Below are positions 1 to 64,000 of a stretch of 64,000 bases of DNA, piece by piece (position 1 is the stretch's first letter; each line of letters opens with the position of its first letter). The translations under genes and the position numbers were made by a program. The notes under the pieces are model-generated. The model worked only from the letters and a program-made list of their open reading frames with translations, was not told where the DNA came from and did not search any database. Source of the DNA: Propionispora vibrioides (GTDB lineage: Bacteria > Bacillota > Negativicutes > Propionisporales > Propionisporaceae); NCBI RefSeq assembly GCF_900110485.1, contig NZ_FODY01000008.1, positions 1 through 64,000 on the forward strand. Direction: 5' to 3'.

Positions 1-1
1 G

Positions 2-205
2 GTCTCCGGACGGGACTTGCTTGAAGTGGTGGAAGACAGATTTGGATATCGATCCACCGTCATCTCCGGGCAACTTCCGGTCCGAGAGTGGCATGGGCTG
101 TTTGAAGACAGTACAATTGCCGATGCCGTGCTTGATCGGCTCGTTCACAACTCCTATCGTTTCGAACTTTCCGGGCCATCGAAGCGTAACCCGAATGAGC
201 CCTAG
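2..205 (+). CDS. istB: IstB-like helper ATPase, C-terminal fragment
   Basis: The frame is open from the first bases and ends at TAG 203-205. The visible 67 or so residues match the C-terminal signature of IstB, the AAA+ helper protein of IS21-family transposition: a LEVVEDRF block, then STVISGQLPVREWH, then IADAVLDRLVHNSYR near the end. These are strongly conserved in the family. The Walker motifs and N-terminus lie before the window start, so this is partial because of the window edge and not necessarily broken. Confidence 0.85.
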   Translation, partial: VSGRDLLEVVEDRFGYRSTVISGQLPVREWHGLFEDSTIADAVLDRLVHNSYRFELSGPSKRNPNEP

Positions 206-275
206 AGACTAAAATGAGGATATTACGACTGTAACTACTGAATGATTTTTGTTAAACTGAAAATACTTCACGAGG

Positions 276-342
276 TGGCCGAATCCGACCGGATTCGGTG
301 CCCGAATGTGACCGGATTGCCGGCCGAATTGGCCGGATTAAG
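276..342. repeat. Three tandem imperfect ~22-bp repeats at the IS21 end
   Basis: Three consecutive copies of a CCGAAT-N3/4-CCGGATT unit can be read at about 277-298, 299-320 and 321-340. The first is itself a palindrome (CCGAATCCG / CGGATTCGG). Multiple short terminal repeats that bind the transposase are typical of IS21-family ends. The spacing is about 22 bp, two helical turns. Confidence 0.6.
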
Positions 343-852
343 CAGTTATTAACGAGGCTATCAAAATATTCAAAGAAAGCTTGTACCTCCCCCGAAGAAG
401 TCTGTTATGTCGAATTACAAAAAAACACCGCAATTATATATGATAACGGAAATGTAATACCAGTAAACAAAGGGATATTACTTATTACAACAACTACTAA
501 CATATGGGGTTATGGCTTTATCAATCATCAGGCTTTTCAGTTTATTCCCACGATTTTAACCCCAAATAGTGAACAGTTCAAGTTATTTATCCAAAATAAT
601 GAAAAAGGGGGGAAATTATTATGTACAGACTCAACCTTTGGATTCGAAATTTCAACAAAATACCCGTTAAATATCGGAGAATCCATCATGGCCTACTTTG
701 AAGCAGATCCTATAAGTTTTTACTTAAGCTCCTATTTTCATCCAAGTAAGCAAAACATTCATTTCGCTGCCTTTAATAATGATCAACTAAAAAATTGTTT
801 TTTTACAGCTGCACAGATGATTATTTCACATTATGTAAAACCTGTCGAATAA
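298..852 (+). CDS. Unknown element protein with 5' end replaced by the IS
   Basis: An open frame runs from GTG at 298, inside the IS terminal repeats, to TAA at 852. The first 16 or so codons are IS sequence, so the genuine coding part starts after about 345 and the original start was probably lost to the insertion. The rest (about 168 aa) is AT-rich like the next gene and soluble in character, with no recognised motif. It is followed by a GC-rich hairpin. I do not recognise the family. It may be a remnant that is no longer properly expressed. Confidence 0.4.
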   Translation: MPECDRIAGRIGRIKQLLTRLSKYSKKACTSPEEVCYVELQKNTAIIYDNGNVIPVNKGILLITTTTNIWGYGFINHQAFQFIPTILTPNSEQFKLFIQNNEKGGKLLCTDSTFGFEISTKYPLNIGESIMAYFEADPISFYLSSYFHPSKQNIHFAAFNNDQLKNCFFTAAQMIISHYVKPVE

Positions 853-863
853 AAAAAACGTGG

Positions 864-884
864 GAGGGGGGAATCTCCCCCCTT
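864..884 (+). terminator. G6/C6 hairpin after the truncated gene
   Basis: GGGGGG (866-871) pairs with CCCCCC (877-882) across a 5-nt loop. The stem is followed by TTAATTA and no proper T-run, so it may be a terminator or a transcript-stabilising hairpin. Confidence 0.4.
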
Positions 885-916
885 AATTATACAAAGGATA
901 AATAGGAGGATTTAAA

Positions 917-2458
917 TTGAGCTCTAAAAGTTTTCTTTCCAAACATTTGACCACCACAAGAGCCAAGTCTTTATTAGCTAGCAACATGACTGATCTACTA
1001 TGCAAGACTTCACAAACTACAAATGATTATGTTACCGTTCCAACAGAGTCTCTCCCTAATAATGATATTCAGCCTTTTTCTACTCCAAAGCAAGAAGCTT
1101 CTACCGCAAACGAGGCTCCAAAGCTAAATCTCTCAACTTCCATATCAACCCCTACTTTTAAAAAATCGCCCTCTACTCCATATCAAATTGCCAAGTTACT
1201 TGTTAGTGAAGGTAACATTTTTGGTGTTTCTGATAATAATTTATATTATTACGATAGAAATTTTAATTACTATAAATTATTGCTTGGAGAAACAGCTGAA
1301 ATTAATATCAGAAAAGCAATTCCTGAAAATCTTAGAACCGACGTAAACACTTACAAAATTATGGAAATCATCAAATGCCTCAAGTCTTATACTGGCGAGT
1401 TATCAACAGCCATACACCCCAACAGTCCTTCACTAGAAGGATATATCAACTTCAGAAACGGGATATTGGATCTTTCAAACAAATCACGGCTAGATTCTCA
1501 CCCGAGATTTCATTTTACAAACTATATAGATTGCAACTATCCTTTTTATGAAGAAGTTCAAGGATACACATTCAATAGATTTTTATTCAACCTAAGCAAC
1601 AACGACTCGGAAATCTTGCACCTGTTACAAGAAGTACTTGGTCTTATGATTTCCGAGATTAGAAGTCTTAAAAAATCTTTTTTCTTTTTCGGACCACCGC
1701 ATACCGGAAAAAGTCTGCTATTAAATGTTATGAGAAAAATAGTCGGTGAAGAATTCTGCTCTAATCTTAGTATTCATGATCTAAATGACAGATTTAGACT
1801 AGGCGCTATTTACGGAAAAAAATTAAACATATGCGCAGAGATTAGCGAAGAAAGTCTGAAAAACTTGAGCCAAATAAAAATACTGACAGGAAACGATTCT
1901 TCTGTCGCCGAGCTCAAATATCAAAATGCCTTTTCTTTTCAAAATCGAGCTCTTTTAGTATTTGCTGGAAATAATTTACCAAACCTCAAAGCTCCTGATA
2001 TAACAAACGCTTTTTTTGATCGAATTATAATTATTCCTTTCTTGAACAGTGTTCCTCAAAATCAGCAAGATTACCATTTAGAAACAAAATTGCTACTTGA
2101 AAAAGAATATATTGTAGAATTTGCCGTCAACGGACTTCAAAGATTAATCAAGAATAGAAATGCACTATCAGATTGTACTCTATCAACAAGGCTGAAAACT
2201 CTATACATCAAGGAACAAAATTCGTTTCACGCCTTCATTGCAGACTGCTGTGAAATTACGCCTAACAGTTTTACAATGACTAATGAAATAGAATGTGCCT
2301 ATATTAATTATTGTCAATCTAATCGTTTGCAAAGTATTAGTTCTCAAGATTGGCACAAGCTGCTTAAAGGCCATTACAACTTAGACAGCCAAAGGAAACG
2401 TCTTTTAGATGAGAACAAACGCGGTTACATCGGAATTAGAATAAAAACTCCGGAATGA
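917..2458 (+). CDS. SF3 helicase / D5-P4-type primase C-terminal protein
   Basis: This is a replication-initiation helicase of the D5/P4 alpha type. A Walker A motif GPPHTGKS lies around residues 259-266, an acidic Walker B-like segment LNICAEI near 303-309, and the SF3 motif C asparagine in VFAGNNLP around 349-356. Residues 1-90 are a low-complexity Ser/Thr-rich leader, and there is no archaeo-eukaryotic primase domain of the usual length. At 513 aa it is shorter than full primase-helicases (700-900 aa). The TTG start at 917 is chosen because AGGAGGA (904-910) sits 6 nt upstream. It probably drives autonomous replication of the excised element. Confidence 0.85.
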   Translation: MSSKSFLSKHLTTTRAKSLLASNMTDLLCKTSQTTNDYVTVPTESLPNNDIQPFSTPKQEASTANEAPKLNLSTSISTPTFKKSPSTPYQIAKLLVSEGNIFGVSDNNLYYYDRNFNYYKLLLGETAEINIRKAIPENLRTDVNTYKIMEIIKCLKSYTGELSTAIHPNSPSLEGYINFRNGILDLSNKSRLDSHPRFHFTNYIDCNYPFYEEVQGYTFNRFLFNLSNNDSEILHLLQEVLGLMISEIRSLKKSFFFFGPPHTGKSLLLNVMRKIVGEEFCSNLSIHDLNDRFRLGAIYGKKLNICAEISEESLKNLSQIKILTGNDSSVAELKYQNAFSFQNRALLVFAGNNLPNLKAPDITNAFFDRIIIIPFLNSVPQNQQDYHLETKLLLEKEYIVEFAVNGLQRLIKNRNALSDCTLSTRLKTLYIKEQNSFHAFIADCCEITPNSFTMTNEIECAYINYCQSNRLQSISSQDWHKLLKGHYNLDSQRKRLLDENKRGYIGIRIKTPE

Positions 2459-2516
2459 TTTCCGCATCAATTAACTACTTGAATATACATTATATCCACG
2501 AGGAGGAATCCATACT

Positions 2517-2696
2517 ATGGAAAAAGCAACATTAACGGTTAGTGAGACGGCACAATATCTTGGAATAGGGATTAACACCGCCTATAATTTGGTAAACAAT
2601 AAGATCATTCCTTGTATAAAAATAGGTCGGCAATTTCGCATCCCTAAATCAGGCTTAGATGAATGGCTTATTTATAATTCACATCAGTTAAAATGA
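2517..2696 (+). CDS. xis: Excisionase-like MerR/HTH_17 protein
   Basis: A 59-aa protein with the HTH_17 (excisionase/MerR-like) pattern: LTVSETAQYLGIGINTAYNLV, followed by IPCIKIGRQFRIPKSGLDEWL. It starts at ATG 2517 after AGGAGG (2501-2506). Small proteins of this class directly upstream of a tyrosine integrase typically act as the recombination directionality factor, bending att DNA for excision. The 58-bp gap to the integrase suggests co-transcription. The function is inferred from family and position. Confidence 0.8.
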   Translation: MEKATLTVSETAQYLGIGINTAYNLVNNKIIPCIKIGRQFRIPKSGLDEWLIYNSHQLK

Positions 2697-2754
2697 TATC
2701 TTAAAGCTTTTTAGTGTGGAATCTTCTTAATATCGGGATATTGGGAGGATACAA

Positions 2755-3975
2755 ATGAACGGATCAATAAAAGAGCGAATAATAAAAAAGGGCCAGGACA
2801 AGCATGGAAAAATTAGAACAAACCTAAAGGTCTATGATGTTTACTACCGTTACAACGATCCTATTACAGGCAAAAATAATCAAACTTCAAAAAAAGGATT
2901 CCGCACTAAAGCTGAGGCCGAAGCTTATCTACTTGATGTTAATACGAGACAGGCTACCAGCACTTTTATTCCGATTAAGAATCTAACCGTCAGGGAATAT
3001 CTACAGGATTGGCTCAAAAACTACGCTGAAACTCATTTGCGGCAAAATACCGCAGCCGGTTATCGTAGCCTGGTGGAAAAGCATATTCTGCCTATAATCG
3101 GCAATATCGACTTACAGAAGCTAAACGCCAGCCATATAGATAATTTGTATGCCTTAAAGCTAACTAGTGGCAGACTTGACGGTAAAGGTGGCTTAGCGCC
3201 CAAATCAGTCATGTATATTCACAGGGTTTTACATGAGGCGCTTGAACACGCAGCCAAGAAACAAATAATCTTTAATAATCCTGTTAAACGAGTTACCAAT
3301 ACACCTAAACTTAGAAAATACAAAGGAGAAATTTACTCCCCGGAAGAAATTCGGTCCTTGCTTAAGGCAGCCAAAGACACAGATTGGGAAGTGCCTATTT
3401 CCTTGGCAGCAATATGTGGAATGAGACGAGGAGAAATCTTAGGACTTAGGAAAACAGAAATCAATCTAGACACAGGAACAATCAAAATTTCCAAACAGCT
3501 AATTGCCACCAACAACGGACCTATGTTCGAAAGCCCCAAAAGCGAAGACAGCAACAGAATTATTAATGCTCCCATAGAAGTACTGGATATGATTAATCTT
3601 CATATTACTAAGCAAGAAAAAAAGATGGCGCTATTGGACACAGAATATAAAAATTATAGCTTACTTGTATGTAAAGCAGACGGCAATCCGATTGACCCTC
3701 GTATCTTTAGTAAAAATTTTTCTAAATTCTTATCGTCCAACCAATTTAAGCATATTCGTTTCCATGACCTGCGGCATTCCTGTGCGACCTTAATGCTAAA
3801 TTCGGGAGTCCCCTTAAAAGTAGCCTCACAAATCCTCGGGCATAGCACCATTGGAATTACTGCCGATCTCTATACTCACGTAATCGACAACATGAAGAAA
3901 GATGCCGCCATCAAAGTAGGTAGCGAAATCTTCGGAAACAACACAACAAACAGTGACAATTCTACACCTAAATGA
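2755..3975 (+). CDS. int: Tyrosine recombinase / phage-type integrase
   Basis: A 406-aa integrase, full length for the family. The N-terminal arm-binding domain (about 1-65) is followed by a SAM-like core-binding domain (about 70-180, with the TVREYLQDWL start) and a catalytic domain. Catalytic residues visible: Arg in GMRRGEILGLR (about 225), HxxR in HDLRHSCATL (about 337-340), His in ILGHSTIGIT (about 362) and the nucleophile Tyr in LYTHV (about 373). It starts at ATG after GGGAGGAT. Its 3' end lies next to tRNA-Ser(CGA), the presumed integration target. Confidence 0.93.
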   Translation: MNGSIKERIIKKGQDKHGKIRTNLKVYDVYYRYNDPITGKNNQTSKKGFRTKAEAEAYLLDVNTRQATSTFIPIKNLTVREYLQDWLKNYAETHLRQNTAAGYRSLVEKHILPIIGNIDLQKLNASHIDNLYALKLTSGRLDGKGGLAPKSVMYIHRVLHEALEHAAKKQIIFNNPVKRVTNTPKLRKYKGEIYSPEEIRSLLKAAKDTDWEVPISLAAICGMRRGEILGLRKTEINLDTGTIKISKQLIATNNGPMFESPKSEDSNRIINAPIEVLDMINLHITKQEKKMALLDTEYKNYSLLVCKADGNPIDPRIFSKNFSKFLSSNQFKHIRFHDLRHSCATLMLNSGVPLKVASQILGHSTIGITADLYTHVIDNMKKDAAIKVGSEIFGNNTTNSDNSTPK

Positions 3976-3992
3976 AGTGTAAAAAGTCGCTT

Positions 3993-4011
3993 GTTACCAC
4001 CATGTTACCAC
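3993..4011. repeat. Direct repeat GTTACCAC x2, possible integrase arm sites
   Basis: GTTACCAC occurs at 3993-4000 and 4004-4011 with an 11-bp period (one helical turn), between the integrase stop and the tRNA 3' end. This is the place and spacing expected for arm-type integrase binding sites of an attachment region. The assignment is inference. Confidence 0.35.
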
Positions 4012-4033
4012 GATTGATATAAAAAACAGCAAA

Positions 4034-4066
4034 GGGTTACAGCGCAAAAGCTGTAACCCCTATTTT
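4034..4066 (+). terminator. Rho-independent terminator after integrase
   Basis: GGGTTACAGC (4034-4043) pairs with GCTGTAACCC (4050-4059) around a short GCAAAA loop, followed by a T-rich stretch. It ends the integrase transcript before the oppositely oriented tRNA gene. Confidence 0.8.
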
Positions 4067-4077
4067 TACTAGGTTTA

Positions 4078-4167
<90 letters not shown>

Positions 4168-4177
4168 AGTTATGCTG

Positions 4178-4645
4178 TTATTTCTTCCGGCGCTCCCGGA
4201 AGAAGTCTTTCATCAGCGCGGAACATTCCTGCGCCCGCACACCTGCCGTTACTTCCAGCCGGTGATTTAGCGCATCATGCTGTACGACATTAAAGATGGA
4301 TTCAACGGCTCCGGCCTTATAATCCGAACTTCCGTATACCAGACGGTCAACACGGCTCATCACCAGAGCTCCGGCGCACATCGGACACGGTTCTATAGTA
4401 ACATAAATTGTTGCTCCCGTCAAACGCCACCTGCCAAGCTTCTGACAGGCTTCCCGGATGGCGATAACTTCCGCATGGGCGGTGGCATCATTCCAGATTT
4501 CCCGCATATTGTGCGCCCTGGCAACCACCTCATCGCCAACCACCAGCACAGCGCCAATCGGAATCTCCCCCAGCGAGTACGCCTGGCGGGCCTCAAGCAA
4601 GGCCAGTCCCATATAGTAGTTATCATCCATCGTCCAATTCACCAC
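4178..4645 (-). CDS. tadA: tRNA adenosine(34) deaminase
   Basis: TadA converts A34 to inosine in tRNA-Arg(ACG). The 155-aa protein has the zinc-dependent deaminase signature: HAE at residues 57-59 (zinc ligand His and catalytic Glu) and PCPMC at 86-90 (the two Cys ligands), within the expected TIEPCPMCAGA context. Length fits the family (about 150-160). The frame opens with GTG at 4645; ATG at 4630 is an alternative start, and neither has a strong ribosome binding site. The gene lies directly upstream of tRNA-Ser on the same strand. Confidence 0.93.
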   Translation of the reverse strand: MVNWTMDDNYYMGLALLEARQAYSLGEIPIGAVLVVGDEVVARAHNMREIWNDATAHAEVIAIREACQKLGRWRLTGATIYVTIEPCPMCAGALVMSRVDRLVYGSSDYKAGAVESIFNVVQHDALNHRLEVTAGVRAQECSALMKDFFRERRKK

Positions 4646-4758
4646 GCTCGTTGGCTTAGGCTGTAAAGCAGCGTCGACTTAATGCCGGTCCTGTAATAGT
4701 ATAGCGTATACTTCCGTCTGATTCAACTCTATTTTTCAGGAAATTATTACAAGTCGAT

Positions 4759-6456
4759 TCAAACTTTGAATTTACTGATAATTTGATTCAACTCAACCGC
4801 CATTTTGGCCAAGTCCTCGGCGCTTGCCGAAACACCTTGCAGCTTGAAGTTTTGTTGGGTTGCGGCACCGGCTACCGTCTCGGTGCCGGCACTGGTTTCC
4901 TCGGCCACCGCACTGACACTCTGCACATTAGCGACAATGGATTGCATTCCATGCGCCGTTTCCTCAACAGCATTGGCAATCTGCGCTATGCCCGATTGGG
5001 CAGCCTCCAATTTGCTCACAATGGTCGTAAAGCCCTCTGCCGCATCGGCTGCAGCAACCTTGCCTGCCGCCACTTCCTCATTGGCCCGTTTTACCAGATT
5101 AACCGAATAGGAAACATCACCGGTCATTTTTTTAATGATTTCCCCAATATGCCGCGTTGCTTCTGCACTCTGTTCCGCCAGTTTCCTAACTTCTTCGGCC
5201 ACTACCGCAAAGCCTTTGCCGGCCTCACCGGCGCGGGCGGCTTCAATCGCTGCGTTCAAAGCCAGCAAGTTAGTCTGTCCGGCAATACTGCCGATAACGG
5301 TGATAATCTCCTGTATCCGTGCCGAACCCTCTGTCAGAAAGCCGGATACCGTAGTGATTTCCTGCATAGCCTTCTCAATCGTCTCGTTTTGTGACACGAC
5401 TTTGCCGATCAAATGCATACCTTCCTTGGCATCCTCTACCGCGTTGCCTGTAGTGCGGTTCACTTCTGCCGCGCTGGCACTCATTTCTTCAGCTCCGGCA
5501 GTTACTTCCTCAACGACTGCGGATATCTCGGTAATACTGCTTGTATTTTGGCCGGACCCGGTTGAAATCTCACTGATTGTACGGGATATGATTTCTGAGT
5601 TTTGCAGTTGCTCTTCTACCGCCGCCGTCAACTCCTCACTGGAAGCCGCCAGAACATCGGCATCTTGTCTGACCTTGCCGACGATCTCCCGCAAGGCGGT
5701 TTTCATGGTAATAACGGCATTGGCCATATCCCCGATCTCATCATTGCGTACAGCCTTCTGATCCTGCGTACTCAAGTCCAGCATGCTTACGGCTTTGACT
5801 TCATTCCCCAGATTGTGGAGTCTCCTGGCAAGGGACCGGCTATACCAGACGATCAGCGCTACCAGTAAAAGAATACCAAGTATACTGAACCCAATGACCA
5901 GCTTAAATACAACAGCCTGATGTTCATTCTGTTCCTGAACCCGCTCATGCAGCACGATGTCCTGCGCTTTGGACACCACTTCAAACTGGGAATCAATAAC
6001 CGCTGTTTTTTGCTTGGCCGAATCCAGTAGCGCCGTAAAGGAAGGATCGTTGCGTTTTTTGGCGCTAATGACTGCGTTAATTTCTTCTACATAGGACGTA
6101 AGCATAGTCGCCAGCTTCTCACCCTCCCGTTTGGTGCCTGCCGCAGTAGCTGCCGCCGCAAACTCTTTTACCTGCTTTACACTCTTGCCAAACTCATCCA
6201 TTGCGGTAACGGCCAGTGTCTCGTCGTTATAGCCCAGAAAGCCCCGCAAGCCACTCAGCCCGGCATGAAAATCCGACTTCGATTTTTGCAAGTTTATCGT
6301 CCGTTCCACTGTACCGGACAGCATGTCTTTGTAGTTGTCCGTAGCGGCTTCAAACTGATACATAATACCGCTTACCAGTGCGACTAGCAGTGCAATGGCC
6401 AGACTAAATATTCCGATTAACTGCATTCTTATTGTGATCCGTTTCATCTTTTCCAT
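4759..6456 (-). CDS. Methyl-accepting chemotaxis protein
   Basis: A 565-aa transmembrane chemoreceptor. TM1 is at about residues 11-30, then an extracytoplasmic four-helix-bundle-like sensor of about 150 residues, TM2 at about 187-207, a HAMP segment, and a long cytoplasmic signalling domain. The hairpin tip matches the MCP consensus ([37 protein letters not shown]), the contact point for CheA/CheW. Signal specificity cannot be read from sequence. A CheW-like gene lies 118 bp upstream on the same strand. The gene ends shortly after the last helix with no CheR-docking pentapeptide. Confidence 0.92.
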
Positions 6457-6574
6457 CCTCCGTCTCTATAGTATTAGTCCTAACAGTTCCAACATTGTTA
6501 AGTTATATAAAAGTTTATTATGTATCATAGAAAATCAATTGACCGCAGCGCCCACTTGCGTACGGCACTCTTTG

Positions 6575-6880
6575 TTATTCGCTGATGCGCCAGATGCGAA
6601 AGATTCCAGCCGGTTCCTGCACTGGCTCGGTTCCTTGCAAATCTTCTACTTTAATAACCTCATCCACCAGTAGTGCCACTTGCAATCCGTGAGAGTTCAG
6701 CAACAAAGCCTGTTGGCCAGCAGAGTCAGTAAGTTCCGTCTGTATTTTTATCACCGGGATGCAATTTGACCGTAAAGCCTGGACATCCTGTACCTGGCTT
6801 GTCATTCCACCAACGGCGGCACTAATTGTTCCATATTGCTGATTGCCTAAACGAAATACTACAATCCGGTTGTTGCTCAT
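6575..6880 (-). CDS. Short CheW-like protein
   Basis: The start NRIVVFRLGNQQYGTIS resembles the first beta strands of CheW (VVFRLG-x-Q-x-YG), and the segment around ALLVDEVIKVEDL resembles its second subdomain. CheW couples chemoreceptors to CheA. At 101 aa it is clearly shorter than normal CheW (about 150), and the central LRG-containing stretch is missing or reduced. It may be a trimmed or specialised adaptor for the neighbouring receptor. ATG start after AGGAGG on the minus strand. Confidence 0.6.
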   Translation of the reverse strand: MSNNRIVVFRLGNQQYGTISAAVGGMTSQVQDVQALRSNCIPVIKIQTELTDSAGQQALLLNSHGLQVALLVDEVIKVEDLQGTEPVQEPAGIFRIWRISE

Positions 6881-7094
6881 GCCAGGTTTCCTCCTTTACT
6901 AGAAATTGCCTTGTTCCAAAGCAAGGACTTGTCTTGCTCTTATATTACTCCGATAAGCTGTTCGCATCATGTAGCATAAGATATAAATAATAATTATTAT
7001 TTATTAACTATAAAACTCTATAAATAACAAGCATTGCCGACAATTTTCGTCAAATATAGCAAACCTATAAAAAGGTAGAGGAAAAATTGCTTTT

Positions 7095-7122
7095 TTGTCA
7101 AATAGTAGGGTTAGAGTAAAAT
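7095..7122 (+). promoter_or_regulatory. Candidate sigma-70-type promoter for the response regulator
   Basis: TTGTCA (7095-7100) and TAAAAT (7117-7122) are separated by 16 bp, 42 bp upstream of the regulator ATG. They lie in an otherwise gene-free AT-rich stretch (6881-7163) between divergent genes. Confidence 0.45.
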
Positions 7123-7163
7123 AGTGAGCAATACCGGAAAAGGTCATGGAGTGAGGAATAACA

Positions 7164-7618
7164 ATGAATCAGACAACTAATGGACGAATCTTGATTGTCG
7201 ATGATGATGAAGCCTATCTGGCATCATTACGGCGGATTATGCGCGGTCATTTCGATGTAGTAACCACCAAAGATCCTGTTCAGGCTTTAAAGATCTTTGA
7301 GTTCCAAGGCCCCTTTGCCGTCGTTATTTCTGATTACCGCATGCCTTTTATGAACGGCATTGAGCTTTTTTCCCGCATTCAGAACCTGGACAAGCAGGTT
7401 CAGCGAATTATGCTGACCGGACACGCCGAGCTGCAAATGGCTATTGACGCGATAAATCACGGCAAGATCAACGCCTTTTTAACCAAGCCGATCCCAGCTA
7501 CGTCCATCCGCTCCATTGTCATTGATTCCATTCAAGCCTATAATCAAAACCAAGGCAGTCATTCCCGGCAGGCAAGCAACGGCGAAAGTCCGGCTGCCTA
7601 TCGCTTGCCCAAAAGCAC
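7164..7618 (+). pseudogene. Response regulator, N-terminal (REC) half, split by the prophage
   Basis: Residues 1-125 form a receiver domain: ILIVDDDEAYL (acidic pair), the phospho-acceptor Asp in VVISDYRMP, the Thr/Ser switch in IMLTGHAE and the conserved Lys in FLTKPI. The gene is interrupted after ...LPKS-T at 7618 by the Mu-like prophage. The frame runs on into phage DNA as far as 7754 and adds about 45 unrelated residues, so a stand-alone REC protein could still be made. The missing DNA-binding half is at 45264-45482. A promoter candidate lies at 7095-7122. Confidence 0.9.
7614..7618. repeat. Left copy of the 5-bp target-site duplication (AGCAC)
   Basis: AGCAC at 7614-7618 is repeated at 45264-45268. 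The two copies flank the inverted prophage ends. Five base pairs is the duplication length made by Mu. Collapsing the two copies restores one continuous reading frame of the response regulator. Confidence 0.9.
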
Positions 7619-7741
7619 TATAAACCCTCAAGTAGTATGGGAAAAAACGAGAAAAAACGGGAAAACCCGAAAGCCTAGTGAGAATAAGGGCTGGCGGGTC
7701 TTTTTTTATTTGTGGGCTTACGCATCTAGTTTGGGAAAAAA
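7619..7741. promoter_or_regulatory. Left end: terminal inverted repeat and transposase-binding-like sites
   Basis: L1 begins at the terminus (7619) with TATAAACCCTCAAGTAGTAT and continues GGGAAAAAAC. A second copy of the core, CATCTAGTTTGGGAAAAAA, is at 7723-7741. Both match sites at the right end in inverted orientation (45213-45232 and 45237-45263). A multiple-site layout at both ends is as expected for MuA binding sites. Two more GAAAAAAC / GGGAAAAC stretches at 7641-7666 may be degenerate copies. Confidence 0.65.
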
Positions 7742-8063
7742 TAAAGGGTCGTAGACATTTATAGACAATTTGTCCACGATTAAAGGACACGATACCGATA
7801 CCCTTTAAATCCTCTTTAATACTGGTTTAACGGCTATTTTAAGGGTTAAATTGGGGGCCATTTTTCGGCTTTTGCGGTGCGGAGGTGGCGACACAGTGGC
7901 GACAGCAATAAAAAAGGCCACTAATGCTTATATCGTAAGGGTCTAAAGCACTTTTGACCTTATAATTAGTGACGACAATTTGGAAGGAAATATATAAGTA
8001 ATCAGTTAAATATTTATACGTAAGACCAAATAAATATACAAAATAAATGTAATTGTGGATATT
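7742..8063. other. Gene-free left subterminal region
   Basis: No convincing gene. It holds CCCTTTAAATCCTCTTTAA at 7801-7819, nearly the same as a stretch at the right end (45129-45147) and similar, inverted, to the gap at 23816-23848. It also holds a minus-strand terminator (7909-7975). The rest is AT-rich spacer between the transposase sites and the leftward lysogeny genes. Confidence 0.5.
7909..7975 (-). terminator. Terminator of the leftward lysogeny transcript
   Basis: On the minus strand CACTAAT pairs with ATTAGTG, with an inner TAAGGTC/GACCCTTA helix, followed by GGCC and six T residues. It lies downstream of the 8064-8765 gene and would stop repressor-operon transcription before the phage end. 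Confidence 0.6.
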
Positions 8064-8765
8064 CTAGTCTTTAAGCCCCGGCGCAGTCCAAATATAGTCA
8101 AGATTTTGATCGAAGTTAGTTTTATTGATATTAGCCCAGTTGATACCGGCAGCTGTGCTGCCTTTAAGCTGACATTTCATTACTAGACTTTCGTGTAACC
8201 CGTTAGAATTTTTCATATCAGTATAAATAAAGGCAGTAATTTCATGAATAGCAATACCGGCAGCAAATAGTTCTTCGAATAAATCCGCTGTTTGAATAAG
8301 CATAGATTTTTTCGCCATTGTGCTATTATATCCATCAGAACCATTATAGTAAACTAAAACGATCTTTTTATTCGAATCATCGACAAAGTCTTTAACTTCT
8401 ATCTTTTTGAAATTTTTACCGAGACTTTTACTTGCTATTGATGTAAGAATTGATTCCCGGGACTTGGTTTCAGGTGCTATGTCCTGCTTTTCTTGCCCGT
8501 TTACTTGGGGCTGTTCAGCCTTTTTTTGTGTTTCTTGTTCTATTTTTCGTTGTTCCCGTTGAGCAACAATAGCATTCTTTTCTTCGGGTGTCAACAGATA
8601 ATTATATAATGCAACTGATCCTATAAAGAGAAATACATTCATTAGAACGGATATTATCCATATTCTTTTTGGTTTTTTCTTATAAAGTGCCCAAAAAATA
8701 CCTATGATTGAGATGAATCCAAACAGTCCAAAGAAAAACATTGCTATTCCAAAAGCTAAATTCAT
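8064..8765 (-). CDS. Two-TM membrane protein of the lysogeny operon, unknown
   Basis: A 233-aa protein with TM helices at about residues 4-27 and 35-57, a charged Gln/Lys/Glu-rich linker (about 65-105), and a soluble C-terminal domain (about 105-233) with alternating beta/alpha character. No family recognised. It is co-directional with and directly downstream of the repressor, so it is likely expressed in the lysogen. Membrane proteins in that position often provide superinfection exclusion or other lysogenic conversion; that is inference. ATG start after GAGGGGG. Confidence 0.7.
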   Translation of the reverse strand: MNLAFGIAMFFFGLFGFISIIGIFWALYKKKPKRIWIISVLMNVFLFIGSVALYNYLLTPEEKNAIVAQREQRKIEQETQKKAEQPQVNGQEKQDIAPETKSRESILTSIASKSLGKNFKKIEVKDFVDDSNKKIVLVYYNGSDGYNSTMAKKSMLIQTADLFEELFAAGIAIHEITAFIYTDMKNSNGLHESLVMKCQLKGSTAAGINWANINKTNFDQNLDYIWTAPGLKD

Positions 8766-8780
8766 AGGATTACCCCCTCG

Positions 8781-8855
8781 TTATTTCACAATCTGTAATC
8801 CCAGGCGGGCGGCAAACTCTCGCCAGTTTTTGCTGCCATCCAGCGGGTCATGCAT
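8781..8855 (-). CDS. 24-codon frame overlapping the repressor stop
   Basis: ATG 8855-8853 overlaps the repressor stop (ATGCATGA) and opens a 24-codon frame containing DPLDGSKNWREFAARLGL, ending at TAA 8783-8781. The same frame is joined to the repressor if its run of nine A residues (8857-8867) is read as eight. It may therefore be the true repressor C-terminus, a coupled small peptide or a slippage product. Composition looks coding. Confidence 0.4.
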   Translation of the reverse strand: MHDPLDGSKNWREFAARLGLQIVK

Positions 8856-9255
8856 GAATTTTTTTTTCTTCTACCGCAGCGCAATGTTCTTTAAAGGCGG
8901 TTTCAAATTGGACGATCGCCCAGCTGCGCATGTGTGGGTTGTCGCTCTCCATAATTGATTTTAGAACATCTATCATTCGCTTTAAGTCGGGGTCAAAAAA
9001 GGTCTCGACTTTTTGCGCTGCAGCGTCTATAACCACTGTTCCTTTTAAAAGCCATTCCAAAGAAACATTATAGATAGCAGATACTTTAAATAAATATTCC
9101 AGGCTTTGTTTTTTGCCATGTTCACAGTCTTTTACGTAACTATAACTATAGCCGATTGACTCGCCAAATGCTTTCTGCGATAGTGTGCCACGGACTTCTT
9201 TCAGGCGGACACCTATTGCCTTGTAATCTGGTTCATCTTGTGTAAGATGATCCAT
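8848..9255 (-). CDS. XRE-family phage repressor
   Basis: The lysogeny repressor candidate: a helix-turn-helix at about residues 14-70 (GVRLKEVRGTLSQKAFGESIGYSYSYVKDCEHGKKQ) followed by a helical C-terminal region. It is transcribed divergently from the early genes, with the operator/promoter region at 9283-9334 between them, as expected for the Mu c/ner switch. It is XRE-type and not related in sequence to Mu c. The frame ends just after a nine-A run; see the overlapping 24-codon frame. ATG start with AAAGGAGTG upstream. Confidence 0.85.
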   Translation of the reverse strand: MDHLTQDEPDYKAIGVRLKEVRGTLSQKAFGESIGYSYSYVKDCEHGKKQSLEYLFKVSAIYNVSLEWLLKGTVVIDAAAQKVETFFDPDLKRMIDVLKSIMESDNPHMRSWAIVQFETAFKEHCAAVEEKKIHA

Positions 9256-9282
9256 GGCTACACTCCTTTCAAGTGTGTATTA

Positions 9283-9334
9283 ACGCTATTCTTGTTGACA
9301 ATAGCGTGTATAACCACTATAATAAATTTGTAAA
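9283..9334 (+). promoter_or_regulatory. Early lytic promoter and operator, overlapping the repressor promoter
   Basis: TTGACA (9295-9300) and TATAAT (9318-9323) at 17-bp spacing are a perfect consensus promoter reading into the early genes. An 8-bp palindrome ACGCTATT (9283-9290) / AATAGCGT (9300-9307) overlaps its -35 box and is the best operator candidate. On the other strand TTTACA (9334-9329) and TATACA (9312-9307) at 16 bp could drive the repressor. The repeat ATTTGTAAA occurs at 9326-9334 and 9340-9348. In Mu the transposition enhancer overlaps the operators, so MuA may also bind here. Confidence 0.7.
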
Positions 9335-9404
9335 CATGAATTTGTAAATCTATTATTCCCAAAAAATACCACGTTTAACGGACGCGGTGAAGGGAGGTGA
9401 AACA

Positions 9405-9578
9405 ATGTTACAACTGCCCAACGGAGATTTACCGATCATTTGCCCAAAAGCCATGAGGCAATTTGCAACTGAAAAAAGGAACGAATGGGAACTGATTAGA
9501 CTTTCTCGGAGTATCGCAAGAATTGATAATATAGGGACAGCATCCCCAATAATCCCTGCCCATAAGTTGTTGCATTAA
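9405..9578 (+). CDS. Small early protein, possibly truncated
   Basis: ATG at 9405 follows a strong AAGGGAGGTG, and 57 codons run to TAA at 9578, 82 bp downstream of the early promoter. The first 30 residues (LPNGDLPIICPKAMRQFATEKRNEW) look coding. The last third overlaps the oppositely oriented 9496-9894 gene and may not be original sequence. No family recognised. Confidence 0.4.
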   Translation: MLQLPNGDLPIICPKAMRQFATEKRNEWELIRLSRSIARIDNIGTASPIIPAHKLLH

Positions 9579-9894
9579 ACTCTGGATTCTGTTCAAATCG
9601 CTCAAACAGTCCTAACACAGTAACATAGCGCTCATACAGCAAGGCTTGTACAATTTCCGGGGTATTCTGAATGATTGTATGGGTCATTTGATGACAAAGA
9701 GCTTCGCTGGTTATTCGGAATAATTTCAACACCAAGTCGTCAACTTCTTTTTCATACAGACGCGCTAAATTCATCATTTCTGAATAGGAAAGCCCTTTTA
9801 ACCACTTCGTATGAGCCTCTTCAAGAACTGGCAGTCCAATCAAAAATTTAAGCTTCTTAAAGTTTTCTGATGGTTGCTGAACCACAATAATCAC
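9496..9894 (-). CDS. Unknown helical protein on the opposite strand of the early region
   Basis: A 132-aa, probably all-helical protein with no signal peptide, TM segment or known motif. It is oriented against the early genes and sits between the early promoter and the ner-like gene. Two GTG starts are possible (9894, or 9888 which is better placed relative to AAAGGG). Independent orientation in a phage early region is typical of a moron expressed from the lysogen. Function unknown. Confidence 0.55.
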   Translation of the reverse strand: MIIVVQQPSENFKKLKFLIGLPVLEEAHTKWLKGLSYSEMMNLARLYEKEVDDLVLKLFRITSEALCHQMTHTIIQNTPEIVQALLYERYVTVLGLFERFEQNPEFNATTYGQGLLGMLSLYYQFLRYSEKV

Positions 9895-10007
9895 CCTTTA
9901 CAAAAGAATGCTGGAACACGGCAAAAACACTTGAGAATAAAGGCCGGGTCGTTCCGCAAATGCCGTAAGACAGTAATTAAACACTAATTTAAGGGAGGTA
10001 AACCAGT

Positions 10008-10205
10008 ATGAAACCTAATGAAATCCGAGCTGAACTGCTTTTAAAAGGCATCCGTCCCACAATGATTGCGGATAAGCTAAAAGTTAGCCGTGCCGCAGTT
10101 AGCAGTGTAATTAGCGGAAAACTCAAAAGCATGCGGATACAAGAAGAAATTGCCCAGCAGATCGACCGTAAAGTCGAAGAAATCTGGCCACAATGGGCGG
10201 CATGA
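10008..10205 (+). CDS. ner: Ner-like early regulator
   Basis: A 65-aa DNA-binding protein with the Nlp/Ner pattern: an HTH in PTMIADKLKVSRAAVSSVISGKLKS, then an IDR/EEIWP-like tail. Mu Ner turns down repressor and early transcription at the switch to lytic growth. Size and position (first conserved gene before the transposase block) fit. It starts at ATG 10008 after AAGGGAGG. Confidence 0.85.
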   Translation: MKPNEIRAELLLKGIRPTMIADKLKVSRAAVSSVISGKLKSMRIQEEIAQQIDRKVEEIWPQWAA

Positions 10206-10391
10206 AAGGATATAAAAAAAGATGGGATGGAAGCGCCAAAGCGCCAAGGGCAATCCGAAGTTTACTAGGCCAAGGAAGCCCGACAACCACCCCATTCTAT
10301 TTTTAATTCTCCGCTTAACAAATTAATCCTGCAAACCAATTCCGAAAAGGAATTTACAGTACCAGTATAAGCCATCATGGGAGGTTGTACA

Positions 10392-10880
10392 ATGGCGAGA
10401 CGGAGACAAAAAACAGACCGGAATCTGGAAAACCAAATCAATCTGTTTGACATGATCGAAGAAATTAACCCTAAAAAATTTGACGCCCCAGACTTTCAAA
10501 TAGAAACTAAACCGCTGGGGCTGCGTATAAAAGAAGCCATATCCGAGGCCATCAAAAACAGCGGCCTCAAGCGTTATGCTATTGCCGGACAAATGTCCGA
10601 GTATTTGGGCCTTGAAATCAGCGAAAGTATGCTGAACAGTTGGACTGCGGAATCCAAAGAAGGCCACCGCATGCCAGCAGAATATTATCCTATATTCTGC
10701 AAATTGACCCAAGACTACACCATCCTGGACATTTTAATGTCTGCCGCTGGGGGCCGTATGGTGAAATCGGAAGAAATCTATCTTCTGGAAATGGGCCGCC
10801 TACAGCAAGCGGAAAAAACCATCCGTCAAAAGCAAAGTCAATTGCAGCGGGAATGGAACCGCGTGCGGGGGGTGAGATAA
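10392..10880 (+). CDS. Conserved early phage protein upstream of transposase
   Basis: A 162-aa protein starting at ATG 10392 (GGGAGG at 10379-10384 is correctly placed; the earlier ATG at 10377 precedes that site). It begins with a basic segment (MARRRQK). Around residues 55-85 the pattern LKRYAIAGQMSEYLGLEISESMLNSWTAE resembles a helix-turn-helix, and a C-terminal coiled coil (about 125-160) is likely. It is probably a DNA-binding accessory of the transposition module. The family name is not certain. Confidence 0.65.
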   Translation: MARRRQKTDRNLENQINLFDMIEEINPKKFDAPDFQIETKPLGLRIKEAISEAIKNSGLKRYAIAGQMSEYLGLEISESMLNSWTAESKEGHRMPAEYYPIFCKLTQDYTILDILMSAAGGRMVKSEEIYLLEMGRLQQAEKTIRQKQSQLQREWNRVRGVR

Positions 10881-11014
10881 TGCAACTGTTATGCGTTGGC
10901 GTCCGAAAAGCTGGTGTGACAGCCATCGCCTATATCAAAAATGGCCATATTGTCATTCGAATGCTTCCCCCTTCAAAACTGCCGCTGACCGAAAGGGTGA
11001 AGTCGTATGGTTGA
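10880..11014 (+). CDS. Small early protein overlapping the transposase start
   Basis: 44 codons from ATG 10880, which overlaps the stop of the preceding gene, to TGA 11012-11014, which overlaps the transposase ATG at 11007. Such tight overlaps imply translational coupling. The peptide (VGVRKAGVTAIAYIKNGHIVI...) has beta-strand character. Function unknown. Confidence 0.5.
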   Translation: MQLLCVGVRKAGVTAIAYIKNGHIVIRMLPPSKLPLTERVKSYG

Positions 11015-12965
11015 AACCTTTCTCAGCGTAGCGGAAACGGCAGCCCTGCTTGAAACTAGCGAAAGAACAATCCAAAGAAATGCGATGGCTGGCAAATATG
11101 GTGAATTTCGCTATGTGGAATCGACTAGTGGCGGCGGACGCGGCGGCAAGATGCTTCAAATCAGGCTGGACGCACTACCGGAAAGCTATCAGACCAAGTA
11201 CATCGAAGAACAGGGCCTGGGCACCAACGTAAAAAAGGTCAAAACGGTCAGCGCCTATGACCAGGCACCGGCGTGGGCAAGGGAAAAAGCGCACCGGAAC
11301 CACGCGATTTTGGACGCCTTCGAAAGTTACCTGCTGCGACCCGGCAAGAAAACCGAACTGACGGAACAATTCGTCCGGGAATGGAACCAGGAACACCTCG
11401 ATGAAACGGTATCCAAAACCACGCTGTATCGCTGGAAAAAAGGCTATCAAAAAGATGGTTTATCCGCTCTCCTGCCCCAGTACGGCCAGAACAGCGGCAA
11501 GCGGTTTGCCATCAGTGATGAACTACTGACAGAGTTTATCCGGCTTTTAAAAAAGAATCTCAAAATTGCCGAGTGTCACCGCATTCTGGAACTGATAGCC
11601 AAGAAAAACGGCGAGACTTGCCCCAGCGATGCCACCCTGCGGCGGATTGCCAAAGAACTGCCGACGGCGGTCCTGGTGGCCATTCAGGAAGGCAAAAAAG
11701 CGTTCTATAACAAATGCCAGACCTTCACCCGCCGCGACCCGGAAAGCGTCCGGGCCGGACAAGTATTTGTAGGCGATCACCGGAAATTCGACTTTTTTAT
11801 CCTGGGGCCACGCGGCACCTGGGTGCGCCCATGGGTAACGGCCTGGATGGATATGCGAAGCGGCAAACTAGTAAGCTGGACGGTCACCTTCTCCCCGAAT
11901 ACCGACACTATTATGGCATCGTTTGCGGAAGCAGCGCTGGACCCGGCTATCGGGCTGCCACGCGAAGTGTATCTCGACAATGGACGAGACTATTGTAATG
12001 AACGGTTTGCCGGTCGCGGCTTCCGCGAACGGAAAGCCGCTCTAGAAGCGGACAAGCAGCGTGTGGTGCCGATGATGGAACGGCTAGGGATTATCACTCA
12101 CTTTGCCATTCCGGAGAACGCCCGCGCTAAAACGATTGAACGCGTGGCATTTCTGAATATGTCCAATTGGTTCTGCCCGCATATGGACACCTACTGCGGG
12201 CGTAATACGGCCCATCGTCCGGAAAGATTGGCCGATAAGCTGAAAGGCGACAAAAACAAAGCGAAGTATAATATCACCCTGGAACAATTAGCAGAAATCT
12301 TCGGCGGCTATGTCCGCTACATTTATAATAAACGACCATCAGAACGCGGCAGAGGCCGCGAAGGTGAGTGCCCGGACGAAACCTTTATCCGGACGCGCCT
12401 GCCAGTGCGGCAGACAACCGAAGCGGTCATGCAGCACTTCCTTCAGAAACAGACGGGTCGCTACCGGGTGGGCCGCAACGGCATCACCTTCCGGGGGCGT
12501 GAATACTATTCGCCGGAAATGACTTTACACAAGAAAAAAGACTTGCTGATCAGTTGCCGACAAAACGACGTCAGCACCATTTATGTGTATGACCTGGATG
12601 AACGCCCACTGTTTACGGCGACACTGATGCCGCTGCGCGATGCCCTGCATGAATCGCCGGAAGGTATGCATGACGACGGTTCGCGCAAGAAAGCCGAATG
12701 GGAAACGGTCAAAAATCATTGGGCATACCAGGCGGCTGAGAGCGGCGACGCTCCCAGTATGGCGGAAATCGTGGACCTGTTCCGCGAATATGGTCCCCAA
12801 TCACCTGACCCACAACCGACTACCGTCACCGAAATGGTGCCGGTGCCTGCCGAACTGCGGGAAGCAATCCGGTATAATAGCGCCAACCAAGCCACTGGCA
12901 CGGACGGCAGGAGCGTTTTTGAAATGATGCACGGAACTAAAATTGAACGACGGAAAGGGGAATAA
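11007..12965 (+). CDS. A: MuA-type DDE transposase
   Basis: Catalyses replicative transposition of the phage genome. The 652-aa length matches MuA (663). The N-terminal domain (about 1-60) is a winged-HTH of the MuA enhancer-binding type (SVAETAALLETSERTIQRNA). A second HTH set follows (about 85-215). The catalytic RNase H-like core carries Asp in VGDHRKFDF (about 257), Asp in YLDNGRDY (about 325) and Glu in AKTIERVAF (about 378). The C-terminal part holds the Mu-transposase beta-barrel and the MuB-contacting tail. MuB follows after 5 bp. Confidence 0.93.
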   Translation: MVETFLSVAETAALLETSERTIQRNAMAGKYGEFRYVESTSGGGRGGKMLQIRLDALPESYQTKYIEEQGLGTNVKKVKTVSAYDQAPAWAREKAHRNHAILDAFESYLLRPGKKTELTEQFVREWNQEHLDETVSKTTLYRWKKGYQKDGLSALLPQYGQNSGKRFAISDELLTEFIRLLKKNLKIAECHRILELIAKKNGETCPSDATLRRIAKELPTAVLVAIQEGKKAFYNKCQTFTRRDPESVRAGQVFVGDHRKFDFFILGPRGTWVRPWVTAWMDMRSGKLVSWTVTFSPNTDTIMASFAEAALDPAIGLPREVYLDNGRDYCNERFAGRGFRERKAALEADKQRVVPMMERLGIITHFAIPENARAKTIERVAFLNMSNWFCPHMDTYCGRNTAHRPERLADKLKGDKNKAKYNITLEQLAEIFGGYVRYIYNKRPSERGRGREGECPDETFIRTRLPVRQTTEAVMQHFLQKQTGRYRVGRNGITFRGREYYSPEMTLHKKKDLLISCRQNDVSTIYVYDLDERPLFTATLMPLRDALHESPEGMHDDGSRKKAEWETVKNHWAYQAAESGDAPSMAEIVDLFREYGPQSPDPQPTTVTEMVPVPAELREAIRYNSANQATGTDGRSVFEMMHGTKIERRKGE

Positions 12966-12970
12966 AGATC

Positions 12971-13915
12971 ATGGATTTTCAGGAAATAGAGCAATTTGTC
13001 ACTGAGGTAAGAAACCGGGTCAACCAATATCTAAGTTCAGGCAGTAATGAAATTTCCCAGGAGCAACTGGCCAAACAAGCAGGTATTTCCGGTGGGGCGT
13101 TGTCCTCATTCCGCGCGGGAAATTATCAGGGAAACAATGAAAACGTAGCCAAAAAACTCATGCCGGTACTGGACGCCATTAAGTCGCGGGAAACGGCAGC
13201 TCTGACCGTCAAGGAACCGGAAATTATCGAGACTGCCATCATGCGCGAAATGTGGTTCGGCCTGCAGTACGCTTCCGACCGGAACGACGTCATTGTTATT
13301 TACGGCGCACCGGGCATAGGAAAAACCATAACCCTGGAAAAATACGTGAAAAACAATCCCACCGCCCTGTTCGTCACTGCCAGCCCCAACATTCGAAGCG
13401 GGCGCGATATTATGGAAGAACTGCTGGAAGCCATGAATAAACGGGCCGAAGGCCGGAACAAGGCCCTAGAAAAAAGCATCATTAGCAGCCTGAAGCACTC
13501 CAACCGGATGATTATCATCGATGAAGCTCACTTTCTACGCCTGGACGGGCTGGAAACCTTGCGCCGCATTTACGACGCCACAAAATGCCCGCTGGTGTTG
13601 GTAGGAAACCCCAAGATCATGGAGGCAATTACCGAGAAAAACAAAACCGTTACCGGGCAATTTTTTAGTCGGGCGGTGCGAATTGCCCTGGATACCAAGG
13701 TCCCCATGGACGATGTGAAAGGCATTGTGCTACAGAATGGCGTCAATCTGACGGATGAATGCCTGCAGGAACTATACAAGGTGGCTAATATGATCGGCGC
13801 GCTGCGAATTATGACAAAGCTGTTTCTTTTCGCCTGGACGATTGCCAACAAGAAAAACCAGCCCATTTCCCTGGAAGATATTCTGACTGCCAGAAAAATT
13901 ATCATCAGCGTGTGA
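12971..13915 (+). CDS. B: MuB-type target-selection ATPase
   Basis: An AAA+ ATPase that binds target DNA and delivers it to the transposase. 314 aa (MuB 312). An N-terminal HTH (about 30-60, ISQEQLAKQAGISGGALSSFRAG) is followed by Walker A GAPGIGKT (about 112-119) and Walker B MIIIDEAH (about 179-186), then a helical C-terminal domain. The N-terminal HTH plus ATPase order is that of MuB. It lies directly downstream of the transposase, with ATG 12971 after AAAGGGG. Confidence 0.93.
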   Translation: MDFQEIEQFVTEVRNRVNQYLSSGSNEISQEQLAKQAGISGGALSSFRAGNYQGNNENVAKKLMPVLDAIKSRETAALTVKEPEIIETAIMREMWFGLQYASDRNDVIVIYGAPGIGKTITLEKYVKNNPTALFVTASPNIRSGRDIMEELLEAMNKRAEGRNKALEKSIISSLKHSNRMIIIDEAHFLRLDGLETLRRIYDATKCPLVLVGNPKIMEAITEKNKTVTGQFFSRAVRIALDTKVPMDDVKGIVLQNGVNLTDECLQELYKVANMIGALRIMTKLFLFAWTIANKKNQPISLEDILTARKIIISV

Positions 13916-13931
13916 AAGCGAGGGATTGAAA

Positions 13932-14060
13932 ATGAGCAAATTCCGTATGACCTATACCGATACGCGGGAAATCAAAAACATTCTTTATCCCACCCGAAAA
14001 CGACCGAGTTTGTGGCAGCGCTTCACACACCTTTTGGCAAAAAACTTCTCTTTCTTTTGA
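13932..14060 (+). CDS. Small early protein (42 aa)
   Basis: ATG 13932 to TGA 14060, 16 bp after MuB, on the same transcript. Basic, with an amphipathic C-terminal helix ending in NFSFF. No family recognised. It is kept because it is well packed between neighbours and uses phage-like codons. Confidence 0.4.
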   Translation: MSKFRMTYTDTREIKNILYPTRKRPSLWQRFTHLLAKNFSFF

Positions 14061-14073
14061 GGAGGGCTGAAGA

Positions 14074-14247
14074 ATGGCAACTTGCAGGAAAATTACCCCC
14101 AACGGGGAGCGGTTTTTGGCGCTGACGCTCTACCTGGGGCAAGAAGCACAAAAGCGAGGCGTCCGCCTGCGCGTGTGGCGGCTATTAAAAGCCTGGCAGA
14201 CGGCACCTATAGAGAAACTAAAAATTAAAATCAAAATGGAGGAATAA
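14074..14247 (+). CDS. Small basic early protein (57 aa)
   Basis: ATG 14074 follows GGAGGGCTG; stop TAA 14245-14247 lies directly before the next gene. It is very rich in Lys/Arg (ERFLALTLYLGQEAQKRGVRLRV...) and probably helical. No recognised domain. It may be a nucleic-acid-binding accessory protein, but that is only a guess from composition. Confidence 0.45.
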   Translation: MATCRKITPNGERFLALTLYLGQEAQKRGVRLRVWRLLKAWQTAPIEKLKIKIKMEE

Positions 14248-14251
14248 CTGT

Positions 14252-14488
14252 ATGGAACATAACAAAAAAATCACCCGCGCCGGAGGCGTTTCTCTTCCAG
14301 TCTCCCTGCGCCGTGAATATGGCATTGAACCAGGGGAAAAAGTTAACGTCAGCGTGAATGCAGCGGGCGTAATTGAACTGAAACGGATTGAAGGCTCCTG
14401 CCTCTTCTGCCATAGTGATGAAGAGTTGAAACTGTATGAAGGCCGCCATATTTGCCGTAAATGCCGGGCCGCGATTGGAGGACTGTAA
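14252..14488 (+). CDS. AbrB/SpoVT-type DNA-binding protein with zinc finger
   Basis: 78 aa. Residues 6-50 match the swapped-hairpin AbrB/MazE fold (KITRAGGVSLPVSLRREYGIEPGEKV...VIELKR). Residues 51-75 carry two CxxC pairs (CLFCHSDEE...HICRKCRAAI), a zinc ribbon. This combination occurs in phage and host transition-state regulators. It may repress early genes or counter a host regulator; there is no toxin partner next to it. ATG start after GGAGG. Confidence 0.75.
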   Translation: MEHNKKITRAGGVSLPVSLRREYGIEPGEKVNVSVNAAGVIELKRIEGSCLFCHSDEELKLYEGRHICRKCRAAIGGL

Positions 14489-14489
14489 T

Positions 14490-15125
14490 ATGGCATATGT
14501 TGAGAGCGCCCTGGCCGCCAAAGTAGACCAGGCTCTTAAACTGGAGCAATCCATCAAGGAGCAAAAAAAGGCGTTGGATAAGATTAAAGTGGAATTGCAG
14601 ACCGCGGCCCTTTCCGACATGGAGAATAAAAACATTAAGCAGGTTCAATTTTTTGGCACTAAAGGCCATTTTGAAGCACTTTACAAAGAAAAGCTGGAAA
14701 TTGACAATTACCGTATGCTGGTCCGGCTTTTGGGCGATATTGTTCGTGATAAAGTTACCCGCAAGGTGGAAGTAAAATTCGACATTGAAAATCGTTTTAA
14801 AGCGGCTTTAATGACCCTTTTAAAAGGGGATTATAAGGCTCACGACCTGGACGGCCTGCTGGCCGATTTGGGCCTGGACGGCAAAGCGATCAAAACAGCC
14901 AAAAAGAAACTGAAAGGCGAATACAAAGCTGATAAAAAAACTCTGGAAGCCCTGGGCATCACGGGGGCCTGCGAGGAAGAACTGGACGCCATTCATGAAG
15001 TTAAGAATCTGGAACGGGTGCAGCGTTTCTTTGACCTGGAAGCCATCGACCTGGCACAACTCAAAAAAGCCCTCTGGCTGGAAGAAACCTTAAGTGTGGC
15101 TCTGTATGCGGAGGAACCGGTATGA
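14490..15125 (+). CDS. Early phage protein with coiled coil, unknown
   Basis: 211 aa from ATG 14490, 1 bp after the AbrB-like stop. An N-terminal coiled coil (about 8-40, AKVDQALKLEQSIKEQKKALDKIKVEL) is followed by a mixed alpha/beta region. It sits upstream of gemA, where Mu-like phages often carry host-modulation genes of the DUF3164 type, but I cannot confirm that family from the sequence. The stop overlaps the gemA start by 4 nt. Confidence 0.6.
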   Translation: MAYVESALAAKVDQALKLEQSIKEQKKALDKIKVELQTAALSDMENKNIKQVQFFGTKGHFEALYKEKLEIDNYRMLVRLLGDIVRDKVTRKVEVKFDIENRFKAALMTLLKGDYKAHDLDGLLADLGLDGKAIKTAKKKLKGEYKADKKTLEALGITGACEEELDAIHEVKNLERVQRFFDLEAIDLAQLKKALWLEETLSVALYAEEPV

Positions 15126-15577
15126 GCTACGGACGCGCAGTCAGCAAAAGGAGTATTGGCGTAAATGCCAGCCAACTGGCGCTAATCCACGTAGCGAAAA
15201 AAGAACTGGGACTGGATGACGAAGACTATCGGAGCATATTGGAACTATATGGCGGTGTTTCCTCCGCCAAGTTCCTGACCTTGGAAGGCTTTGAACGGGT
15301 TATGGAGCATTTGGCGCGGCTAGGCTTTCAAAGTTCGAATACCGCCAACCGGCAGCCCAAGTATAGACCCTATCGGGATGCGGACGGCGCGCCCTATCCC
15401 GCCCAGCTAAAAATGATTGAACAGCAATTCGAGCAGCTTGGCTTTTTTGAAGCCGAGCGCCGCCAGGGACTTTGCCGCCGGATTATCAAAAAAGCCTGGC
15501 CGCAGACCCGAGCCGAAGCGAATAAAGTGTTTGAAGCATTAAAATCCATGATTGCCAGAAACTATCAAAGGCAGTAA
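15122..15577 (+). CDS. gemA: GemA / gp16-family regulatory protein
   Basis: 151 aa with the gp16/GemA pattern: QLALIHVAKKELGLDDEDYRSILELYGGVSSAKFLTLEGFERVMEHLARLGF, then a C-terminal block (EQLGFF, CRRIIKKAWPQTRAEANKVFEALK). In Mu, GemA modulates host gene expression and DNA gyrase-related functions. Overlap with the upstream stop (ATGA) indicates coupling. Confidence 0.85.
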   Translation: MSYGRAVSKRSIGVNASQLALIHVAKKELGLDDEDYRSILELYGGVSSAKFLTLEGFERVMEHLARLGFQSSNTANRQPKYRPYRDADGAPYPAQLKMIEQQFEQLGFFEAERRQGLCRRIIKKAWPQTRAEANKVFEALKSMIARNYQRQ

Positions 15578-15597
15578 AATGAAAGGCGGTGAAACTA

Positions 15598-15939
15598 TTG
15601 GAAAAGGCAATTCGGGAGTTACTGGCCAAGGAAGTGCGCTTGGAAGATTTGCGGGAAGCGCACCCGGCTACCCTTCAGGCAATCAATGCGATCGGCGTGC
15701 CCGCGTTCGTAGAAATGTCCCACGCGGCAGGCGGCTGCACCATTTACGTGCCGAAGTTTGAAAGCGTGATTGCTGCCGCTAGAGACCGATTAATCATTAA
15801 GGAATTTAATAGAAAAAACTATACGGAACTGGCTATACGGTATGACATTTCCGAAGTATGGGTCCGAAACATTATTAATCGGCAGCGAGTAAAAGAAAGC
15901 TCCATTTCACTGTTTAACGATAATTTGGAGGATTTTTAA
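15598..15939 (+). CDS. mor: Mor-family middle/late transcription activator
   Basis: 113 aa, close to Mu Mor (129) and C (140). The N-terminal dimerisation part (DLREAHPATLQAINAIGVPAFVEMSHAAGGCTIYVP) and the C-terminal HTH (NYTELAIRYDISEVWVRNIINRQR) match the Mor/C family. Start TTG 15598 is preferred because AAAGGCGGTG sits 6-7 nt upstream; GTG 15589 lies inside that site. Only one Mor-type gene is seen, so it may act directly on late promoters where Mu uses two activators. Confidence 0.85.
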   Translation: MEKAIRELLAKEVRLEDLREAHPATLQAINAIGVPAFVEMSHAAGGCTIYVPKFESVIAAARDRLIIKEFNRKNYTELAIRYDISEVWVRNIINRQRVKESSISLFNDNLEDF

Positions 15940-16115
15940 TGGACAAAGTTTTAAATTTGACACTTACAAAATCTGAGATCAATACGATATATGAAGCATT
16001 AAAAGAGTTTAAATGCTGCATCATTGAAGATTATCACATGAAAAACATTGAAACTATAATCGAAAAGATGAATGCTTTGAAATCAGGCGACTTTCCTTCT
16101 AAAGTACATTTCTAA
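15939..16115 (+). CDS. Small protein downstream of Mor
   Basis: 58 codons from ATG 15939, overlapping the Mor stop (TAATG), to TAA 16113-16115. TLTKSEINTIYEALKEF...KNIETIIEKMNAL suggests two helices. It is AT-rich compared with its neighbours. It ends just before a strong hairpin terminator. Function unknown. Confidence 0.55.
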   Translation: MDKVLNLTLTKSEINTIYEALKEFKCCIIEDYHMKNIETIIEKMNALKSGDFPSKVHF

Positions 16116-16151
16116 AGTGCTGTAACTATAAACTTTATAAGCTATATGGGA

Positions 16152-16190
16152 AAATCCTAGTGTAGATAAAAATCTGCACTAGGATTTTTT
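16152..16190 (+). terminator. Strong hairpin between early/middle and lysis genes
   Basis: AATCCTAGTGTAGAT pairs with ATCTGCACTAGGATT (one mismatch) around AAAA, followed by T6. It is a good intrinsic terminator closing the early/middle transcript. The dyad lies 35-70 bp before the first lysis gene, so it could also overlap the Mor-dependent late promoter. Confidence 0.8.
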
Positions 16191-16224
16191 ATTGTGCTAA
16201 ACCGACGAAAGGAAAGTGAATTTT

Positions 16225-16389
16225 ATGCCAAGCAAAAATGAAGTCAAAACCCAGATCAATAACTTGTCACACAAAGCCGACGACAAAGTGGAGGAAATTT
16301 CCGGGAAGTACAACGTTCCTAAATGGCTGGTTTGGGCTGTTGGTGCGGTTATCGTTATAGGCGGATTGAAACTGTTGGGGCTGTTCTGA
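16225..16389 (+). CDS. Small single-TM protein of the lysis cassette
   Basis: 54 aa: a hydrophilic helical N-terminus (NNLSHKADDKVEEISGKY) and a C-terminal TM helix (about 32-53, WLVWAVGAVIVIGGLKLLGLF). It overlaps the next, holin-like gene by ATGA (stop 16387-16389, ATG 16389). Probably a holin partner or antiholin; the role is inferred from size, topology and position. Confidence 0.6.
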   Translation: MPSKNEVKTQINNLSHKADDKVEEISGKYNVPKWLVWAVGAVIVIGGLKLLGLF

Positions 16390-16622
16390 TGAAAAGTCTT
16401 AAAGAGTTTGTTAAGGCCCTGCTTTGGGGACCGGACGGCAATCCCAGTTTAACCAGCACCATGGCGTTAGTGGCCTTCCTGTCTTTTCTTCTCGTAACCG
16501 CCTATTTGGTACTGACCGACAAGTCCTGGGCGCATTATGAAGTATTCGCCGGAGTTACTTGCGGCGGTGGTTTATTGACCCAAGTGGGCGGCAAATACAT
16601 CAATAACAAATCAAATTTCTAG
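16389..16622 (+). CDS. Putative holin
   Basis: 77 aa with a hydrophobic helix at about 23-42 (STMALVAFLSFLLVTAYLVL) and a second at about 52-66 (FAGVTCGGGLLTQVGG), with a charged C-terminus. Located just before the amidase endolysin and overlapping the small TM protein upstream. Size, topology and position suggest a holin that releases the endolysin. No named holin family could be confirmed. Confidence 0.65.
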   Translation: MKSLKEFVKALLWGPDGNPSLTSTMALVAFLSFLLVTAYLVLTDKSWAHYEVFAGVTCGGGLLTQVGGKYINNKSNF

Positions 16623-16638
16623 GAAGGAGGAACTGCAA

Positions 16639-17217
16639 ATGTTTAAAATCGCGATTGACCCAGGCCATGCTGGCCGCCGCACTGACCCAGGGGCGGTAAA
16701 TTCAAACAGTGGCTTACAAGAGGCCGACGTTGCGCTCATAATCGCCAAAAAGGTCACCGGATATTTAGTAAATGCCGGGTGCGAGGTAGCTATGACCCGG
16801 CTGGATTGGGAACAGCCCGAAACCGACGACCTGAGTTACCGGACGGAATTGTCCAACCAATTCGGCGCAGACGCCTTTGTCTCTCTGCATTGTAATAGTG
16901 CAGCCAATCCGGAGGCAAAAGGGTTTGAGGTCTGGACTTCTCCCGGCCAAACAGCAGGCGACCGCCTGGCTACCTGCATTTATCAGCAACTGGCGTCTGA
17001 ATTCCCTGACCGATATGGACGCACAGATTATTCAGACGGTGACCCGGACAAAGAAGCCCGCTTTTATGTATTAACCCAAACCGAAGCACCTGCCTGCCTC
17101 ATTGAAATGGCTTTCATTTCCAACGATGAAGAGGCCGCTCTTCTGGACAATCCAACATGGCAGGACCGTATGGCCAGGGCCATTGCCCGAGGCGTAACGG
17201 ATTTTATTTCTGCGTAG
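16639..17217 (+). CDS. N-acetylmuramoyl-L-alanine amidase endolysin
   Basis: 192-aa zinc amidase (Amidase_3). IAIDPGHAG (first zinc His), a Glu at LQEADVAL, FVSLHCNSA (second zinc His) and the catalytic Glu in CLIEMAFISN near the end are all present. It cuts the amide bond between MurNAc and the peptide stem. There is no signal peptide, which fits release by a holin. ATG after GGAAGGAGG, 16 bp after the holin candidate. Confidence 0.93.
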   Translation: MFKIAIDPGHAGRRTDPGAVNSNSGLQEADVALIIAKKVTGYLVNAGCEVAMTRLDWEQPETDDLSYRTELSNQFGADAFVSLHCNSAANPEAKGFEVWTSPGQTAGDRLATCIYQQLASEFPDRYGRTDYSDGDPDKEARFYVLTQTEAPACLIEMAFISNDEEAALLDNPTWQDRMARAIARGVTDFISA

Positions 17218-17238
17218 TAGCGACAGGGGGGAGAAGAG

Positions 17239-17985
17239 ACGGAACGCTTTATCAATCAAATCATCCAGGGGGATTGTCTCCCCATTCTGGAGCAGTTGCC
17301 ATCGGATAGCGTCGATGCGGTCATTACCGACCCGCCTTATTCGTCCGGCGGCTCAACGATAGCCCAAAAGACGCAGGACCCGATTAAAAAGTATGAACAG
17401 ACAACTAACAAATTGGTTCACCGCCCTTCTTTCCTGGGCGACAACAAAGACTCCCGGTCCTGGCTGCATTGGTGCGTTTTATGGATTGGTGAATGTTATC
17501 GGATTTTAAAGCCCGGCGGTTATTTCCTAATGTTCAGTGACTGGCGGCAACTGCCGCTGGCCACGGACGCACTGCAAATGGGGGAACTGGCCTGGCGGGG
17601 CATCATTGCCTGGGACAAAACCGAAGGTGCCCGCGCACCGCATAAAGGCTACTTTAAACATCAGTGCGAGTACATTGTGTGGGGGACGAAAGGCCCCTGC
17701 CACAAGGCCGAGCATGCCGGTCCGTATCCCGGCTGTTACCGCTTCCCGGTCAAACAGACGGATAAATTCCATTTAGCCGGGAAGCCAACACCGCTGATGG
17801 AACAGCTTGTCACCATCGTGCCGGTCGGCGGCATTATCTTGGACCCCTTTACCGGCTCGGGTACATTGCCGAAGGCCGCCCAGAACATGGGGCGGAATTT
17901 CATCGCCATTGAAAAAACGAGCGTGTACGCACAGGTGGCAATGGAGCGGGTAGAAAGCACACCTGTACCCGTATATTTACAATAG
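17239..17985 (+). CDS. Beta-class DNA methyltransferase with apparent ACG start
   Basis: N6-adenine/N4-cytosine methylase. DPPY (motif IV) is near residue 31, followed by a target-recognition region, and the AdoMet-binding DPFTGSGT (motif I) is near residue 209, the beta-class order. About 249 codons. The conserved beginning ERFINQIIQGDCLPIL lies upstream of the first usual start (TTG 17296). The best-placed start is ACG 17239, 6 nt after GGGGGGAG. A phage orphan methylase protecting DNA from host restriction is likely. The ACG may be a degraded ATG. Confidence 0.85.
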   Translation, partial: TERFINQIIQGDCLPILEQLPSDSVDAVITDPPYSSGGSTIAQKTQDPIKKYEQTTNKLVHRPSFLGDNKDSRSWLHWCVLWIGECYRILKPGGYFLMFSDWRQLPLATDALQMGELAWRGIIAWDKTEGARAPHKGYFKHQCEYIVWGTKGPCHKAEHAGPYPGCYRFPVKQTDKFHLAGKPTPLMEQLVTIVPVGGIILDPFTGSGTLPKAAQNMGRNFIAIEKTSVYAQVAMERVESTPVPVYLQ

Positions 17986-18012
17986 CAATTTATCATAAGG
18001 AGGTGGCGACAG

Positions 18013-18624
18013 ATGGATATGCAAGCAACAGTTAAAAAATATGGCGTTTCCTTGCTTATTGGGATCGCCATTCTTATCGTTTCATACATTCTCTATGCTT
18101 ATGTTTCCAACCTACATAGCCGGTTAAGCAGTACCGAAAAGGCGCTGCAAGCTGAAAAGGACAAGCCGCCTGTCATTAAAACCGAAACCAAAACGGTCAC
18201 ACAATTGGCCTACGTTCCCAAGGAAACTGTCATATACCGGGATGCGGCCACTGGCAAAGAAACAACCGGTCTGGAAAAAACGGATGTAGAGTTAACGGTC
18301 TCCCCTCCTTCCGTGTATATGCGCTACAACGGCAAAGAGTTTGAAATGGCCGGAATACCCGGAGAAACCAGCAAGTTTGAACAAGGAAAACTTACCGGCG
18401 AAGTGACTACCGCCACGACGATCGACGTGACCGATATGGTGGATAAAGAAGTGGAACGCCGGATGGAAGCCAACCGCAAACATATCAGCCTGGGCGGCTA
18501 TGTCACAAACAAAGGGGCCGCCCTGTCGCTGGGATTAATCAACAAAGACTTAGAATACAAGGCCATTGCTACGGTGCCGGACTATCAGAAATTCTTTGGC
18601 GTTGGTATAGAAAAGAAATTCTAA
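18013..18624 (+). CDS. Membrane-anchored protein of the lysis region (spanin-like?)
   Basis: 203 aa: TM helix at about 12-31 (VSLLIGIAILIVSYILYAYV), a short coiled coil (about 32-50), then a beta-rich exported part ending in LGGYVTNKGAALSLGLINK...FFGVGIEKKF. N-in anchored topology after the endolysin suits an inner-membrane spanin or envelope-spanning lysis factor, useful if the host has an outer membrane. The beta-rich C-terminus is unlike classic Rz. Function is inference. ATG after AAGGAGGTGG. Confidence 0.5.
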   Translation: MDMQATVKKYGVSLLIGIAILIVSYILYAYVSNLHSRLSSTEKALQAEKDKPPVIKTETKTVTQLAYVPKETVIYRDAATGKETTGLEKTDVELTVSPPSVYMRYNGKEFEMAGIPGETSKFEQGKLTGEVTTATTIDVTDMVDKEVERRMEANRKHISLGGYVTNKGAALSLGLINKDLEYKAIATVPDYQKFFGVGIEKKF

Positions 18625-18649
18625 TGTTTAGTTTTTTAGGGGGACCCGC

Positions 18650-18970
18650 ATGATCGAACTAAAAGAAATTATTATGATTTTCCTTGGCACCTTTCTAACA
18701 GTAGCTATTGGTGCCATCGGCTATTTTCTTAAAGACATTCGCTCTGACATAAAAGACAAGCTGAAAGACCAGGACAAGGCCATTAATAAAGTGGCTGATG
18801 ATCTTGCGGAGTTTAAAGCCATCCTGCCAACCCGCTATGTAATGCGCGACGACTTCCTGCGTGCCGTGGCAAATCAGGATTATAAGCTGGATATGCTGGC
18901 CAAAGAAATGGGTGAAGTCAATAAAAATCTGAATAAATTGATTGGAGGACAAACTCGTGAGACCACGTGA
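18650..18970 (+). CDS. DUF2730-like protein (Mu gp25 position)
   Basis: 106 aa with a TM helix at about 8-27 and a long coiled coil (DIRSDIKDKLKDQDKAINKVADDLAEFK...). Mu gp25 (DUF2730) has the same size, single TM, coiled-coil form and position directly before gp26-gp28. The name rests on synteny as well as sequence. It overlaps the next gene by 14 nt. Confidence 0.65.
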   Translation: MIELKEIIMIFLGTFLTVAIGAIGYFLKDIRSDIKDKLKDQDKAINKVADDLAEFKAILPTRYVMRDDFLRAVANQDYKLDMLAKEMGEVNKNLNKLIGGQTRETT

Positions 18971-19253
18971 ATCCCGTGAAATACGCGGTCGTATTTTAAA
19001 AATCCTTGATGCGAACTACCCTTTTCCGGCAGGCGACCATCTTATTTCCCAAATTCTCACCGATGCCCGGTATTGTTGTTCTCCTGCCGAAGTCGAAACG
19101 CATCTCACCTACCTTTCGGAAAAAGGATACTTGGAAACTGAGAAAGTGAAAAGCGAAGAACTGGGAATTACTCGTATCTTGGCCAGACTGACAGCGGCAG
19201 GCAAAGATTTGCTGGAAGGCAGCATCCCTGCCGACCCGGGTGTGACGCTCTAA
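18957..19253 (+). CDS. Winged-helix phage protein (Mu gp26 position)
   Basis: 98 aa from GTG 18957, chosen because TTGGAGGA lies 8 nt upstream. A winged-helix layout is visible: EIRGRILKILDANYPFPAGDHLISQIL...CCSPAEVETHLTYLSEKGYLETEK, ending in LTAAGKDLLEG. This corresponds to the VpaChn25_0724/gp26-type protein of Mu-like phages. Role unknown. It is followed directly by the small terminase. Confidence 0.7.
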   Translation: MRPRESREIRGRILKILDANYPFPAGDHLISQILTDARYCCSPAEVETHLTYLSEKGYLETEKVKSEELGITRILARLTAAGKDLLEGSIPADPGVTL

Positions 19254-19802
19254 ATGGCCAAAGATCGTCGGCGGCACAGTAAAATTACAAGTATTCTGCC
19301 TGCGGAACTGGTTGAAGCCATTAACAGAAGGTTAGTGGCTGGCGATACCTACCAGCAAATTACCGAATTTATCAATAAAGCCGGACATGACGTCAGTATG
19401 TCAAGCGTAGGCCGTTATGGGAAAGACTTCCTGTCACGCTTGGAAAGGCTGCGTATTGTAAAGGAACAAGCCAAAGCCATTGTTACCGATACCAAGGACG
19501 GCCCGGCCACCGAATTGGCCGAAGCATCCAATCAACTAGCCTTGCAAAAAATCATGGAATATTTGATGAAAGTCGACACACTGGACGGCTCTAAAGCAAC
19601 CGAAGTGTTTAAGGCACTCGCTCTTTTGCAGCGGGCGAATGTACAGGTTGAAAAACTGAAACTTGACTACAACCGGGGTATTGACGCCGCAAGCGAAAAA
19701 ATTAAAGCGGCTTTGAAAGAGGAACTGGCCAGGGAGCCGGAACTGATTGCCCGCTTGTCTGATATGGTCGATGCGGTGGCGGAAGAGGTAAGGCAGAAAT
19801 GA
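19254..19802 (+). CDS. Small terminase subunit, DUF3486 (Mu gp27)
   Basis: 182 aa. The N-terminal HTH (KITSILPAELVEAINRRLVAGDTYQQITEFINKAGHDVSMSSVGRYGKDFL) is the DUF3486 hallmark, followed by a helical oligomerisation region. It recognises DNA for headful packaging of phage plus flanking host DNA. It overlaps the large terminase start by 4 nt. Confidence 0.85.
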   Translation: MAKDRRRHSKITSILPAELVEAINRRLVAGDTYQQITEFINKAGHDVSMSSVGRYGKDFLSRLERLRIVKEQAKAIVTDTKDGPATELAEASNQLALQKIMEYLMKVDTLDGSKATEVFKALALLQRANVQVEKLKLDYNRGIDAASEKIKAALKEELAREPELIARLSDMVDAVAEEVRQK

Positions 19803-21475
19803 AAATACTGGCTGATCTAGGGATAAGAAAGCAAAAAAAATATGAGCGCTTTTCCGATTTTCTCCAGCGGGAAGTATACACCGACAACGGCATTTACTCC
19901 TTTGACCGTCACCAGGTATTCCGGCAGATTGTGGAAGACATTGACAATGTATTTTTGAAAAACCAGGAAGATGTGGAACTGTCCAACCTAAAAGGAGCGC
20001 AGATCGGCGCTTCGACTATCGGCATAGGCACCAGCATGTACATTCCTTCGCAAGGCGGGTTAGATGTTGGGTACTTTCTTCCTACTGACAAATTTGCCGA
20101 ACGGTTTGACCAAACCCGCTTTACTCCGGCCATCCGGAAAAACACCTATCTCCAGGAATTAATGCGCGAAGGCAAATTTAAAGGAGCCAATCATAAAGGG
20201 TTAAAGGAATTTCGCGGTCACTTTCTATATACGTTAGGTCTTTTTGATATAAAAAATGCTATCTCCATTCCTTTGGATTGCAACCTTTATGATGAAGTAG
20301 ACATCCTGCCGGAAGAAAACATGGAATGGTCGTATGACCGTATTGCCGCCAGTGACATCCGTTTTCGCTATAACTTCTCCGTAGGCATGATGCCGGGACT
20401 GGGAATTGACGCGAAATATCAAGACGGCTGCCAATACATCTGGAATGTGAAATGTCCGGCGTGCGGCAAGGATAACCAGGTGCTGGAAGACCTTTTTCCT
20501 GCCTGCATCCGTAAAGTCAATGACCGCTGGGAACGGGTCTGCATACGTTGCGGCAAACCCTATGACGTCGAAACAGCAGGCCGCTGGGTGGCCCAATATC
20601 CCAACCGGATTAAAGAAGGAAAACTGAGTTACCGTCTGCCGCAGCTTATTGTTCCGGCCATTTCTCTTTCCTACATTATGGACCAATGGGATAAAGCGAC
20701 AAAGAAAAAATCCCGCAAGGCCAAATTCAACTGCTCTACATTAGCCAAACCTGATGGCGGCGATATGCAGCCCATCACGGAAATGGTGCTCAATTTTAAT
20801 CGCGGTGAACATAGCCTATGTTATTTTCGCAGTGCAAATCCGGTCTTTGCCGGTGTCGACTGCGGTGACATGGCGCATTTTGCGGCATATGAACGCCTGA
20901 CAGACAGCAGAAAAAAGTGGATTTGGTTTGAAGAACTGGACTCTGACGAAATGGTGCAGCGGATTGAGGAACTTTGGACCAAATTAGGCATTACCGCTTT
21001 AGTCTGCGACTCTAAGCCTTTACGAACGGAGGCCCGCCGGATTGCTTACGCCCATCCCCGCAAAGTTTGGCTGCAGGATTTTTCAGGAACCGAATTACAG
21101 GAAGAGACTGCCGAACATCAAGGAAAGCAGTTTCAGCGCGTTACCGTCGACCGGGACGACTCGCTGGAAGAATTTTGCGACCTGTTTTTAAACGAAGCGC
21201 AGCCCATAATGCTGTTACCGACCAAGGGGGCTGAATATCCTCCGATACTGGATACCGTGGACGTGCATCTGAAAAACTTGCGGAAAGAAAAAATTCTGGA
21301 TGCAAAAGGCAATACCATATATCGCTTTTTGAAAGGGGTTGCCAATCACTTTGGCATGGCGATGAACAGCGCCACAATTGCGGAGTACCTGTCCATCGGC
21401 AAAACCTTACTTGCAGGCCCGGTTGAATATCAAAGCGTACAACACCGCCGCATAAGGCAGAAAGGAGCGTACTGA
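19799..21475 (+). CDS. Large terminase subunit (Mu gp28-like)
   Basis: 558-aa packaging motor. The N-terminal ATPase domain has a degenerate Walker A (KGAQIGAST, about 64-72) and acidic Walker B LYDEVD (about 163-168). A zinc ribbon (CPAC about 219-222 and CIRC) is inserted. The C-terminal RNase H-like nuclease shows GVDCGD (about 350-355) and LVCDSKP (about 401-407). The Walker A lacks the usual invariant Lys at the end of the loop; terminases often use a shifted basic residue. It overlaps gp27. Confidence 0.85.
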   Translation: MKILADLGIRKQKKYERFSDFLQREVYTDNGIYSFDRHQVFRQIVEDIDNVFLKNQEDVELSNLKGAQIGASTIGIGTSMYIPSQGGLDVGYFLPTDKFAERFDQTRFTPAIRKNTYLQELMREGKFKGANHKGLKEFRGHFLYTLGLFDIKNAISIPLDCNLYDEVDILPEENMEWSYDRIAASDIRFRYNFSVGMMPGLGIDAKYQDGCQYIWNVKCPACGKDNQVLEDLFPACIRKVNDRWERVCIRCGKPYDVETAGRWVAQYPNRIKEGKLSYRLPQLIVPAISLSYIMDQWDKATKKKSRKAKFNCSTLAKPDGGDMQPITEMVLNFNRGEHSLCYFRSANPVFAGVDCGDMAHFAAYERLTDSRKKWIWFEELDSDEMVQRIEELWTKLGITALVCDSKPLRTEARRIAYAHPRKVWLQDFSGTELQEETAEHQGKQFQRVTVDRDDSLEEFCDLFLNEAQPIMLLPTKGAEYPPILDTVDVHLKNLRKEKILDAKGNTIYRFLKGVANHFGMAMNSATIAEYLSIGKTLLAGPVEYQSVQHRRIRQKGAY

Positions 21476-21476
21476 C

Positions 21477-23015
21477 TTGATTCTTGACCACAACGGCAAT
21501 CCTATCACGACACAAAACAAGCGTCCGGACACCCGCGAAATTGCCGTGGCAACGGTCCGGGATAAATACAGTTCCTATCCATCAAGTGGCCTGACACCCG
21601 AACGCCTGGCGCGTGTTTTAAAGGAGGCTGACCAGGGTGACATCTACCGGCAAGCGGAACTGTTTGAAGAAATTGAGGAGAAGGACCCGCACCTATTTTC
21701 GGTTATGCAAACCCGCAAAAACACGGTGCTGGGGCTTGATTGGGAAATTATCGCCTATTCCGACGACGAACGCGACCAGGAAATCGCCAAATTTGTAGGC
21801 AACATTTTATATAATCTCCAGGACTTTGAAGATGCCATATTAGACCTGTTGGACGCTATCGGCAAAGGATTTTCCGTCAGTGAAATCATGTGGGCCATTG
21901 AGGACGGCGCTGCTGTTCCCATTCATCTAAAATGGCGGCACCAGAAGAAATTCCGCTATGACCAACTGGACAACCTTCGCCTGCTTACCGAGGAAAACCT
22001 GTCTACCGGCATTGAGATACCGCCCAATAAATTCATTATCCATCAATACAAGGCCCGCAGCGGCAGTCCGGCCCGCGCCGGTGTATACCGGGTATGCGTC
22101 TGGATGTATTTATTTAAAAATTTTACAGTAAAAGACTGGGTCGCCTTTGCCGAGGTCTACGGCATGCCGATAAGGTTAGGCAAATATGAACCGGGCACCA
22201 GCCAGGAAGAAAAAAACGCCCTGCTGCAGGCTGTACTGCAAATAGCCAGTGATGCCGCCGGTATTATATCCAAAAACACGGAAGTGGAATTTATCCAGGC
22301 CATTAAACAAGACGGCGACGTCTTTAAAAATCTGGCGCAGTTTTGCAATACGGAAATATCCAAGGCCGTGCTGGGTCAAACCATGTCCAGTGATATTGGC
22401 GACTCCGGCAGTTACGCCGCATCCAAAACACACGCCGAAGTCCGCCAGGATATTTTGGAAAGCGATTGCAAGGGCGTTAGTAAAACCATCCGGCGCGACC
22501 TCATTCGCCCGCTGGTCCTCTTTAACTACGGCGACGATAAGCGCCTGCCGTACCTGAAATTCCATTATGAAAAACCGGAAGACCAGGAAAAAGAAGCTAC
22601 GAAATACAAAACGCTGGCGGAAATCGGCCTGCCTCTTGCTACCGAGCACCTATATGAAAAGTTCGGCATTCCGAAACCGGAAACCGGGCAAGAGCTTTTG
22701 GCTCCGCTGATGCAAGGCGGCAACCTGTTTCCATCTAAAGCATCCCTGCAAGTTTTTAAAAAGCCTCCGGATATGGTCAGTTCACAGCGAACGATAGATG
22801 ACCTGGCCGATCAACTGCTGGTGAACGGTGCGCCGATCATCGAAAAGCTGCTTAGTCCCTACATGGCGGCCATTCAGGACGCCAATGACCCGGAGGAACT
22901 AAAAGAAAGGCTGCTGGCCATCTATGCCAAACTGGACACAACCGAATTGCAGGAACTGCTGGCGGAGGGCATGTATGTAGCCGACCTGTTTGGCCGGTGG
23001 TCCGCTCATGAGTGA
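21477..23015 (+). CDS. Portal protein, DUF935 (Mu gp29)
   Basis: 512 aa. The DUF935 portal pattern is clear: EEIEEKDPHLFSVMQTRKNTVLGLDWEI, then a stem-clip region, and NFTVKDWVAFAEVYGMPIRLGKYEPG in the middle. It forms the dodecameric DNA channel at the head vertex. The frame opens with TTG 21477 after AAAGGAGCG. Its end overlaps the minor head gene. Confidence 0.9.
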   Translation: MILDHNGNPITTQNKRPDTREIAVATVRDKYSSYPSSGLTPERLARVLKEADQGDIYRQAELFEEIEEKDPHLFSVMQTRKNTVLGLDWEIIAYSDDERDQEIAKFVGNILYNLQDFEDAILDLLDAIGKGFSVSEIMWAIEDGAAVPIHLKWRHQKKFRYDQLDNLRLLTEENLSTGIEIPPNKFIIHQYKARSGSPARAGVYRVCVWMYLFKNFTVKDWVAFAEVYGMPIRLGKYEPGTSQEEKNALLQAVLQIASDAAGIISKNTEVEFIQAIKQDGDVFKNLAQFCNTEISKAVLGQTMSSDIGDSGSYAASKTHAEVRQDILESDCKGVSKTIRRDLIRPLVLFNYGDDKRLPYLKFHYEKPEDQEKEATKYKTLAEIGLPLATEHLYEKFGIPKPETGQELLAPLMQGGNLFPSKASLQVFKKPPDMVSSQRTIDDLADQLLVNGAPIIEKLLSPYMAAIQDANDPEELKERLLAIYAKLDTTELQELLAEGMYVADLFGRWSAHE

Positions 23016-23739
23016 GATTGCATTAAAACCTTTAAGTCCCCTGGAAGCCATTGAATACTTTCGCGACAAGATTGTCCTAACGCCTGCCCAATTCTACCAA
23101 CTAAAAAGGCAGGCCATGGTCAACGCCTTCACGGCGGCGGAAATCACTTCCCTGGATGTTCTCAATGATATTTTTGAAGAACTGGCCAAAGCCCTGGAAA
23201 GCGGCGCAACTATGAAGGACTTTCGGGAAGCCATTAACGAGCGTATGGAAAGCCGGGGCTGGGTTGGCCTTACCCCCTTCCGTGCCGATACGATATTCCG
23301 TCAGAACACGCAAACGGCCTACCAAGTAGGCCGCTGGAAGCAAATGACCGACCCGGCGGTTATGACCGACCGGCCCTATGGCGTATACAGCGCGGTCATG
23401 GACAAGGATACCAGGGACACGCACCGGGCCGTGCATGGTGAATGCCGCCGCCTGGATGACCCGTTCTGGGATACGTGGTATCCTCCTAACGGCTTTCGCT
23501 GCCGCTGCAGCGTCCGGACGCTGTCCCAGCGCCAAGTAGACAAGCAAAAAGTCAAAGTATCTACCGGCTCCTGGCAGAGGCTGATTGAGCCACCGGGAAA
23601 ACCCGCCCGCCAGCTTATTCCGGACCCTGGCTTTGACTATAACCCAGGGAAAGAAGCCTACCAGCCGGACCTTTCCAAGTACACCAAACGGCTGCGCGAT
23701 GCTTACGAAAAGCGGCAGCGGGAAAAGGCCAAGGCTTAA
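23008..23739 (+). CDS. F: Minor head protein F (Mu gp30, SPP1 gp7-like)
   Basis: 243 aa from ATG 23008, overlapping the portal stop. The head-morphogenesis domain signature is present: FRADTIFRQNTQTAYQVGRWKQM, then DKDTRDTHRAVHGECRRLDDPFWDTWYPPNGFRCRCSVRTLS, with the conserved C/H cluster (GFRCRC). It is thought to be ejected or to sit near the portal. It precedes the 123-bp noncoding gap that in Mu holds the strong gyrase site. Confidence 0.88.
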   Translation: MSEIALKPLSPLEAIEYFRDKIVLTPAQFYQLKRQAMVNAFTAAEITSLDVLNDIFEELAKALESGATMKDFREAINERMESRGWVGLTPFRADTIFRQNTQTAYQVGRWKQMTDPAVMTDRPYGVYSAVMDKDTRDTHRAVHGECRRLDDPFWDTWYPPNGFRCRCSVRTLSQRQVDKQKVKVSTGSWQRLIEPPGKPARQLIPDPGFDYNPGKEAYQPDLSKYTKRLRDAYEKRQREKAKA

Positions 23740-23868
23740 CATACTATTTTGCCCCAAAATCGCTTAAAAAATACACCACCTAACCAAATATACCGGCGAT
23801 ATTTTTTAAACGAAATTAAAGGGCATTTAAAGGAATTTAAAAGGGGTTTAGTTAGGAGGTGAATGTCT
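23740..23868. promoter_or_regulatory. Gap between F and protease genes: candidate strong gyrase site
   Basis: This is the only sizeable gap in the otherwise overlapping head operon, and it lies at the place (between the F/G region and I) where Mu carries its central strong gyrase site. It is AT-rich with the run TTAAAGGGCATTTAAAGGAA (23816-23835) continuing TTTAAAAGGGG. Read on the other strand this resembles CCCTTTAAATCCT found near both phage ends. The gyrase role is inference. Confidence 0.4.
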
Positions 23869-24894
23869 ATGAATGTCCATATCATGAAAAGCGACCCTGA
23901 AAGCAATAAAATTCTGGCTTTTTTCGCTCTCTCTTCCGGAAGCGGACAGCCTGTGGGCAATACCATCCAACTTCTTCCTTACGGCTGGGTTGAAACCGAC
24001 AAAGGAAAATTCCTGGTGGACGATACCGCCATGAATATGATTATGCGGACGTTTGCCGCCAAGAAAAATGACACGGTGATTGACTACGAACACCAGACCT
24101 TAAAGGATGTCATTGCACCGGCAGCCGCCTGGATTAAAAAGCTGGAAAACCGGGGCAAAGACGGGCTGTGGGGGGAAGTCGAATGGACGCCAAAAGCGCA
24201 GGAGTTTATACAAAACAAGGAATATCGCTACTTGTCCCCTGTCATTTTTGCGCGAAAATCCGATGGCCGAGCCGCTATCCTACATTCGTGCGGCCTGACA
24301 AATACCCCCGCAATCGACGGCATGGAGCCGATTGCAAATAAAGAAACGGAGGCAAACAGTATGGATGAATTACTGAAAATGCTGGCAGGACTTTTAGGTC
24401 TGCCGGAAACCGCTACCGAAGAGGAAATCAAGGCAGCCATTCAAGAGCTAAAAAGCAAAGTGGAACAAAGCGGCCAACTCGTGGCCAACAAAGAAGTGCT
24501 TTCCCTGTTGGACCTGCCGGAAACGGTCAGCCTGGCCGATGTGAAAGGCCGGATTATCGCCTTGAAAAATCCGTCCGGCTATGTGAGCGCCCAAGAGTTT
24601 AAGGCCCTGCAGGACAAACTGGCGGCCAAAGACCGCGACGACCTGGTGGGTATGGCCATGAAATCCGGCAAAGTCGCCCCGGCGCAAAAAGCCTGGGCCG
24701 AGCAATATGCTCTGAAAGACCCGGAAGGATTTAAGGCGTTTCTGAAAGATGCCCCGCCTGTGGTGCCGGTCGGTCCGGAAATTGCGGGCGGCGAAACCCA
24801 ACGCAAACAGCAGGTGGATGAGCTGCAGCTCTCCGTCAATAAAGCGCTGGGCATAACCGAGGAAGCTTTTAAAAAATTCGGAGGTGAAGAATAA
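23869..24894 (+). CDS. I: Head maturation protease (Mu gpI-like)
   Basis: 341 aa. The N-terminal half is the Mu-type protease (IQLLPYGWVETDKGKFLVDDTAMNMIM, then TVIDYEHQTL, KNKEYRYLSPVI, LTNTPAIDGM), which trims head proteins during maturation. The C-terminal half is the scaffold. ATG 23869 is preferred over ATG 23863 because AGGAGGT (23854-23860) is 8 nt before it. An in-frame internal start at 24361 would make the separate scaffold. Confidence 0.88.
   Translation: MNVHIMKSDPESNKILAFFALSSGSGQPVGNTIQLLPYGWVETDKGKFLVDDTAMNMIMRTFAAKKNDTVIDYEHQTLKDVIAPAAAWIKKLENRGKDGLWGEVEWTPKAQEFIQNKEYRYLSPVIFARKSDGRAAILHSCGLTNTPAIDGMEPIANKETEANSMDELLKMLAGLLGLPETATEEEIKAAIQELKSKVEQSGQLVANKEVLSLLDLPETVSLADVKGRIIALKNPSGYVSAQEFKALQDKLAAKDRDDLVGMAMKSGKVAPAQKAWAEQYALKDPEGFKAFLKDAPPVVPVGPEIAGGETQRKQQVDELQLSVNKALGITEEAFKKFGGEE
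24361..24894 (+). CDS. Z: Scaffold protein from an internal start (Mu gpZ-like)
   Basis: In-frame ATG 24361 is preceded by ACGGAGG at suitable spacing within the protease gene and would yield 177 aa: a helical, Gln/Lys/Glu-rich protein (LLKMLAGLLGLPETATEEEIKAAI...LQDKLAAKDRDDLVGMA). In Mu the scaffold Z is made in the same way from the 3' part of gene I. The evidence is the ribosome binding site plus the family precedent. Confidence 0.65.
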   Translation: MDELLKMLAGLLGLPETATEEEIKAAIQELKSKVEQSGQLVANKEVLSLLDLPETVSLADVKGRIIALKNPSGYVSAQEFKALQDKLAAKDRDDLVGMAMKSGKVAPAQKAWAEQYALKDPEGFKAFLKDAPPVVPVGPEIAGGETQRKQQVDELQLSVNKALGITEEAFKKFGGEE

Positions 24895-25292
24895 TGGCTG
24901 CTCTAACACGTGACCGCAACACACCGGAACGCGAAGGGAAAATCTTAGTGCTGCCGATGGCCGCGGCCACTACCATTTATGCCGGTTCCTTGGTGGTCAT
25001 TAATGCCGACGGATTTGCGGCCCCCGGTTCCACTGCCGCCAATGTGAAAGCGGCTGGCCGGGCGGAAGAATACCGCGTAAACTCAGGTAACGCCGGGGAG
25101 GAAACCATAAAAGTACGGCGCGGGGTTTTCAAATTTGCCAATACGGAAGTGGACCCGGTGACTGCCTTGTTATCCACCTGCTATATTGTGGACGATCAAA
25201 CGGTGGCGGGCACCAATGACGCAGGTCAGCGAAGCGCTGCCGGGAAGGTCCTGGCTATTGAGCCGGACGGCGTCTGGGTCGAAGTTCTCTGA
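24894..25292 (+). CDS. Head decoration-like protein (DUF2190 type)
   Basis: 132 aa, beta-rich and small-residue-rich (GKILVLPMAAATTIYAGSLVVINADGFAAPGS), with the look of capsid-stabilising DUF2190/decoration proteins. Position directly before the major capsid fits. ATG overlaps the protease stop (TAATG). Exact family assignment is moderately sure. Confidence 0.7.
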   Translation: MAALTRDRNTPEREGKILVLPMAAATTIYAGSLVVINADGFAAPGSTAANVKAAGRAEEYRVNSGNAGEETIKVRRGVFKFANTEVDPVTALLSTCYIVDDQTVAGTNDAGQRSAAGKVLAIEPDGVWVEVL

Positions 25293-25317
25293 TTACAATA
25301 CGAAAGGCGGTACAAAT

Positions 25318-26208
25318 ATGATTGTCAATTCACAAGCCCTGCAAACCATTTATAGAGGCTATAAAGTCATTTTCAATGAGGTTTTTGCCGGAACCAAGCC
25401 GCAATATGAAAGAATTGCCACCGTCGTTCCCTCTAAGACCAAAAGCGAGGAATACGGCTGGCTAGGGTCCTTTCCCCGCATGCGGGAATGGATTGGGGAC
25501 CGGGTCATTAACAGCCTGGCTGCCCATGGATACACCATCAAAAATAAATCCTGGGAGGATACCGTCGAAGTCGACAGAGACGATGTCGAGGACGACACTT
25601 ATGGCGTCTATATGCCCATGATTAGGGAATTAGGGCGCAGCGCCGCCACACACCCGGATGAGATCATATTCGGCCTTCTGGGCAGGGGCTTTGTTGAACT
25701 CTGCTATGACGGCCAGTATTTCTTCGACACCGATCACCGCGATGGGGACGGCCCTATTCAGTCCAACATGGGTACGCTGGCGCTGTCCCCCGCGTCCTAT
25801 TCCGCCGCCCGCGCGCAAATGATGAGTTTGACCGATGCTAACGGAGCGCCGCTGGGTATTTCTCCTAATTTACTGGTGGTTCCGCCCCAGCTTGACGAGA
25901 CCGGCAGAGGCATTTTACTTGCCGAACAGATTAGCGGCACTACAAACACCCTGAGAAACACGGCGGAATTATTAACGGTTCCCTGGCTGGCCAAAAATCC
26001 CAAGGCATGGTTTTTGCTTGACACCAGCCGGGCCATAAAGCCCCTTATCTTTCAACAGCGTAAGAAACCGGAATTTGTTTCCATGGACTCGGTTAGCGAC
26101 ATGAATGTGTTCATGCAGAAAAAGTTTTTATATGGCGCGGACTGCCGGGACAATGCAGGTTTTGGCTTGTGGCAGCTTGCCTTTGGCAGCACCGGCGAAA
26201 ACGCCTAA
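25318..26208 (+). CDS. T: Major capsid protein (Mu gpT-like)
   Basis: 296 aa. It matches Mu-like major head subunits: a conserved N-terminal part (FAGTKPQYERIATVVPSKTKSEEYGWLGSFPRMREWIGDR), then DTVEVDRDDVEDDTYGVYMPMI and FDTDH. HK97-fold shell protein. ATG 25318 follows AAAGGCGG. Together with protease, scaffold and decoration it forms a Mu-type head module. Confidence 0.92.
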   Translation: MIVNSQALQTIYRGYKVIFNEVFAGTKPQYERIATVVPSKTKSEEYGWLGSFPRMREWIGDRVINSLAAHGYTIKNKSWEDTVEVDRDDVEDDTYGVYMPMIRELGRSAATHPDEIIFGLLGRGFVELCYDGQYFFDTDHRDGDGPIQSNMGTLALSPASYSAARAQMMSLTDANGAPLGISPNLLVVPPQLDETGRGILLAEQISGTTNTLRNTAELLTVPWLAKNPKAWFLLDTSRAIKPLIFQQRKKPEFVSMDSVSDMNVFMQKKFLYGADCRDNAGFGLWQLAFGSTGENA

Positions 26209-26236
26209 TGGCACAAAACAAGGAGGATATATTTCT

Positions 26237-26548
26237 ATGGCAATTTTGATTGCAAGCAAACGCGACGGCTTCCGCCGTGCTGGGATTGAACACCCCAGCA
26301 CGCCCACCCTGTACGCGGACGACCGCTTTACGCCGGAACAGTTGACGGCCCTGGAGAAGGAACCTATGCTGATTGTCCACCATGTGGCGGATAAACCAGA
26401 AGGCGTCAAGGCGGCTGAAGCCCCGCCGCCGGAAGAAGCCAAAACGGAAAAACCGAAAGATGCCAAAAAAGACAAAGCAGCCAAAGCGGAGGCGGCTCAT
26501 AAAGAGGAAACCCCGGCCAAGGATGAAGCGCCTGCAGGTGATGCCTGA
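26237..26548 (+). CDS. Mu gp35-like protein (HI1506-related)
   Basis: 103 aa. The N-terminal half (ILIASKRDGFRRAGIEHPSTPTLYADDRFTPEQLTALEKEPMLIV) matches the HI1506/gp35 pattern; the C-terminal half is a low-complexity Lys/Ala/Glu/Pro tail. Probably a head-tail connector or capsid-associated protein. ATG after AAGGAGG. Confidence 0.75.
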   Translation: MAILIASKRDGFRRAGIEHPSTPTLYADDRFTPEQLTALEKEPMLIVHHVADKPEGVKAAEAPPPEEAKTEKPKDAKKDKAAKAEAAHKEETPAKDEAPAGDA

Positions 26549-26982
26549 TGTACTGCACGATTGACGACCTAAGAAAACAGTCGTCAGATGAATTTCTCAA
26601 CCGCTGCACTGATGACGCAGGAAGCGGAGAAATTGACCAGTCTATCGTGGATGAAAAGATCATGGATGCACAAACGGAGATTGACTCCTATTGCCGGGCG
26701 CAGTACCCGGTTCCTTTCCAGGTGGTGCCCGGCCTGGTACGGAAACTGGCGGTGGATATTGCTTTATACCATCTCATGTCCAGGCGCGGCTTTGATGAAG
26801 AAAGCGCGGACGCTATTTTAGTGAAGCGCTACCGCGACGCAGTAAAAATACTGGAAAACCTGGCAAAAGGCATTGTCACCATCGGCCCGGCAGTCGCCGG
26901 TGCGCCAACCCCCCAGCCGCAGCAGGCCACCATCATTTCGCCGCCCCGGCGTTTTTCACGGACCAGCATGGAGGGCTTTTAG
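26548..26982 (+). CDS. Head-tail connector, DUF1320 (Mu gp36)
   Basis: 144 aa: YCTIDDLRKQSSDEFL...EKIMDAQTEIDSYCRAQYPVPF...VRKLAVDIALYHLMSRR fits the DUF1320/gp36 adaptor. It overlaps the preceding stop (TGATG) and touches the next gene (TAGTG). Confidence 0.85.
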   Translation: MYCTIDDLRKQSSDEFLNRCTDDAGSGEIDQSIVDEKIMDAQTEIDSYCRAQYPVPFQVVPGLVRKLAVDIALYHLMSRRGFDEESADAILVKRYRDAVKILENLAKGIVTIGPAVAGAPTPQPQQATIISPPRRFSRTSMEGF

Positions 26983-27458
26983 TGGGCCTGACCTTGAGCG
27001 ATGATTTTGCCGAATTGAAAAAAGACCTGGCGGCGCTTTCCGATATAGACCCGGAGGGTCTGAATAAAAAAATAGGCGAAGTCCTGGTGTCCTCAACCAA
27101 GCAGCGTTTTGAGGATGAAAATGCCCCGGATGGAACAGACTGGCCCAAATCCATCCGGGCCGCGTCCAGCGGCGGGCAAACCTTATCTGACAAAGGCCAC
27201 CTGAAAAACTCTTTCAGCTACCAGGCCAGTTCTGAGAATGTCGAAATGGGCACCAATATCAAGCACGCCCATGTCCATCAAGACGGCATGGAAATCAAGC
27301 GGAAAACAGCCAAGTACCTTCGTTTCCAAATTAACGGCGGCTGGGTAAAAAAGAAAAAAGTCGTCATTCCCAAACGACCGTTTTTAGGCATTAGTGATGA
27401 TGACATGGAAGAAATCGACGGCACCATTGTTGACCATTTAGAAGGGAGATTGCCATGA
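26982..27458 (+). CDS. G: Virion morphogenesis protein (gpG / PF05069 type)
   Basis: 158 aa from GTG 26982. The pattern of tail-completion/virion morphogenesis proteins is seen: VLVSSTKQRFEDENAPDGTDWPKS, LKNSFSYQASSENVEMGTNIKHAHVHQDG, and a C-terminal IPKRPFLGISDDD. Family members join head and tail. It overlaps the next gene by 4 nt. Confidence 0.83.
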   Translation: MGLTLSDDFAELKKDLAALSDIDPEGLNKKIGEVLVSSTKQRFEDENAPDGTDWPKSIRAASSGGQTLSDKGHLKNSFSYQASSENVEMGTNIKHAHVHQDGMEIKRKTAKYLRFQINGGWVKKKKVVIPKRPFLGISDDDMEEIDGTIVDHLEGRLP

Positions 27459-28339
27459 TAACAGCGGTTAAGCCCATATTGAAACAAACGCTGACAGCCA
27501 TGAACGTCGCCCCTGTATATACGGATGCCGAAGATGAAGGAAAATTCAAGGGCGTAAAATATGCCTGGATTTATGAGGTAGACCCGGAACGGGTCAGCCG
27601 GGACGGCGATACCATTACGGCCAGGGACGACGGTTTTTACCTCCGGGAATACGAACTGCGGCTGAAAGTGGGCATCCGACTTGTAGCCCGTACCGAGCCG
27701 GAGGCCCACGAACTAAAAAGCCATTTTTTGCAGGCACTGGCCGCCGTTCCATTTATTCCCGACCCGCAGGGCTTCCCCATCGAACTAAACGTTTTAACAG
27801 CGGAATGCATCGCTGACAAAAGCATTCTGAAAACCGGCAGCGGTTATGAATTTGTTATAGAAGCACTCGGCGGCATTTACCGGCCCGCTGACCCGGCTCT
27901 GGCCGACCCCTGGGTACAGGCGCTTTGTGTATGGACGAAAGCCCTGCTGCCTGCGCCCTGGCGCATATATGAATTCTATCCCATGGGCAGGCCGGACATG
28001 ACCCTTTACTGGCAAGTCTCCAGCGTGGACGTGGAGGAAAAAAGCCTATCCGCGTATACCGTCCGTAAGAAACTGACCGGCCATATTTTCGCTAGGAATG
28101 ACATGGCCGCCTGGGCCGCCCTGGCCATTGCGGAAGGCTTGCAAAAGGACTTTAAACTGCCTTTAAATGCCGAACAAAAACGCTTTATGACGGTTCACAA
28201 GCCGGAAGTCAATATCAGAAATAGCCCGGTGACCAGCGGCCAGGTATCCGTGACGCTCATCCGCAATACGGCGCGACCGACGGAAGACGTTCCGAAGATT
28301 GGCGGCTTCTCCATCGCCGGAAACTTACAGGAGGTATGA
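27455..28339 (+). CDS. Probable tail-terminator / tail completion protein
   Basis: 294 aa, mixed alpha/beta, with no signature I can name. Position between gpG and the sheath gene is where Mu-like and PBSX phages place tail terminator and neck proteins. The first 150 residues resemble a neck-type domain (REYELRLKVGIRLVARTEPEA); the second half looks like a repeat of similar fold (PDMTLYWQVSSVDVEEKSLSAYTVRKKLTGHI). Function by position. Confidence 0.5.
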   Translation: MITAVKPILKQTLTAMNVAPVYTDAEDEGKFKGVKYAWIYEVDPERVSRDGDTITARDDGFYLREYELRLKVGIRLVARTEPEAHELKSHFLQALAAVPFIPDPQGFPIELNVLTAECIADKSILKTGSGYEFVIEALGGIYRPADPALADPWVQALCVWTKALLPAPWRIYEFYPMGRPDMTLYWQVSSVDVEEKSLSAYTVRKKLTGHIFARNDMAAWAALAIAEGLQKDFKLPLNAEQKRFMTVHKPEVNIRNSPVTSGQVSVTLIRNTARPTEDVPKIGGFSIAGNLQEV

Positions 28340-28343
28340 CAGT

Positions 28344-28544
28344 ATGGCAAGTAAAGAAACGGCTTCAAAGACCACACCGGAACAAGAGTATGCGATGGCT
28401 GAACTGAAAGCGAATGCCCCGCTGTTGTTTGGTGTACAGCCCGAAGTCATTGACGGGGCATTGTACAACAACCGGAAACAAACATTCAGTGTTTCGGAAA
28501 TGAAAAAATTGATTGATACATTCTTAGAAAAGAAGGTGAAATAA
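28344..28544 (+). CDS. Small tail-module protein (66 aa)
   Basis: ATG 28344 after CAGGAGG; stop TAA overlaps the sheath ATG (TAATG at 28542-28546). Sequence MAELKANAPLLFGVQPEVIDGALY...FSVSEMKKLIDTFLEKKVK resembles short proteins that precede the sheath in PBSX-like clusters, and it has the YN-K-E-F/SV-x-E form found in tail assembly chaperones. Role uncertain. Confidence 0.6.
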   Translation: MASKETASKTTPEQEYAMAELKANAPLLFGVQPEVIDGALYNNRKQTFSVSEMKKLIDTFLEKKVK

Positions 28545-30013
28545 TGCCTGGAGGAACATGGTCCGTTACTGAATTGCCGGTACTGCCTGGTTTATTTCTC
28601 AACTTTCAGGCGGCAGCGCTGGCTGCCATTCAAACCGGCGCGCGCGGCACCGTCATTTTGCCGGTCAAGGCGCACTGGGGGCCGGTCGGCAGCTTTGAAA
28701 CCATCACCAGTGAAAACGACTTGTTGAACAAGTATGCCGCAGCCGAAGATAAAGACGGTTCAACCGTATACAATACCGTACGCATGACATTACTCGGCGG
28801 CGCAAACAAAATTCTGGCTTACCGTCTGGCGGATACCAATGCCAAACCGGCCTCCCTCATTCTCAAAGATACCAGCACCACACCGGCTGACGCAGTTAAG
28901 CTGACGGCAAAATACCCCGGCGCACGCGGTAACGCCTTCCGGGTAACAGTGCAGGCCAACATTACGGACAATACCAAACAAGACCTGAAACTGTACGAAG
29001 ATGCCACTTTGTTAAGAACCTTCACCTTTCCCGCCGGACAGATAGCGGACGCGATCACCACAATTAACAATGATGCGGCCAATGTATGGATTGTCGCGGA
29101 AAAGATCGACGACAGCGGCACGCTGGCCGCCGTATCCAGCCAGGCATTGACTGGGGGCAATAGCGGCATTGCCGGAATTACGGCAGCCGACTATACCAAA
29201 GCCATGAATGCCTTTGAAACGCAAACCTTTAACATCATGAGCCTGGACGGGATTACGGACCCGGCCATTCAAACCAGTGTAACTTCTTGGACGGTGCGCA
29301 TGCGCAACCAGGGCAAAGTCATGATTACAGTCATGGGCGGACCGGCAGCCGACGATGTAGCAGCCGACGCGGTACAAAAAGCCATTGCCAGAACAGCAGG
29401 CTTTAACCACGAAGGCATTGTCAACGTAGGCACCGGCACGGTACTGGACGGCGTAACCTATTCCAGCGCCCAAGTTGCTCCCTACGTGGCCGGGTTGATT
29501 GCCGGGCAAAAATTGTCCGAGTCGACCACTTATGCAGCATCGCCGTTTGACGATGTAACCCGGCGCTGGACGCGAACCGAAATGGAAGATGCGGTCAGAA
29601 ACGGCGTGTTTATCTTCTTCCATGACGGCAGAATTGTGAAACCCTTACGCGGCATTAACTCCCTCATTACCCTGCGGCAGGGACAAAATAATTCCTTTAA
29701 GAAAATCAGGGCCATTCGTGTTCAAGACGCGATCAACAGCGACCTGCAAACGGCTGCCGAGGACAATTATATCGGTAAAATCAACAACACCGAGGAAGGC
29801 CGCCTAGCGCTCATTGCCGCCTGCAAACAATACATGGAAGTACTTACCCAGGGCGGCGTCATTGAGGCGACCGGCTGGGACGTGTATCTGAATCCGGCCT
29901 ATTACGGCGCCAGCGCCACCATTACGCCGGAACCGGACCAGGTATTCATGAATTGGACGGCCCGTTTAACGGACGTCATCGAGCAAATATTCGGCACCTT
30001 CCTGGTGCAATAA
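28544..30013 (+). CDS. xkdK: Tail sheath protein (XkdK-like)
   Basis: 489 aa contractile sheath subunit. XkdK-type features: LPGLFLNFQAAALAAIQTGARGTVILPVKAHWGPVG at the start, a central Ig-like insertion (about 110-215), and the conserved C-terminal GRIVKPLRGINSLITL...VQDAINSDLQTAAEDNYIGK...WTARLTDVIEQIFGTFLV. It shows that this is a myovirus-type tail of PBSX, not Mu L-type, lineage. ATG overlaps the preceding stop. Confidence 0.93.
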   Translation: MPGGTWSVTELPVLPGLFLNFQAAALAAIQTGARGTVILPVKAHWGPVGSFETITSENDLLNKYAAAEDKDGSTVYNTVRMTLLGGANKILAYRLADTNAKPASLILKDTSTTPADAVKLTAKYPGARGNAFRVTVQANITDNTKQDLKLYEDATLLRTFTFPAGQIADAITTINNDAANVWIVAEKIDDSGTLAAVSSQALTGGNSGIAGITAADYTKAMNAFETQTFNIMSLDGITDPAIQTSVTSWTVRMRNQGKVMITVMGGPAADDVAADAVQKAIARTAGFNHEGIVNVGTGTVLDGVTYSSAQVAPYVAGLIAGQKLSESTTYAASPFDDVTRRWTRTEMEDAVRNGVFIFFHDGRIVKPLRGINSLITLRQGQNNSFKKIRAIRVQDAINSDLQTAAEDNYIGKINNTEEGRLALIAACKQYMEVLTQGGVIEATGWDVYLNPAYYGASATITPEPDQVFMNWTARLTDVIEQIFGTFLVQ

Positions 30014-30026
30014 GGGGGTGTAATAG

Positions 30027-30464
30027 ATGGCGGGATTTGATAGCGCGAATGTCATCAACGGCCACTATGGTTCCATCTATCATGAAGGTTCCTGGATGAC
30101 CAATTTTAATAAAGCCAGTGCGAAAGTGGATATACAAAAGGCTGAACTGAAGCTGTCCGGCGACCGCTGGGTGCGGCATAAAGTTCTTTCCCTCAAAGGG
30201 ACCGGCAGCATATCCGGCTACAAAGTAACCAGTGAACTAATTCAATTCAATGCGCCGGTGGCCAACAACCGCAACAAGTCGGTACGAACGGAACTGATTT
30301 ATAAGCTGGACGACCCCGAAGCGCTGGGAATGGAACGTATTCGGCTAATGAATGTCATGTTTGACTCGATTAATCTGGCCGACTGGGAAGCCGGGAAAGA
30401 AGTTAGCGAAGAATGGCCCTTCACTTTTGAAGGCTTTGAACTCTTAGACCCGATTGAAGAGTAA
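30027..30464 (+). CDS. xkdM: Tail tube protein (XkdM-like)
   Basis: 145 aa. It matches the XkdM/DUF2001 tube family: NVINGHYGSIYHEGSWMTNFNKASAKVDIQKAELKLSGDRW..KVLSLKGTGSISGYKV. Forms the inner tube within the sheath. ATG 30027 after AAGGGGGTG, 13 bp after the sheath gene. Confidence 0.92.
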   Translation: MAGFDSANVINGHYGSIYHEGSWMTNFNKASAKVDIQKAELKLSGDRWVRHKVLSLKGTGSISGYKVTSELIQFNAPVANNRNKSVRTELIYKLDDPEALGMERIRLMNVMFDSINLADWEAGKEVSEEWPFTFEGFELLDPIEE

Positions 30465-30489
30465 CCAATAACGACTGGAGGCATAGACA

Positions 30490-30924
30490 ATGGCAAACGA
30501 AGAAAAGGTAAACGAGGAAAACTCCCTGCTTGAACTGACCGACGAAGAGATATTACAAAAATTGCTGGAAGTGGACAGCGTGCCTGAACGCACGGTATCC
30601 CTGAAACGGCTGGGTATTCCGGTCACGCTCAAAGCCCTGACCGGCAAACAGATTTATAACATCCGTGAACGCAGCATGATTACGGTCAAGACCAAGCGTG
30701 GCCGTTCCAGGGAACTGGATGATGAAGCCTTTAACTGCGGCCTGATTGCTGCAGCCACCGTTAAACCAAACTGGGGAGACGCCAAACTTTTAAGTAAGTT
30801 CCGTGCTTCCGGCCCGGAAGAAGTGGTCAAACGCCTTTTGCTTGGCGGAGAGGTTGCGCAATTAAGCGACCTGGTGCTGGAAATCTCTGAATTTAACACG
30901 GAACTGGAAGAAATAAAAAACTAA
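30490..30924 (+). CDS. xkdN: Tail assembly chaperone, short form (XkdN-like)
   Basis: 144 aa. XkdN-type chaperone: helical, with EEILQKLLEVDSVPERTVSLKRLGIPVTLKALTGKQIYNIRERS in the middle. It coats the tape measure during tail assembly. The frame ends at TAA 30922-30924 directly after a classic slippery heptamer, so a longer fusion form is expected (see 30490-31103). Confidence 0.9.
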   Translation: MANEEKVNEENSLLELTDEEILQKLLEVDSVPERTVSLKRLGIPVTLKALTGKQIYNIRERSMITVKTKRGRSRELDDEAFNCGLIAAATVKPNWGDAKLLSKFRASGPEEVVKRLLLGGEVAQLSDLVLEISEFNTELEEIKN

Positions 30925-31103
30925 TCCGGGGCGGCGGCCTGGCGTGGACAATCCATGGCTTGTTCGTTCGCCATCATGTTCTCCCCGGTGTGTTTTGGCA
31001 ACTGCCGCGTGGTCAACAACTTTTCATGGCCGCCAGCCTTGAAATTGAAATTGAGGACGAACAAAAACGACTGGAGGAGTTGAAAACTAAGAATGGCTGC
31101 TGA
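30490..31103 (+). CDS. Tail assembly chaperone, -1 frameshift long form
   Basis: A -1 shift on A-AAA-AAC (30915-30921) continues into CTA-ATC-CGG and stays open for 60 codons to TGA 31101-31103, overlapping the tape measure start. The added part (LAWTIHGLFVRHHVLPGVFWQLPRGQQLFMAASLEIEIEDEQ) is coding-like and matches the kind of second domain fused in G/GT-type chaperones, which links the chaperone to the tail tube protein. Total about 204 aa. No independent start serves this frame well. Confidence 0.8.
30915..30921 (+). promoter_or_regulatory. Slippery heptamer for -1 frameshifting
   Basis: A AAA AAC fits the X-XXY-YYZ rule in the reading frame (ATA AAA AAC TAA), placed immediately before the zero-frame stop. 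GC-rich sequence follows at once (GGGGCGGCGGCC), able to form a stimulatory structure. Confidence 0.75.
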
Positions 31104-34100
31104 AGGACGTTTTTACCGGCTGAGTATTCTAGTTGACCTCCAGGACCGCATGCAAAGCGCCATGGAAAAAGTCACTGGGACGGCGGAACGGTTTGAACAG
31201 AGGCTGAAAAACACCGCCCGCGCCGCCCAAATGCTGGACAGGCAAAAGATTGCCCCGGTATTGGAAGGCCGGGACCGGCTGACCACTAGGCTGAAAACGG
31301 TCGCCTCATCCCTGCGCAGTCTGACAACAACAGCCTGGACGGTCACGCTGCGGGCCAAAGATGAAGTTTCCCGGATAACCAATAAAATCGGCAGCGCTTT
31401 AAGCAGCCCGCTGGGAATGTTGGGTATGGGAGCCGCGACGGTGGGCGCTGGCGGCCTGATGCTAAACAGCGCCGATAAGGCCATGGATTTTGAAGCCCAA
31501 CTGTCTAGTATCAAGGCGCTGACCGGCGCAACCAGCGAAGAAATGGAGCGCCTACGGGCGCTTTCCCTAAAACTGGGCGCTGACACCAAATACAGTGCAT
31601 TAGAGGCGGCGCAGGGTTTTGAAGAGCTTTTAAAGGCGGGTTTAAGCGTCGGACAGGTGGAAAACGGCGGCGCAGAAGCGGCTTTAAATCTGGCTACAGC
31701 GGGCGCGCTAGACTTGGCGGAAGCGGCGGAAATCATGTCTACAGCCATGAATGCCTATAAATCCGACAACTTGAGCGCGGCCCAGGCGGCCAATATTCTG
31801 GCCGGTACAGCCAACGCCAGCGCCACGGGCGTGTCCGAACTGAAATTCTCGCTGGCTGCCGTGTCGGCGGTCGCCAGCGGCGTCGGCATGAGCTTCCAAG
31901 ATGTCAACGTGGCCCTGGGCCTCTTCGCTAACAACGGCCTGAAAGGTTCTGACGCGGGCACATCGTTGAAAACCATGTTAATGAACCTCATTCCTGACAC
32001 GAAAAAGGCGATAACGGAATTTGAACGCCTGGGCCTGATGACAGAACAAGGGACAAGCGCCTTTTTCAATCAGGAAGGGCATTTGAAGTCACTGTCGGAA
32101 ATCTCCGAGCTATTGCAAAAGTCCATGGCGGGCATGACCGACGAAGAACGGCTGCTGTCCATGCAGACCATGTTTGGTTCTGATGCCATCCGGGCCGCGA
32201 ACATCCTGTATAAAGAAGGCGCGGACGGCGTTAGAAAGTTCACCGATGAAATGCTGAAAGTGACGGCGCTAGACGTAGCGCGGGAGAAAATGAATAATGC
32301 CAAAGGTGCCATTGAGCAGCTGGCCGGGTCGTTTGAGACCGCGCAAATTCGCGTCATGACCCCGTTTCTCCCGCTTGTCACCAGAATTGCCAACGGTATC
32401 GGCGATTCGATCGACAGCGCGACGGACGCCCTTGTGTCCCGCGCCGAGGAAGTGGCGGGCCAGATCGGCGGCTTCCTGGATGAACTGGCCAGTGATGAAA
32501 AATTCCAGGCCATGGACTGGGGCGACAAAATTGTCTATGTCCTGGACCGCATGATCGCCGCCGTAGATACGTGGTCAAGCGGCCCAGGCGGTGAACAGCT
32601 GGGCAAGGTAATGACCAAGCTGGCGGAAATCGGCATGCGCTCCTGGATGGCCGCCCTGGGCGGCATGATGAAAGGTTCTTTGAATTCGCTTTTAAGCGGC
32701 AATATTACGGGCGCGGTCGGCCTGGCCCTGGGTGCCAATTTCCTGGGCGCTGGGTCGCTTATCAAAGGCGGCTATGGACTGGCCAAGGGCATGCTGGGAC
32801 GTGGAACGGCAGCCGGTGAAGCGGCGGCCACTACGACCAGCGGCGGTCTCTGGTCCAGGATGAAGGACGTTTGGTCCACCGGCAAGCAATTGACCGGCAT
32901 TGACCGGGCCTATGCGGGTTATCGTACTTCCGGGATCTTCGGCGGTGCTGCCGAAGCAGCCAGCCCCGGACTTTTAGGCCGGGCGTCCGCACAGGGATGG
33001 AACCTGCTGGGAGGCGCAATGCGCCTGGCAAAAACGCCCCTGGGCGGCTTCCTTACCAAGGCCGCCGTGCCGCTTGGCATGGCCCTGGATGCGCTGGGGG
33101 TTGCCCAGTCGGACAACAAGGTCCAGGCGGCTGGCGGAATGGCCGGACGCTGGGCTGGGGCTTTCGCGGGCGGAAAAGCGGGCGCTGCCGGAGGCGCTGC
33201 CCTTGGCACCTTGATTGCGCCGGGCATCGGCACGGCGGCGGGTGGCATACTGGGCGGTATCGGCGGCAGCGTCGCCGGATTCTTCGCCGGTGGCAAGATC
33301 GGCGAATATGTGGGAGGTTTGGCGTCACAGCTGGACTTCACGCCGGTGAAAAACAAAATTGTGGCCGCGAAAGACGAAATGTCCGCAGCAGTCAGCGCTT
33401 GGTTCGACACCTTACCGGAGCGCATTGGTTATTCGGTCGGTTACTCCCTTACCTGGCTGTCAGAACTTCCTGGCAGGGGCGCTGCCTACTTCGGGCAGCT
33501 GGTGGATGATGCAGACGCCTATGTCAGCGCCTTGCCCGGCAGGCTGGCGGCCTGGTGGACGCAAACCTACAGCGACGCTTCCACCTGGGCGGCCCAAACC
33601 GTCAACGACACGGCGGCCTGGTTCTCTTCCCTGCCCGGCAGGGCGGAAACAGCCTGGCAAGGGCTTTACCAGACCGTGGACACCTGGGCGTCAAATACCT
33701 ACAATTCCGTGGTTAACTGGTTTTCGAATATACCATCCGCTATTGGCGGGTATTTTGACCAGGCTATCAGCAATGTGTCGGCAAAGGCAGGCAATCTTTG
33801 GAACCGCATGACTTCCGGATTTTCTGCCGGACAGTCGGCAGCCATGCCGGGGCACGCCGATGGCGGCATCTTTAGCACTCCGCACGTCGCGCTGTTCGCG
33901 GAGGAAGGCGCGGAAGCGGTCATTCCGCTGAACCCCAGCCGCCGCGCCAGGGCATTGGAACTTTGGATGCAGACCGGCGAAGCCCTGGGCATTACTCAAT
34001 ACGCGACCGGCGGCATGACCGGCGGCCTAATGGACGCCCTGGTCATCGCCCAGGATGCCATCGGCGGAATGAACGGAACGGCCACGGCGGCCCCTTACGG

Positions 34101-34251
34101 TTTCCCGCCAGCGCCGCAGGCAACGACCGGCGACGTGACGGTGGAAAATGTAAATATCATCAATGAAGCTGACGAAGAGGCCATGGCCTTGAAAATCGGG
34201 CGCATGATCCTGGCTGCAGCCAAACAAAAAGCGGAAAATACCGCCAGTTAG
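31093..34251 (+). CDS. Tail tape measure protein (TP901 type)
   Basis: 1052 aa; sets tail length. An N-terminal helical part is followed by a TP901-like core (about 130-400: SADKAMDFEAQLSSIKALTGATSEEMERLR, TKYSALEAAQGFEELLKAGLS, MNAYKSDNLSAAQAANILAG). Hydrophobic Gly/Ala-rich segments (about 530-560, 690-740) may insert into the membrane on DNA entry. Trp-rich repeats with LPGRxAAxW spacing occupy about 775-880. The C-terminus ends with HADGGIFSTPHVALFAEEGAEAVIPL, common in such proteins. ATG lies inside the frameshift extension of the chaperone. Confidence 0.93.
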   Translation: MAAEGRFYRLSILVDLQDRMQSAMEKVTGTAERFEQRLKNTARAAQMLDRQKIAPVLEGRDRLTTRLKTVASSLRSLTTTAWTVTLRAKDEVSRITNKIGSALSSPLGMLGMGAATVGAGGLMLNSADKAMDFEAQLSSIKALTGATSEEMERLRALSLKLGADTKYSALEAAQGFEELLKAGLSVGQVENGGAEAALNLATAGALDLAEAAEIMSTAMNAYKSDNLSAAQAANILAGTANASATGVSELKFSLAAVSAVASGVGMSFQDVNVALGLFANNGLKGSDAGTSLKTMLMNLIPDTKKAITEFERLGLMTEQGTSAFFNQEGHLKSLSEISELLQKSMAGMTDEERLLSMQTMFGSDAIRAANILYKEGADGVRKFTDEMLKVTALDVAREKMNNAKGAIEQLAGSFETAQIRVMTPFLPLVTRIANGIGDSIDSATDALVSRAEEVAGQIGGFLDELASDEKFQAMDWGDKIVYVLDRMIAAVDTWSSGPGGEQLGKVMTKLAEIGMRSWMAALGGMMKGSLNSLLSGNITGAVGLALGANFLGAGSLIKGGYGLAKGMLGRGTAAGEAAATTTSGGLWSRMKDVWSTGKQLTGIDRAYAGYRTSGIFGGAAEAASPGLLGRASAQGWNLLGGAMRLAKTPLGGFLTKAAVPLGMALDALGVAQSDNKVQAAGGMAGRWAGAFAGGKAGAAGGAALGTLIAPGIGTAAGGILGGIGGSVAGFFAGGKIGEYVGGLASQLDFTPVKNKIVAAKDEMSAAVSAWFDTLPERIGYSVGYSLTWLSELPGRGAAYFGQLVDDADAYVSALPGRLAAWWTQTYSDASTWAAQTVNDTAAWFSSLPGRAETAWQGLYQTVDTWASNTYNSVVNWFSNIPSAIGGYFDQAISNVSAKAGNLWNRMTSGFSAGQSAAMPGHADGGIFSTPHVALFAEEGAEAVIPLNPSRRARALELWMQTGEALGITQYATGGMTGGLMDALVIAQDAIGGMNGTATAAPYGFPPAPQATTGDVTVENVNIINEADEEAMALKIGRMILAAAKQKAENTAS

Positions 34252-34261
34252 GGGGTGCGAC

Positions 34262-35071
34262 ATGTTTACTGTGGATGACTTCAAAAGCTCCCTTACCGAC
34301 CGTTTAATAACGGGAAAATCTATGCAAGGCAATCTGTTTAAACAGGTTGCCGGAGACCTGGCCAAACAGGCGCTGGGCATTGCGTCACAGCCTGTTTACG
34401 AAAATCAAACGCAAATTTATTTCACTGACCCGCAAACCCAGGAAAGCCTGCAAATACCAGTGCTGCCGCCGAAAATCACCATCAAATGGGAGCGCCAGAC
34501 GGAAACGGTCAACATCCTGAATTTAGGCGAAGTGGACTTCACAACCGGCAAGAAACTGCAGGAGATATCATTCAGCAGCTTTTTCCCTATCGAATACACC
34601 CCGACCTATTGCCGGTATGCTGATATTCCCGACCCGGCCACCGCGTACATGACCCTTGACGGCTGGTGCGCCGCCCAAAATACGGACTATGTCCCCGACA
34701 GGCCCGTGCGCCTGATGATTACAGGAACATCCTTGAACATCAATATGCTGGTGCTTATCTCCAACCTGGAAACCGAGGACCGGGGCGGCGAACCTGGCGA
34801 CATCTATTATTCCCTTTCCTGCCGCGAGTGGCGCGAAATAAAAGTCAGAACCGAGGCCGAGCAGTACGCCAGAAACAACCGCCCCAACCCAAAACCCAAA
34901 CCCAAAATAGTGCAGCAAAAGATTAAATCCGGCGACACGGTGCAAGAATTCCTGTACAAAATTGCAAAGCAGCATTATGGCAACGGCCAGGACTGGAATA
35001 AGGTTTACAACATGAATAAAGCAAAGCTGCAGGGAAACCTGACGAAAAAAGCGATTGATTTGGTGCTTTGA
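34262..35071 (+). CDS. xkdP: LysM-containing tail protein (XkdP-like)
   Basis: 269 aa. The N-terminal part (about 60-190) contains the PPKITIKWERQTETVNILNLGEVDFTTGKKLQEISFSSFFP block typical of XkdP-type proteins, and the C-terminal 48 residues are a LysM domain (KIKSGDTVQEFLYKIAKQHYGNGQDWNKVYNMNKAKL). It links the tube end to the baseplate hub and contacts peptidoglycan. The stop overlaps the next ATG (TGATG). Confidence 0.9.
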   Translation: MFTVDDFKSSLTDRLITGKSMQGNLFKQVAGDLAKQALGIASQPVYENQTQIYFTDPQTQESLQIPVLPPKITIKWERQTETVNILNLGEVDFTTGKKLQEISFSSFFPIEYTPTYCRYADIPDPATAYMTLDGWCAAQNTDYVPDRPVRLMITGTSLNINMLVLISNLETEDRGGEPGDIYYSLSCREWREIKVRTEAEQYARNNRPNPKPKPKIVQQKIKSGDTVQEFLYKIAKQHYGNGQDWNKVYNMNKAKLQGNLTKKAIDLVL

Positions 35072-36123
35072 TGATTACGCCTGGAATGATTAGCTATGAC
35101 GTTGTTTTGCAGGGAAAGCACTTTTTGCGGGAAACGATCGAAAAACTCACGCTGGAAGACCGGCTGGACGAAATCGCCTGCCGGGCCACGATGGACCTGG
35201 CAGTGCCTGGCGACCAATTCACCGGGCTGCCGGTCATCCAGCCGGGGCATACCATGGAAATCATCGGCGTGCCGTTTGGCGACACACAAATCAAGCAGGT
35301 TTTCAACGCTGGCCCGGTTTGGGATGTGGAAATCGACAACCAGCGGCGGCGGCGCTGGAATATCACCATGTACGACAACAGCATTTACATGGCGAATTCC
35401 GAGGATGAATACTACTTTGCGGAAGGCACCACGGCGACCCATCGAATCAAGCAGATTGCCGCCGAATGGAATATTCCGATTTACAACCTGCCGGAAACCG
35501 GCCAGCCCTTGGCCAAGGCCATGCACCGCCCCAAAAACCTCTGGTCAATTATTTGGGAGGCGCTGCAGGAAACGGCTGAAAAAAGCGGCAAACTGTACCG
35601 GCTGCGCATGATGCCGGGCACCATCACAACAACTCCGACCTATAAATTCAAGCCCGGTGGCCTTGAACTGGTGGAACTGGGAAGCAATGACCCGGTTTGG
35701 GTGTTTGAACTTCAATCAAACCTGAAACACGTCACACAGCGCCAGACGCTGGACGGCGCGGTCACAAAGGTGAAGATAATGGGCAACGCTTCCAAAGGAA
35801 AAAGAAGCCCGGTCGTGGGCACTGTGACCGGGCAGACGGAACTGGGGACACTGCAGCAAGTGCTTTCAGAACACAAAACCACCGATACGGCAACGGCCTT
35901 GAAAGTCGCTAACAACATGCTGGCGGGCGTCCAGGAAACGGTGAGCGTAACGGGAATAGACATCAACACCATTCGCGCCGGGGACCGTGTCCACCTGGAA
36001 GGCTGGCCGGAATTGCTGGCCATCAGCGTAAAGCACGACCTGGGCACGCCGGGCAGCATGTCGATGCGGCTGGCCACGCGCGAACATATCCGGAGGCGGT
36101 ATTATGCCAGACGATCCCTTTAG
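35071..36123 (+). CDS. xkdQ: Baseplate hub protein (XkdQ / gpD-like)
   Basis: 350 aa. The hub fold family is recognised by MISYDVVLQGKHF..ETIEKLTLEDRLDEIACRATMDL near the start, AEGTTATHRIKQIAAEWNIPIYNLPETGQPL in the middle (LysM-like DUF/phage late control region) and the C-terminal TVSVTGIDINTIRAGDRVHLEGWPELLAISVKHDL. Start ATG 35071 overlaps the upstream stop. It overlaps the next gene by 20 nt. Confidence 0.88.
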   Translation: MITPGMISYDVVLQGKHFLRETIEKLTLEDRLDEIACRATMDLAVPGDQFTGLPVIQPGHTMEIIGVPFGDTQIKQVFNAGPVWDVEIDNQRRRRWNITMYDNSIYMANSEDEYYFAEGTTATHRIKQIAAEWNIPIYNLPETGQPLAKAMHRPKNLWSIIWEALQETAEKSGKLYRLRMMPGTITTTPTYKFKPGGLELVELGSNDPVWVFELQSNLKHVTQRQTLDGAVTKVKIMGNASKGKRSPVVGTVTGQTELGTLQQVLSEHKTTDTATALKVANNMLAGVQETVSVTGIDINTIRAGDRVHLEGWPELLAISVKHDLGTPGSMSMRLATREHIRRRYYARRSL

Positions 36124-36481
36124 TGAACTTTTTGGAATGCTGCATAACCAAATGAAAGAACGCGCCCAGGCGGCGATTGACGGCAACTGGGTCACGGCGG
36201 AACTGGGGACGATGACCGACAATATGGGGCTGAAACTGGATAGATTCAAATATGTGATAGACGACTATTTATTAAGCCACCACCTGACGCTGGCCGAACC
36301 GTATATGACACAGACCGAGGTTGACGGGCACCACGCCGACCCGATCGGCGGCACGCATAGCCACCAGGTTATCACACCGCCGCAGCTGCTCCCATTACAT
36401 CCGGGCGACAGGGTGCTGGCCGTGCCGGTCAACGGCGGGCAAGATTTTGTCATCGTGGCGCGGGTGGTGCCGAGGGGGTAA
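36104..36481 (+). CDS. xkdR: XkdR-like baseplate protein (DUF2577)
   Basis: 125 aa: an N-terminal helix (DPFSELFGMLHNQMKERAQAAIDG), a beta region and a C-terminal LLPLHPGDRVLAVPVNGGQDFVIVARV strand pair, as in DUF2577/XkdR proteins. A His-rich stretch (GHHADPIGGTHSHQV) may bind metal. Overlaps xkdQ and precedes xkdS in PBSX order. Confidence 0.8.
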   Translation: MPDDPFSELFGMLHNQMKERAQAAIDGNWVTAELGTMTDNMGLKLDRFKYVIDDYLLSHHLTLAEPYMTQTEVDGHHADPIGGTHSHQVITPPQLLPLHPGDRVLAVPVNGGQDFVIVARVVPRG

Positions 36482-36487
36482 AGACAT

Positions 36488-36937
36488 ATGGCAAACTTAT
36501 TTCCGGCCACCGCACTGCCTGACCCGCAAACCCAGGAAACCACAACCCAGGAAATCGTATTTGGCCGCAACGTGGAACTGGATTATACGCAAGAGGAATT
36601 CGTCCTCTCCCCTACTGGTCGGCAGTACAAGCTGGACGAAACGAATTCATGGGTTGAATGGTGCGTCAAGGCCCTGGCTACCCCGCGATATAAGCACCTG
36701 ATTTATAGCGACAACTACGGCAGCGAGTTTGAAACCTTGATAGGCAAAAGTTATTCGCACGAAGCGGCGGAAAGCGAGATTCGGCGCATGGCCAAGGAAT
36801 GCTTGCTGGCCGATAGCCGCACGGCGAACGTGGACAATTTTCAGTTTGAATGGATAGAGGACGGCGTGATTTTCGTCTGCCGGATCGTGAACGTCCGGGG
36901 AGAATCAAGGAATATAGGCGGAAAGGTGGTGTTATAG
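36488..36937 (+). CDS. xkdS: XkdS-like baseplate protein (DUF2634)
   Basis: 149 aa. GP25/DUF2634-type sheath-initiator protein: YKLDETNSWVEWCVKALATPRYKHLIYSDNYGSEFETLIGKSYSHE, then a C-terminal beta domain. It begins the sheath at the baseplate wedge. The stop (TAG 36935-36937) immediately abuts the next ATG. Confidence 0.88.
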   Translation: MANLFPATALPDPQTQETTTQEIVFGRNVELDYTQEEFVLSPTGRQYKLDETNSWVEWCVKALATPRYKHLIYSDNYGSEFETLIGKSYSHEAAESEIRRMAKECLLADSRTANVDNFQFEWIEDGVIFVCRIVNVRGESRNIGGKVVL

Positions 36938-38056
36938 ATGGAAATTCCCGTGTATTTGGACAGTACGCAAAATACCGAAGAAGCAATCCGGCAAAGAATG
37001 CTGGACCGCGTGGACGACGACATTGACAAAACCGAAGGAAGCTATGTGTGGGACGGCCTTGCGCCGGTGGCCATGGAACTGGTTTTCGTGTCTCTCCTGG
37101 CCCAGTACGTTCTGAACATGGGTTTTGCGCAAACATCCGCCGACGACTATTTGACCATGCGGGCTGCGGAACATGGCGTCATCATCCGGCCCGCCGTAAA
37201 GGCCACGGGAAAAGTTTTATTCACCGGGACGCCAGGCAGCACGGTGCCGGAAGGCTTGCTGCTTTCCACGGAGGGCGCGGAAACCGAAGATTCTTCCTCT
37301 CTCCAGTTCGTAACTACGCAAAACATAACGCTGGACGAAACCGGGCACGGCGAAGCCGCTATCGAGGCGGTGGAGGCCGGAGCGCAGGGGAACATCCCTG
37401 CCGGGCGCATTGTGCTGATGCTGGCCGACCGGCGCAACGTACAGGCTGTTACCAACCCGGAGCCGACGACAGGCGGCCTTGACGTTGAAGACCCTGAAAT
37501 CTTGCGGGCCAGATATTTGGAAAAGGTCCGCCATCCCGGCACCAGCGGGAACATTGACGATTATAAACAATGGGCCAAGGAAGTCCCAGGGGTCACGGAT
37601 GTGCATGTCATCCCCCTTTGGAACGGTCCTGGCACGGTAAAACTTATCGTTCTTGGCCCCAACAAACTGCCGCCGGACGCTGCTCTGGTGGCCGCAGTCC
37701 AGGAATACATCGCCCCTACCAATGGGGGCGAACGCAAAGCGCCGATCGGCGCGACTGTGGCGGTTGACGCAGCCGAATCGCTGCCGATCCAAATTGACGC
37801 CACGGTGCTGATGGACGCTTCCGCCAACATATCACTGGCGGAAATCAACGAAAACTTTACGGCTGACCTGACGGAATACCTGGCGACCATGGCCTTTCAG
37901 GCGGATGTCATCCGATACGCCCGCATAGGGTCGCTGCTGATTGAACAGACCGGCGTCGTGGACTATATTGATTTAACCATCAACGGCGGAACCGGGAATA
38001 TTCCGGTAGCAAACAATCAGGTCGCGGTCGTCGGAGCCGTGGAAATCCATGTATAG
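36938..38056 (+). CDS. xkdT: Baseplate J-like wedge protein (XkdT)
   Basis: 372 aa with the baseplate_J pattern: TEGSYVWDGLAPVAMELVFVSLLAQYVLNMGFAQTSADDYLTMRAAEHGV..RPAVKATGKVLFTGTPGSTVPEGLLL, and ILRARYLEKVRHPGTSGNIDDYKQWAKEVPGVTDVHVIPLWNGPGTVKLIVLG. A core wedge component of the contractile baseplate. It overlaps the next gene by 8 nt. Confidence 0.93.
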   Translation: MEIPVYLDSTQNTEEAIRQRMLDRVDDDIDKTEGSYVWDGLAPVAMELVFVSLLAQYVLNMGFAQTSADDYLTMRAAEHGVIIRPAVKATGKVLFTGTPGSTVPEGLLLSTEGAETEDSSSLQFVTTQNITLDETGHGEAAIEAVEAGAQGNIPAGRIVLMLADRRNVQAVTNPEPTTGGLDVEDPEILRARYLEKVRHPGTSGNIDDYKQWAKEVPGVTDVHVIPLWNGPGTVKLIVLGPNKLPPDAALVAAVQEYIAPTNGGERKAPIGATVAVDAAESLPIQIDATVLMDASANISLAEINENFTADLTEYLATMAFQADVIRYARIGSLLIEQTGVVDYIDLTINGGTGNIPVANNQVAVVGAVEIHV

Positions 38057-39407
38057 CGTTCGCGGCAAGGCAATGTTTGCATATCTATCCTGGTACTACG
38101 GAAACAGCCGGATCATGCAGTCCGTGCAGGATTCCCAGGGTATCGAGATAGACGACGCAAGAACGGCCCTTGAAGAGATTCTAAAACAGTTTTATGCCGA
38201 CACGGCTGACTGGGCGATCGAACGCTGGGAAAAAGAACTGGCTGTGACGCCACCGGAAAATGCGGACATTGCGCTGCGGCGCGCGCTTGTCAAAGCCAAA
38301 TTGCTGCGCCCGGCCATCATGACGCCCGCGCAAATACAGGCTATCGTGAACCAGTTCGTACTTGGACAAACGGCCAAGATTATTGAAATACCGCAGACCT
38401 ACACTTTCCGGATTGACATTCCCCTGGGTGACTTGCTTTGGGGCGTGGAAATGCGCCAGGCGCTGGAAGCGGCCAAACCGGCGCACCTTGGATATGCCAT
38501 ACGCTACACGGTATTTTCGGGCCTGGACGATGTGGCGGCCATGGACGAAGACTTCACGGCGCAGATGGCCCTTTTACTAAAAGATTATTACCCCTGGCCA
38601 GGGCTGCGGCTGGACGGCAGCTGGTCCCTGCATGACGTTTCCAAACTGGACGGAACCTGGCCGCTGGATGCCGCCAGACACCTGGACCACCGCTTGCCGG
38701 TGCCGCCAGGCGTGCGGCTTAACTCCAAAGCGGACGTGCTTGGCCCGCTCCTGATCCGGACTTCCAGCTTTCATGAAAAACCGGAAGCCAAGCGCCTTCT
38801 GGACGGGCGCTGGACGCTGGACGGGCAGCACGTCCTGGGTGACAATCCCGCGCCGATCGACGCCAGCGGGGATTTGGTTATCCGCCGGTATCGCCGGTTA
38901 GACGGCAAATGGAACCTGGACGGTGGAGATAAAAACCTTTTGAACGGGTCGTTTCCGCTGGACGGGCGCGCCGGTCTTGACGGCGGCGGCATCCGGCTGG
39001 GAATTACTCAATACGCCGATAGCATTGACGGCAAGCTGCGCCTGCAGCGCGTCGAAAAATTCAGCCCCGCAGCTGACAGGCACCCTGTTTTCCAGGAAGA
39101 AATGAACGTCACAGATCAAGGAATGGTCCTTCACCGGAAGGTTTCATTCACGGAAGAAGCGACCGGCAAGCCAGCTTTGAACGGTGAATATCTCCTGAAC
39201 GGAGCGATCGCCCTGGGCGACAACTTGCTGCCGCATGAATTTGACGGCGCGCTGCAGATCATCCACGCAAAGCGTTTAGACGGCACCTGGCCGCTGGATG
39301 GCGGCGTGACGGTCCGGCTGGACGGAACCTGGATTCTAAACGGCGATAAACTTCTATATGGAGGGGGAACACGACTTGAAATTGCAAGACGAATTGAAAA
39401 ATTGTAA
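38049..39407 (+). CDS. XkdU/DUF2313-type protein with LDG-W-LDG repeat tail
   Basis: 452 aa. Residues 1-180 match the DUF2313/YmfQ (XkdU) baseplate protein, normally about 190 aa in total. The remaining 270 residues are an extension made of degenerate repeats with the core LDGxWxLDG (for example KLDGTWPLD, LDGRWTLDGQ, LDGKWNLDGG, LNGSFPLDGRAGLDGG, LDGTWPLDGG, LDGTWILNGD), about ten copies. They are probably short beta-hairpins forming a tail-tip or fibre attachment surface. Confidence 0.8.
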   Translation: MYSVRGKAMFAYLSWYYGNSRIMQSVQDSQGIEIDDARTALEEILKQFYADTADWAIERWEKELAVTPPENADIALRRALVKAKLLRPAIMTPAQIQAIVNQFVLGQTAKIIEIPQTYTFRIDIPLGDLLWGVEMRQALEAAKPAHLGYAIRYTVFSGLDDVAAMDEDFTAQMALLLKDYYPWPGLRLDGSWSLHDVSKLDGTWPLDAARHLDHRLPVPPGVRLNSKADVLGPLLIRTSSFHEKPEAKRLLDGRWTLDGQHVLGDNPAPIDASGDLVIRRYRRLDGKWNLDGGDKNLLNGSFPLDGRAGLDGGGIRLGITQYADSIDGKLRLQRVEKFSPAADRHPVFQEEMNVTDQGMVLHRKVSFTEEATGKPALNGEYLLNGAIALGDNLLPHEFDGALQIIHAKRLDGTWPLDGGVTVRLDGTWILNGDKLLYGGGTRLEIARRIEKL

Positions 39408-39816
39408 AGGAGTGCTGGCCATATGCGTGCGAAAGCAAGGCCGCGTCATTGAACGCTGGCGGGACCACAACCTGATAGTCGACGCCGGGCGCATTCGCAT
39501 GGCGGAACTACTTGGCGGCACCAAGGCGGGCCAGCACGTCACCCACATTGGCATCGGTTCCGGAACGGCGCAGGCCGACCCAGGCGACATTAACCTGGCT
39601 AACCGGACGCTGGTGCCGGTGACAGCTGTCACCGTCGATGGAAAAACAGCTCACTTCGATTTTTTCATCGGCACCGACGTGGGCAATGGAACGGCCATTC
39701 GGGAATTCGGTCTGTTCTGCGCCGATGGCACAATGTTTTCCCGGCGTGTCCGCAGCGGCACGATTGAAAAAGAACCTGACATCGAGATTGAAGGCTACTG
39801 GGAAATTCATTTTTAA
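39376..39816 (+). CDS. Phage tail-tip / fibre-associated protein
   Basis: 146 aa. The pattern GRVIERWRDHNLIVDAGRIRMAELLGG...VTHIGIGSGTAQADPGDINL...FDFFIGTDVGNGTAIREFGLFCADGTMFSR is that of small tail proteins found beside fibres in Mu- and P2-like phages. TTG 39376 is preferred (GGAGGGGG 8 nt upstream); ATG 39358 precedes that site. The start overlaps the end of the repeat protein. Confidence 0.7.
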   Translation: MKLQDELKNCKGVLAICVRKQGRVIERWRDHNLIVDAGRIRMAELLGGTKAGQHVTHIGIGSGTAQADPGDINLANRTLVPVTAVTVDGKTAHFDFFIGTDVGNGTAIREFGLFCADGTMFSRRVRSGTIEKEPDIEIEGYWEIHF

Positions 39817-39828
39817 GGAGGTTTAAAA

Positions 39829-40698
39829 ATGGCCGAGCAACAGAGAAACAACCTGCCGGAAGAAGCGAAATGGGAACCCGGCATCTACCAGCTGGAGGTC
39901 ACGGACCTGGCCGAAGGCGGCATCAACGGCGTTATGAACACCCAGGGCAAGGAACTGGCGAACCGAACCGTGTATCTGAAACAGCTTTGCGACCAATTGG
40001 CAGCTGCTATTCCGGGCACCGAACAATTTGACGATATCATCCGGCAGCTGGCATCCTTGGATGTCAGCAAGGTTGAGCGCCGGACGGACCACCTGGAACG
40101 CGTCGTCGGCGACCTGGCCCTGGCCCTGGATGCAAACATGATGTATCCGGATGCCGACGCCCTGGTGGTGGAAAACTTCGACAATCCTGACCAGGTGGAC
40201 ATGATGGAAGCGCAAGTCATTTCCGTGGTTTCCGGCGATGATTCCATCGACCTGGTGGACAGCACCGGCATTGTGATTGGTGCGTATTACATGCTGACTG
40301 ACGGCGAGAACCAGGAAACAGTTAAAACCAAGTCGCTGCATGTGGCTGGCGACACGCACCGGGTGATTCTGGAAACTCCTGTCGTGAATCAGTATGTATC
40401 GGGCCGCGCCAAATTGTACCGTTCTTCCGTGGCGATATACGACGGAAAGGCATGGGGCGGCGGCAATATCAAAACGGACATGTGGACACCGGGCGAAACC
40501 TGGAAAGGTTCCACGACGGCCCAGCCGGTTAGCGCCGCCGTGGCCTATACTTCACAAAGCGACTTCACCGTCACCGGCGCGGTGTTTGAAAACGGCAAAT
40601 TGATTTTGGGCAGTGAATCTATTGGCATTGCGCTGGTTGCCACGGGCGGCGGCGCTGGTACTTGGCAGCAAGTTAATGCGGGAGGCGACAATAAATAA
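39829..40698 (+). CDS. Tail fibre-like protein upstream of the DGR target
   Basis: 289 aa. The N-terminal half looks like an attachment domain plus coiled coil (KELANRTVYLKQLCDQLAAA, RRTDHLERVVGDLALALDANM). The C-terminal part is beta-rich (VISVVSGDDSIDLVDSTGIVIGAYYMLTDGENQETVKTK; Gly-rich GGGAGTW near the end). Probably the shaft or adaptor carrying the variable receptor-binding protein; its stop overlaps that gene's ATG (TAATG). Confidence 0.65.
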   Translation: MAEQQRNNLPEEAKWEPGIYQLEVTDLAEGGINGVMNTQGKELANRTVYLKQLCDQLAAAIPGTEQFDDIIRQLASLDVSKVERRTDHLERVVGDLALALDANMMYPDADALVVENFDNPDQVDMMEAQVISVVSGDDSIDLVDSTGIVIGAYYMLTDGENQETVKTKSLHVAGDTHRVILETPVVNQYVSGRAKLYRSSVAIYDGKAWGGGNIKTDMWTPGETWKGSTTAQPVSAAVAYTSQSDFTVTGAVFENGKLILGSESIGIALVATGGGAGTWQQVNAGGDNK

Positions 40699-41618
40699 TG
40701 GCATTAGATAAAGCGTTCTTTGATAAAACCTATCCCTGGGCCGGAATAAAGACCGAAACCATCGACGGGCAGGAAATGGTGTTCATCCCCAAATTCTATT
40801 ACAAAACAGGCGTGGCACCAGTCGGCAGCCAGCAGGCCGGGAAGAAGTGCTGGTGGGTTGTTGACCGCCCGATCGCCGGATATCGCATACACCCCGCCTT
40901 TATGAAAGACGGTGCGGAAATTCCCGGCTTTTGGGTCGGCGCGTATGAATGCTCTGTTGACGCTGGAGCCAGCAGCAAGGCCGCGTCCGTATCCGGCAAA
41001 TCCCCGCTGGTTTCCATCGACTTCCCGACGATGCAGAACCGCTGCACCGCCAGAAACGTCAGCGGGCAAACCGGCTGGCACCTGTGGAATATCTACGAAT
41101 TGGCCGCCACACAAATGCTTTGCCTGATTGAACTGGGATCGCCGGATGTGCAGGCCAAGATTGGCAGCGGCAACAGCAACAGTTCCGCCGCCGTGGCCAC
41201 CGGGTCCACCAATGCGAAATGGCGCGGTATCTCCGAGCTTTGGGGCAATGTCTGGCACATGGTGGACGGCCTCAAAGGCAGCGGCACAACCATTCAAATC
41301 CTTGACCGCCTGGGCAATGGCACCTATATAAACACGGGCGTGGCTGCTCTTTCGGCGGCGCATGGCTACCCCAAAGAAATGATGGACACGTCGGGCAGCG
41401 GGTTTGACTTCAACGACATATTTGTGCCGAAAAGCATTGACCAGACGGCAAGCAATGGAACCTTTGGTGACTATTACTGGTATGCCGTCAGTGACTTTGT
41501 TTGCTATCACGGTGGCTACTGGGGTTACGGGGCCTACGACGGGCTGTTCTGCTTGAACCTCAACGGTCCCGCGTCGTACTCCAACGTCACCTTAGGCGGT
41601 CGCCTCGCAAAGGTGTAG
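40698..41618 (+). CDS. DGR target: variable C-type-lectin-like tail protein
   Basis: 306 aa. The C-terminal two thirds show the formylglycine-generating-enzyme/C-type lectin fold used by most DGR variable proteins: DGQEMVFIPKFYYKTG, IHPAFMKDG..PGFWVGAYEC, GWHLWNIYELAATQMLCLIELGS, KWRGISELWGNVWHMVDGL, and the terminal GGRLAKV. The last 35 codons form the variable repeat (41505-41610). By analogy with Mtd of phage BPP-1 it should be the receptor-binding tip, with variable residues displayed on the lectin face. Overlaps the upstream gene; avd follows at 41692. Confidence 0.9.
   Translation: MALDKAFFDKTYPWAGIKTETIDGQEMVFIPKFYYKTGVAPVGSQQAGKKCWWVVDRPIAGYRIHPAFMKDGAEIPGFWVGAYECSVDAGASSKAASVSGKSPLVSIDFPTMQNRCTARNVSGQTGWHLWNIYELAATQMLCLIELGSPDVQAKIGSGNSNSSAAVATGSTNAKWRGISELWGNVWHMVDGLKGSGTTIQILDRLGNGTYINTGVAALSAAHGYPKEMMDTSGSGFDFNDIFVPKSIDQTASNGTFGDYYWYAVSDFVCYHGGYWGYGAYDGLFCLNLNGPASYSNVTLGGRLAKV
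41505..41610 (+). repeat. DGR variable repeat (VR)
   Basis: 106 bp matching the template repeat at 42053-42158 with a constant 548-bp offset. Eight differences, all where the TR has A: 41508 C, 41517 T, 41524 G, 41526 T, 41565 G, 41566 G, 41590 C, 41592 T. They alter seven residues (N to H, N to Y, D to G, N to Y, N to G, N to T, I to L) of the lectin-like C-terminus. Identity breaks off after GCCTCGCAA, just before the stop codon. Confidence 0.95.
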
Positions 41619-41691
41619 TCTGAATTCTGTAAACTGATACCTGTATTTCCGGGCGATAGCACGGAACGCACTTTGAAAATTGGTGGATTGA

Positions 41692-42030
41692 ATGGCAATG
41701 GAAGAATTGAAATTGTTAACTCGCTTGGAGGAACTTGACCAATATAGTCACATCGTCCTCCAACAGTATCCGAAGCATGAAAAGTATGTACTGGCCACGC
41801 AAATCCGTCAAACGCTGGCCGAGCTAATTCATCAGACGATCCGATGCGCAAAACGGTTTCACAAAAAGACAAGCCTGCAGGACATGGACATAGAGGTCGA
41901 ATACCTGCGGGCCTTGATCCGGAAAAGCCACGCACTAGGGTACATCAATATCCACCGTTACGAAGTTTGGATCGGACACGTCAATGAAATCGGCAAAATT
42001 GTTGGCGGCTGGATAAAGGCCACGAAGTAA
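41692..42030 (+). CDS. avd: Avd, DGR accessory variability determinant
   Basis: 112 aa, all-helical four-helix bundle: EELKLLTRLEELDQYSHIVLQQYPKHEKYVLATQIRQTLAELIHQTIRCAKR...LQDMDIEVEYLRALIRKSHALGYINIHRYEVWIGHVNEIGKIVGGWIKATK. The YP-K-E-KYVLA-QIR and LGYIN-Y-W motifs are those of bAvd-type proteins. Avd forms a basic pentamer that binds the reverse transcriptase and the TR RNA. It sits between VR and TR, as in BPP-1. Confidence 0.9.
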   Translation: MAMEELKLLTRLEELDQYSHIVLQQYPKHEKYVLATQIRQTLAELIHQTIRCAKRFHKKTSLQDMDIEVEYLRALIRKSHALGYINIHRYEVWIGHVNEIGKIVGGWIKATK

Positions 42031-42052
42031 AGTTGTTTCTAGGGCAAGACTT

Positions 42053-42158
42053 TATAACGGTGGCAACTGGGATAACGGGGCCTACGACGGGCTGTTCTGC
42101 TTGAACCTCAACAATCCCGCGTCGTACTCCAACGTCAACATAGGCGGTCGCCTCGCAA
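42053..42158 (+). repeat. DGR template repeat (TR)
   Basis: Noncoding 106-bp template between avd and the reverse transcriptase. It has 25 adenines, of which 8 differ from the VR, while none of the 81 other bases differ. In the VR frame it contains eight AAY codons (AAC or AAT), which adenine mutagenesis can vary widely without producing a stop codon, a hallmark of DGR templates. The TR RNA is copied by the error-prone RT and the cDNA replaces the VR. Confidence 0.95.
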
Positions 42159-42325
42159 TTTACATTTTTGGCCAGAAGTTGGGCATCTTACGGGAACCCA
42201 TCCAGCGCCAGTAATTTGGGAGTCTTGTCCTTCCCTGCAAGGGAAAACATCAACAAAACAGGGCCACAAGTAAGCCAAAGCCTAAAGCGGTCCTGAATTC
42301 TCTGAATCCAGGAAGAAGATGGAAA

Positions 42326-43414
42326 ATGCCTAAAACCTACTCGCAGCTTTATGAACGAATAACCAGTTTTGAAAATCTTTATCTGGCGTATTGCGAAGCC
42401 AGGCGCGGAAGGCGTTATCGCGGGGACGTTTTGCGGTTCCATCAAAAGCATGAAGAAACACTGTTAAATCTGCGCCAGGAATTAAAGACGAAAACCTGGC
42501 AGCCCGGCCCTTACTGGGAATTTCTATGCACGACCGAGGTTAAAAGGCGGGTCATCCATGCCCCGGCCTTCATTGACCGGGTCGTACACCACGCCCTGGC
42601 CAACGTAACAAGGCCGCTATTTGAAAAGAAATATATCTTTGACAGTTATGCGACTATTAACGGCAAAGGCACCCACAAAGCGGTCTGCCGCGTACAGGAA
42701 TTCCTGCGCCGGGCCGGGGCGTCGTGGGGCACGGTTTACGTGCTGCAATGCGACATATCAAAATATTACCCCAGCATGGACCACGACGTACTGATGGAAC
42801 AAATTCAAAGAACCATCCGGGATAAAGATGTTTTATGGTTGTGGCGTCAAATCATTGCCGGATTTAACGACGACACCGGCAAGGGGCTTCCGATCGGGGC
42901 CTTGACTAGCCAGATAGCGGCCAACATATACCTGAATGCCCTGGACCACTTTATTAAAGAATGCATGCAGGTAAAGTATTACGTCCGGTACATGGATGAC
43001 TTCGTGCTGCTGGGACCGTCGAAAGAATATCTTTGGAACGCGCTGGCTGATATTAAGTGGATGCTAGAATGCCACTTGAAACTGAAACTAAACCCTAAAA
43101 CAAAGATTTACCCGGCCTCTCGCGGCGTCGATTTTGCCGGTTATCGGACTTTCACCACTCATAAGCTGCCGCGCAAAAGAAACATCAAGGCAGCGAAAAA
43201 GCGTTTCCAGCATTTAAGCAAGCTGTACAGCAAAGGCATGGCTTCACTGGACCGGGTGAAAGCAAGCGTCATGTCCTTCCTGGGATACGTGAAGCATTGC
43301 CAGGCCCGGCGCACAACAATTTCCACCCTGTCCAGATTAACCCTAAAGAAAAAAGGAGGACCATTCAATGGCAAAGACAGCCCTGGTACTTACGACGAAT
43401 ATCAGCCAGATTGA
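42326..43414 (+). CDS. DGR reverse transcriptase
   Basis: 362 aa. RT motifs in order: a CDISKYYPSMDHDVL motif (first catalytic Asp, about 149), GLPIGALTSQIAANIYLNALDHFIKE (about 193-218, where the (L/I)G-x-x-x-SQ signature marks DGR enzymes), and YVRYMDDFVLLG (about 224-235, catalytic Asp pair), then KTKIYPASRGVDFAGYR. There is no maturase or RNase H domain. The last 16 or so residues are encoded over the 5' end of the next gene. It makes adenine-specific errors when copying TR RNA. Confidence 0.95.
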   Translation: MPKTYSQLYERITSFENLYLAYCEARRGRRYRGDVLRFHQKHEETLLNLRQELKTKTWQPGPYWEFLCTTEVKRRVIHAPAFIDRVVHHALANVTRPLFEKKYIFDSYATINGKGTHKAVCRVQEFLRRAGASWGTVYVLQCDISKYYPSMDHDVLMEQIQRTIRDKDVLWLWRQIIAGFNDDTGKGLPIGALTSQIAANIYLNALDHFIKECMQVKYYVRYMDDFVLLGPSKEYLWNALADIKWMLECHLKLKLNPKTKIYPASRGVDFAGYRTFTTHKLPRKRNIKAAKKRFQHLSKLYSKGMASLDRVKASVMSFLGYVKHCQARRTTISTLSRLTLKKKGGPFNGKDSPGTYDEYQPD

Positions 43415-44819
43415 CTGCTCCCAAATGTCAACCATTACCGGCCTGGCGATCGTGTCCACCGAACCCGCCAACACAACGACAAAATACGCATTCAAGGCGG
43501 CATCCGGAGCATGGAGAAGATGGAACACAACATCGTCGGCATGGGAAAACCTTCCCACCCAGGAATTAACGGCCACCAGCCTATTGACGGAAGGCAACAC
43601 AAAAGCGGAACTGCTTGCTGTTGCGGTGGCCAATCTGCAATGGCTGGCCGGTGCAAAAAATGACGCTGCAGTCGCTTTGACAATGACCGACGCAGCCACG
43701 GAGCCGCCCAGCGTAACGTCAATCACGGCCAGCGGTACGACCGCCAGCACGGTGTATGAAAAGGTCATAACGTCCGACAGTATCACAATTACATCGGTAG
43801 ACAGCGCGGTCGATATTCTGGACATCAAAGTCGAAAAAACGGAAGTGGCCGGTGGCACCGTCCAGGTCAAGGCATCCATTCAGGGAAATGACAATAGCTG
43901 GAGCGACTGGCGGACAGTCGAAAATTATGTGACTACTCCGGCGACGGAAGCCAAAGCCATCAAAATACAGGCCACCTTAACCGCTCCCACCATTAACGTG
44001 TCGCAGGCATCCCTGGCCAGCGTATCCGTCAAACACAGAACCGACAATGTGGCCGTATTTGCCGAAGGCACCGGCACCTGCGTGACCAAAACGTATAACT
44101 TCATCCGGGAAATGCAGCGCGCCCACCTGATGGTTAAAAGGCCCGTGGTGCCGGACACTGAAATCAAAGCCTATATTTCCCTGCGGCCAAAGCCTTGTTC
44201 TGTCAGCCAGGAGGTGCTGGGTGTAGGCGATGGCGCACAGCATACCTATACACTGACACATCCGGCGAATGTAGCCGCCCACACCTTCGCGCTGTACTTT
44301 AATGGCACAAAGCAGTCTTCCGGGTTTGCTTTCAGCAGCACCGACGGGAAAGTGACCTGCACCGCCCCGGCTGGCGTCTCTGTGACTGCTGATTATGACT
44401 ATAACTGGCTGCCGGAAGAATTCTTGCCTATGTCCTATGATGCCCAGTATCCCGACGCCCATAACTCCGAAATGGTGAACGATCAATTCAATTATGTGGC
44501 AACAGAAGAAACCGACCCCAAAGGTTCGGTTTCGGCCATGAGAATTGATTTAATCCAGAAAAAAGGCACCGTCACCGGCGAGGCGGTCGGCACCGGGTCG
44601 GGCGCGCTGCAGTCTTATGAACTGGACCATAAGGCAAAGATTGAAACACTGGTCATAAAGGCTGCTGGCAGCCCGCTGGCGCAGGCGGACTGGACATACA
44701 AGGATAAGACCAACACTCTGTTTGTTACGGCCCCCCAGGGGGCTGTAATCACGGCAGACTATGACTGGGCCGCCGATCCGGTTTACCTTGATAACTTCGC
44801 CTGCATCTGGAATGAATAA
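43368..44819 (+). CDS. Tail fibre / virion surface protein downstream of the DGR
   Basis: 483 aa, Thr/Ser/Ala-rich and beta-sandwich-like throughout. Two related 75-residue units near 285-370 and 415-480 (VGDGAQHTYTLTHPA...VTCTAPAGVSVTADYDYN; VGTGSGALQSYELDHKA...LFVTAPQGAVITADYDWA) look like duplicated carbohydrate- or Ig-like modules. ATG after AAAGGAGGA, inside the RT 3' end. Probably a second fibre or fibre-supporting protein. Confidence 0.7.
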   Translation: MAKTALVLTTNISQIDCSQMSTITGLAIVSTEPANTTTKYAFKAASGAWRRWNTTSSAWENLPTQELTATSLLTEGNTKAELLAVAVANLQWLAGAKNDAAVALTMTDAATEPPSVTSITASGTTASTVYEKVITSDSITITSVDSAVDILDIKVEKTEVAGGTVQVKASIQGNDNSWSDWRTVENYVTTPATEAKAIKIQATLTAPTINVSQASLASVSVKHRTDNVAVFAEGTGTCVTKTYNFIREMQRAHLMVKRPVVPDTEIKAYISLRPKPCSVSQEVLGVGDGAQHTYTLTHPANVAAHTFALYFNGTKQSSGFAFSSTDGKVTCTAPAGVSVTADYDYNWLPEEFLPMSYDAQYPDAHNSEMVNDQFNYVATEETDPKGSVSAMRIDLIQKKGTVTGEAVGTGSGALQSYELDHKAKIETLVIKAAGSPLAQADWTYKDKTNTLFVTAPQGAVITADYDWAADPVYLDNFACIWNE

Positions 44820-44844
44820 CCACTTATATAGGAGGGATTAAGAC

Positions 44845-45000
44845 ATGGGAATGTTCAAGGAAAAGCAATTCCCGGCAGCAGCCGAGGGGAAGCCTAGCCA
44901 AGAGTTAACCGACGCATACGAGGCCATTGCGGCCCTGTATGAACAGGTGATAACTCTTACAGCCGAAGTGGAAGCACTGAAAGGAGGCGCTGCGTCTTGA
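44845..45000 (+). CDS. Small late protein, coiled coil
   Basis: 51 aa from ATG 44845 after GGAGGG. LTDAYEAIAALYEQVITLTAEVEAL is a clear heptad-like helix. It overlaps the next gene by 4 nt (TTGA). Such small proteins between fibre gene and XkdX-like gene are common in PBSX-type tails. Function unknown. Confidence 0.6.
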   Translation: MGMFKEKQFPAAAEGKPSQELTDAYEAIAALYEQVITLTAEVEALKGGAAS

Positions 45001-45128
45001 CGGTGGAAGCCTATATGATTAAGGTTTACGCGTTTCTGGTCAAAAACACCCAGCGCAAGATCGAAACCCTGCCGCAAGAGTATCAAACGCCGGTGGCCGA
45101 GTATTTGGCCGCTGCGGACGATAAATGA
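44997..45128 (+). CDS. XkdX/CD1375-like small tail protein
   Basis: 43 aa from TTG 44997, with AAAGGAGG 8 nt upstream. YMIKVYAFLVKNTQRKIETLPQEYQTPVAEYL matches the short XkdX/CD1375 pattern (KxYAxLVK-x-G-x-x-TIEDVP). It is the last gene of the prophage and is followed by the right-end terminator. Confidence 0.7.
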   Translation: MTVEAYMIKVYAFLVKNTQRKIETLPQEYQTPVAEYLAAADDK

Positions 45129-45263
45129 CCCTTTAAATCCTTTTTAAGGGCCATTAAAGAAAGAAAAAAATATGAATAAAAAACCACTTTGCATAGCAGA
45201 TTCGCAAAGTGGTTTTTTCCCAAAATAGATGCGGAAAATTCCCAAACTAGGTGCGCGCTTATA
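45129..45263. promoter_or_regulatory. Right end: inverted transposase-binding-like sites
   Basis: Read inward from the terminus (45263): TATAAGCGCGCACCTAGTTT then GGGAA (R1), and a second copy GCATCTATTTTGGGAAAAAA (R2, 45232-45213). R1 aligns base for base with left-end L1 with TAGT at the same distance from the terminus; R2 matches L2. Further in, CCCTTTAAATCCTTTTTAA at 45129-45147 repeats the left subterminal motif at 7801-7819. Confidence 0.65.
45178..45218 (+). terminator. Terminator at the end of the late operon
   Basis: AAAAACCACTTTGC pairs with GCAAAGTGGTTTTT around an 11-nt loop with T6 after the stem. It stops late transcription before the phage right end. The T-run and following bases also form the inner right-end transposase-like site. 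Confidence 0.85.
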
Positions 45264-45482
45264 AGCACCGATAACGAATTATGCGTTCCGCTGACAGTAA
45301 AAGAAAAAGAAGTACTCGCTTTGCTGGCCAAGGGATTCTCCAATGACGAAATATCGGCGGAGCTGCATATCACGGTTGGCACCGTTAAAAGTCATATGAA
45401 TAATTTATTTGGCAAACTGGAAGTAAATAGCCGTTCCAAGGTGGTCGCCAAAGGGCTGGAACTGGGTCTGATTAAGACCTGA
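45264..45482 (+). pseudogene. Response regulator, C-terminal LuxR-type HTH half
   Basis: After the second AGCAC copy the frame reads STDNELCVPLTVKEKEVLALLAKGFSNDEISAELHITVGTVKSHMNNLFGKLEVNSRSKVV, a LuxR/NarL-type HTH, ending at TGA 45480-45482. Joined to 7164-7618 it gives one continuous protein (...LPKST-DNELCV...). The frame is open upstream to a TTG at 45189 in phage DNA, so an HTH-only fragment could be made from a phage-derived transcript. Confidence 0.9.
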
Positions 45483-45500
45483 CAGCCGAAGTGTCCCGTA

Positions 45501-45544
45501 AATAAAGAAAGAAGCACCCCATACAGGGTGCTTCTTTCTTTATT
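45501..45544. terminator. Bidirectional terminator, 19-bp perfect stem
   Basis: AATAAAGAAAGAAGCACCC (45501-45519) and its exact complement (45526-45544) flank a 6-nt loop; A/T-rich flanks allow use in both directions. It lies between the convergent response-regulator remnant and the HDOD regulator. Confidence 0.9.
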
Positions 45545-45582
45545 AGGGCATAAATTCACTGTCCGGGCGGCTTATACCTTGC

Positions 45583-46764
45583 TTATTCCCAATCTTCCAA
45601 GGTCATTCTTTTACAATCTTCTCTAGTGATATTGAAAAAGCTAAGTACCCGCTCATCCACAGGCAGTTGTTCCCAGTTATCCTTTCCCTGCAAGGCACAA
45701 TAGTGAGCCAGACAGGCAATGGCTACCAGCGTCCGGTCAGTTACGTTATGGTGAAAAGGATCATAATGAAACAGGGTGCCTTCAATAATCGGCTGGGGAA
45801 AACCCCACCAGTCCAGCAGATAGCCGCCTACCTCCGGATGAGTCACACCAATGATTTCCCGCTCCAAAGCCAGCAACTGCGCCCCGGGCTGCTCCCGCAG
45901 AACAGCGGCAATTTGCTTATATTGCGCCGGCATTTGCTTTACCAGAACTGTCAGGCCGATATTAATCACCAACCCGACTGAGGCGGCAACCGGCGGAATG
46001 TTCTTGCCGGTCAGCCGGTAATGGAACCGGTTAACCAGACGGTTCATTCTGATCGCGTGCTGCCACAGCGCCTCCCGGCTAAACAGGCCGGAGCCGCGGT
46101 CAGGCACCGACTCACAGAGGCAGGTCAGGAGAACAATATTTTTAACGGTGGTCAATCCCAGATAAACAATGGCCTGACTGATCGACCCGGTACGCATGCC
46201 ATAGAAAGCGGAATTAGCCATATGTAATACTTTGGCGGCAAGGGCCGGCTCTTCCTCAACCACTGCCGCAATTTGCTGCATATCGGCATTGGCGTCAATC
46301 AGCTCCATCAGCCGGCTGAAAATCTGCGGCCGCAGGTGCAAACTGTCAATTTGATTAATAATGGTCAACAGCTTTCGGGCCTGCAGTACCTCTTTGATCT
46401 CCAATAGCTGCAAAATCGTTTTTTGCAAGGACTTGCCGTCCCAGGGTTTTAATATATACATTTTGCAGGAACCGTCGAGCAGCGCTTTGATTATTTCTTT
46501 CTCGTCCGCATGGCCGCTGAGGATCAGGCGAATGGTGGCCGGATACAATTCCTTCACCCGTCGCAGCAGTTGATGTCCGCTCATCTGCGGCATTCGCATA
46601 TCGGAAATGATAATATCAATTTTCTCCTGGGCAAGAATCTCCAGCGCCCGGTGTCCGCTTTCTGCCGTAAATACGGTAAAACCACTGCCCCGGAAGAATC
46701 GCTGAAAGGTGTTAAGAATAGGCTGTTCATCATCAACAAACAAAATCTTTTTTTCCATCGTCAT
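45583..46764 (-). CDS. Response regulator with HDOD output domain
   Basis: 393 aa. The REC domain (about 1-120) has KILFVDDEQ, the phospho-acceptor in IIISDMRMP, LSGHAD and LKPW. The HDOD domain (about 150-350) shows VVEEEPALAAKVLHMANSAFYG and SISQAIVYLGLTTVKNIVL. HDOD proteins are signal-transduction outputs related to HD-GYP but without the HD catalytic pair. It is translationally coupled (4-nt overlap) to the upstream histidine kinase, its probable partner. Confidence 0.92.
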   Translation of the reverse strand: MTMEKKILFVDDEQPILNTFQRFFRGSGFTVFTAESGHRALEILAQEKIDIIISDMRMPQMSGHQLLRRVKELYPATIRLILSGHADEKEIIKALLDGSCKMYILKPWDGKSLQKTILQLLEIKEVLQARKLLTIINQIDSLHLRPQIFSRLMELIDANADMQQIAAVVEEEPALAAKVLHMANSAFYGMRTGSISQAIVYLGLTTVKNIVLLTCLCESVPDRGSGLFSREALWQHAIRMNRLVNRFHYRLTGKNIPPVAASVGLVINIGLTVLVKQMPAQYKQIAAVLREQPGAQLLALEREIIGVTHPEVGGYLLDWWGFPQPIIEGTLFHYDPFHHNVTDRTLVAIACLAHYCALQGKDNWEQLPVDERVLSFFNITREDCKRMTLEDWE

Positions 46765-48863
46765 TCTCCCTGCTCTACGCTACCTGGCAAACGGACAGCC
46801 GCAGGAGGAAGAGCCGCTTCGCCGTCGTGCCGTATCGGCAGTTTAAAAATAAATTTAGCCCCTTCCCCTGTCGTACTCTCGACCCAGATATTGCCTTTGT
46901 GCCGGTTGACAATGATATCATAAGAAATACTCAGTCCCATCCCGGTACCTTGTCCCACGGGCTTGGTCGTAAAAAACGGGTTAAATATGCTCTTCATATT
47001 CTCCGGTGTAATGCCTGTTCCGTTATCTTCGACTGCGCAATACACGAATTCGGCATCAAACCAGGTAGATACTCTAATGACACCCGTTTCGGTCCGGTGT
47101 TTGTCTTTGATCGCATGCACCGCATTGACAATCAGATTAAGCAATACCTGATTGATTTCGCCGCGAACGGCCTTAATGACCGGGATGGGCGTCAGAATCT
47201 TCTCAACCACGGCATTATATTTAATCTCATTATGGGCCACCAGCAGTGTACTCTCCAATCCTTCCAGCAGATCATAGTCCTCAAAGACAGCCTGCTGGTC
47301 CACACGGGAAAAAGTACGCATTCCCCGGACAATCTTGCTCATCCGCTCCAGCCCGGCCAGCGTGTCCTGGAACAATTCGGGCAGGTCTTCCCGGATATAA
47401 TCCAGGTCCTGCTCTTTTTCGTAGTCAGCCAGCTCCGCCACCATATTCGTCTGGGCAGCAGCAGTCTCTGTCTGCTCTAAAGCCAGACACAACTGACGGT
47501 AGCGGCTGAGCACCCTGTCGAAGACGGAGAAGTACTCCTGCAGTGATTCCACATTGCTGGTCACAAACCCCAGTGGATTATTAATCTCATGAGCCACCCC
47601 GGCCGCCAACTGTCCAATGCCGGCCAGTTTTTCCTGCTGAACAAGCTGTCGCTGGGCCTGCTCCAGCATATGCAAAGCCGAAACAAGCTCGTTATTTCTT
47701 TGCACCAATTCCTCCTTTGACACACGCAGGCTGGTTTCCATCCGCCGGCGATCGGCAATTTCGTTTTTCAGTTCCTGATTGGTATGCTGAAACTCCTCAT
47801 TCATCGCTTCCAGTTCCTGATTGGCGGCAAATAATTCCCGCGTCCGCTCTTCCACTTCGGTTTCCAGCGTATCATAAGCCTGCTTTAGCTCCGTTTGCGT
47901 TCGCTTTTGCCGTGCCGTAATAAAGAGCAGCACCATAATAAAAATAACAATTACCACCGAGATCAGCGCAGCCACCCCGTAGTAAACGGCAACCCGCTCA
48001 TTCACTTCCTGGAAAGCATCCTGTTCACTGATGCCGACCGAGACCACCAAGGGATACTCCTTTAACGCCTGGTAGCTGTGTATCCGTTTAGTGCCGTCAA
48101 TATCGCTGGTGATCACATACTGCCCAACTTCACGCTCTGCCATATGAGCCATCAGCGCACCGCCGCTTAGGTTCTGGCCGGGCTCCGCTGTCACTCCCGA
48201 CTCCCGGGCCCGGACTATCCCATCCCGCCCGACAAGCGCAATAGTCGAATTTTTCCCCAGATTGACCTGCTTGTAAAACTGGGTAAAGTAGTAGGGATCG
48301 ACCGAAGCAACCACCACTCCGCCAAAGGAACCGTCCGGCTTATTCACCCGCCGCGTCATCTGGATCGACCACTTGCCGGAAGAGCGCCCCAGCACTGGTT
48401 TGCTGATAAACAGATCACCGCTGTCCCGGCCTTTGTGCACCAGGAAATGCTCGCGATCGGCCAGATTGGACGGCACAAAAGGCACCTGGCTACTGACGGC
48501 CAGATTGCCGTATTCATCGATTACGCTTAAAAGCACCACCGGCTGGCTGGCAAACCGCCCCTCCCTTATATACTGGGGAATATCAATACGGCTCCCCGCT
48601 TTTTCATATTCATGTTTTAAAAACAGCGCGGCCTGATCTACACTCTTGATGGTCCGCAAGGTATGCTCCTCAAAGGCCCGGGCAAAGTTTGCCGTATCCT
48701 TGAAGGCATCGGCCAGCGCAATCTGCCGTTCATTTTCGATCTTATAAAAAAGCCCCAGCCAAAGAAAAGAAAGCAGAAAGACACCAAACAGAATAATAAT
48801 AATGCGAACGTTGCGGCTGGCCAGAGAGTCCTCTGTACCGATTGCCAGTCGTTTCTCCTCCAC
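46761..48863 (-). CDS. Membrane sensor histidine kinase with dCache domain
   Basis: 700 aa. TM1 at about 24-42, an extracytoplasmic double-Cache sensor (about 45-285; FVPSNLADREHFLVHKGRDSGDLFISKPVLGR is the typical Cache block), TM2 at about 298-322, a long coiled coil (about 325-410), HisKA-like dimerisation helix with the phospho-His in GVAHEINNPLGF (about 427), and an HATPase_c domain with N-box NAVHAIKD, G1 DNGTGI, F-box FNPFFTTK and G2 GTGMGLS. Partner of the downstream HDOD regulator. The ligand cannot be read. Confidence 0.92.
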   Translation of the reverse strand: MEEKRLAIGTEDSLASRNVRIIIILFGVFLLSFLWLGLFYKIENERQIALADAFKDTANFARAFEEHTLRTIKSVDQAALFLKHEYEKAGSRIDIPQYIREGRFASQPVVLLSVIDEYGNLAVSSQVPFVPSNLADREHFLVHKGRDSGDLFISKPVLGRSSGKWSIQMTRRVNKPDGSFGGVVVASVDPYYFTQFYKQVNLGKNSTIALVGRDGIVRARESGVTAEPGQNLSGGALMAHMAEREVGQYVITSDIDGTKRIHSYQALKEYPLVVSVGISEQDAFQEVNERVAVYYGVAALISVVIVIFIMVLLFITARQKRTQTELKQAYDTLETEVEERTRELFAANQELEAMNEEFQHTNQELKNEIADRRRMETSLRVSKEELVQRNNELVSALHMLEQAQRQLVQQEKLAGIGQLAAGVAHEINNPLGFVTSNVESLQEYFSVFDRVLSRYRQLCLALEQTETAAAQTNMVAELADYEKEQDLDYIREDLPELFQDTLAGLERMSKIVRGMRTFSRVDQQAVFEDYDLLEGLESTLLVAHNEIKYNAVVEKILTPIPVIKAVRGEINQVLLNLIVNAVHAIKDKHRTETGVIRVSTWFDAEFVYCAVEDNGTGITPENMKSIFNPFFTTKPVGQGTGMGLSISYDIIVNRHKGNIWVESTTGEGAKFIFKLPIRHDGEAALPPAAVRLPGSVEQGE

Positions 48864-49137
48864 CGTCTGCTCCTCTCAGCCACCGGTCCGTCCCGGCTAA
48901 CGAACTGTGGACACCGCTTATTCCTCCTGCACCAAACACAGCTTTCCGGCAACAGCGTTACTAACAAAAAGGGTAATACTTCTCACAGCACCAGATTCCC
49001 ACTTACATCAGTAATTCTTCCTGTCCGATCCATTCCCTTTTGCCAACCAGGACTTATTTGTGCGGCAGCCTGCCTAGTTTAGCACACTATGCACTACTGT
49101 TCCCCAAGCCTCACTTAAGCAGCCAGTTCCCCGTCTG

Positions 49138-49178
49138 CTAAAAAAGAAAAGACCCCGGATAATAACATCCGGGAGTCC
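49138..49178 (-). terminator. Terminator downstream of the DUF362 gene
   Basis: In the 343-bp gap 48864-49206. On the minus strand GACTCCCGGAT pairs with ATCCGGGGTC around GTTATT, followed by TTTTCTTTTTT. The rest of the gap is the histidine kinase upstream region, where I see no further gene. Confidence 0.75.
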
Positions 49179-49206
49179 ATAATACAGGACGGCAGCCACG
49201 CCTGCC

Positions 49207-50331
49207 CTATACTTTAATCAGTTCATAGGCCCTTTTACCGATACCGATTTTTTCGGCATGGTCCATACAGGACCGCCAATTAGTTTCCGGGTGAGTCACA
49301 CAGAAGTGATCCTTTTCCGCACAGTCCTCTGGCCGGTCCTTCATCTGTTCGGCCAGATAGCTGTCAGGCAGGGCCGGCGCTTGGTTGGCCATATCGGCAC
49401 AGGCAACATCCAGGGCAACCGGATCAAAGGAAGCGAACATGCCGATGTCGGGAAGAATCGGCGCATCGTTCTCAGCATGGCAGTCGCAGAAGGGCGACAA
49501 ATCAATAACCATGTTGATGTGAAAATGCGGCCTGTCATGCAATACCGCCCAGGTATACTCGGCAATCTTCTTGTTCAGGATATCCGTGGATTCATCCCAT
49601 GCCGCCCCAATCGCATTGAACCGGCAGGTCCCAATACATCGTCCGCAGCCAACGCAGCGCGTGTGGTCAATTTTTGCCTTCTTATCCTGGAAGGAAATAG
49701 CACCATGGGCACAGATTTTGAGGCAGGCACCGCAGGCCACGCACTGGGCCGATATCACGCGCGGTTTACCTTCACTATGCATTTCCATTTTCCCGGCCCG
49801 GGAGCCACAGCCCATGCCGATATTTTTCAACGCACCGCCAAAGCCGGTAAGCTCATGACCCTTAAAATGGTTTAAACTGATGACCACGTCGGCATCCATT
49901 ACCGCCCGGCCAATTTTGGCCTCCTTCACATGTTCACCGGCAGGAACCGGAACATAGGCCTCGTCGGTGCCCTTCAGGCCATCGCCGATAATAATCTGGC
50001 AGCCGGTGGTAAAAGGATTATAGCCATTTTCGTAGGCAGCGTCCAGATGCTCCAACGCATCTTTGCGTCGGCCCACATATAACGTATTACAGTCGGTAAG
50101 AAAGGGTTTGCCCCCCAGGCCTTTAATCACATCGGCCACGACTTTCGCATAATTGGGGCGCAGATAGGCCAAATTCCCCGGTTCACCAAAATGCACTTTA
50201 ATGGCTACATACTTTTCCTTGAAATCAATCTGCTCAATACCCGCTTTTTTTATCAGTCTTTCCAACTTCTGCAGCAAGTTCATATTCTGGGTTGCCCGTA
50301 AATTGGAAAAATAAACCTTGGACCTTTCCAT
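49207..50331 (-). CDS. DUF362 protein with two [4Fe-4S] clusters
   Basis: 374 aa. The N-terminal DUF362 region (about 1-190: AIKVHFGEPGNLAYLRPNYAKVVADVIKGLGGKPFLTDCNTLYVGRRKDA, NHFKGHELTGFGGALKNIGMGC) is followed by a ferredoxin insert with two clusters (CVACGACLKICAHGAI and CVGCGRCIGTCRFNAIG, about 197-245), then the rest of DUF362. Widespread in anaerobes; the exact reaction is not established. The gene stands alone, with its ribosome binding site AGGAGGAT just upstream. Confidence 0.9.
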   Translation of the reverse strand: MERSKVYFSNLRATQNMNLLQKLERLIKKAGIEQIDFKEKYVAIKVHFGEPGNLAYLRPNYAKVVADVIKGLGGKPFLTDCNTLYVGRRKDALEHLDAAYENGYNPFTTGCQIIIGDGLKGTDEAYVPVPAGEHVKEAKIGRAVMDADVVISLNHFKGHELTGFGGALKNIGMGCGSRAGKMEMHSEGKPRVISAQCVACGACLKICAHGAISFQDKKAKIDHTRCVGCGRCIGTCRFNAIGAAWDESTDILNKKIAEYTWAVLHDRPHFHINMVIDLSPFCDCHAENDAPILPDIGMFASFDPVALDVACADMANQAPALPDSYLAEQMKDRPEDCAEKDHFCVTHPETNWRSCMDHAEKIGIGKRAYELIKV

Positions 50332-50577
50332 GTTATCCTCCTCCTAGGCTTCGTTCGCTTCGAAACCGCATATAACTGTTCCTTTTCTATTGTAGCCTTT
50401 ATTACATGAAATAGGCAATATTGTCATATCATTTATCAAGCCTTCACTTCATCTTTCTTTCTACTAATTCCGATAAATTGCCAGGAGAATTCGACAGGAA
50501 TGTCCCTGGTCTTGTTGAATTAAATGATACAGAAACAATGATTCCCTACTTATTTATGGAAAGGACCGCGCAGTTAC

Positions 50578-51405
50578 ATGAAACGTCTGCTTTTATACGT
50601 TGCTATCGGCAGCCTTGCTCTCATTACAGCCGGAGTCGCTTATCTGTTCTTCTTTGTTCCCGGAGTTCCCGTACTGAACTATCATGAGGTAAATAACCAA
50701 AGCCATGTCTTATTGGCAATCAGCTCGCAGGAATTTGACGCCCAAATGTCTTATTTGGCCAAAGCCGGCTACAACTCTATCACACCTGATCAATTGCTGG
50801 ACTATCTGCAATACGGTAAACCACTGCCGTCCAATCCCGTTTTGATTACCTTTGATGACGGGTATGAAGACAATTATCAGGAAGCCTATCCTATCCTAAA
50901 AAAATATAATTTTACCGCCACCATTTTTCTCATTACCGATTTTGTCGATCATAACAGCCAATATCTGACCTGGCAGCAGATAAAAGAAATGGCCGGCAGC
51001 GGCATTCAGTTTCAGTCGCATACGGCAACACATATTATGCTGACCAAAGCTTCGGACAGCGAGGTGCTCGCACAGCTTACCCGGTCCCGAAAGGCAATTG
51101 AGCAGCATTTACAAAAAAAAGTGGACTATCTGGCCTATCCGGGAGGCTTTTACAACAATCAGGTAATTGAGCTAACCAAACAGACCGGCTACCGGGCCGC
51201 TTTTACGATCAACCTGGGACGGGACAGGACAAATTCCAATTTCTATACCTTAAACCGGATTCCCGTTTTTGAACTGCCTCACACCTTTTTCCACTTTTGG
51301 CTGCGCCTTAAACTAACCCGCCTTTGGAACAGCCTGCAAACCTTAAAAATACTATTAACCAACTGTGGCGCTTCCCGGCTGTCAGACTTAATTTATATTC
51401 CTTAA
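50578..51405 (+). CDS. Membrane-anchored polysaccharide deacetylase
   Basis: 275 aa. An N-terminal signal anchor (about 4-27) is followed by a NodB-type domain: VPVLNYHEV, motif 1 TFDDGYEDN (catalytic base and metal Asp), motif 2 SHTATH (metal His pair) and motif 3 YPGGFYN. It removes acetyl groups from cell-wall or exported glycans outside the membrane. It faces the nucleotidyltransferase gene and overlaps its end by 4 nt. Confidence 0.9.
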   Translation: MKRLLLYVAIGSLALITAGVAYLFFFVPGVPVLNYHEVNNQSHVLLAISSQEFDAQMSYLAKAGYNSITPDQLLDYLQYGKPLPSNPVLITFDDGYEDNYQEAYPILKKYNFTATIFLITDFVDHNSQYLTWQQIKEMAGSGIQFQSHTATHIMLTKASDSEVLAQLTRSRKAIEQHLQKKVDYLAYPGGFYNNQVIELTKQTGYRAAFTINLGRDRTNSNFYTLNRIPVFELPHTFFHFWLRLKLTRLWNSLQTLKILLTNCGASRLSDLIYIP

Positions 51406-52166
51406 GTCTGCCGGCCTTCTTTTTGGTTTATCGAGCTGCCGGGAGCCAGGACGGCCTGGGCCTCATGAGGAGGCAAGTGGGCAATCGCCTCATAATCATT
51501 GACCCTGCCAATATCCCACCAGGCATAGTCCCGTACAAAACCGTACACGCCCTTTCCCTCCTGCAGCAAAACAGGAAAGACCTGGGCCGGTAAATCCACC
51601 TCCTGTTGCTCCGGTGCAAATCTTTCGATATAAGGAAAAATGCTTTGCTCCAATAAATAAGTTCCCGTACTTACCGGACGATCCAGGTTTGCTTTCTCCA
51701 AAAATCCGGTGATCCGGTTCGCCTTATCCACCTCGGCCACGCCCACCTCCAGCCGGTAGCGGCTGGATAAGGCCACAGAAACCACCCCTTGCGTCCGGGT
51801 ATGAAAATCCATAAATTCACAGTAATCGAGCTGACACAGCGTATCGCCGGGCACAACCAGAAACCGGGGCTCCTTGGCCAGAAGCTCGCGGCACCGCCAT
51901 ACTTCGCCGGCCTTTCCGGCCGGCGCGTTGCCGCGACTGTAGGCAATCTCAACTCCCCACCGCTTCCCATCACCAAAATAGTTTTCTATCTGTTCTGCCA
52001 AATAACTGGTTGCTATCACGTACTCCCGGATACCGTAGGCTGCCAACCCAAGAAGAATCCACTCCAGAAGCGGTTTCCCCTGCAGCGGTACCAAGGGCTT
52101 GGGTATATAGTCGGTAATCGGCCTCAGCCGGGAACCGCGGCCGGCAGCTAAAATTACGGCTTTCAT
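51402..52166 (-). CDS. Sugar-1-phosphate nucleotidyltransferase
   Basis: 254 aa. The NTP-transferase signature KAVILAAGRGSRLRPITDYIPKPLVPLQGKPLLEW opens the protein, followed by a PGDTL metal/nucleotide loop and VGVAEVDKANRITGFLEKA. It makes an NDP-sugar from sugar-1-phosphate and NTP. ATG 52166 is the natural start at the signature, overlapping the glycosyltransferase stop by 4 nt; upstream in-frame codons to 52199 belong to the previous gene. Sugar specificity cannot be read. Confidence 0.88.
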   Translation of the reverse strand: MKAVILAAGRGSRLRPITDYIPKPLVPLQGKPLLEWILLGLAAYGIREYVIATSYLAEQIENYFGDGKRWGVEIAYSRGNAPAGKAGEVWRCRELLAKEPRFLVVPGDTLCQLDYCEFMDFHTRTQGVVSVALSSRYRLEVGVAEVDKANRITGFLEKANLDRPVSTGTYLLEQSIFPYIERFAPEQQEVDLPAQVFPVLLQEGKGVYGFVRDYAWWDIGRVNDYEAIAHLPPHEAQAVLAPGSSINQKEGRQT

Positions 52167-53368
52167 CGCTGTACCCCTCCCGCAAGCTGTTCGACCCAAT
52201 TGGCGGCTTCCTCTGCGCCGCCGTATGCGTCCCCCAGCCGTTTGAGCGCCTGAGCCCCTGTCCGGTATGACTCCGACCGGATGACGGTCCGCATGGCCTC
52301 TGCCAGCTTGTCCGGCGTTAATGAAGCTTTCTCCAGCACGATGCCGGCCTGAAACCGGGCCATGACAGCAGCGTTATCCTCCTGCTCACCCATGGAAGGT
52401 ATCACTACGGCCGGACTGCCACAGGCAATACAGCTCATCAGCGTGGAAGAGCCGCCATGAAAAACCGTTACATCACTGGCTTTGATCAGCTCAGTCCCCG
52501 GTACAAAGCCTTTAACCATCGCATTGACCGGCGGCCGGTATGCTTTAATGGTATTCGGCGATATGGCAAGACCGGTGGCTACAACGCCGGTAATATCGGG
52601 TGTTAATTGCAGTGCTTTTAATACGGTCGCCAAAAACTGCTCGCCAATCAAGGGCGACCCGCCACCTATGGTTATATAGGCCAGGTTTCGTTCTCCGTTG
52701 CCAAGATGCTTTTGCTTGAGTAAAAACCGGTCCGGCAATTGGTCCGGCGACTCCACCAGCAGCGGTCCGCAAAAGCGGATCTTTTCCTTTATCTCCCCCA
52801 GCCCGGCCCCGAAAAAATCCATTGCCAGGTCTCCGCCAAGCTCCGGCATTCCCTCCATGATAATCAGGTCGGCTGCCCCCAACATGCTTTGCAGGGAAGT
52901 TCCGGTTTGTTTCTCCGCTGCTCCCTTACGGTTTATAACTTTACTGACCATCTGGACAGTCTTTTGTCCATGCGGCTGCAAAAAGACCAGGGCTGAGGGG
53001 ATCCCCAGCGAACGGGCCACGGTGGCACCGCTAACCGTGCCGCTTACAATAAGATCAGGGCAGACCTTTTTTGCCATAGTGCGTTCCAGTTCCACCATCT
53101 TTTCCAGCAGTTCCTTCATCTGGGTCAGCGTCGCTTCAGACGGTTCTGCTTTCAAATCCTGTAACGTGCCTGTATGTTGTATATCCGGCATATTGTCAGC
53201 TTCCAGTACGTCAAGACCAAAATTCCGTATTACCGGAATCAGTTTGCCTGCAGCGATAAACCTTACGTCGTGGCCCCGCCGCTGCAAAGTCTTAGCGATG
53301 GCTATGACTCTCATGGCCTGACCCATGATCGTAGCTGCTCCCATTTGGGCTGTACATAAAATTTTCAT
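52163..53368 (-). CDS. UGT/MGT-type glycosyltransferase (GT1-like)
   Basis: 401-aa GT-B enzyme. The N-terminal acceptor domain starts MKILCTAQMGAATIMGQAMRVIAIAKTLQRRGHDVRFI; the C-terminal donor-binding domain has the GT1-like block VPGTELIKASDVTVFHGGSSTLMSCIACGSPAVVIPSMGEQEDNA. It transfers a sugar from an NDP-sugar, probably that made by the coupled nucleotidyltransferase, to an unknown acceptor. The ATG at 53368 has GAGGGGGAT upstream and lies 77 nt inside the preceding kinase gene. Confidence 0.88.
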   Translation of the reverse strand: MKILCTAQMGAATIMGQAMRVIAIAKTLQRRGHDVRFIAAGKLIPVIRNFGLDVLEADNMPDIQHTGTLQDLKAEPSEATLTQMKELLEKMVELERTMAKKVCPDLIVSGTVSGATVARSLGIPSALVFLQPHGQKTVQMVSKVINRKGAAEKQTGTSLQSMLGAADLIIMEGMPELGGDLAMDFFGAGLGEIKEKIRFCGPLLVESPDQLPDRFLLKQKHLGNGERNLAYITIGGGSPLIGEQFLATVLKALQLTPDITGVVATGLAISPNTIKAYRPPVNAMVKGFVPGTELIKASDVTVFHGGSSTLMSCIACGSPAVVIPSMGEQEDNAAVMARFQAGIVLEKASLTPDKLAEAMRTVIRSESYRTGAQALKRLGDAYGGAEEAANWVEQLAGGVQR

Positions 53369-54386
53369 CCCGATCCCCCTCTTTTATTTCGTGTACAATG
53401 ACATGCTGCTGTGACAAAACCTCATCAAGCAAGCTGTGAAAATAACTACGGTAATGCCGATACAGCATGTCCTGCGCTTCCAGCCTGGTGGGAAAGCCTT
53501 TGGCATCATACAGGGAGGCCTTGACCGAGCCAAGCAAATTACCCATTACTACCGCCATAATCGGACTCTGCAGCCTGGAATAGGCATAAATGAAGCCGGC
53601 TGACGCGGCGTCACCGCAGCCAATAGTATCCACCACTTGCCCTGTATCACTGACCGGTACTTTGGCCCAGAACAATCGCTGCTGCCGTTTCCAGACAACC
53701 AAAGAGGCTTGGCTGCCAAAGGTAATCCAGCAAGCCGTCAACCCGCTTTGCACCATCCTGACGGCATAATCCAAATGCTCCGGAAACGTGCCGAGACTGC
53801 GGCCCGCAGCCCAGGATGCTTCGTGCTCGTTCATTTTTAAAATATCAATCGCCTGCAGCCATTCCGCTTCCTTAGCCCACTGTTTTCTATACCGTTTGCC
53901 GGAATGGTCGACTCCGGTAAGCAGGCCATGAATATCCAGGAATATAGTCGCCTCCGAGCTTTGCCGGAACCGCTTGACTGTTGCCAAGGGAATATCCGTA
54001 TCGTTTAACGGCATCAATATAACATAATCCCGGTCGGTCAATTGTTCCATTTCTGCGAAGGAAACCGGCGTCATAACCTGTGTCTGCTTACTGACTCGCT
54101 CATGCTGGTTTAGGTACTGCAGCTCAATTTCGGTTCCCCTATTCGCCGGTCCGTCCAAACCGCAAAGCCGGATATTGGGGAAATCAAGCAGCGCTAACAC
54201 CGCTTCCCTGTCGGCTGCCGCCACGTGGGACAGACAAAGGATATCATCTTCCGCACTTTCCAGCAGCTTGGCCAGCACGGTTGCACTATAGGCAACGGCA
54301 CCGAACTTGCTTGTCGTTTCTCCCGGCGCCCGGTTAATCGTATCTTTTGATATAGGCCCTACAATGCCAAACCTCATGGTTTGCAC
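53292..54386 (-). CDS. PfkB-family sugar kinase
   Basis: 364 aa. Ribokinase-type fold: FGIVGPISKDTINRAPGETTSKFGAVAYSATVLAKL at the start and the PfkB C-terminal signature DTIGCGDAASAGFIYAYS with the catalytic Asp. It phosphorylates a sugar or sugar phosphate. The last 25 residues overlap the glycosyltransferase start. First gene of a three-gene minus-strand operon (kinase, glycosyltransferase, nucleotidyltransferase). Confidence 0.85.
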   Translation of the reverse strand: MQTMRFGIVGPISKDTINRAPGETTSKFGAVAYSATVLAKLLESAEDDILCLSHVAAADREAVLALLDFPNIRLCGLDGPANRGTEIELQYLNQHERVSKQTQVMTPVSFAEMEQLTDRDYVILMPLNDTDIPLATVKRFRQSSEATIFLDIHGLLTGVDHSGKRYRKQWAKEAEWLQAIDILKMNEHEASWAAGRSLGTFPEHLDYAVRMVQSGLTACWITFGSQASLVVWKRQQRLFWAKVPVSDTGQVVDTIGCGDAASAGFIYAYSRLQSPIMAVVMGNLLGSVKASLYDAKGFPTRLEAQDMLYRHYRSYFHSLLDEVLSQQHVIVHEIKEGDRDENFMYSPNGSSYDHGSGHESHSHR

Positions 54387-54487
54387 CTCCGCTTTTACAG
54401 CCTTTTCATCCGATTTTCATCGTCCGCAACAAGTATCCGGAAAAGACTATACTTGCTTACTATTCCCTGATGATTGCAAAATATAAA

Positions 54488-54547
54488 TCAAAAAGAGCCA
54501 AAACGTGAGTTCCGGCATAAGCCGAAAATTCCCGTCTTGACTCTTTG
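54488..54547 (-). terminator. Terminator of the efflux operon
   Basis: On the minus strand AAAGAGTCAAGACGGGA and TCACGTTTTGGCTCTTT form a long imperfect stem enclosing an inner CGGC/GCCG hairpin, followed by T5. It lies 19 bp downstream of the MFS gene. Confidence 0.65.
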
Positions 54548-54565
54548 GCTATGAACCAAATTGTT

Positions 54566-56158
54566 TTATACACTATCCGGCAAGGGCAGTTGCTCCGGCA
54601 GCTTACCGGATTTTTCCTCAGCCGGTTGACTTTTGGTATCACGAATGAACAGTGCCGGCAGAATGCCTGCCGCACACAATACGGCGGTAATCAGAAACAC
54701 ATCGTCAAAAGCGGCCACTGCCGCCTGCTGAGAAACCATCCCCTGCAGACTGCTCAAAGCCAGCAGCTTGGCTGCCGCCGGCGACATGCCGTCCAGAATG
54801 AAGTTATTCTGCAGCGCCGCCAACGTGGAAGTTACCAGGTGCGACCCGCTGTCCAGATAATTCCGGTAGGTTGCGCCGTGCACCAGTTGCCTGGTGTCCA
54901 GTAAAGTCCCCATAATCGCAACACCCACGCTTCCGCCAACATTTTTAAACAGGTTAAACACACCGGACCCGACTCCCAGTTTATCTTTGGTTAATGTTCC
55001 CATAACCCCGTTCGATAGCGGCGACATGGTCAAAGCCAGTCCGACTCCCATGAAAACAAGCGTCACCGCAATATGCGAGTATGGCGTCCGGGCATCGAGC
55101 AGGCGGAAAGAAAATAGGGCCAGCGCCATCGTGGACATTCCCAGGGACGCCGGTATTCTTGAGCCGTATTGCCCGGCCAGCCGGCCACCCAGGGGCGCCA
55201 GCAAAATCATGGAGAGCGTCAGCGGCAGCATGGATATCCCCGCCTTAATCGCGGTAAAGCCCTGAACATTGCGGAGATAAAACGGCAGAAGAAACAACCC
55301 GCCATACATGGCCATAAAGGACAGAAAGCCAACGATATTGGAAACGGTAAACGTAACATTTTTAAACAGGGACAACTCCACCATCGGTACAGCCGTTCGC
55401 TGTTCTACCACGAAAAATGCCGCCATAGACAGTACCGCTACGGCCGCCAGGCCCAGAATATAGAAGGATGTCCAGCCTTCATCCGAGCCCTGATTAAGCA
55501 CCAGCATCAGGCAAATCAAACTGATTACCAGCAAAGCACCGCCGGCATAGTCAATTTTAGCCTTGCTCTGTCCGGTCTTGGATTCCTGCAGTACCTTGGT
55601 CCCTAATAACAAGCCGATGGCCGATATCGGTATAATGGAATAAAAGATCAAGCGCCAATCAAGATATTCCACAATAAGCCCGCCCAGGGTCGGACCAAGG
55701 GCACTGCCCCCGGCCGCCAGAGCGCCCCACAGGCCTAAGGCCTGCCCCCGTTCGGTCGGAGAAAAAGCATCAGACACCAGAGCCATAGAGTTTGGGAAAA
55801 GCAACCCCGCCCCGATACCCTGGAGGACCCGGAACACGATAAGCGCTGTACTGCTCCAGGCCATACCGACCAGCAAGGTAGCCGCTGTAAAAATGGCCAG
55901 TCCTGTCAAATACATGCGTTTCCGGCCAAATTGATCGCCCAGTTTACCGGTAATCGGTAAAATCGAACCGTAAGGCAGCATGTAGGAAAGAGAAACCCAG
56001 ACTACCGAATCCATCGTAAAACCAAATACCTGCATCATATTCGGCAGAGCAATATTGACCGAACTGCTGACATAGGAGCTCAGCATGGTGCCCAGCGTAA
56101 CGGTCAAAAGCACCATATATTTATTGGGTTGTGTTGTTGCTTGTTCCATCATCATCAC
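54566..56158 (-). CDS. emrB: DHA2-family MFS multidrug transporter (EmrB-like)
   Basis: 530 aa, 14 TM helices expected. MFS motif A-like GKLGDQFGRKRMYLTG and motif C-like ALGPTLGGLIVEYLDWRLIFY are visible; DHA2 motif SSVNIALPNM lies in TM1. Proton-driven drug export. It is co-operonic with the membrane fusion protein upstream (5-bp gap), so it forms an EmrAB-type pump crossing a two-membrane envelope or wall. Confidence 0.92.
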   Translation of the reverse strand: MMMMEQATTQPNKYMVLLTVTLGTMLSSYVSSSVNIALPNMMQVFGFTMDSVVWVSLSYMLPYGSILPITGKLGDQFGRKRMYLTGLAIFTAATLLVGMAWSSTALIVFRVLQGIGAGLLFPNSMALVSDAFSPTERGQALGLWGALAAGGSALGPTLGGLIVEYLDWRLIFYSIIPISAIGLLLGTKVLQESKTGQSKAKIDYAGGALLVISLICLMLVLNQGSDEGWTSFYILGLAAVAVLSMAAFFVVEQRTAVPMVELSLFKNVTFTVSNIVGFLSFMAMYGGLFLLPFYLRNVQGFTAIKAGISMLPLTLSMILLAPLGGRLAGQYGSRIPASLGMSTMALALFSFRLLDARTPYSHIAVTLVFMGVGLALTMSPLSNGVMGTLTKDKLGVGSGVFNLFKNVGGSVGVAIMGTLLDTRQLVHGATYRNYLDSGSHLVTSTLAALQNNFILDGMSPAAAKLLALSSLQGMVSQQAAVAAFDDVFLITAVLCAAGILPALFIRDTKSQPAEEKSGKLPEQLPLPDSV

Positions 56159-56163
56159 CTCTG

Positions 56164-57186
56164 TTAAGACCGGACGTTTACATTAATTACAGCCGACATG
56201 CCCGGTTTTAACTGAGTATTGTCGGTTTTGGCAATACTTATCTTTACAGGCAGTTTCTGCGTAAGTTTGGTATAGTTGCCGGAGGTATTTTCATTGGGCA
56301 ACAGGGAAAACTGCGAACCGGTTGCCGCCCCCACTTCCTGCACGAGGCCGGTAAACTTCACGCCGGGAAAAGCGTCTACCGTAAAATGCACTGCCTGCCC
56401 GTCATGAACCTTGCCGATATACGTTTCGTCAATATTGGCCGCGACCCAAATGTCGTCGGCATCGACAATATTGAATAAGGCTTGGCCTACTGCCACGCTT
56501 TCCCCTAAATTAACTGCCCGTTGAGCAATCACACCGGAAATAGGGGCTACAATCGTGGCATCTTCCAATTGGAGCTGAGCATTCTGCAGCATGGCCGCCG
56601 CCTGGTCTACCTGGGCCTGTGCTGCCTGAATGTCTTCCTGCCGGGAGCCTTCGGCCACCAGACTGGCCGACTGACTGGAGGAAGCCAACTGCGCCTTCGC
56701 CACCGTCAGGGCGGTCCAGGCGGCATCCAGTTGCTGCGCCGCCACGGCGCCTTGATCATAGAGAGCTTTGGTCCGTTCGTAGGCTTTTTCCGCGTTGGTT
56801 ACATTCGCTTCGGCCGAATCAACGGCCGCACTCGCCTGGGCTACCTGCTGTGGACGGCTTCCGGCCTGCAGTCCTGCCAGCTTAGCCTGGGCAGCGGCCA
56901 AATTGGCCTTAGCCTGATCAACCTGCGCCGCTAATTCCTTGGTATCCAGTTTGGCGATAACCTGTCCGGCCGTTACCTGATCTCCCTCATTGACCAGCAG
57001 TTCGGTTGTCCGCGCCGAAACCCGGGCGCCTACGGTCACAATGGTACCTTTAACCCTGGCATCATCGGTGGATACCGTACCTGCATAGTTATACCACCAC
57101 CAACTTCCCCCACCCAGCAGGGCCACGCCGATAACGCCGACGAAAGCTGCCAGTTTCTTTTTGGATTGAAAGAATTTATTACTCAT
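56164..57186 (-). CDS. emrA: HlyD/EmrA-family membrane fusion protein
   Basis: 340 aa. One N-terminal TM (about 12-31), a barrel/lipoyl part (STDDARVKGTIVTVGARVSARTTELLVNEGDQVTAGQVIAKLD), a long coiled coil with Ala/Gln-rich heptads (about 85-210) and the second lipoyl half (ATIVAPISGVIAQRAVNLGESVAVGQALFNIV). Adaptor for the following DHA2 transporter. ATG after AGGAGG. The AT-rich upstream region may hold its promoter and operator. Confidence 0.92.
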   Translation of the reverse strand: MSNKFFQSKKKLAAFVGVIGVALLGGGSWWWYNYAGTVSTDDARVKGTIVTVGARVSARTTELLVNEGDQVTAGQVIAKLDTKELAAQVDQAKANLAAAQAKLAGLQAGSRPQQVAQASAAVDSAEANVTNAEKAYERTKALYDQGAVAAQQLDAAWTALTVAKAQLASSSQSASLVAEGSRQEDIQAAQAQVDQAAAMLQNAQLQLEDATIVAPISGVIAQRAVNLGESVAVGQALFNIVDADDIWVAANIDETYIGKVHDGQAVHFTVDAFPGVKFTGLVQEVGAATGSQFSLLPNENTSGNYTKLTQKLPVKISIAKTDNTQLKPGMSAVINVNVRS

Positions 57187-57355
57187 ATATATCCTCCCTT
57201 TTAGTTAACGCAACAGCCTGGCGCATCCATATAGCCGCCCGGACCAGCGTATAGGCAGGGAGATTTCTTCCTGCGCTATTTATTATTAATCTTAATATTA
57301 TTAATTATAATAACATTTATTATAAAAGACAACTGTACTTTTTGCCAGTCAACTG
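57187..57355 (-). promoter_or_regulatory. AT-rich upstream region of the emrAB-type operon
   Basis: 57280-57326 is almost pure A/T, with the symmetrical ATTAAT-N9-ATTAAT (about 57286-57306) and further TAAT repeats, the type of sequence bound by MarR/TetR repressors. No regulator gene is adjacent. Operator function is inference; the rest of the gap is leader and the terminators of the next gene. Confidence 0.35.
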
Positions 57356-57488
57356 CAAAAAAACTACCTGCTTAGGCAACATGCCTAAACAGGTAGTTTT
57401 CAATCGTCTTACAAGTATTCTCTTCATTTCTCTCATGCTCTTAGACTCGGCATGAAAAAGAATCATTTGTCACATGATTCTTTTTCAT
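57356..57488 (-). terminator. Two hairpin terminators after the LivK-type gene
   Basis: ATGAAAAAGAATCAT (57452-57466) pairs perfectly with ATGATTCTTTTTCAT (57474-57488). AAACTACCTG..TTAGGCA pairs with TGCCTAA..CAGGTAGTTT (57361-57400), with seven T on the minus strand after it. Both lie downstream of the leftward binding-protein gene. Confidence 0.75.
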
Positions 57489-57532
57489 CTAAGGCAGTAA
57501 AAAAAAGTCTGGATTTACTTAGTTACGGCAGC

Positions 57533-58705
57533 TCAGGATTGCTTGATGGTTTCCTTGTAGACCTGCTTGCCGTCTTTCATCTCAATGATGACCACGCCTC
57601 TAACAGCATCATGGCTTTCATTCAGGTTCATCTCACCGCTTACACTGGGGAAGTTCTTCGTAGCTGCCAGCGCTTCGCGGATTTTATTGGCATCAGTGCT
57701 ATTAGCCCGTTTGATGGCATCCACTAATAAGCGAGCGGCGTCATAGCCCATAGCGGCCATGGAGTCAGGCACTTGCCCGTATTCCTTCTGGTAAGCTTCC
57801 ACGAAGGAATTGGAAACCGGATTTTTGTCTTCCACGGAATAGAAATTGGTAAAATACGTGTTATTTAATGCCTGCGCCCCGCCAAGTTCAGCCAACCGGG
57901 GTGAATCCCACGCATCGCCGCCCAGGATTGGTATGGTGATGCCCAATTCGCGCGCCTGTTTAACAATCTTGCCCACATCTTCGTAGTAGCCTGGTATGTA
58001 GATGATTTCCGGATTTTGTGCTTTTATGGTAGTCAGAGTAGCTTTAAAATCCTGATCTTTTTGCAGGTAAGCCTCTTCGGAAACGATTTGGCCGCCGCGT
58101 TCGGTATATACGCTCTTAAATACCTTGGCTAACCCTTTACTGTAATCGCTGGAATTATCCACCATGATCGCGGCTTTCTTCGCCTTCAGACTATTCCAGG
58201 CAAAATTGGCGCCTACCGTTCCCTGGAAGGAATCAATAAAGCAAGCCCGGAACGTATAGTCTTTCACCTTGCCTGTTGCTTCATCAACCGTTACCTTGGG
58301 ATTTACTGTGGCCGCTGCCACAAAAGGAATCTTATTGTCCTCGGCAACCACCGACCCGGCAATGCCGCAGGAGCTAACAGTGAAACCGGTTACCGCCACT
58401 ACCCGGTCCTGGGTGATTACTTTGGTCATGGCGTTAGCCGACTCGGAAGGTTCTCCTTTATTGTCTGCTGTGATAATTTCCAGTTTCTTGCCCAATACCC
58501 CGCCATTGGCATTGATTTCCTTAAAGGCCAGATTAGCGCCATTGGCCGCCGAAGTGCCGTAAGATGCCGTATTGCCGGTCAGTTCGTAAACCATACCGAT
58601 TTTGATGGAATCACCGGCCGTATCGCCGCACCCGGCCGTTATGCCCATAGCAGCCAGCAACAGCAAGAACAGCAAAGTCTTACCTGTTAATAACCGTTTT
58701 AACAT
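57533..58705 (-). CDS. livK: Branched-chain amino acid ABC substrate-binding lipoprotein
   Basis: 390 aa. A lipoprotein signal with lipobox ITAGC (Cys about 26), then the type I periplasmic-binding fold of LivJ/LivK: IKIGMVYELTGNTASYGTSAANGANLAFKEINANGGVLGKKLEIITADNKGEPSESANAMTKVI, and PEIIYIPGYYEDVGKIVKQARELGITIPILGGDAW. No permease or ATPase genes adjoin, so it is an orphan binding protein here. ATG after AGGAGG. Confidence 0.92.
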   Translation of the reverse strand: MLKRLLTGKTLLFLLLLAAMGITAGCGDTAGDSIKIGMVYELTGNTASYGTSAANGANLAFKEINANGGVLGKKLEIITADNKGEPSESANAMTKVITQDRVVAVTGFTVSSCGIAGSVVAEDNKIPFVAAATVNPKVTVDEATGKVKDYTFRACFIDSFQGTVGANFAWNSLKAKKAAIMVDNSSDYSKGLAKVFKSVYTERGGQIVSEEAYLQKDQDFKATLTTIKAQNPEIIYIPGYYEDVGKIVKQARELGITIPILGGDAWDSPRLAELGGAQALNNTYFTNFYSVEDKNPVSNSFVEAYQKEYGQVPDSMAAMGYDAARLLVDAIKRANSTDANKIREALAATKNFPSVSGEMNLNESHDAVRGVVIIEMKDGKQVYKETIKQS

Positions 58706-58994
58706 TGATCAACCTCCTAATAAACATATTCTACAATAAGAGCAACAGGAATGCCGTACTAACCGTGACCGGCAGACGCACACACCTCTTATAGCAAAAT
58801 ATTGTATTGTAAAATGCCCGGCACCGCAAGTACCCTGACCGCAGAAAATAAATAATGGCAAAATATTTTATTTTTCTTTATCGGCGGGCAGTCGCGCAAT
58901 GCCAGACTTTCCCTTTATATTATGTCACCTTTTGGGCAATAAAGGAATAGGCTACTCATAAAAAGGCAGTTTAACTGCCAGGAGGAGCCAGGCG

Positions 58995-59816
58995 ATGGGA
59001 TGCTATGTAAAAGTTGAAGAAAACGTCAAGCTCTATGTAGAGGACTTAAACCAGGCAGGCTGTGAAACCATTGTCTTTTTGCATGGTTGGCCTGCCGATT
59101 ATACCATGTTTGAATATCAGTTTGCCTATTTGATCCAGAAAGGCTTTCGCTGCGTAGGCATTGATCAGCGGGGCTTCGGCCGCTCCGATAAGCCGGCTGA
59201 CGGCTACGACTATAACCGGCTGGCCGATGACGTCTACGGCGTAATCCGCCAACTGGGGTTACAAGATGTTACCTTGGCCGGCCACTCCACCGGCGGCGCC
59301 ATCGCCGTCCGCTACATGGCCCGCCACAGAGGATACGGCGTGGCAAAACTGGTCCTTTGCGCGGCAGCGGCCCCCAGTCTCATTCAACGGCCGTACTTTC
59401 CTTATGGTCTACCGCGGGAAGCCATTGAAAAAATCATCCGGGACACCTATACCGACCGGCCGGCGATGCTGCGGGATTTTGGCGACATGTTCTTTTTTCA
59501 ATATGTCACCCAGCCTTTCGCTGATTGGTTTTTCCAGCTCGGGCTAAAGGCCGCCCTATGGTCTACGGCAGCCGTGGCCACCACCTGGCTGGGCGAGGAA
59601 AAACTTTTTTCCGACCTGGAAAGCATCGAAGTCCCCACCTTGATCCTGCATGGCATTCACGACCGCGTCTGCCACTTCCCCTTGGGCGAAGCACAAGAGC
59701 AGGGCATCAGGCATTCCCGGCTCATCCCCTTCTGCTATAGCGGTCATGCCTTGTTCCGGGACGAGCGGGACAAATTCAATAAAGAACTGGCGGACTTCGC
59801 GGCGGAATACCGTTAA
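58995..59816 (+). CDS. Alpha/beta hydrolase
   Basis: 273 aa. Oxyanion HGWPAD, nucleophile elbow GHSTGG (Ser about 99), acid in HGIHDRVC (Asp about 222) and His in YSGHALF (about 250), all in order. The lid region resembles haloperoxidase/esterase-type members (FGRSDKP). Substrate unknown. Stand-alone gene, ATG after AGGAGG, convergent with a DHA2 pump. The 289-bp region upstream (58706-58994) is AT-rich promoter space for two divergent genes. Confidence 0.88.
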   Translation: MGCYVKVEENVKLYVEDLNQAGCETIVFLHGWPADYTMFEYQFAYLIQKGFRCVGIDQRGFGRSDKPADGYDYNRLADDVYGVIRQLGLQDVTLAGHSTGGAIAVRYMARHRGYGVAKLVLCAAAAPSLIQRPYFPYGLPREAIEKIIRDTYTDRPAMLRDFGDMFFFQYVTQPFADWFFQLGLKAALWSTAAVATTWLGEEKLFSDLESIEVPTLILHGIHDRVCHFPLGEAQEQGIRHSRLIPFCYSGHALFRDERDKFNKELADFAAEYR

Positions 59817-59849
59817 CATCCTCTCTATCAAGAAGGCGACGGCCAGGCG

Positions 59850-61559
59850 CTATTCGTCTGGCCGCCGCTCCTTGGAACAGTCCTCAGGCCTTTTTTTCCG
59901 TTCCCCGTCAATCAGGTCAGGCACCAGCTCGGCTGCCAGCTCCACTTCCGGCGCAATGCCTTCCGCCAGCAGCACCGCCCCGGCATCGGGGGCGGCATTC
60001 TGTTTATCCCGCTGTTCCAGCCGGACATTGCCAAGCAACAGGCTTACCAGTACGCCGGCTACGGCAATGAGTGCCGCCACCCAGAACACCACCTGCAGCG
60101 ATTCGGCCAGCGCTCCCTTGAGCGGTGGCAGCAGGCTGTCACGCAGTTCTGCCGGAATGAGCTGCAAGGTTTCGGGACTTAACAAGATATTAAACATACT
60201 GTGGGGGTCGGTCCGGGCCTTCGCCAGCCAGTCGGCCAGCACACTGTTAGCGGCAATAGGCATATTGCTTATAGCCGGAAAAAATTCCTGCGCCATGATG
60301 GCATTGGAATAACCGTTAAACACCACTCCGAGCACCGTCATTCCCAACGTGCCGCCAATACTGCGAAAAAATTGCGTCGCCGAAGTGGCAACCCCGCGCC
60401 GTTTCGGACCAACCGTGCTTTGCACGGCAATGGTAATCACCGGCATAATCAGGCCCATGCCAATGCCCAGCAGTGCGATATACGCGGCAGCAGCCCATTG
60501 CCGCGTATCAATCGTCATGGTGCTTAACAGGTAAAAGGCCAGCGTCATAATGCTCATACCGGCCAGGTAAATCGTTCGGAACGGCAGCCTGGTGGCATAG
60601 CGCCCGGCTAAAATACTGGTTCCCATCATGCCCAGCATCATCGGCAGCATCGTATTGCCGGAACCGGTCGCGCTGATGCCCAGCACCCCCTGAAAGAAAA
60701 GCGGTAAAAACGCCAACGCTCCAAACATGCCCAGGCCCATGAGAAAACCGACCATATTGCTAACGGCAAACACTTTATTTTGAAATAAATCCAGACTCAG
60801 CACCGGATCCAGGGCTCTTTGCTCAACATAAAGAAAGAGCGCCCAGGCGGCAAACGAAAGGCCTAATAAGCCAAATATCTGCCAAGACAGCCAGGAATAA
60901 CCGGCTCCGCCCATATTTAACCCCAGCAGCAAAGAGACAGTTCCGATAATGAGCAGTAAAATACCGGCATAATCAATATGAACCTGACCGGCAACCGGTT
61001 TCTCATCGCGCAGACCCATATAGATGGTAGCTGTCGCCAAAAAGCCAATCGGCAGGTTGATGTAAAAGACCCACTGCCAGGAGGCATAGTCAACAATCCA
61101 GCCGCCAATGGCCGGACCAACCACCGACGACAACCCAAACAGCGCCCCCATGATGCCCTGCCACCGGCCCCGTTCGCCCGGCGGAAAGATATCGCCGACG
61201 ATCGTCATGGCCAAAGGCATCATAATGCCACCGCCAATCCCCTGCAAGGCCCGGTACAGAATGAGTTGCAGCATGGTCTGGCTGGTCCCGCAAAGCGCCG
61301 AGCCGCCGATAAAAATCAATAATCCGGCTATATAAATCAGCCGGCGCCCGTATACGTCGGCCAGCTTGCCGGCAATCGGCACCACTGTCGTCGAAGTAAG
61401 CATATAGGTAGTGGTCACCCAGGTCATAATACTCAGTCCGCCAAGCTCACCAATAATGCGGGGCATCGCTGTCCCCACCACCGTCTGATCCAAAGAAGAA
61501 AAAAACAGAGCTAAAAACAAACCTGTCAGTAGTATTCTTCGCTGCCTATCACTGTTCAT
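59850..61559 (-). CDS. DHA2-family MFS drug transporter
   Basis: 569 aa with 14 TM helices: DQTVVGTAMPRIIGELGG in TM1, GKLADVYGRRLIYIAG (motif A), GPAIGGWIVDYASWQWVFYINLPIG (motif C). A charged 45-residue C-terminal tail. QacA/EmrB-like proton-coupled efflux. No fusion protein adjoins, so it works alone or with a partner encoded elsewhere. Confidence 0.92.
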   Translation of the reverse strand: MNSDRQRRILLTGLFLALFFSSLDQTVVGTAMPRIIGELGGLSIMTWVTTTYMLTSTTVVPIAGKLADVYGRRLIYIAGLLIFIGGSALCGTSQTMLQLILYRALQGIGGGIMMPLAMTIVGDIFPPGERGRWQGIMGALFGLSSVVGPAIGGWIVDYASWQWVFYINLPIGFLATATIYMGLRDEKPVAGQVHIDYAGILLLIIGTVSLLLGLNMGGAGYSWLSWQIFGLLGLSFAAWALFLYVEQRALDPVLSLDLFQNKVFAVSNMVGFLMGLGMFGALAFLPLFFQGVLGISATGSGNTMLPMMLGMMGTSILAGRYATRLPFRTIYLAGMSIMTLAFYLLSTMTIDTRQWAAAAYIALLGIGMGLIMPVITIAVQSTVGPKRRGVATSATQFFRSIGGTLGMTVLGVVFNGYSNAIMAQEFFPAISNMPIAANSVLADWLAKARTDPHSMFNILLSPETLQLIPAELRDSLLPPLKGALAESLQVVFWVAALIAVAGVLVSLLLGNVRLEQRDKQNAAPDAGAVLLAEGIAPEVELAAELVPDLIDGERKKRPEDCSKERRPDE

Positions 61560-61734
61560 GGCTTCCTCCCGCTAATGGAATGACTTGGTTTAGCCTTCCC
61601 CTGTTGAGAAAATAATATCAACAAGACTCCTGTAACTTAAGAAAATCTCCGGCTAAATCACCCTGCCGCCTGAGTCACCGAACATATTCTGCATATAGTT
61701 GGCCATGCTATGAATAAATAGCTGGGGGGGTTTT

Positions 61735-62817
61735 ATGAAAATAGCAATTATGGGAGCCGGCCTGTCGGGTTTAGCCTGCGCATTAACCCTGGAGAAAAAC
61801 GGTCTCACTCCCACCATCTTAGATAATCGGCGCTGCGCCGGCGACCGGTTTGTTAATGGAGAAATACTACTGCCTATGCTGGAAGAATCCTTCAGCGATC
61901 CGCTGATTCAGCTATCAGAAGCTTACGGCATATACCTGCAGCCCACCAACAATATTACGGCACTCACGTTGCATTCCGAAAATAAAACAGCCCAATTAAC
62001 CGGCCAACTAGGCTTTATTAATCTGCGGGGCAGGGTGGAAAACTCGTTTGAGTCCCAATTGGCCCGGCAACTAAAGACCAAAATCTTATTCAACTCACCC
62101 TACGACTATACTGATATATTAAAAGAATTTACTCATATTGTATTGGCCGTTGGCGATTTCAGGTATACCGAGGAAATACAGCGAGTAAAAAGCAGTCTCG
62201 CTGTTACTTTAAAGGGGGCAATCGTCGCCGGGAACTTCAATCAGCGCGAAGTGGCCGCCTGGCTTGACAACACCATAGCTCCCAAAGGGTATTGCTACTT
62301 AATCCCCTTATCCGGCCAGGAAGCCAACATTACCTTAGCCTATCCGGAATATCCCGAGGCGCAGGGACTAAGCCAGAACAAGCTGTGGGACAAATTTTTC
62401 GAACGGGTCTGTAAAGATACTCAGCAAGATTTAAGAGTCACCGATCAGTTTGAAATTCACCAGTACCGGATGGGAATTTCCGCTATTCCCCGCATCGGCA
62501 ACACCTTCTTTGTCGGCAATTGCCTGGGAACTATGATGCCGGCGCTGGGCTTTGGCCAATTGCCGTCCATGTTATCCGGTATTTATGCTGCCCAGGATTT
62601 GCTCGGGCAATCAAGCTACCAGAAAACGGCCAAATCCATTTACCAAAGTTATAACCACTCCCTGACACTCCGGAAGTTTCTAGAATCCTTAGACAATGCC
62701 AAACTGGACACCCTTATTGATCTCGTAGGCACTCCCCTGGCTAACCGTTTGCTGAATAACCGGCGCATCAGCCTGCTAAAAATAATCAGCCGCCTGTTGG
62801 CACCGCTTTTCGGATAA
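61735..62817 (+). CDS. FAD-dependent oxidoreductase
   Basis: 360 aa. N-terminal dinucleotide fold MKIAIMGAGLSGLACALTLEKNG (GxGxxG) with an acidic end (DNRRCAGDRF). A C-terminal FAD-contact region, IPRIGNTFFVGNCLGTMMPALGFGQLPSMLSGIYAAQDLL, resembles geranylgeranyl-reductase-type flavoproteins. The terminal part is helical (about 300-360). Substrate unknown. The frame opens with ATG after GGGGGGG; the MFS gene follows after 145 bp in the same direction. Confidence 0.8.
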   Translation: MKIAIMGAGLSGLACALTLEKNGLTPTILDNRRCAGDRFVNGEILLPMLEESFSDPLIQLSEAYGIYLQPTNNITALTLHSENKTAQLTGQLGFINLRGRVENSFESQLARQLKTKILFNSPYDYTDILKEFTHIVLAVGDFRYTEEIQRVKSSLAVTLKGAIVAGNFNQREVAAWLDNTIAPKGYCYLIPLSGQEANITLAYPEYPEAQGLSQNKLWDKFFERVCKDTQQDLRVTDQFEIHQYRMGISAIPRIGNTFFVGNCLGTMMPALGFGQLPSMLSGIYAAQDLLGQSSYQKTAKSIYQSYNHSLTLRKFLESLDNAKLDTLIDLVGTPLANRLLNNRRISLLKIISRLLAPLFG

Positions 62818-62962
62818 ACAAACGTCCCATTACCAAACAAAAGAATTGTTGAAATCTTACATCTAATGACCATAACCTGCCGGATAATCCGCTTGCTAAT
62901 CCTACATAGCTGGCTTATGATTAAAATATCTGATAAAAATTGCCTAATTTGAGGAAATTACT

Positions 62963-64000
62963 ATGCTCAATTTACCATCCTTACCATACTATCGCTGGCT
63001 GGTGTTTGGCGTAACCGCTACAGGGACTTTCATGGCAACCCTTGATTCCAGCATTGTCAACGTCGCGCTGCCCCGCATCTCGACCACGCTTGATTCCAGC
63101 CTGCCACTGGTTCAGTGGGTCGTATCGGCTTATCTGCTGACCATTTCCTGCCTGCTGCCGCTATTTGGCCGTCTGGGCGACATGCTCGGCCGCCGCTCGG
63201 TCTATACCACCGGTTTTCTCATTTTTACCCTGGGTTCGCTGCTCTGCGGCCTGGCCGGCCACATTGCCCTGTTGATCACGGCCAGAGTGATCCAAGCCGT
63301 GGGAGCCGCCATGCTCATGGCCAACGCTTCGGCCATTGTGGCTGCCACCTTTCCCAGCTCCAGCCGTGGACAAGCCCTCGGCATGGTGGGAACCATTGTC
63401 GCGCTGGGCTCCCTGACAGGCCCCAGTGTGGGCGGCGTATTGGTTGATCTGTTTGGCTGGGAGTCGATCTTCTACGTCAATCTGCCGATTGGCTTACTCG
63501 GTTTTGCCGCCAGCCAGATTATTCTCCCCCGGGAAGCCCGCCAAACCGGCGAAGCCTTCGATTACCCGGGCGCCATACTGTTCGCTGCCGGCATGACCTG
63601 CTTTCTGCTCTCCATCATTCATGGTGAGGATTTAGGCTGGCTGTCCAAAACAGTCATTACCTTGTTTATCGCTGCCGTTGTTCTCTTAACCCTCTTTATC
63701 CGTCACGAAAAACGCGCCCCCTTTCCGATGATTGACCTAAGCCTATTTAAAATTTGGGCCTTCTGGTCCGGCAATGCCGCCGGTCTGATTTCCTTCATGG
63801 CCCTTTTTTCCAATACCATGCTGCTTCCCTTCTACCTAACCACTATCCTGCACCTAAGTCCTTCGCAGGTCGGCCTGCTGATGACCCCCTTCCCACTCTT
63901 AATGGCCCTGCTGGCCCCGGTCAGCGGTTATCTGTCCGACCGGATCAACCCGGCTTTTCTCAGCACCGCCGGGCTGAGTGTGACTACCCTGGGACTGCTC
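62963..64000 (+). CDS. MFS drug transporter (DHA2 type), 3' end beyond the window
   Basis: Open from ATG 62963 (GAGG upstream) to the window end, 346 codons. TM1 motif FMATLDSSIVNVALPRI, motif A GRLGDMLGRRSVYTTG, motif C GSLTGPSVGGVLVDLFGWESIFYVNLPIG. The third DHA2-like pump within 10 kb. Incomplete only because of the window edge. Confidence 0.9.
   Translation, partial: MLNLPSLPYYRWLVFGVTATGTFMATLDSSIVNVALPRISTTLDSSLPLVQWVVSAYLLTISCLLPLFGRLGDMLGRRSVYTTGFLIFTLGSLLCGLAGHIALLITARVIQAVGAAMLMANASAIVAATFPSSSRGQALGMVGTIVALGSLTGPSVGGVLVDLFGWESIFYVNLPIGLLGFAASQIILPREARQTGEAFDYPGAILFAAGMTCFLLSIIHGEDLGWLSKTVITLFIAAVVLLTLFIRHEKRAPFPMIDLSLFKIWAFWSGNAAGLISFMALFSNTMLLPFYLTTILHLSPSQVGLLMTPFPLLMALLAPVSGYLSDRINPAFLSTAGLSVTTLGLL

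Follow-up and report, generated by a model that had tools for sequence, protein, structure and literature searches.

We identified what is almost certainly a complete phage-type diversity-generating retroelement (DGR), expected to work by the BPP-1 model, close to the right end of a Mu-like (transposable) prophage in Propionispora vibrioides. The analysis covered a 64,000-nucleotide stretch of contig NZ_FODY01000008.1, referred to here as the window; coordinates are positions in the window, on the plus strand unless stated. Family models, a fold match, a tree of reverse transcriptases (RTs), and the mapping of the insertion site support the DGR identity, the Mu-like prophage, and the BPP-1 layout.

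An adenine-specific repeat pair

Pairwise comparison defined a variable repeat (VR, 41505-41610) and a template repeat (TR, 42053-42158), each 106 nt long and offset by 548 nt, whose likeness ends abruptly beyond both repeat limits. The two copies differ at eight positions, all of which fall on the 25 adenines of the TR and none on its 81 remaining bases (P = 3.6e-6 for all eight landing on A by chance). We recomputed these values, and they agree exactly with those given in the preliminary description. Because all mismatches sit at its adenines, the downstream copy was assigned as the TR. The substitutions comprise three A to T, three A to G, and two A to C changes, and they alter seven codons from TR to VR (AAC to CAC, AAC to TAC twice, GAT to GGT, AAT to GGT, AAC to ACC, and ATA to TTA). 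The TR holds eight AAY codons in the VR reading frame. Both repeats share a GC-rich 3' end, GGCGGTCGCCTCGC, which corresponds to the position of the IMH in BPP-1. The VR lies in the last 35 codons of the target ORF and stops 5 nt ahead of its stop codon.

When we searched the whole genome with the TR, the only matches were the TR itself and the VR at 41505-41610, and no second VR or remote target was found in the genome. Viral contigs searched with a 30-base exact pattern yielded no close TR relatives, and there was no DNA match in plasmids.

The target protein and its neighbor

The DGR target (variable) protein (40698-41618, 306 aa) matches a tail protein family (phrog_5302, 3.8e-41), has a predicted C-type-lectin-like fold, and is encoded by a gene that carries the VR at its 3' end, the arrangement by which DGR targets are recognized. 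We modeled the protein from an alignment with 21 relatives (pLDDT 90.6). The best matches of this model among solved structures were the DGR variable proteins TaqVP (5vf4, Z 26.8), TvpA (Z 14.8), and Mtd (Z about 12-13), with the related formylglycine-generating-enzyme fold ranking between them. The closest of these, TaqVP of Thermus aquaticus (PMC6328139), matched over 251 residues at 2.6 Å with 25% identity.

Immediately upstream lies a tail-fiber-like gene (39829-40698) that matches the tail fiber families phrog_3100/4209 at its N-terminus, and its stop codon overlaps the target start in a TAATG motif (40695-40701). The corresponding genes are separate in the related locus L003 and form one ORF of about 850 aa in three others (L030, L046, and L047), which points to a split or a fusion of the target gene within this lineage.

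The modeled fold and the gene's position suggest that the target may be the receptor-binding protein of the phage, in which case, by analogy with BPP-1, the phage may be able to retarget it, as had been proposed. Since the receptor role is deduced from those two features, and since the function of the DGR target in Hankyphage has been stated as unknown (PMC6199706), we considered whether a functional DGR might instead diversify another tail or surface part, such as a decoration or host-modifying protein. The target is, however, placed after the baseplate and tail-fiber genes, matches a tail-protein family, and has the Mtd/TaqVP fold in common, and we regard such an alternative role as quite improbable.

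Avd and the reverse transcriptase

The avd gene (41692-42030) encodes a 112-aa accessory variability determinant that scores above the curated cut-offs of both NCBIfam NF033474 (104.6 bits; cut-off, 80) and Pfam PF22296 (96.1 bits; cut-off, 40) and also matches phrog_3206, the Avd protein of DGRs. A single-sequence search of Avd against the PDB returned no match. The whole genome contains one copy of avd and one copy of the target gene. The RT (42326-43414, 362 aa) matches phrog_1423 (1.6e-124) and, among solved structures, the BPP-1 RT (8ub7, 3.1e-53) ahead of group II intron RTs (6.3e-22). Its IGALTSQ and YMDD motifs bear out the IG-x-x-x-SQ signature and YMDD reported in the preliminary description, and the order of target with VR, avd, TR, and RT, likened there to that of BPP-1, is indeed the order annotated in that phage.

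To place the enzyme in a DGR tree, a check that had been proposed at the outset, we built a tree of 23 RTs, in which a branch with 100/100 support separated 13 DGR RTs from 9 group II intron-like RTs. The RT was located inside the DGR clade, which includes BPP-1, BalMu-1, VP58.5, ACA1, and ANMV-1. If it were instead a group II intron, retron, or defense RT, the repeats would be a coincidence or an ordinary gene duplication. The RT does match the group II intron model TIGR04416, but weakly (131 bits, under the cut-off of 300), and PADLOC RT models match it as well. Against this stand the tree, the SQ found where SP would stand, the adjoining avd, and a repeat pair with eight of eight mismatches at adenines. 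We therefore rejected the group II intron and defense-RT identities, and the chance that this enzyme is anything of the kind seems negligible.

The end of the RT gene is overlapped over its last 47 nt by a gene (43368-44819) with weak similarity to DUF2460 and to a virion structural family; this gene is kept at the same position in the related loci L003 and L127.

The target-site hairpin

Homing in BPP-1 depends on an inverted repeat beyond the VR, whose GC-rich stem spans 7-10 bp and whose loop has the sequence GRNA (PMC3240598). Applying this rule, we found a hairpin, TTCCGGGC-GATA-GCACGGAA (41647-41666), with an 8-bp stem that contains one G-A mismatch and with a loop of the GRNA type. It begins 36 nt past the VR, compared to 4-34 bp for the examples in PMC3240598. 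Shuffling the 81 nt past the VR gave a chance of 0.0006 for an equally good hairpin with such a loop. A comparison of 114 related loci showed GRNA loops in 39 of 94 best hairpins past the VR, vs. 4 of 79 for an upstream control stretch. The hairpin is thus recognizable as the DGR type and, judged from its sequence, probably usable.

This bears on the statement in the preliminary description that all parts of the element look intact. The statement holds for the RT, avd, and target ORFs, which are open and fit their families well, but the hairpin, not considered there, has a mismatched stem. Folded as DNA, it reaches −6.6 kcal/mol, compared to −10.1 kcal/mol for a mismatch-free stem of the same sequence type in locus L044, and the single G-A mismatch could lower homing. 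Taken further, the element might be a decayed or attenuated DGR that was once active but in which the mismatch now lowers or stops homing, leaving the VR frozen; in BPP-1, disruption of the stem reduced tropism switching over 1000-fold (PMC3240598). Minor stem changes are nonetheless tolerated in BPP-1 (PMC3240598), and single stem mismatches occur in other loci as well, including BalMu-1 and L141, the mismatches elsewhere being mostly T-G. With open ORFs and good family matches besides, we consider decay unlikely.

A related idea concerns the TR, which in the window reads SYSN (AAC to TAC) where the TRs of most aligned relatives read SN-N, and which has 8 AAY codons where that of L030 has 10. 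Conceivably, DGR-like events have stripped the TR of mutable codons and, together with the mismatched hairpin, the element is drifting towards a fixed target, although we think this improbable.

Related loci

RT searches yielded 80 genomic loci and a further 56 in viral contigs; a scan of genome contigs with a single RT query found no relative, whereas an alignment query did recover relatives. Among RT relatives with named sources, the nearest comes from Selenomonas, and a further one belongs to Selenomonadaceae. The uncultivated locus L003 (IMG/VR, IMGVR_UViG_3300005086_000198) has an RT 69-70% identical and a target 66% identical to those of the window and the same gene order on both sides, but differs in having its own TR sequence and a perfect hairpin stem.

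Across 118 loci, window included, 1618 of 1710 VR/TR mismatches were at adenines, a proportion inflated by the filter, which kept loci having a pair with at least 70% of mismatches at adenine; the nearest loci, compared unfiltered, had the same adenine pattern. Two contigs of relatives (L135/L136) are 99.7% identical over 7.8 kb and have an identical TR, and of the 10 differences between their VRs, 9 are at TR adenines. Loci L147, L149, and L150 likewise are same-TR contigs differing at VR adenines. By comparison of their sequences, these relatives show the DGR mechanism at work in nature in the family; their RTs are only 37-38% identical to that of the window. The share of TR adenines changed in the VR is 0.32 in the window, towards the bottom of the range for these loci (median, 0.48). 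We considered this low divergence as a special mark of the element and dropped it, as the nearest relatives (L003, L126, and L128) are equally low.

Several other loci departed from the usual pattern. The RT of L009 / L036 (G081:C34), on a very long branch, has IGLGSDVAQ replacing IGxxxSQ and adjoins a repeat pair that differs mostly at adenines (10 of 11 mismatches), marking a divergent DGR-like element. A DGR RT with YCDD for YMDD was present at L008 / L035 (G031:C37), where only 174 nt separate the starts of the two repeats. At L034 (G012:C20), each of the 12 VR/TR differences is A to G, compared to a mixed spectrum elsewhere, which could point to another bias in misreading or to selection.

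The prophage and its insertion site

Contig C55 of a same-genus genome (G002) carries an uninterrupted insertion site, in which window positions 5101-7618 and 45263-45534 are matched back to back with a 6-bp overlap, and we therefore placed the prophage at about 7619 to 45263 (about 37.6 kb, ends 5'-TATAA...TTATA-3'). It is flanked by the 5-bp sequence AGCAC, with a 6-bp reading, AAGCAC, also possible, and splits a response-regulator gene (7164-7618 / 45269-45482) that is unbroken in G002. Joining the flanks restores a continuous reading frame for a response regulator whose end is of the LuxR type. PHROGs matches ahead of the cassette include, in order, a Mu-like transposase (11007-12965, phrog_310, 3.1e-93), a MuB-like DNA transposition protein (12971-13915, phrog_296, 1.1e-58), terminase, portal, protease, sheath, tape measure, and baseplate, and Pfam detected Mu Gp48 in the prophage. 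The transposase and MuB-like genes, the Mu-type head and contractile-tail genes, and the 5-bp target duplication (or 6 bp, in the other reading) are the features of a Mu-like phage, and together with the mapped empty site they back the Mu-like prophage setting that had been proposed.

The prophage also contains an ORF (17296-17985) whose DPPY motif makes it a probable DNA methyltransferase gene. Elsewhere in the window (2755-4167), an integrase-like ORF of 406 aa lies beside a tRNA gene (4081-4167, minus strand), which suggests that the start of the contig holds a further integrated element.

Mechanism and comparison with known systems

Under the BPP-1 model, TR RNA would be copied by the RT with Avd, adenines would be misread during copying, and the resulting cDNA would replace the VR in the last 35 codons of the C-type-lectin-like tail protein and leave the TR unchanged, such that progeny phages would carry different binding surfaces. 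By analogy with BPP-1, we infer that homing may operate in the phage today and may alter host attachment.

The BPP-1 DGR (mtd-avd-TR-brt) resembles the present element in part order, adenine-specific VR/TR pair, Avd, RT clade, C-type-lectin-like target, and a GRNA-loop hairpin past the VR. BPP-1 differs in not being Mu-like, its record giving a His-tRNA attachment site; its target protein and RT are only distantly similar to ours, and the stem mismatch is found in the present hairpin. The Bacteroides Hankyphage, a Mu-like transposable prophage flanked by 5-bp target duplications, likewise carries a DGR (PMC6199706), but has a host of another phylum, and its VR forms the C-terminal part (residues 2188-2225) of a very large ORF, whereas the target here is a separate 306-aa gene. 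The nearest RT in the phage collection (42.6%) is that of Bacillus phage BalMu-1 (NC_030945), where tail genes, target, avd, TR, and RT follow one another as they do here; downstream of the RT, BalMu-1 has holin/endolysin genes in place of the structural-type gene at 43368-44819.

This element contributes a single-target DGR with well-defined limits, housed in a transposable prophage whose empty site is mapped, and its natural single hairpin mismatch offers a ready test of the extent of stem pairing needed for homing outside BPP-1. It leaves the general picture of DGRs unchanged: known clades are made up of DGRs from Firmicutes phages that have tail targets (PMC8144416), and transposable DGR prophages have already been described, among them BalMu-1 and Hankyphage, the latter with a Mu-like transposase and 5-bp repeats (PMC6199706). 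We conclude that the element is a clear but ordinary further example of a known system, from whose other members it differs in small ways.
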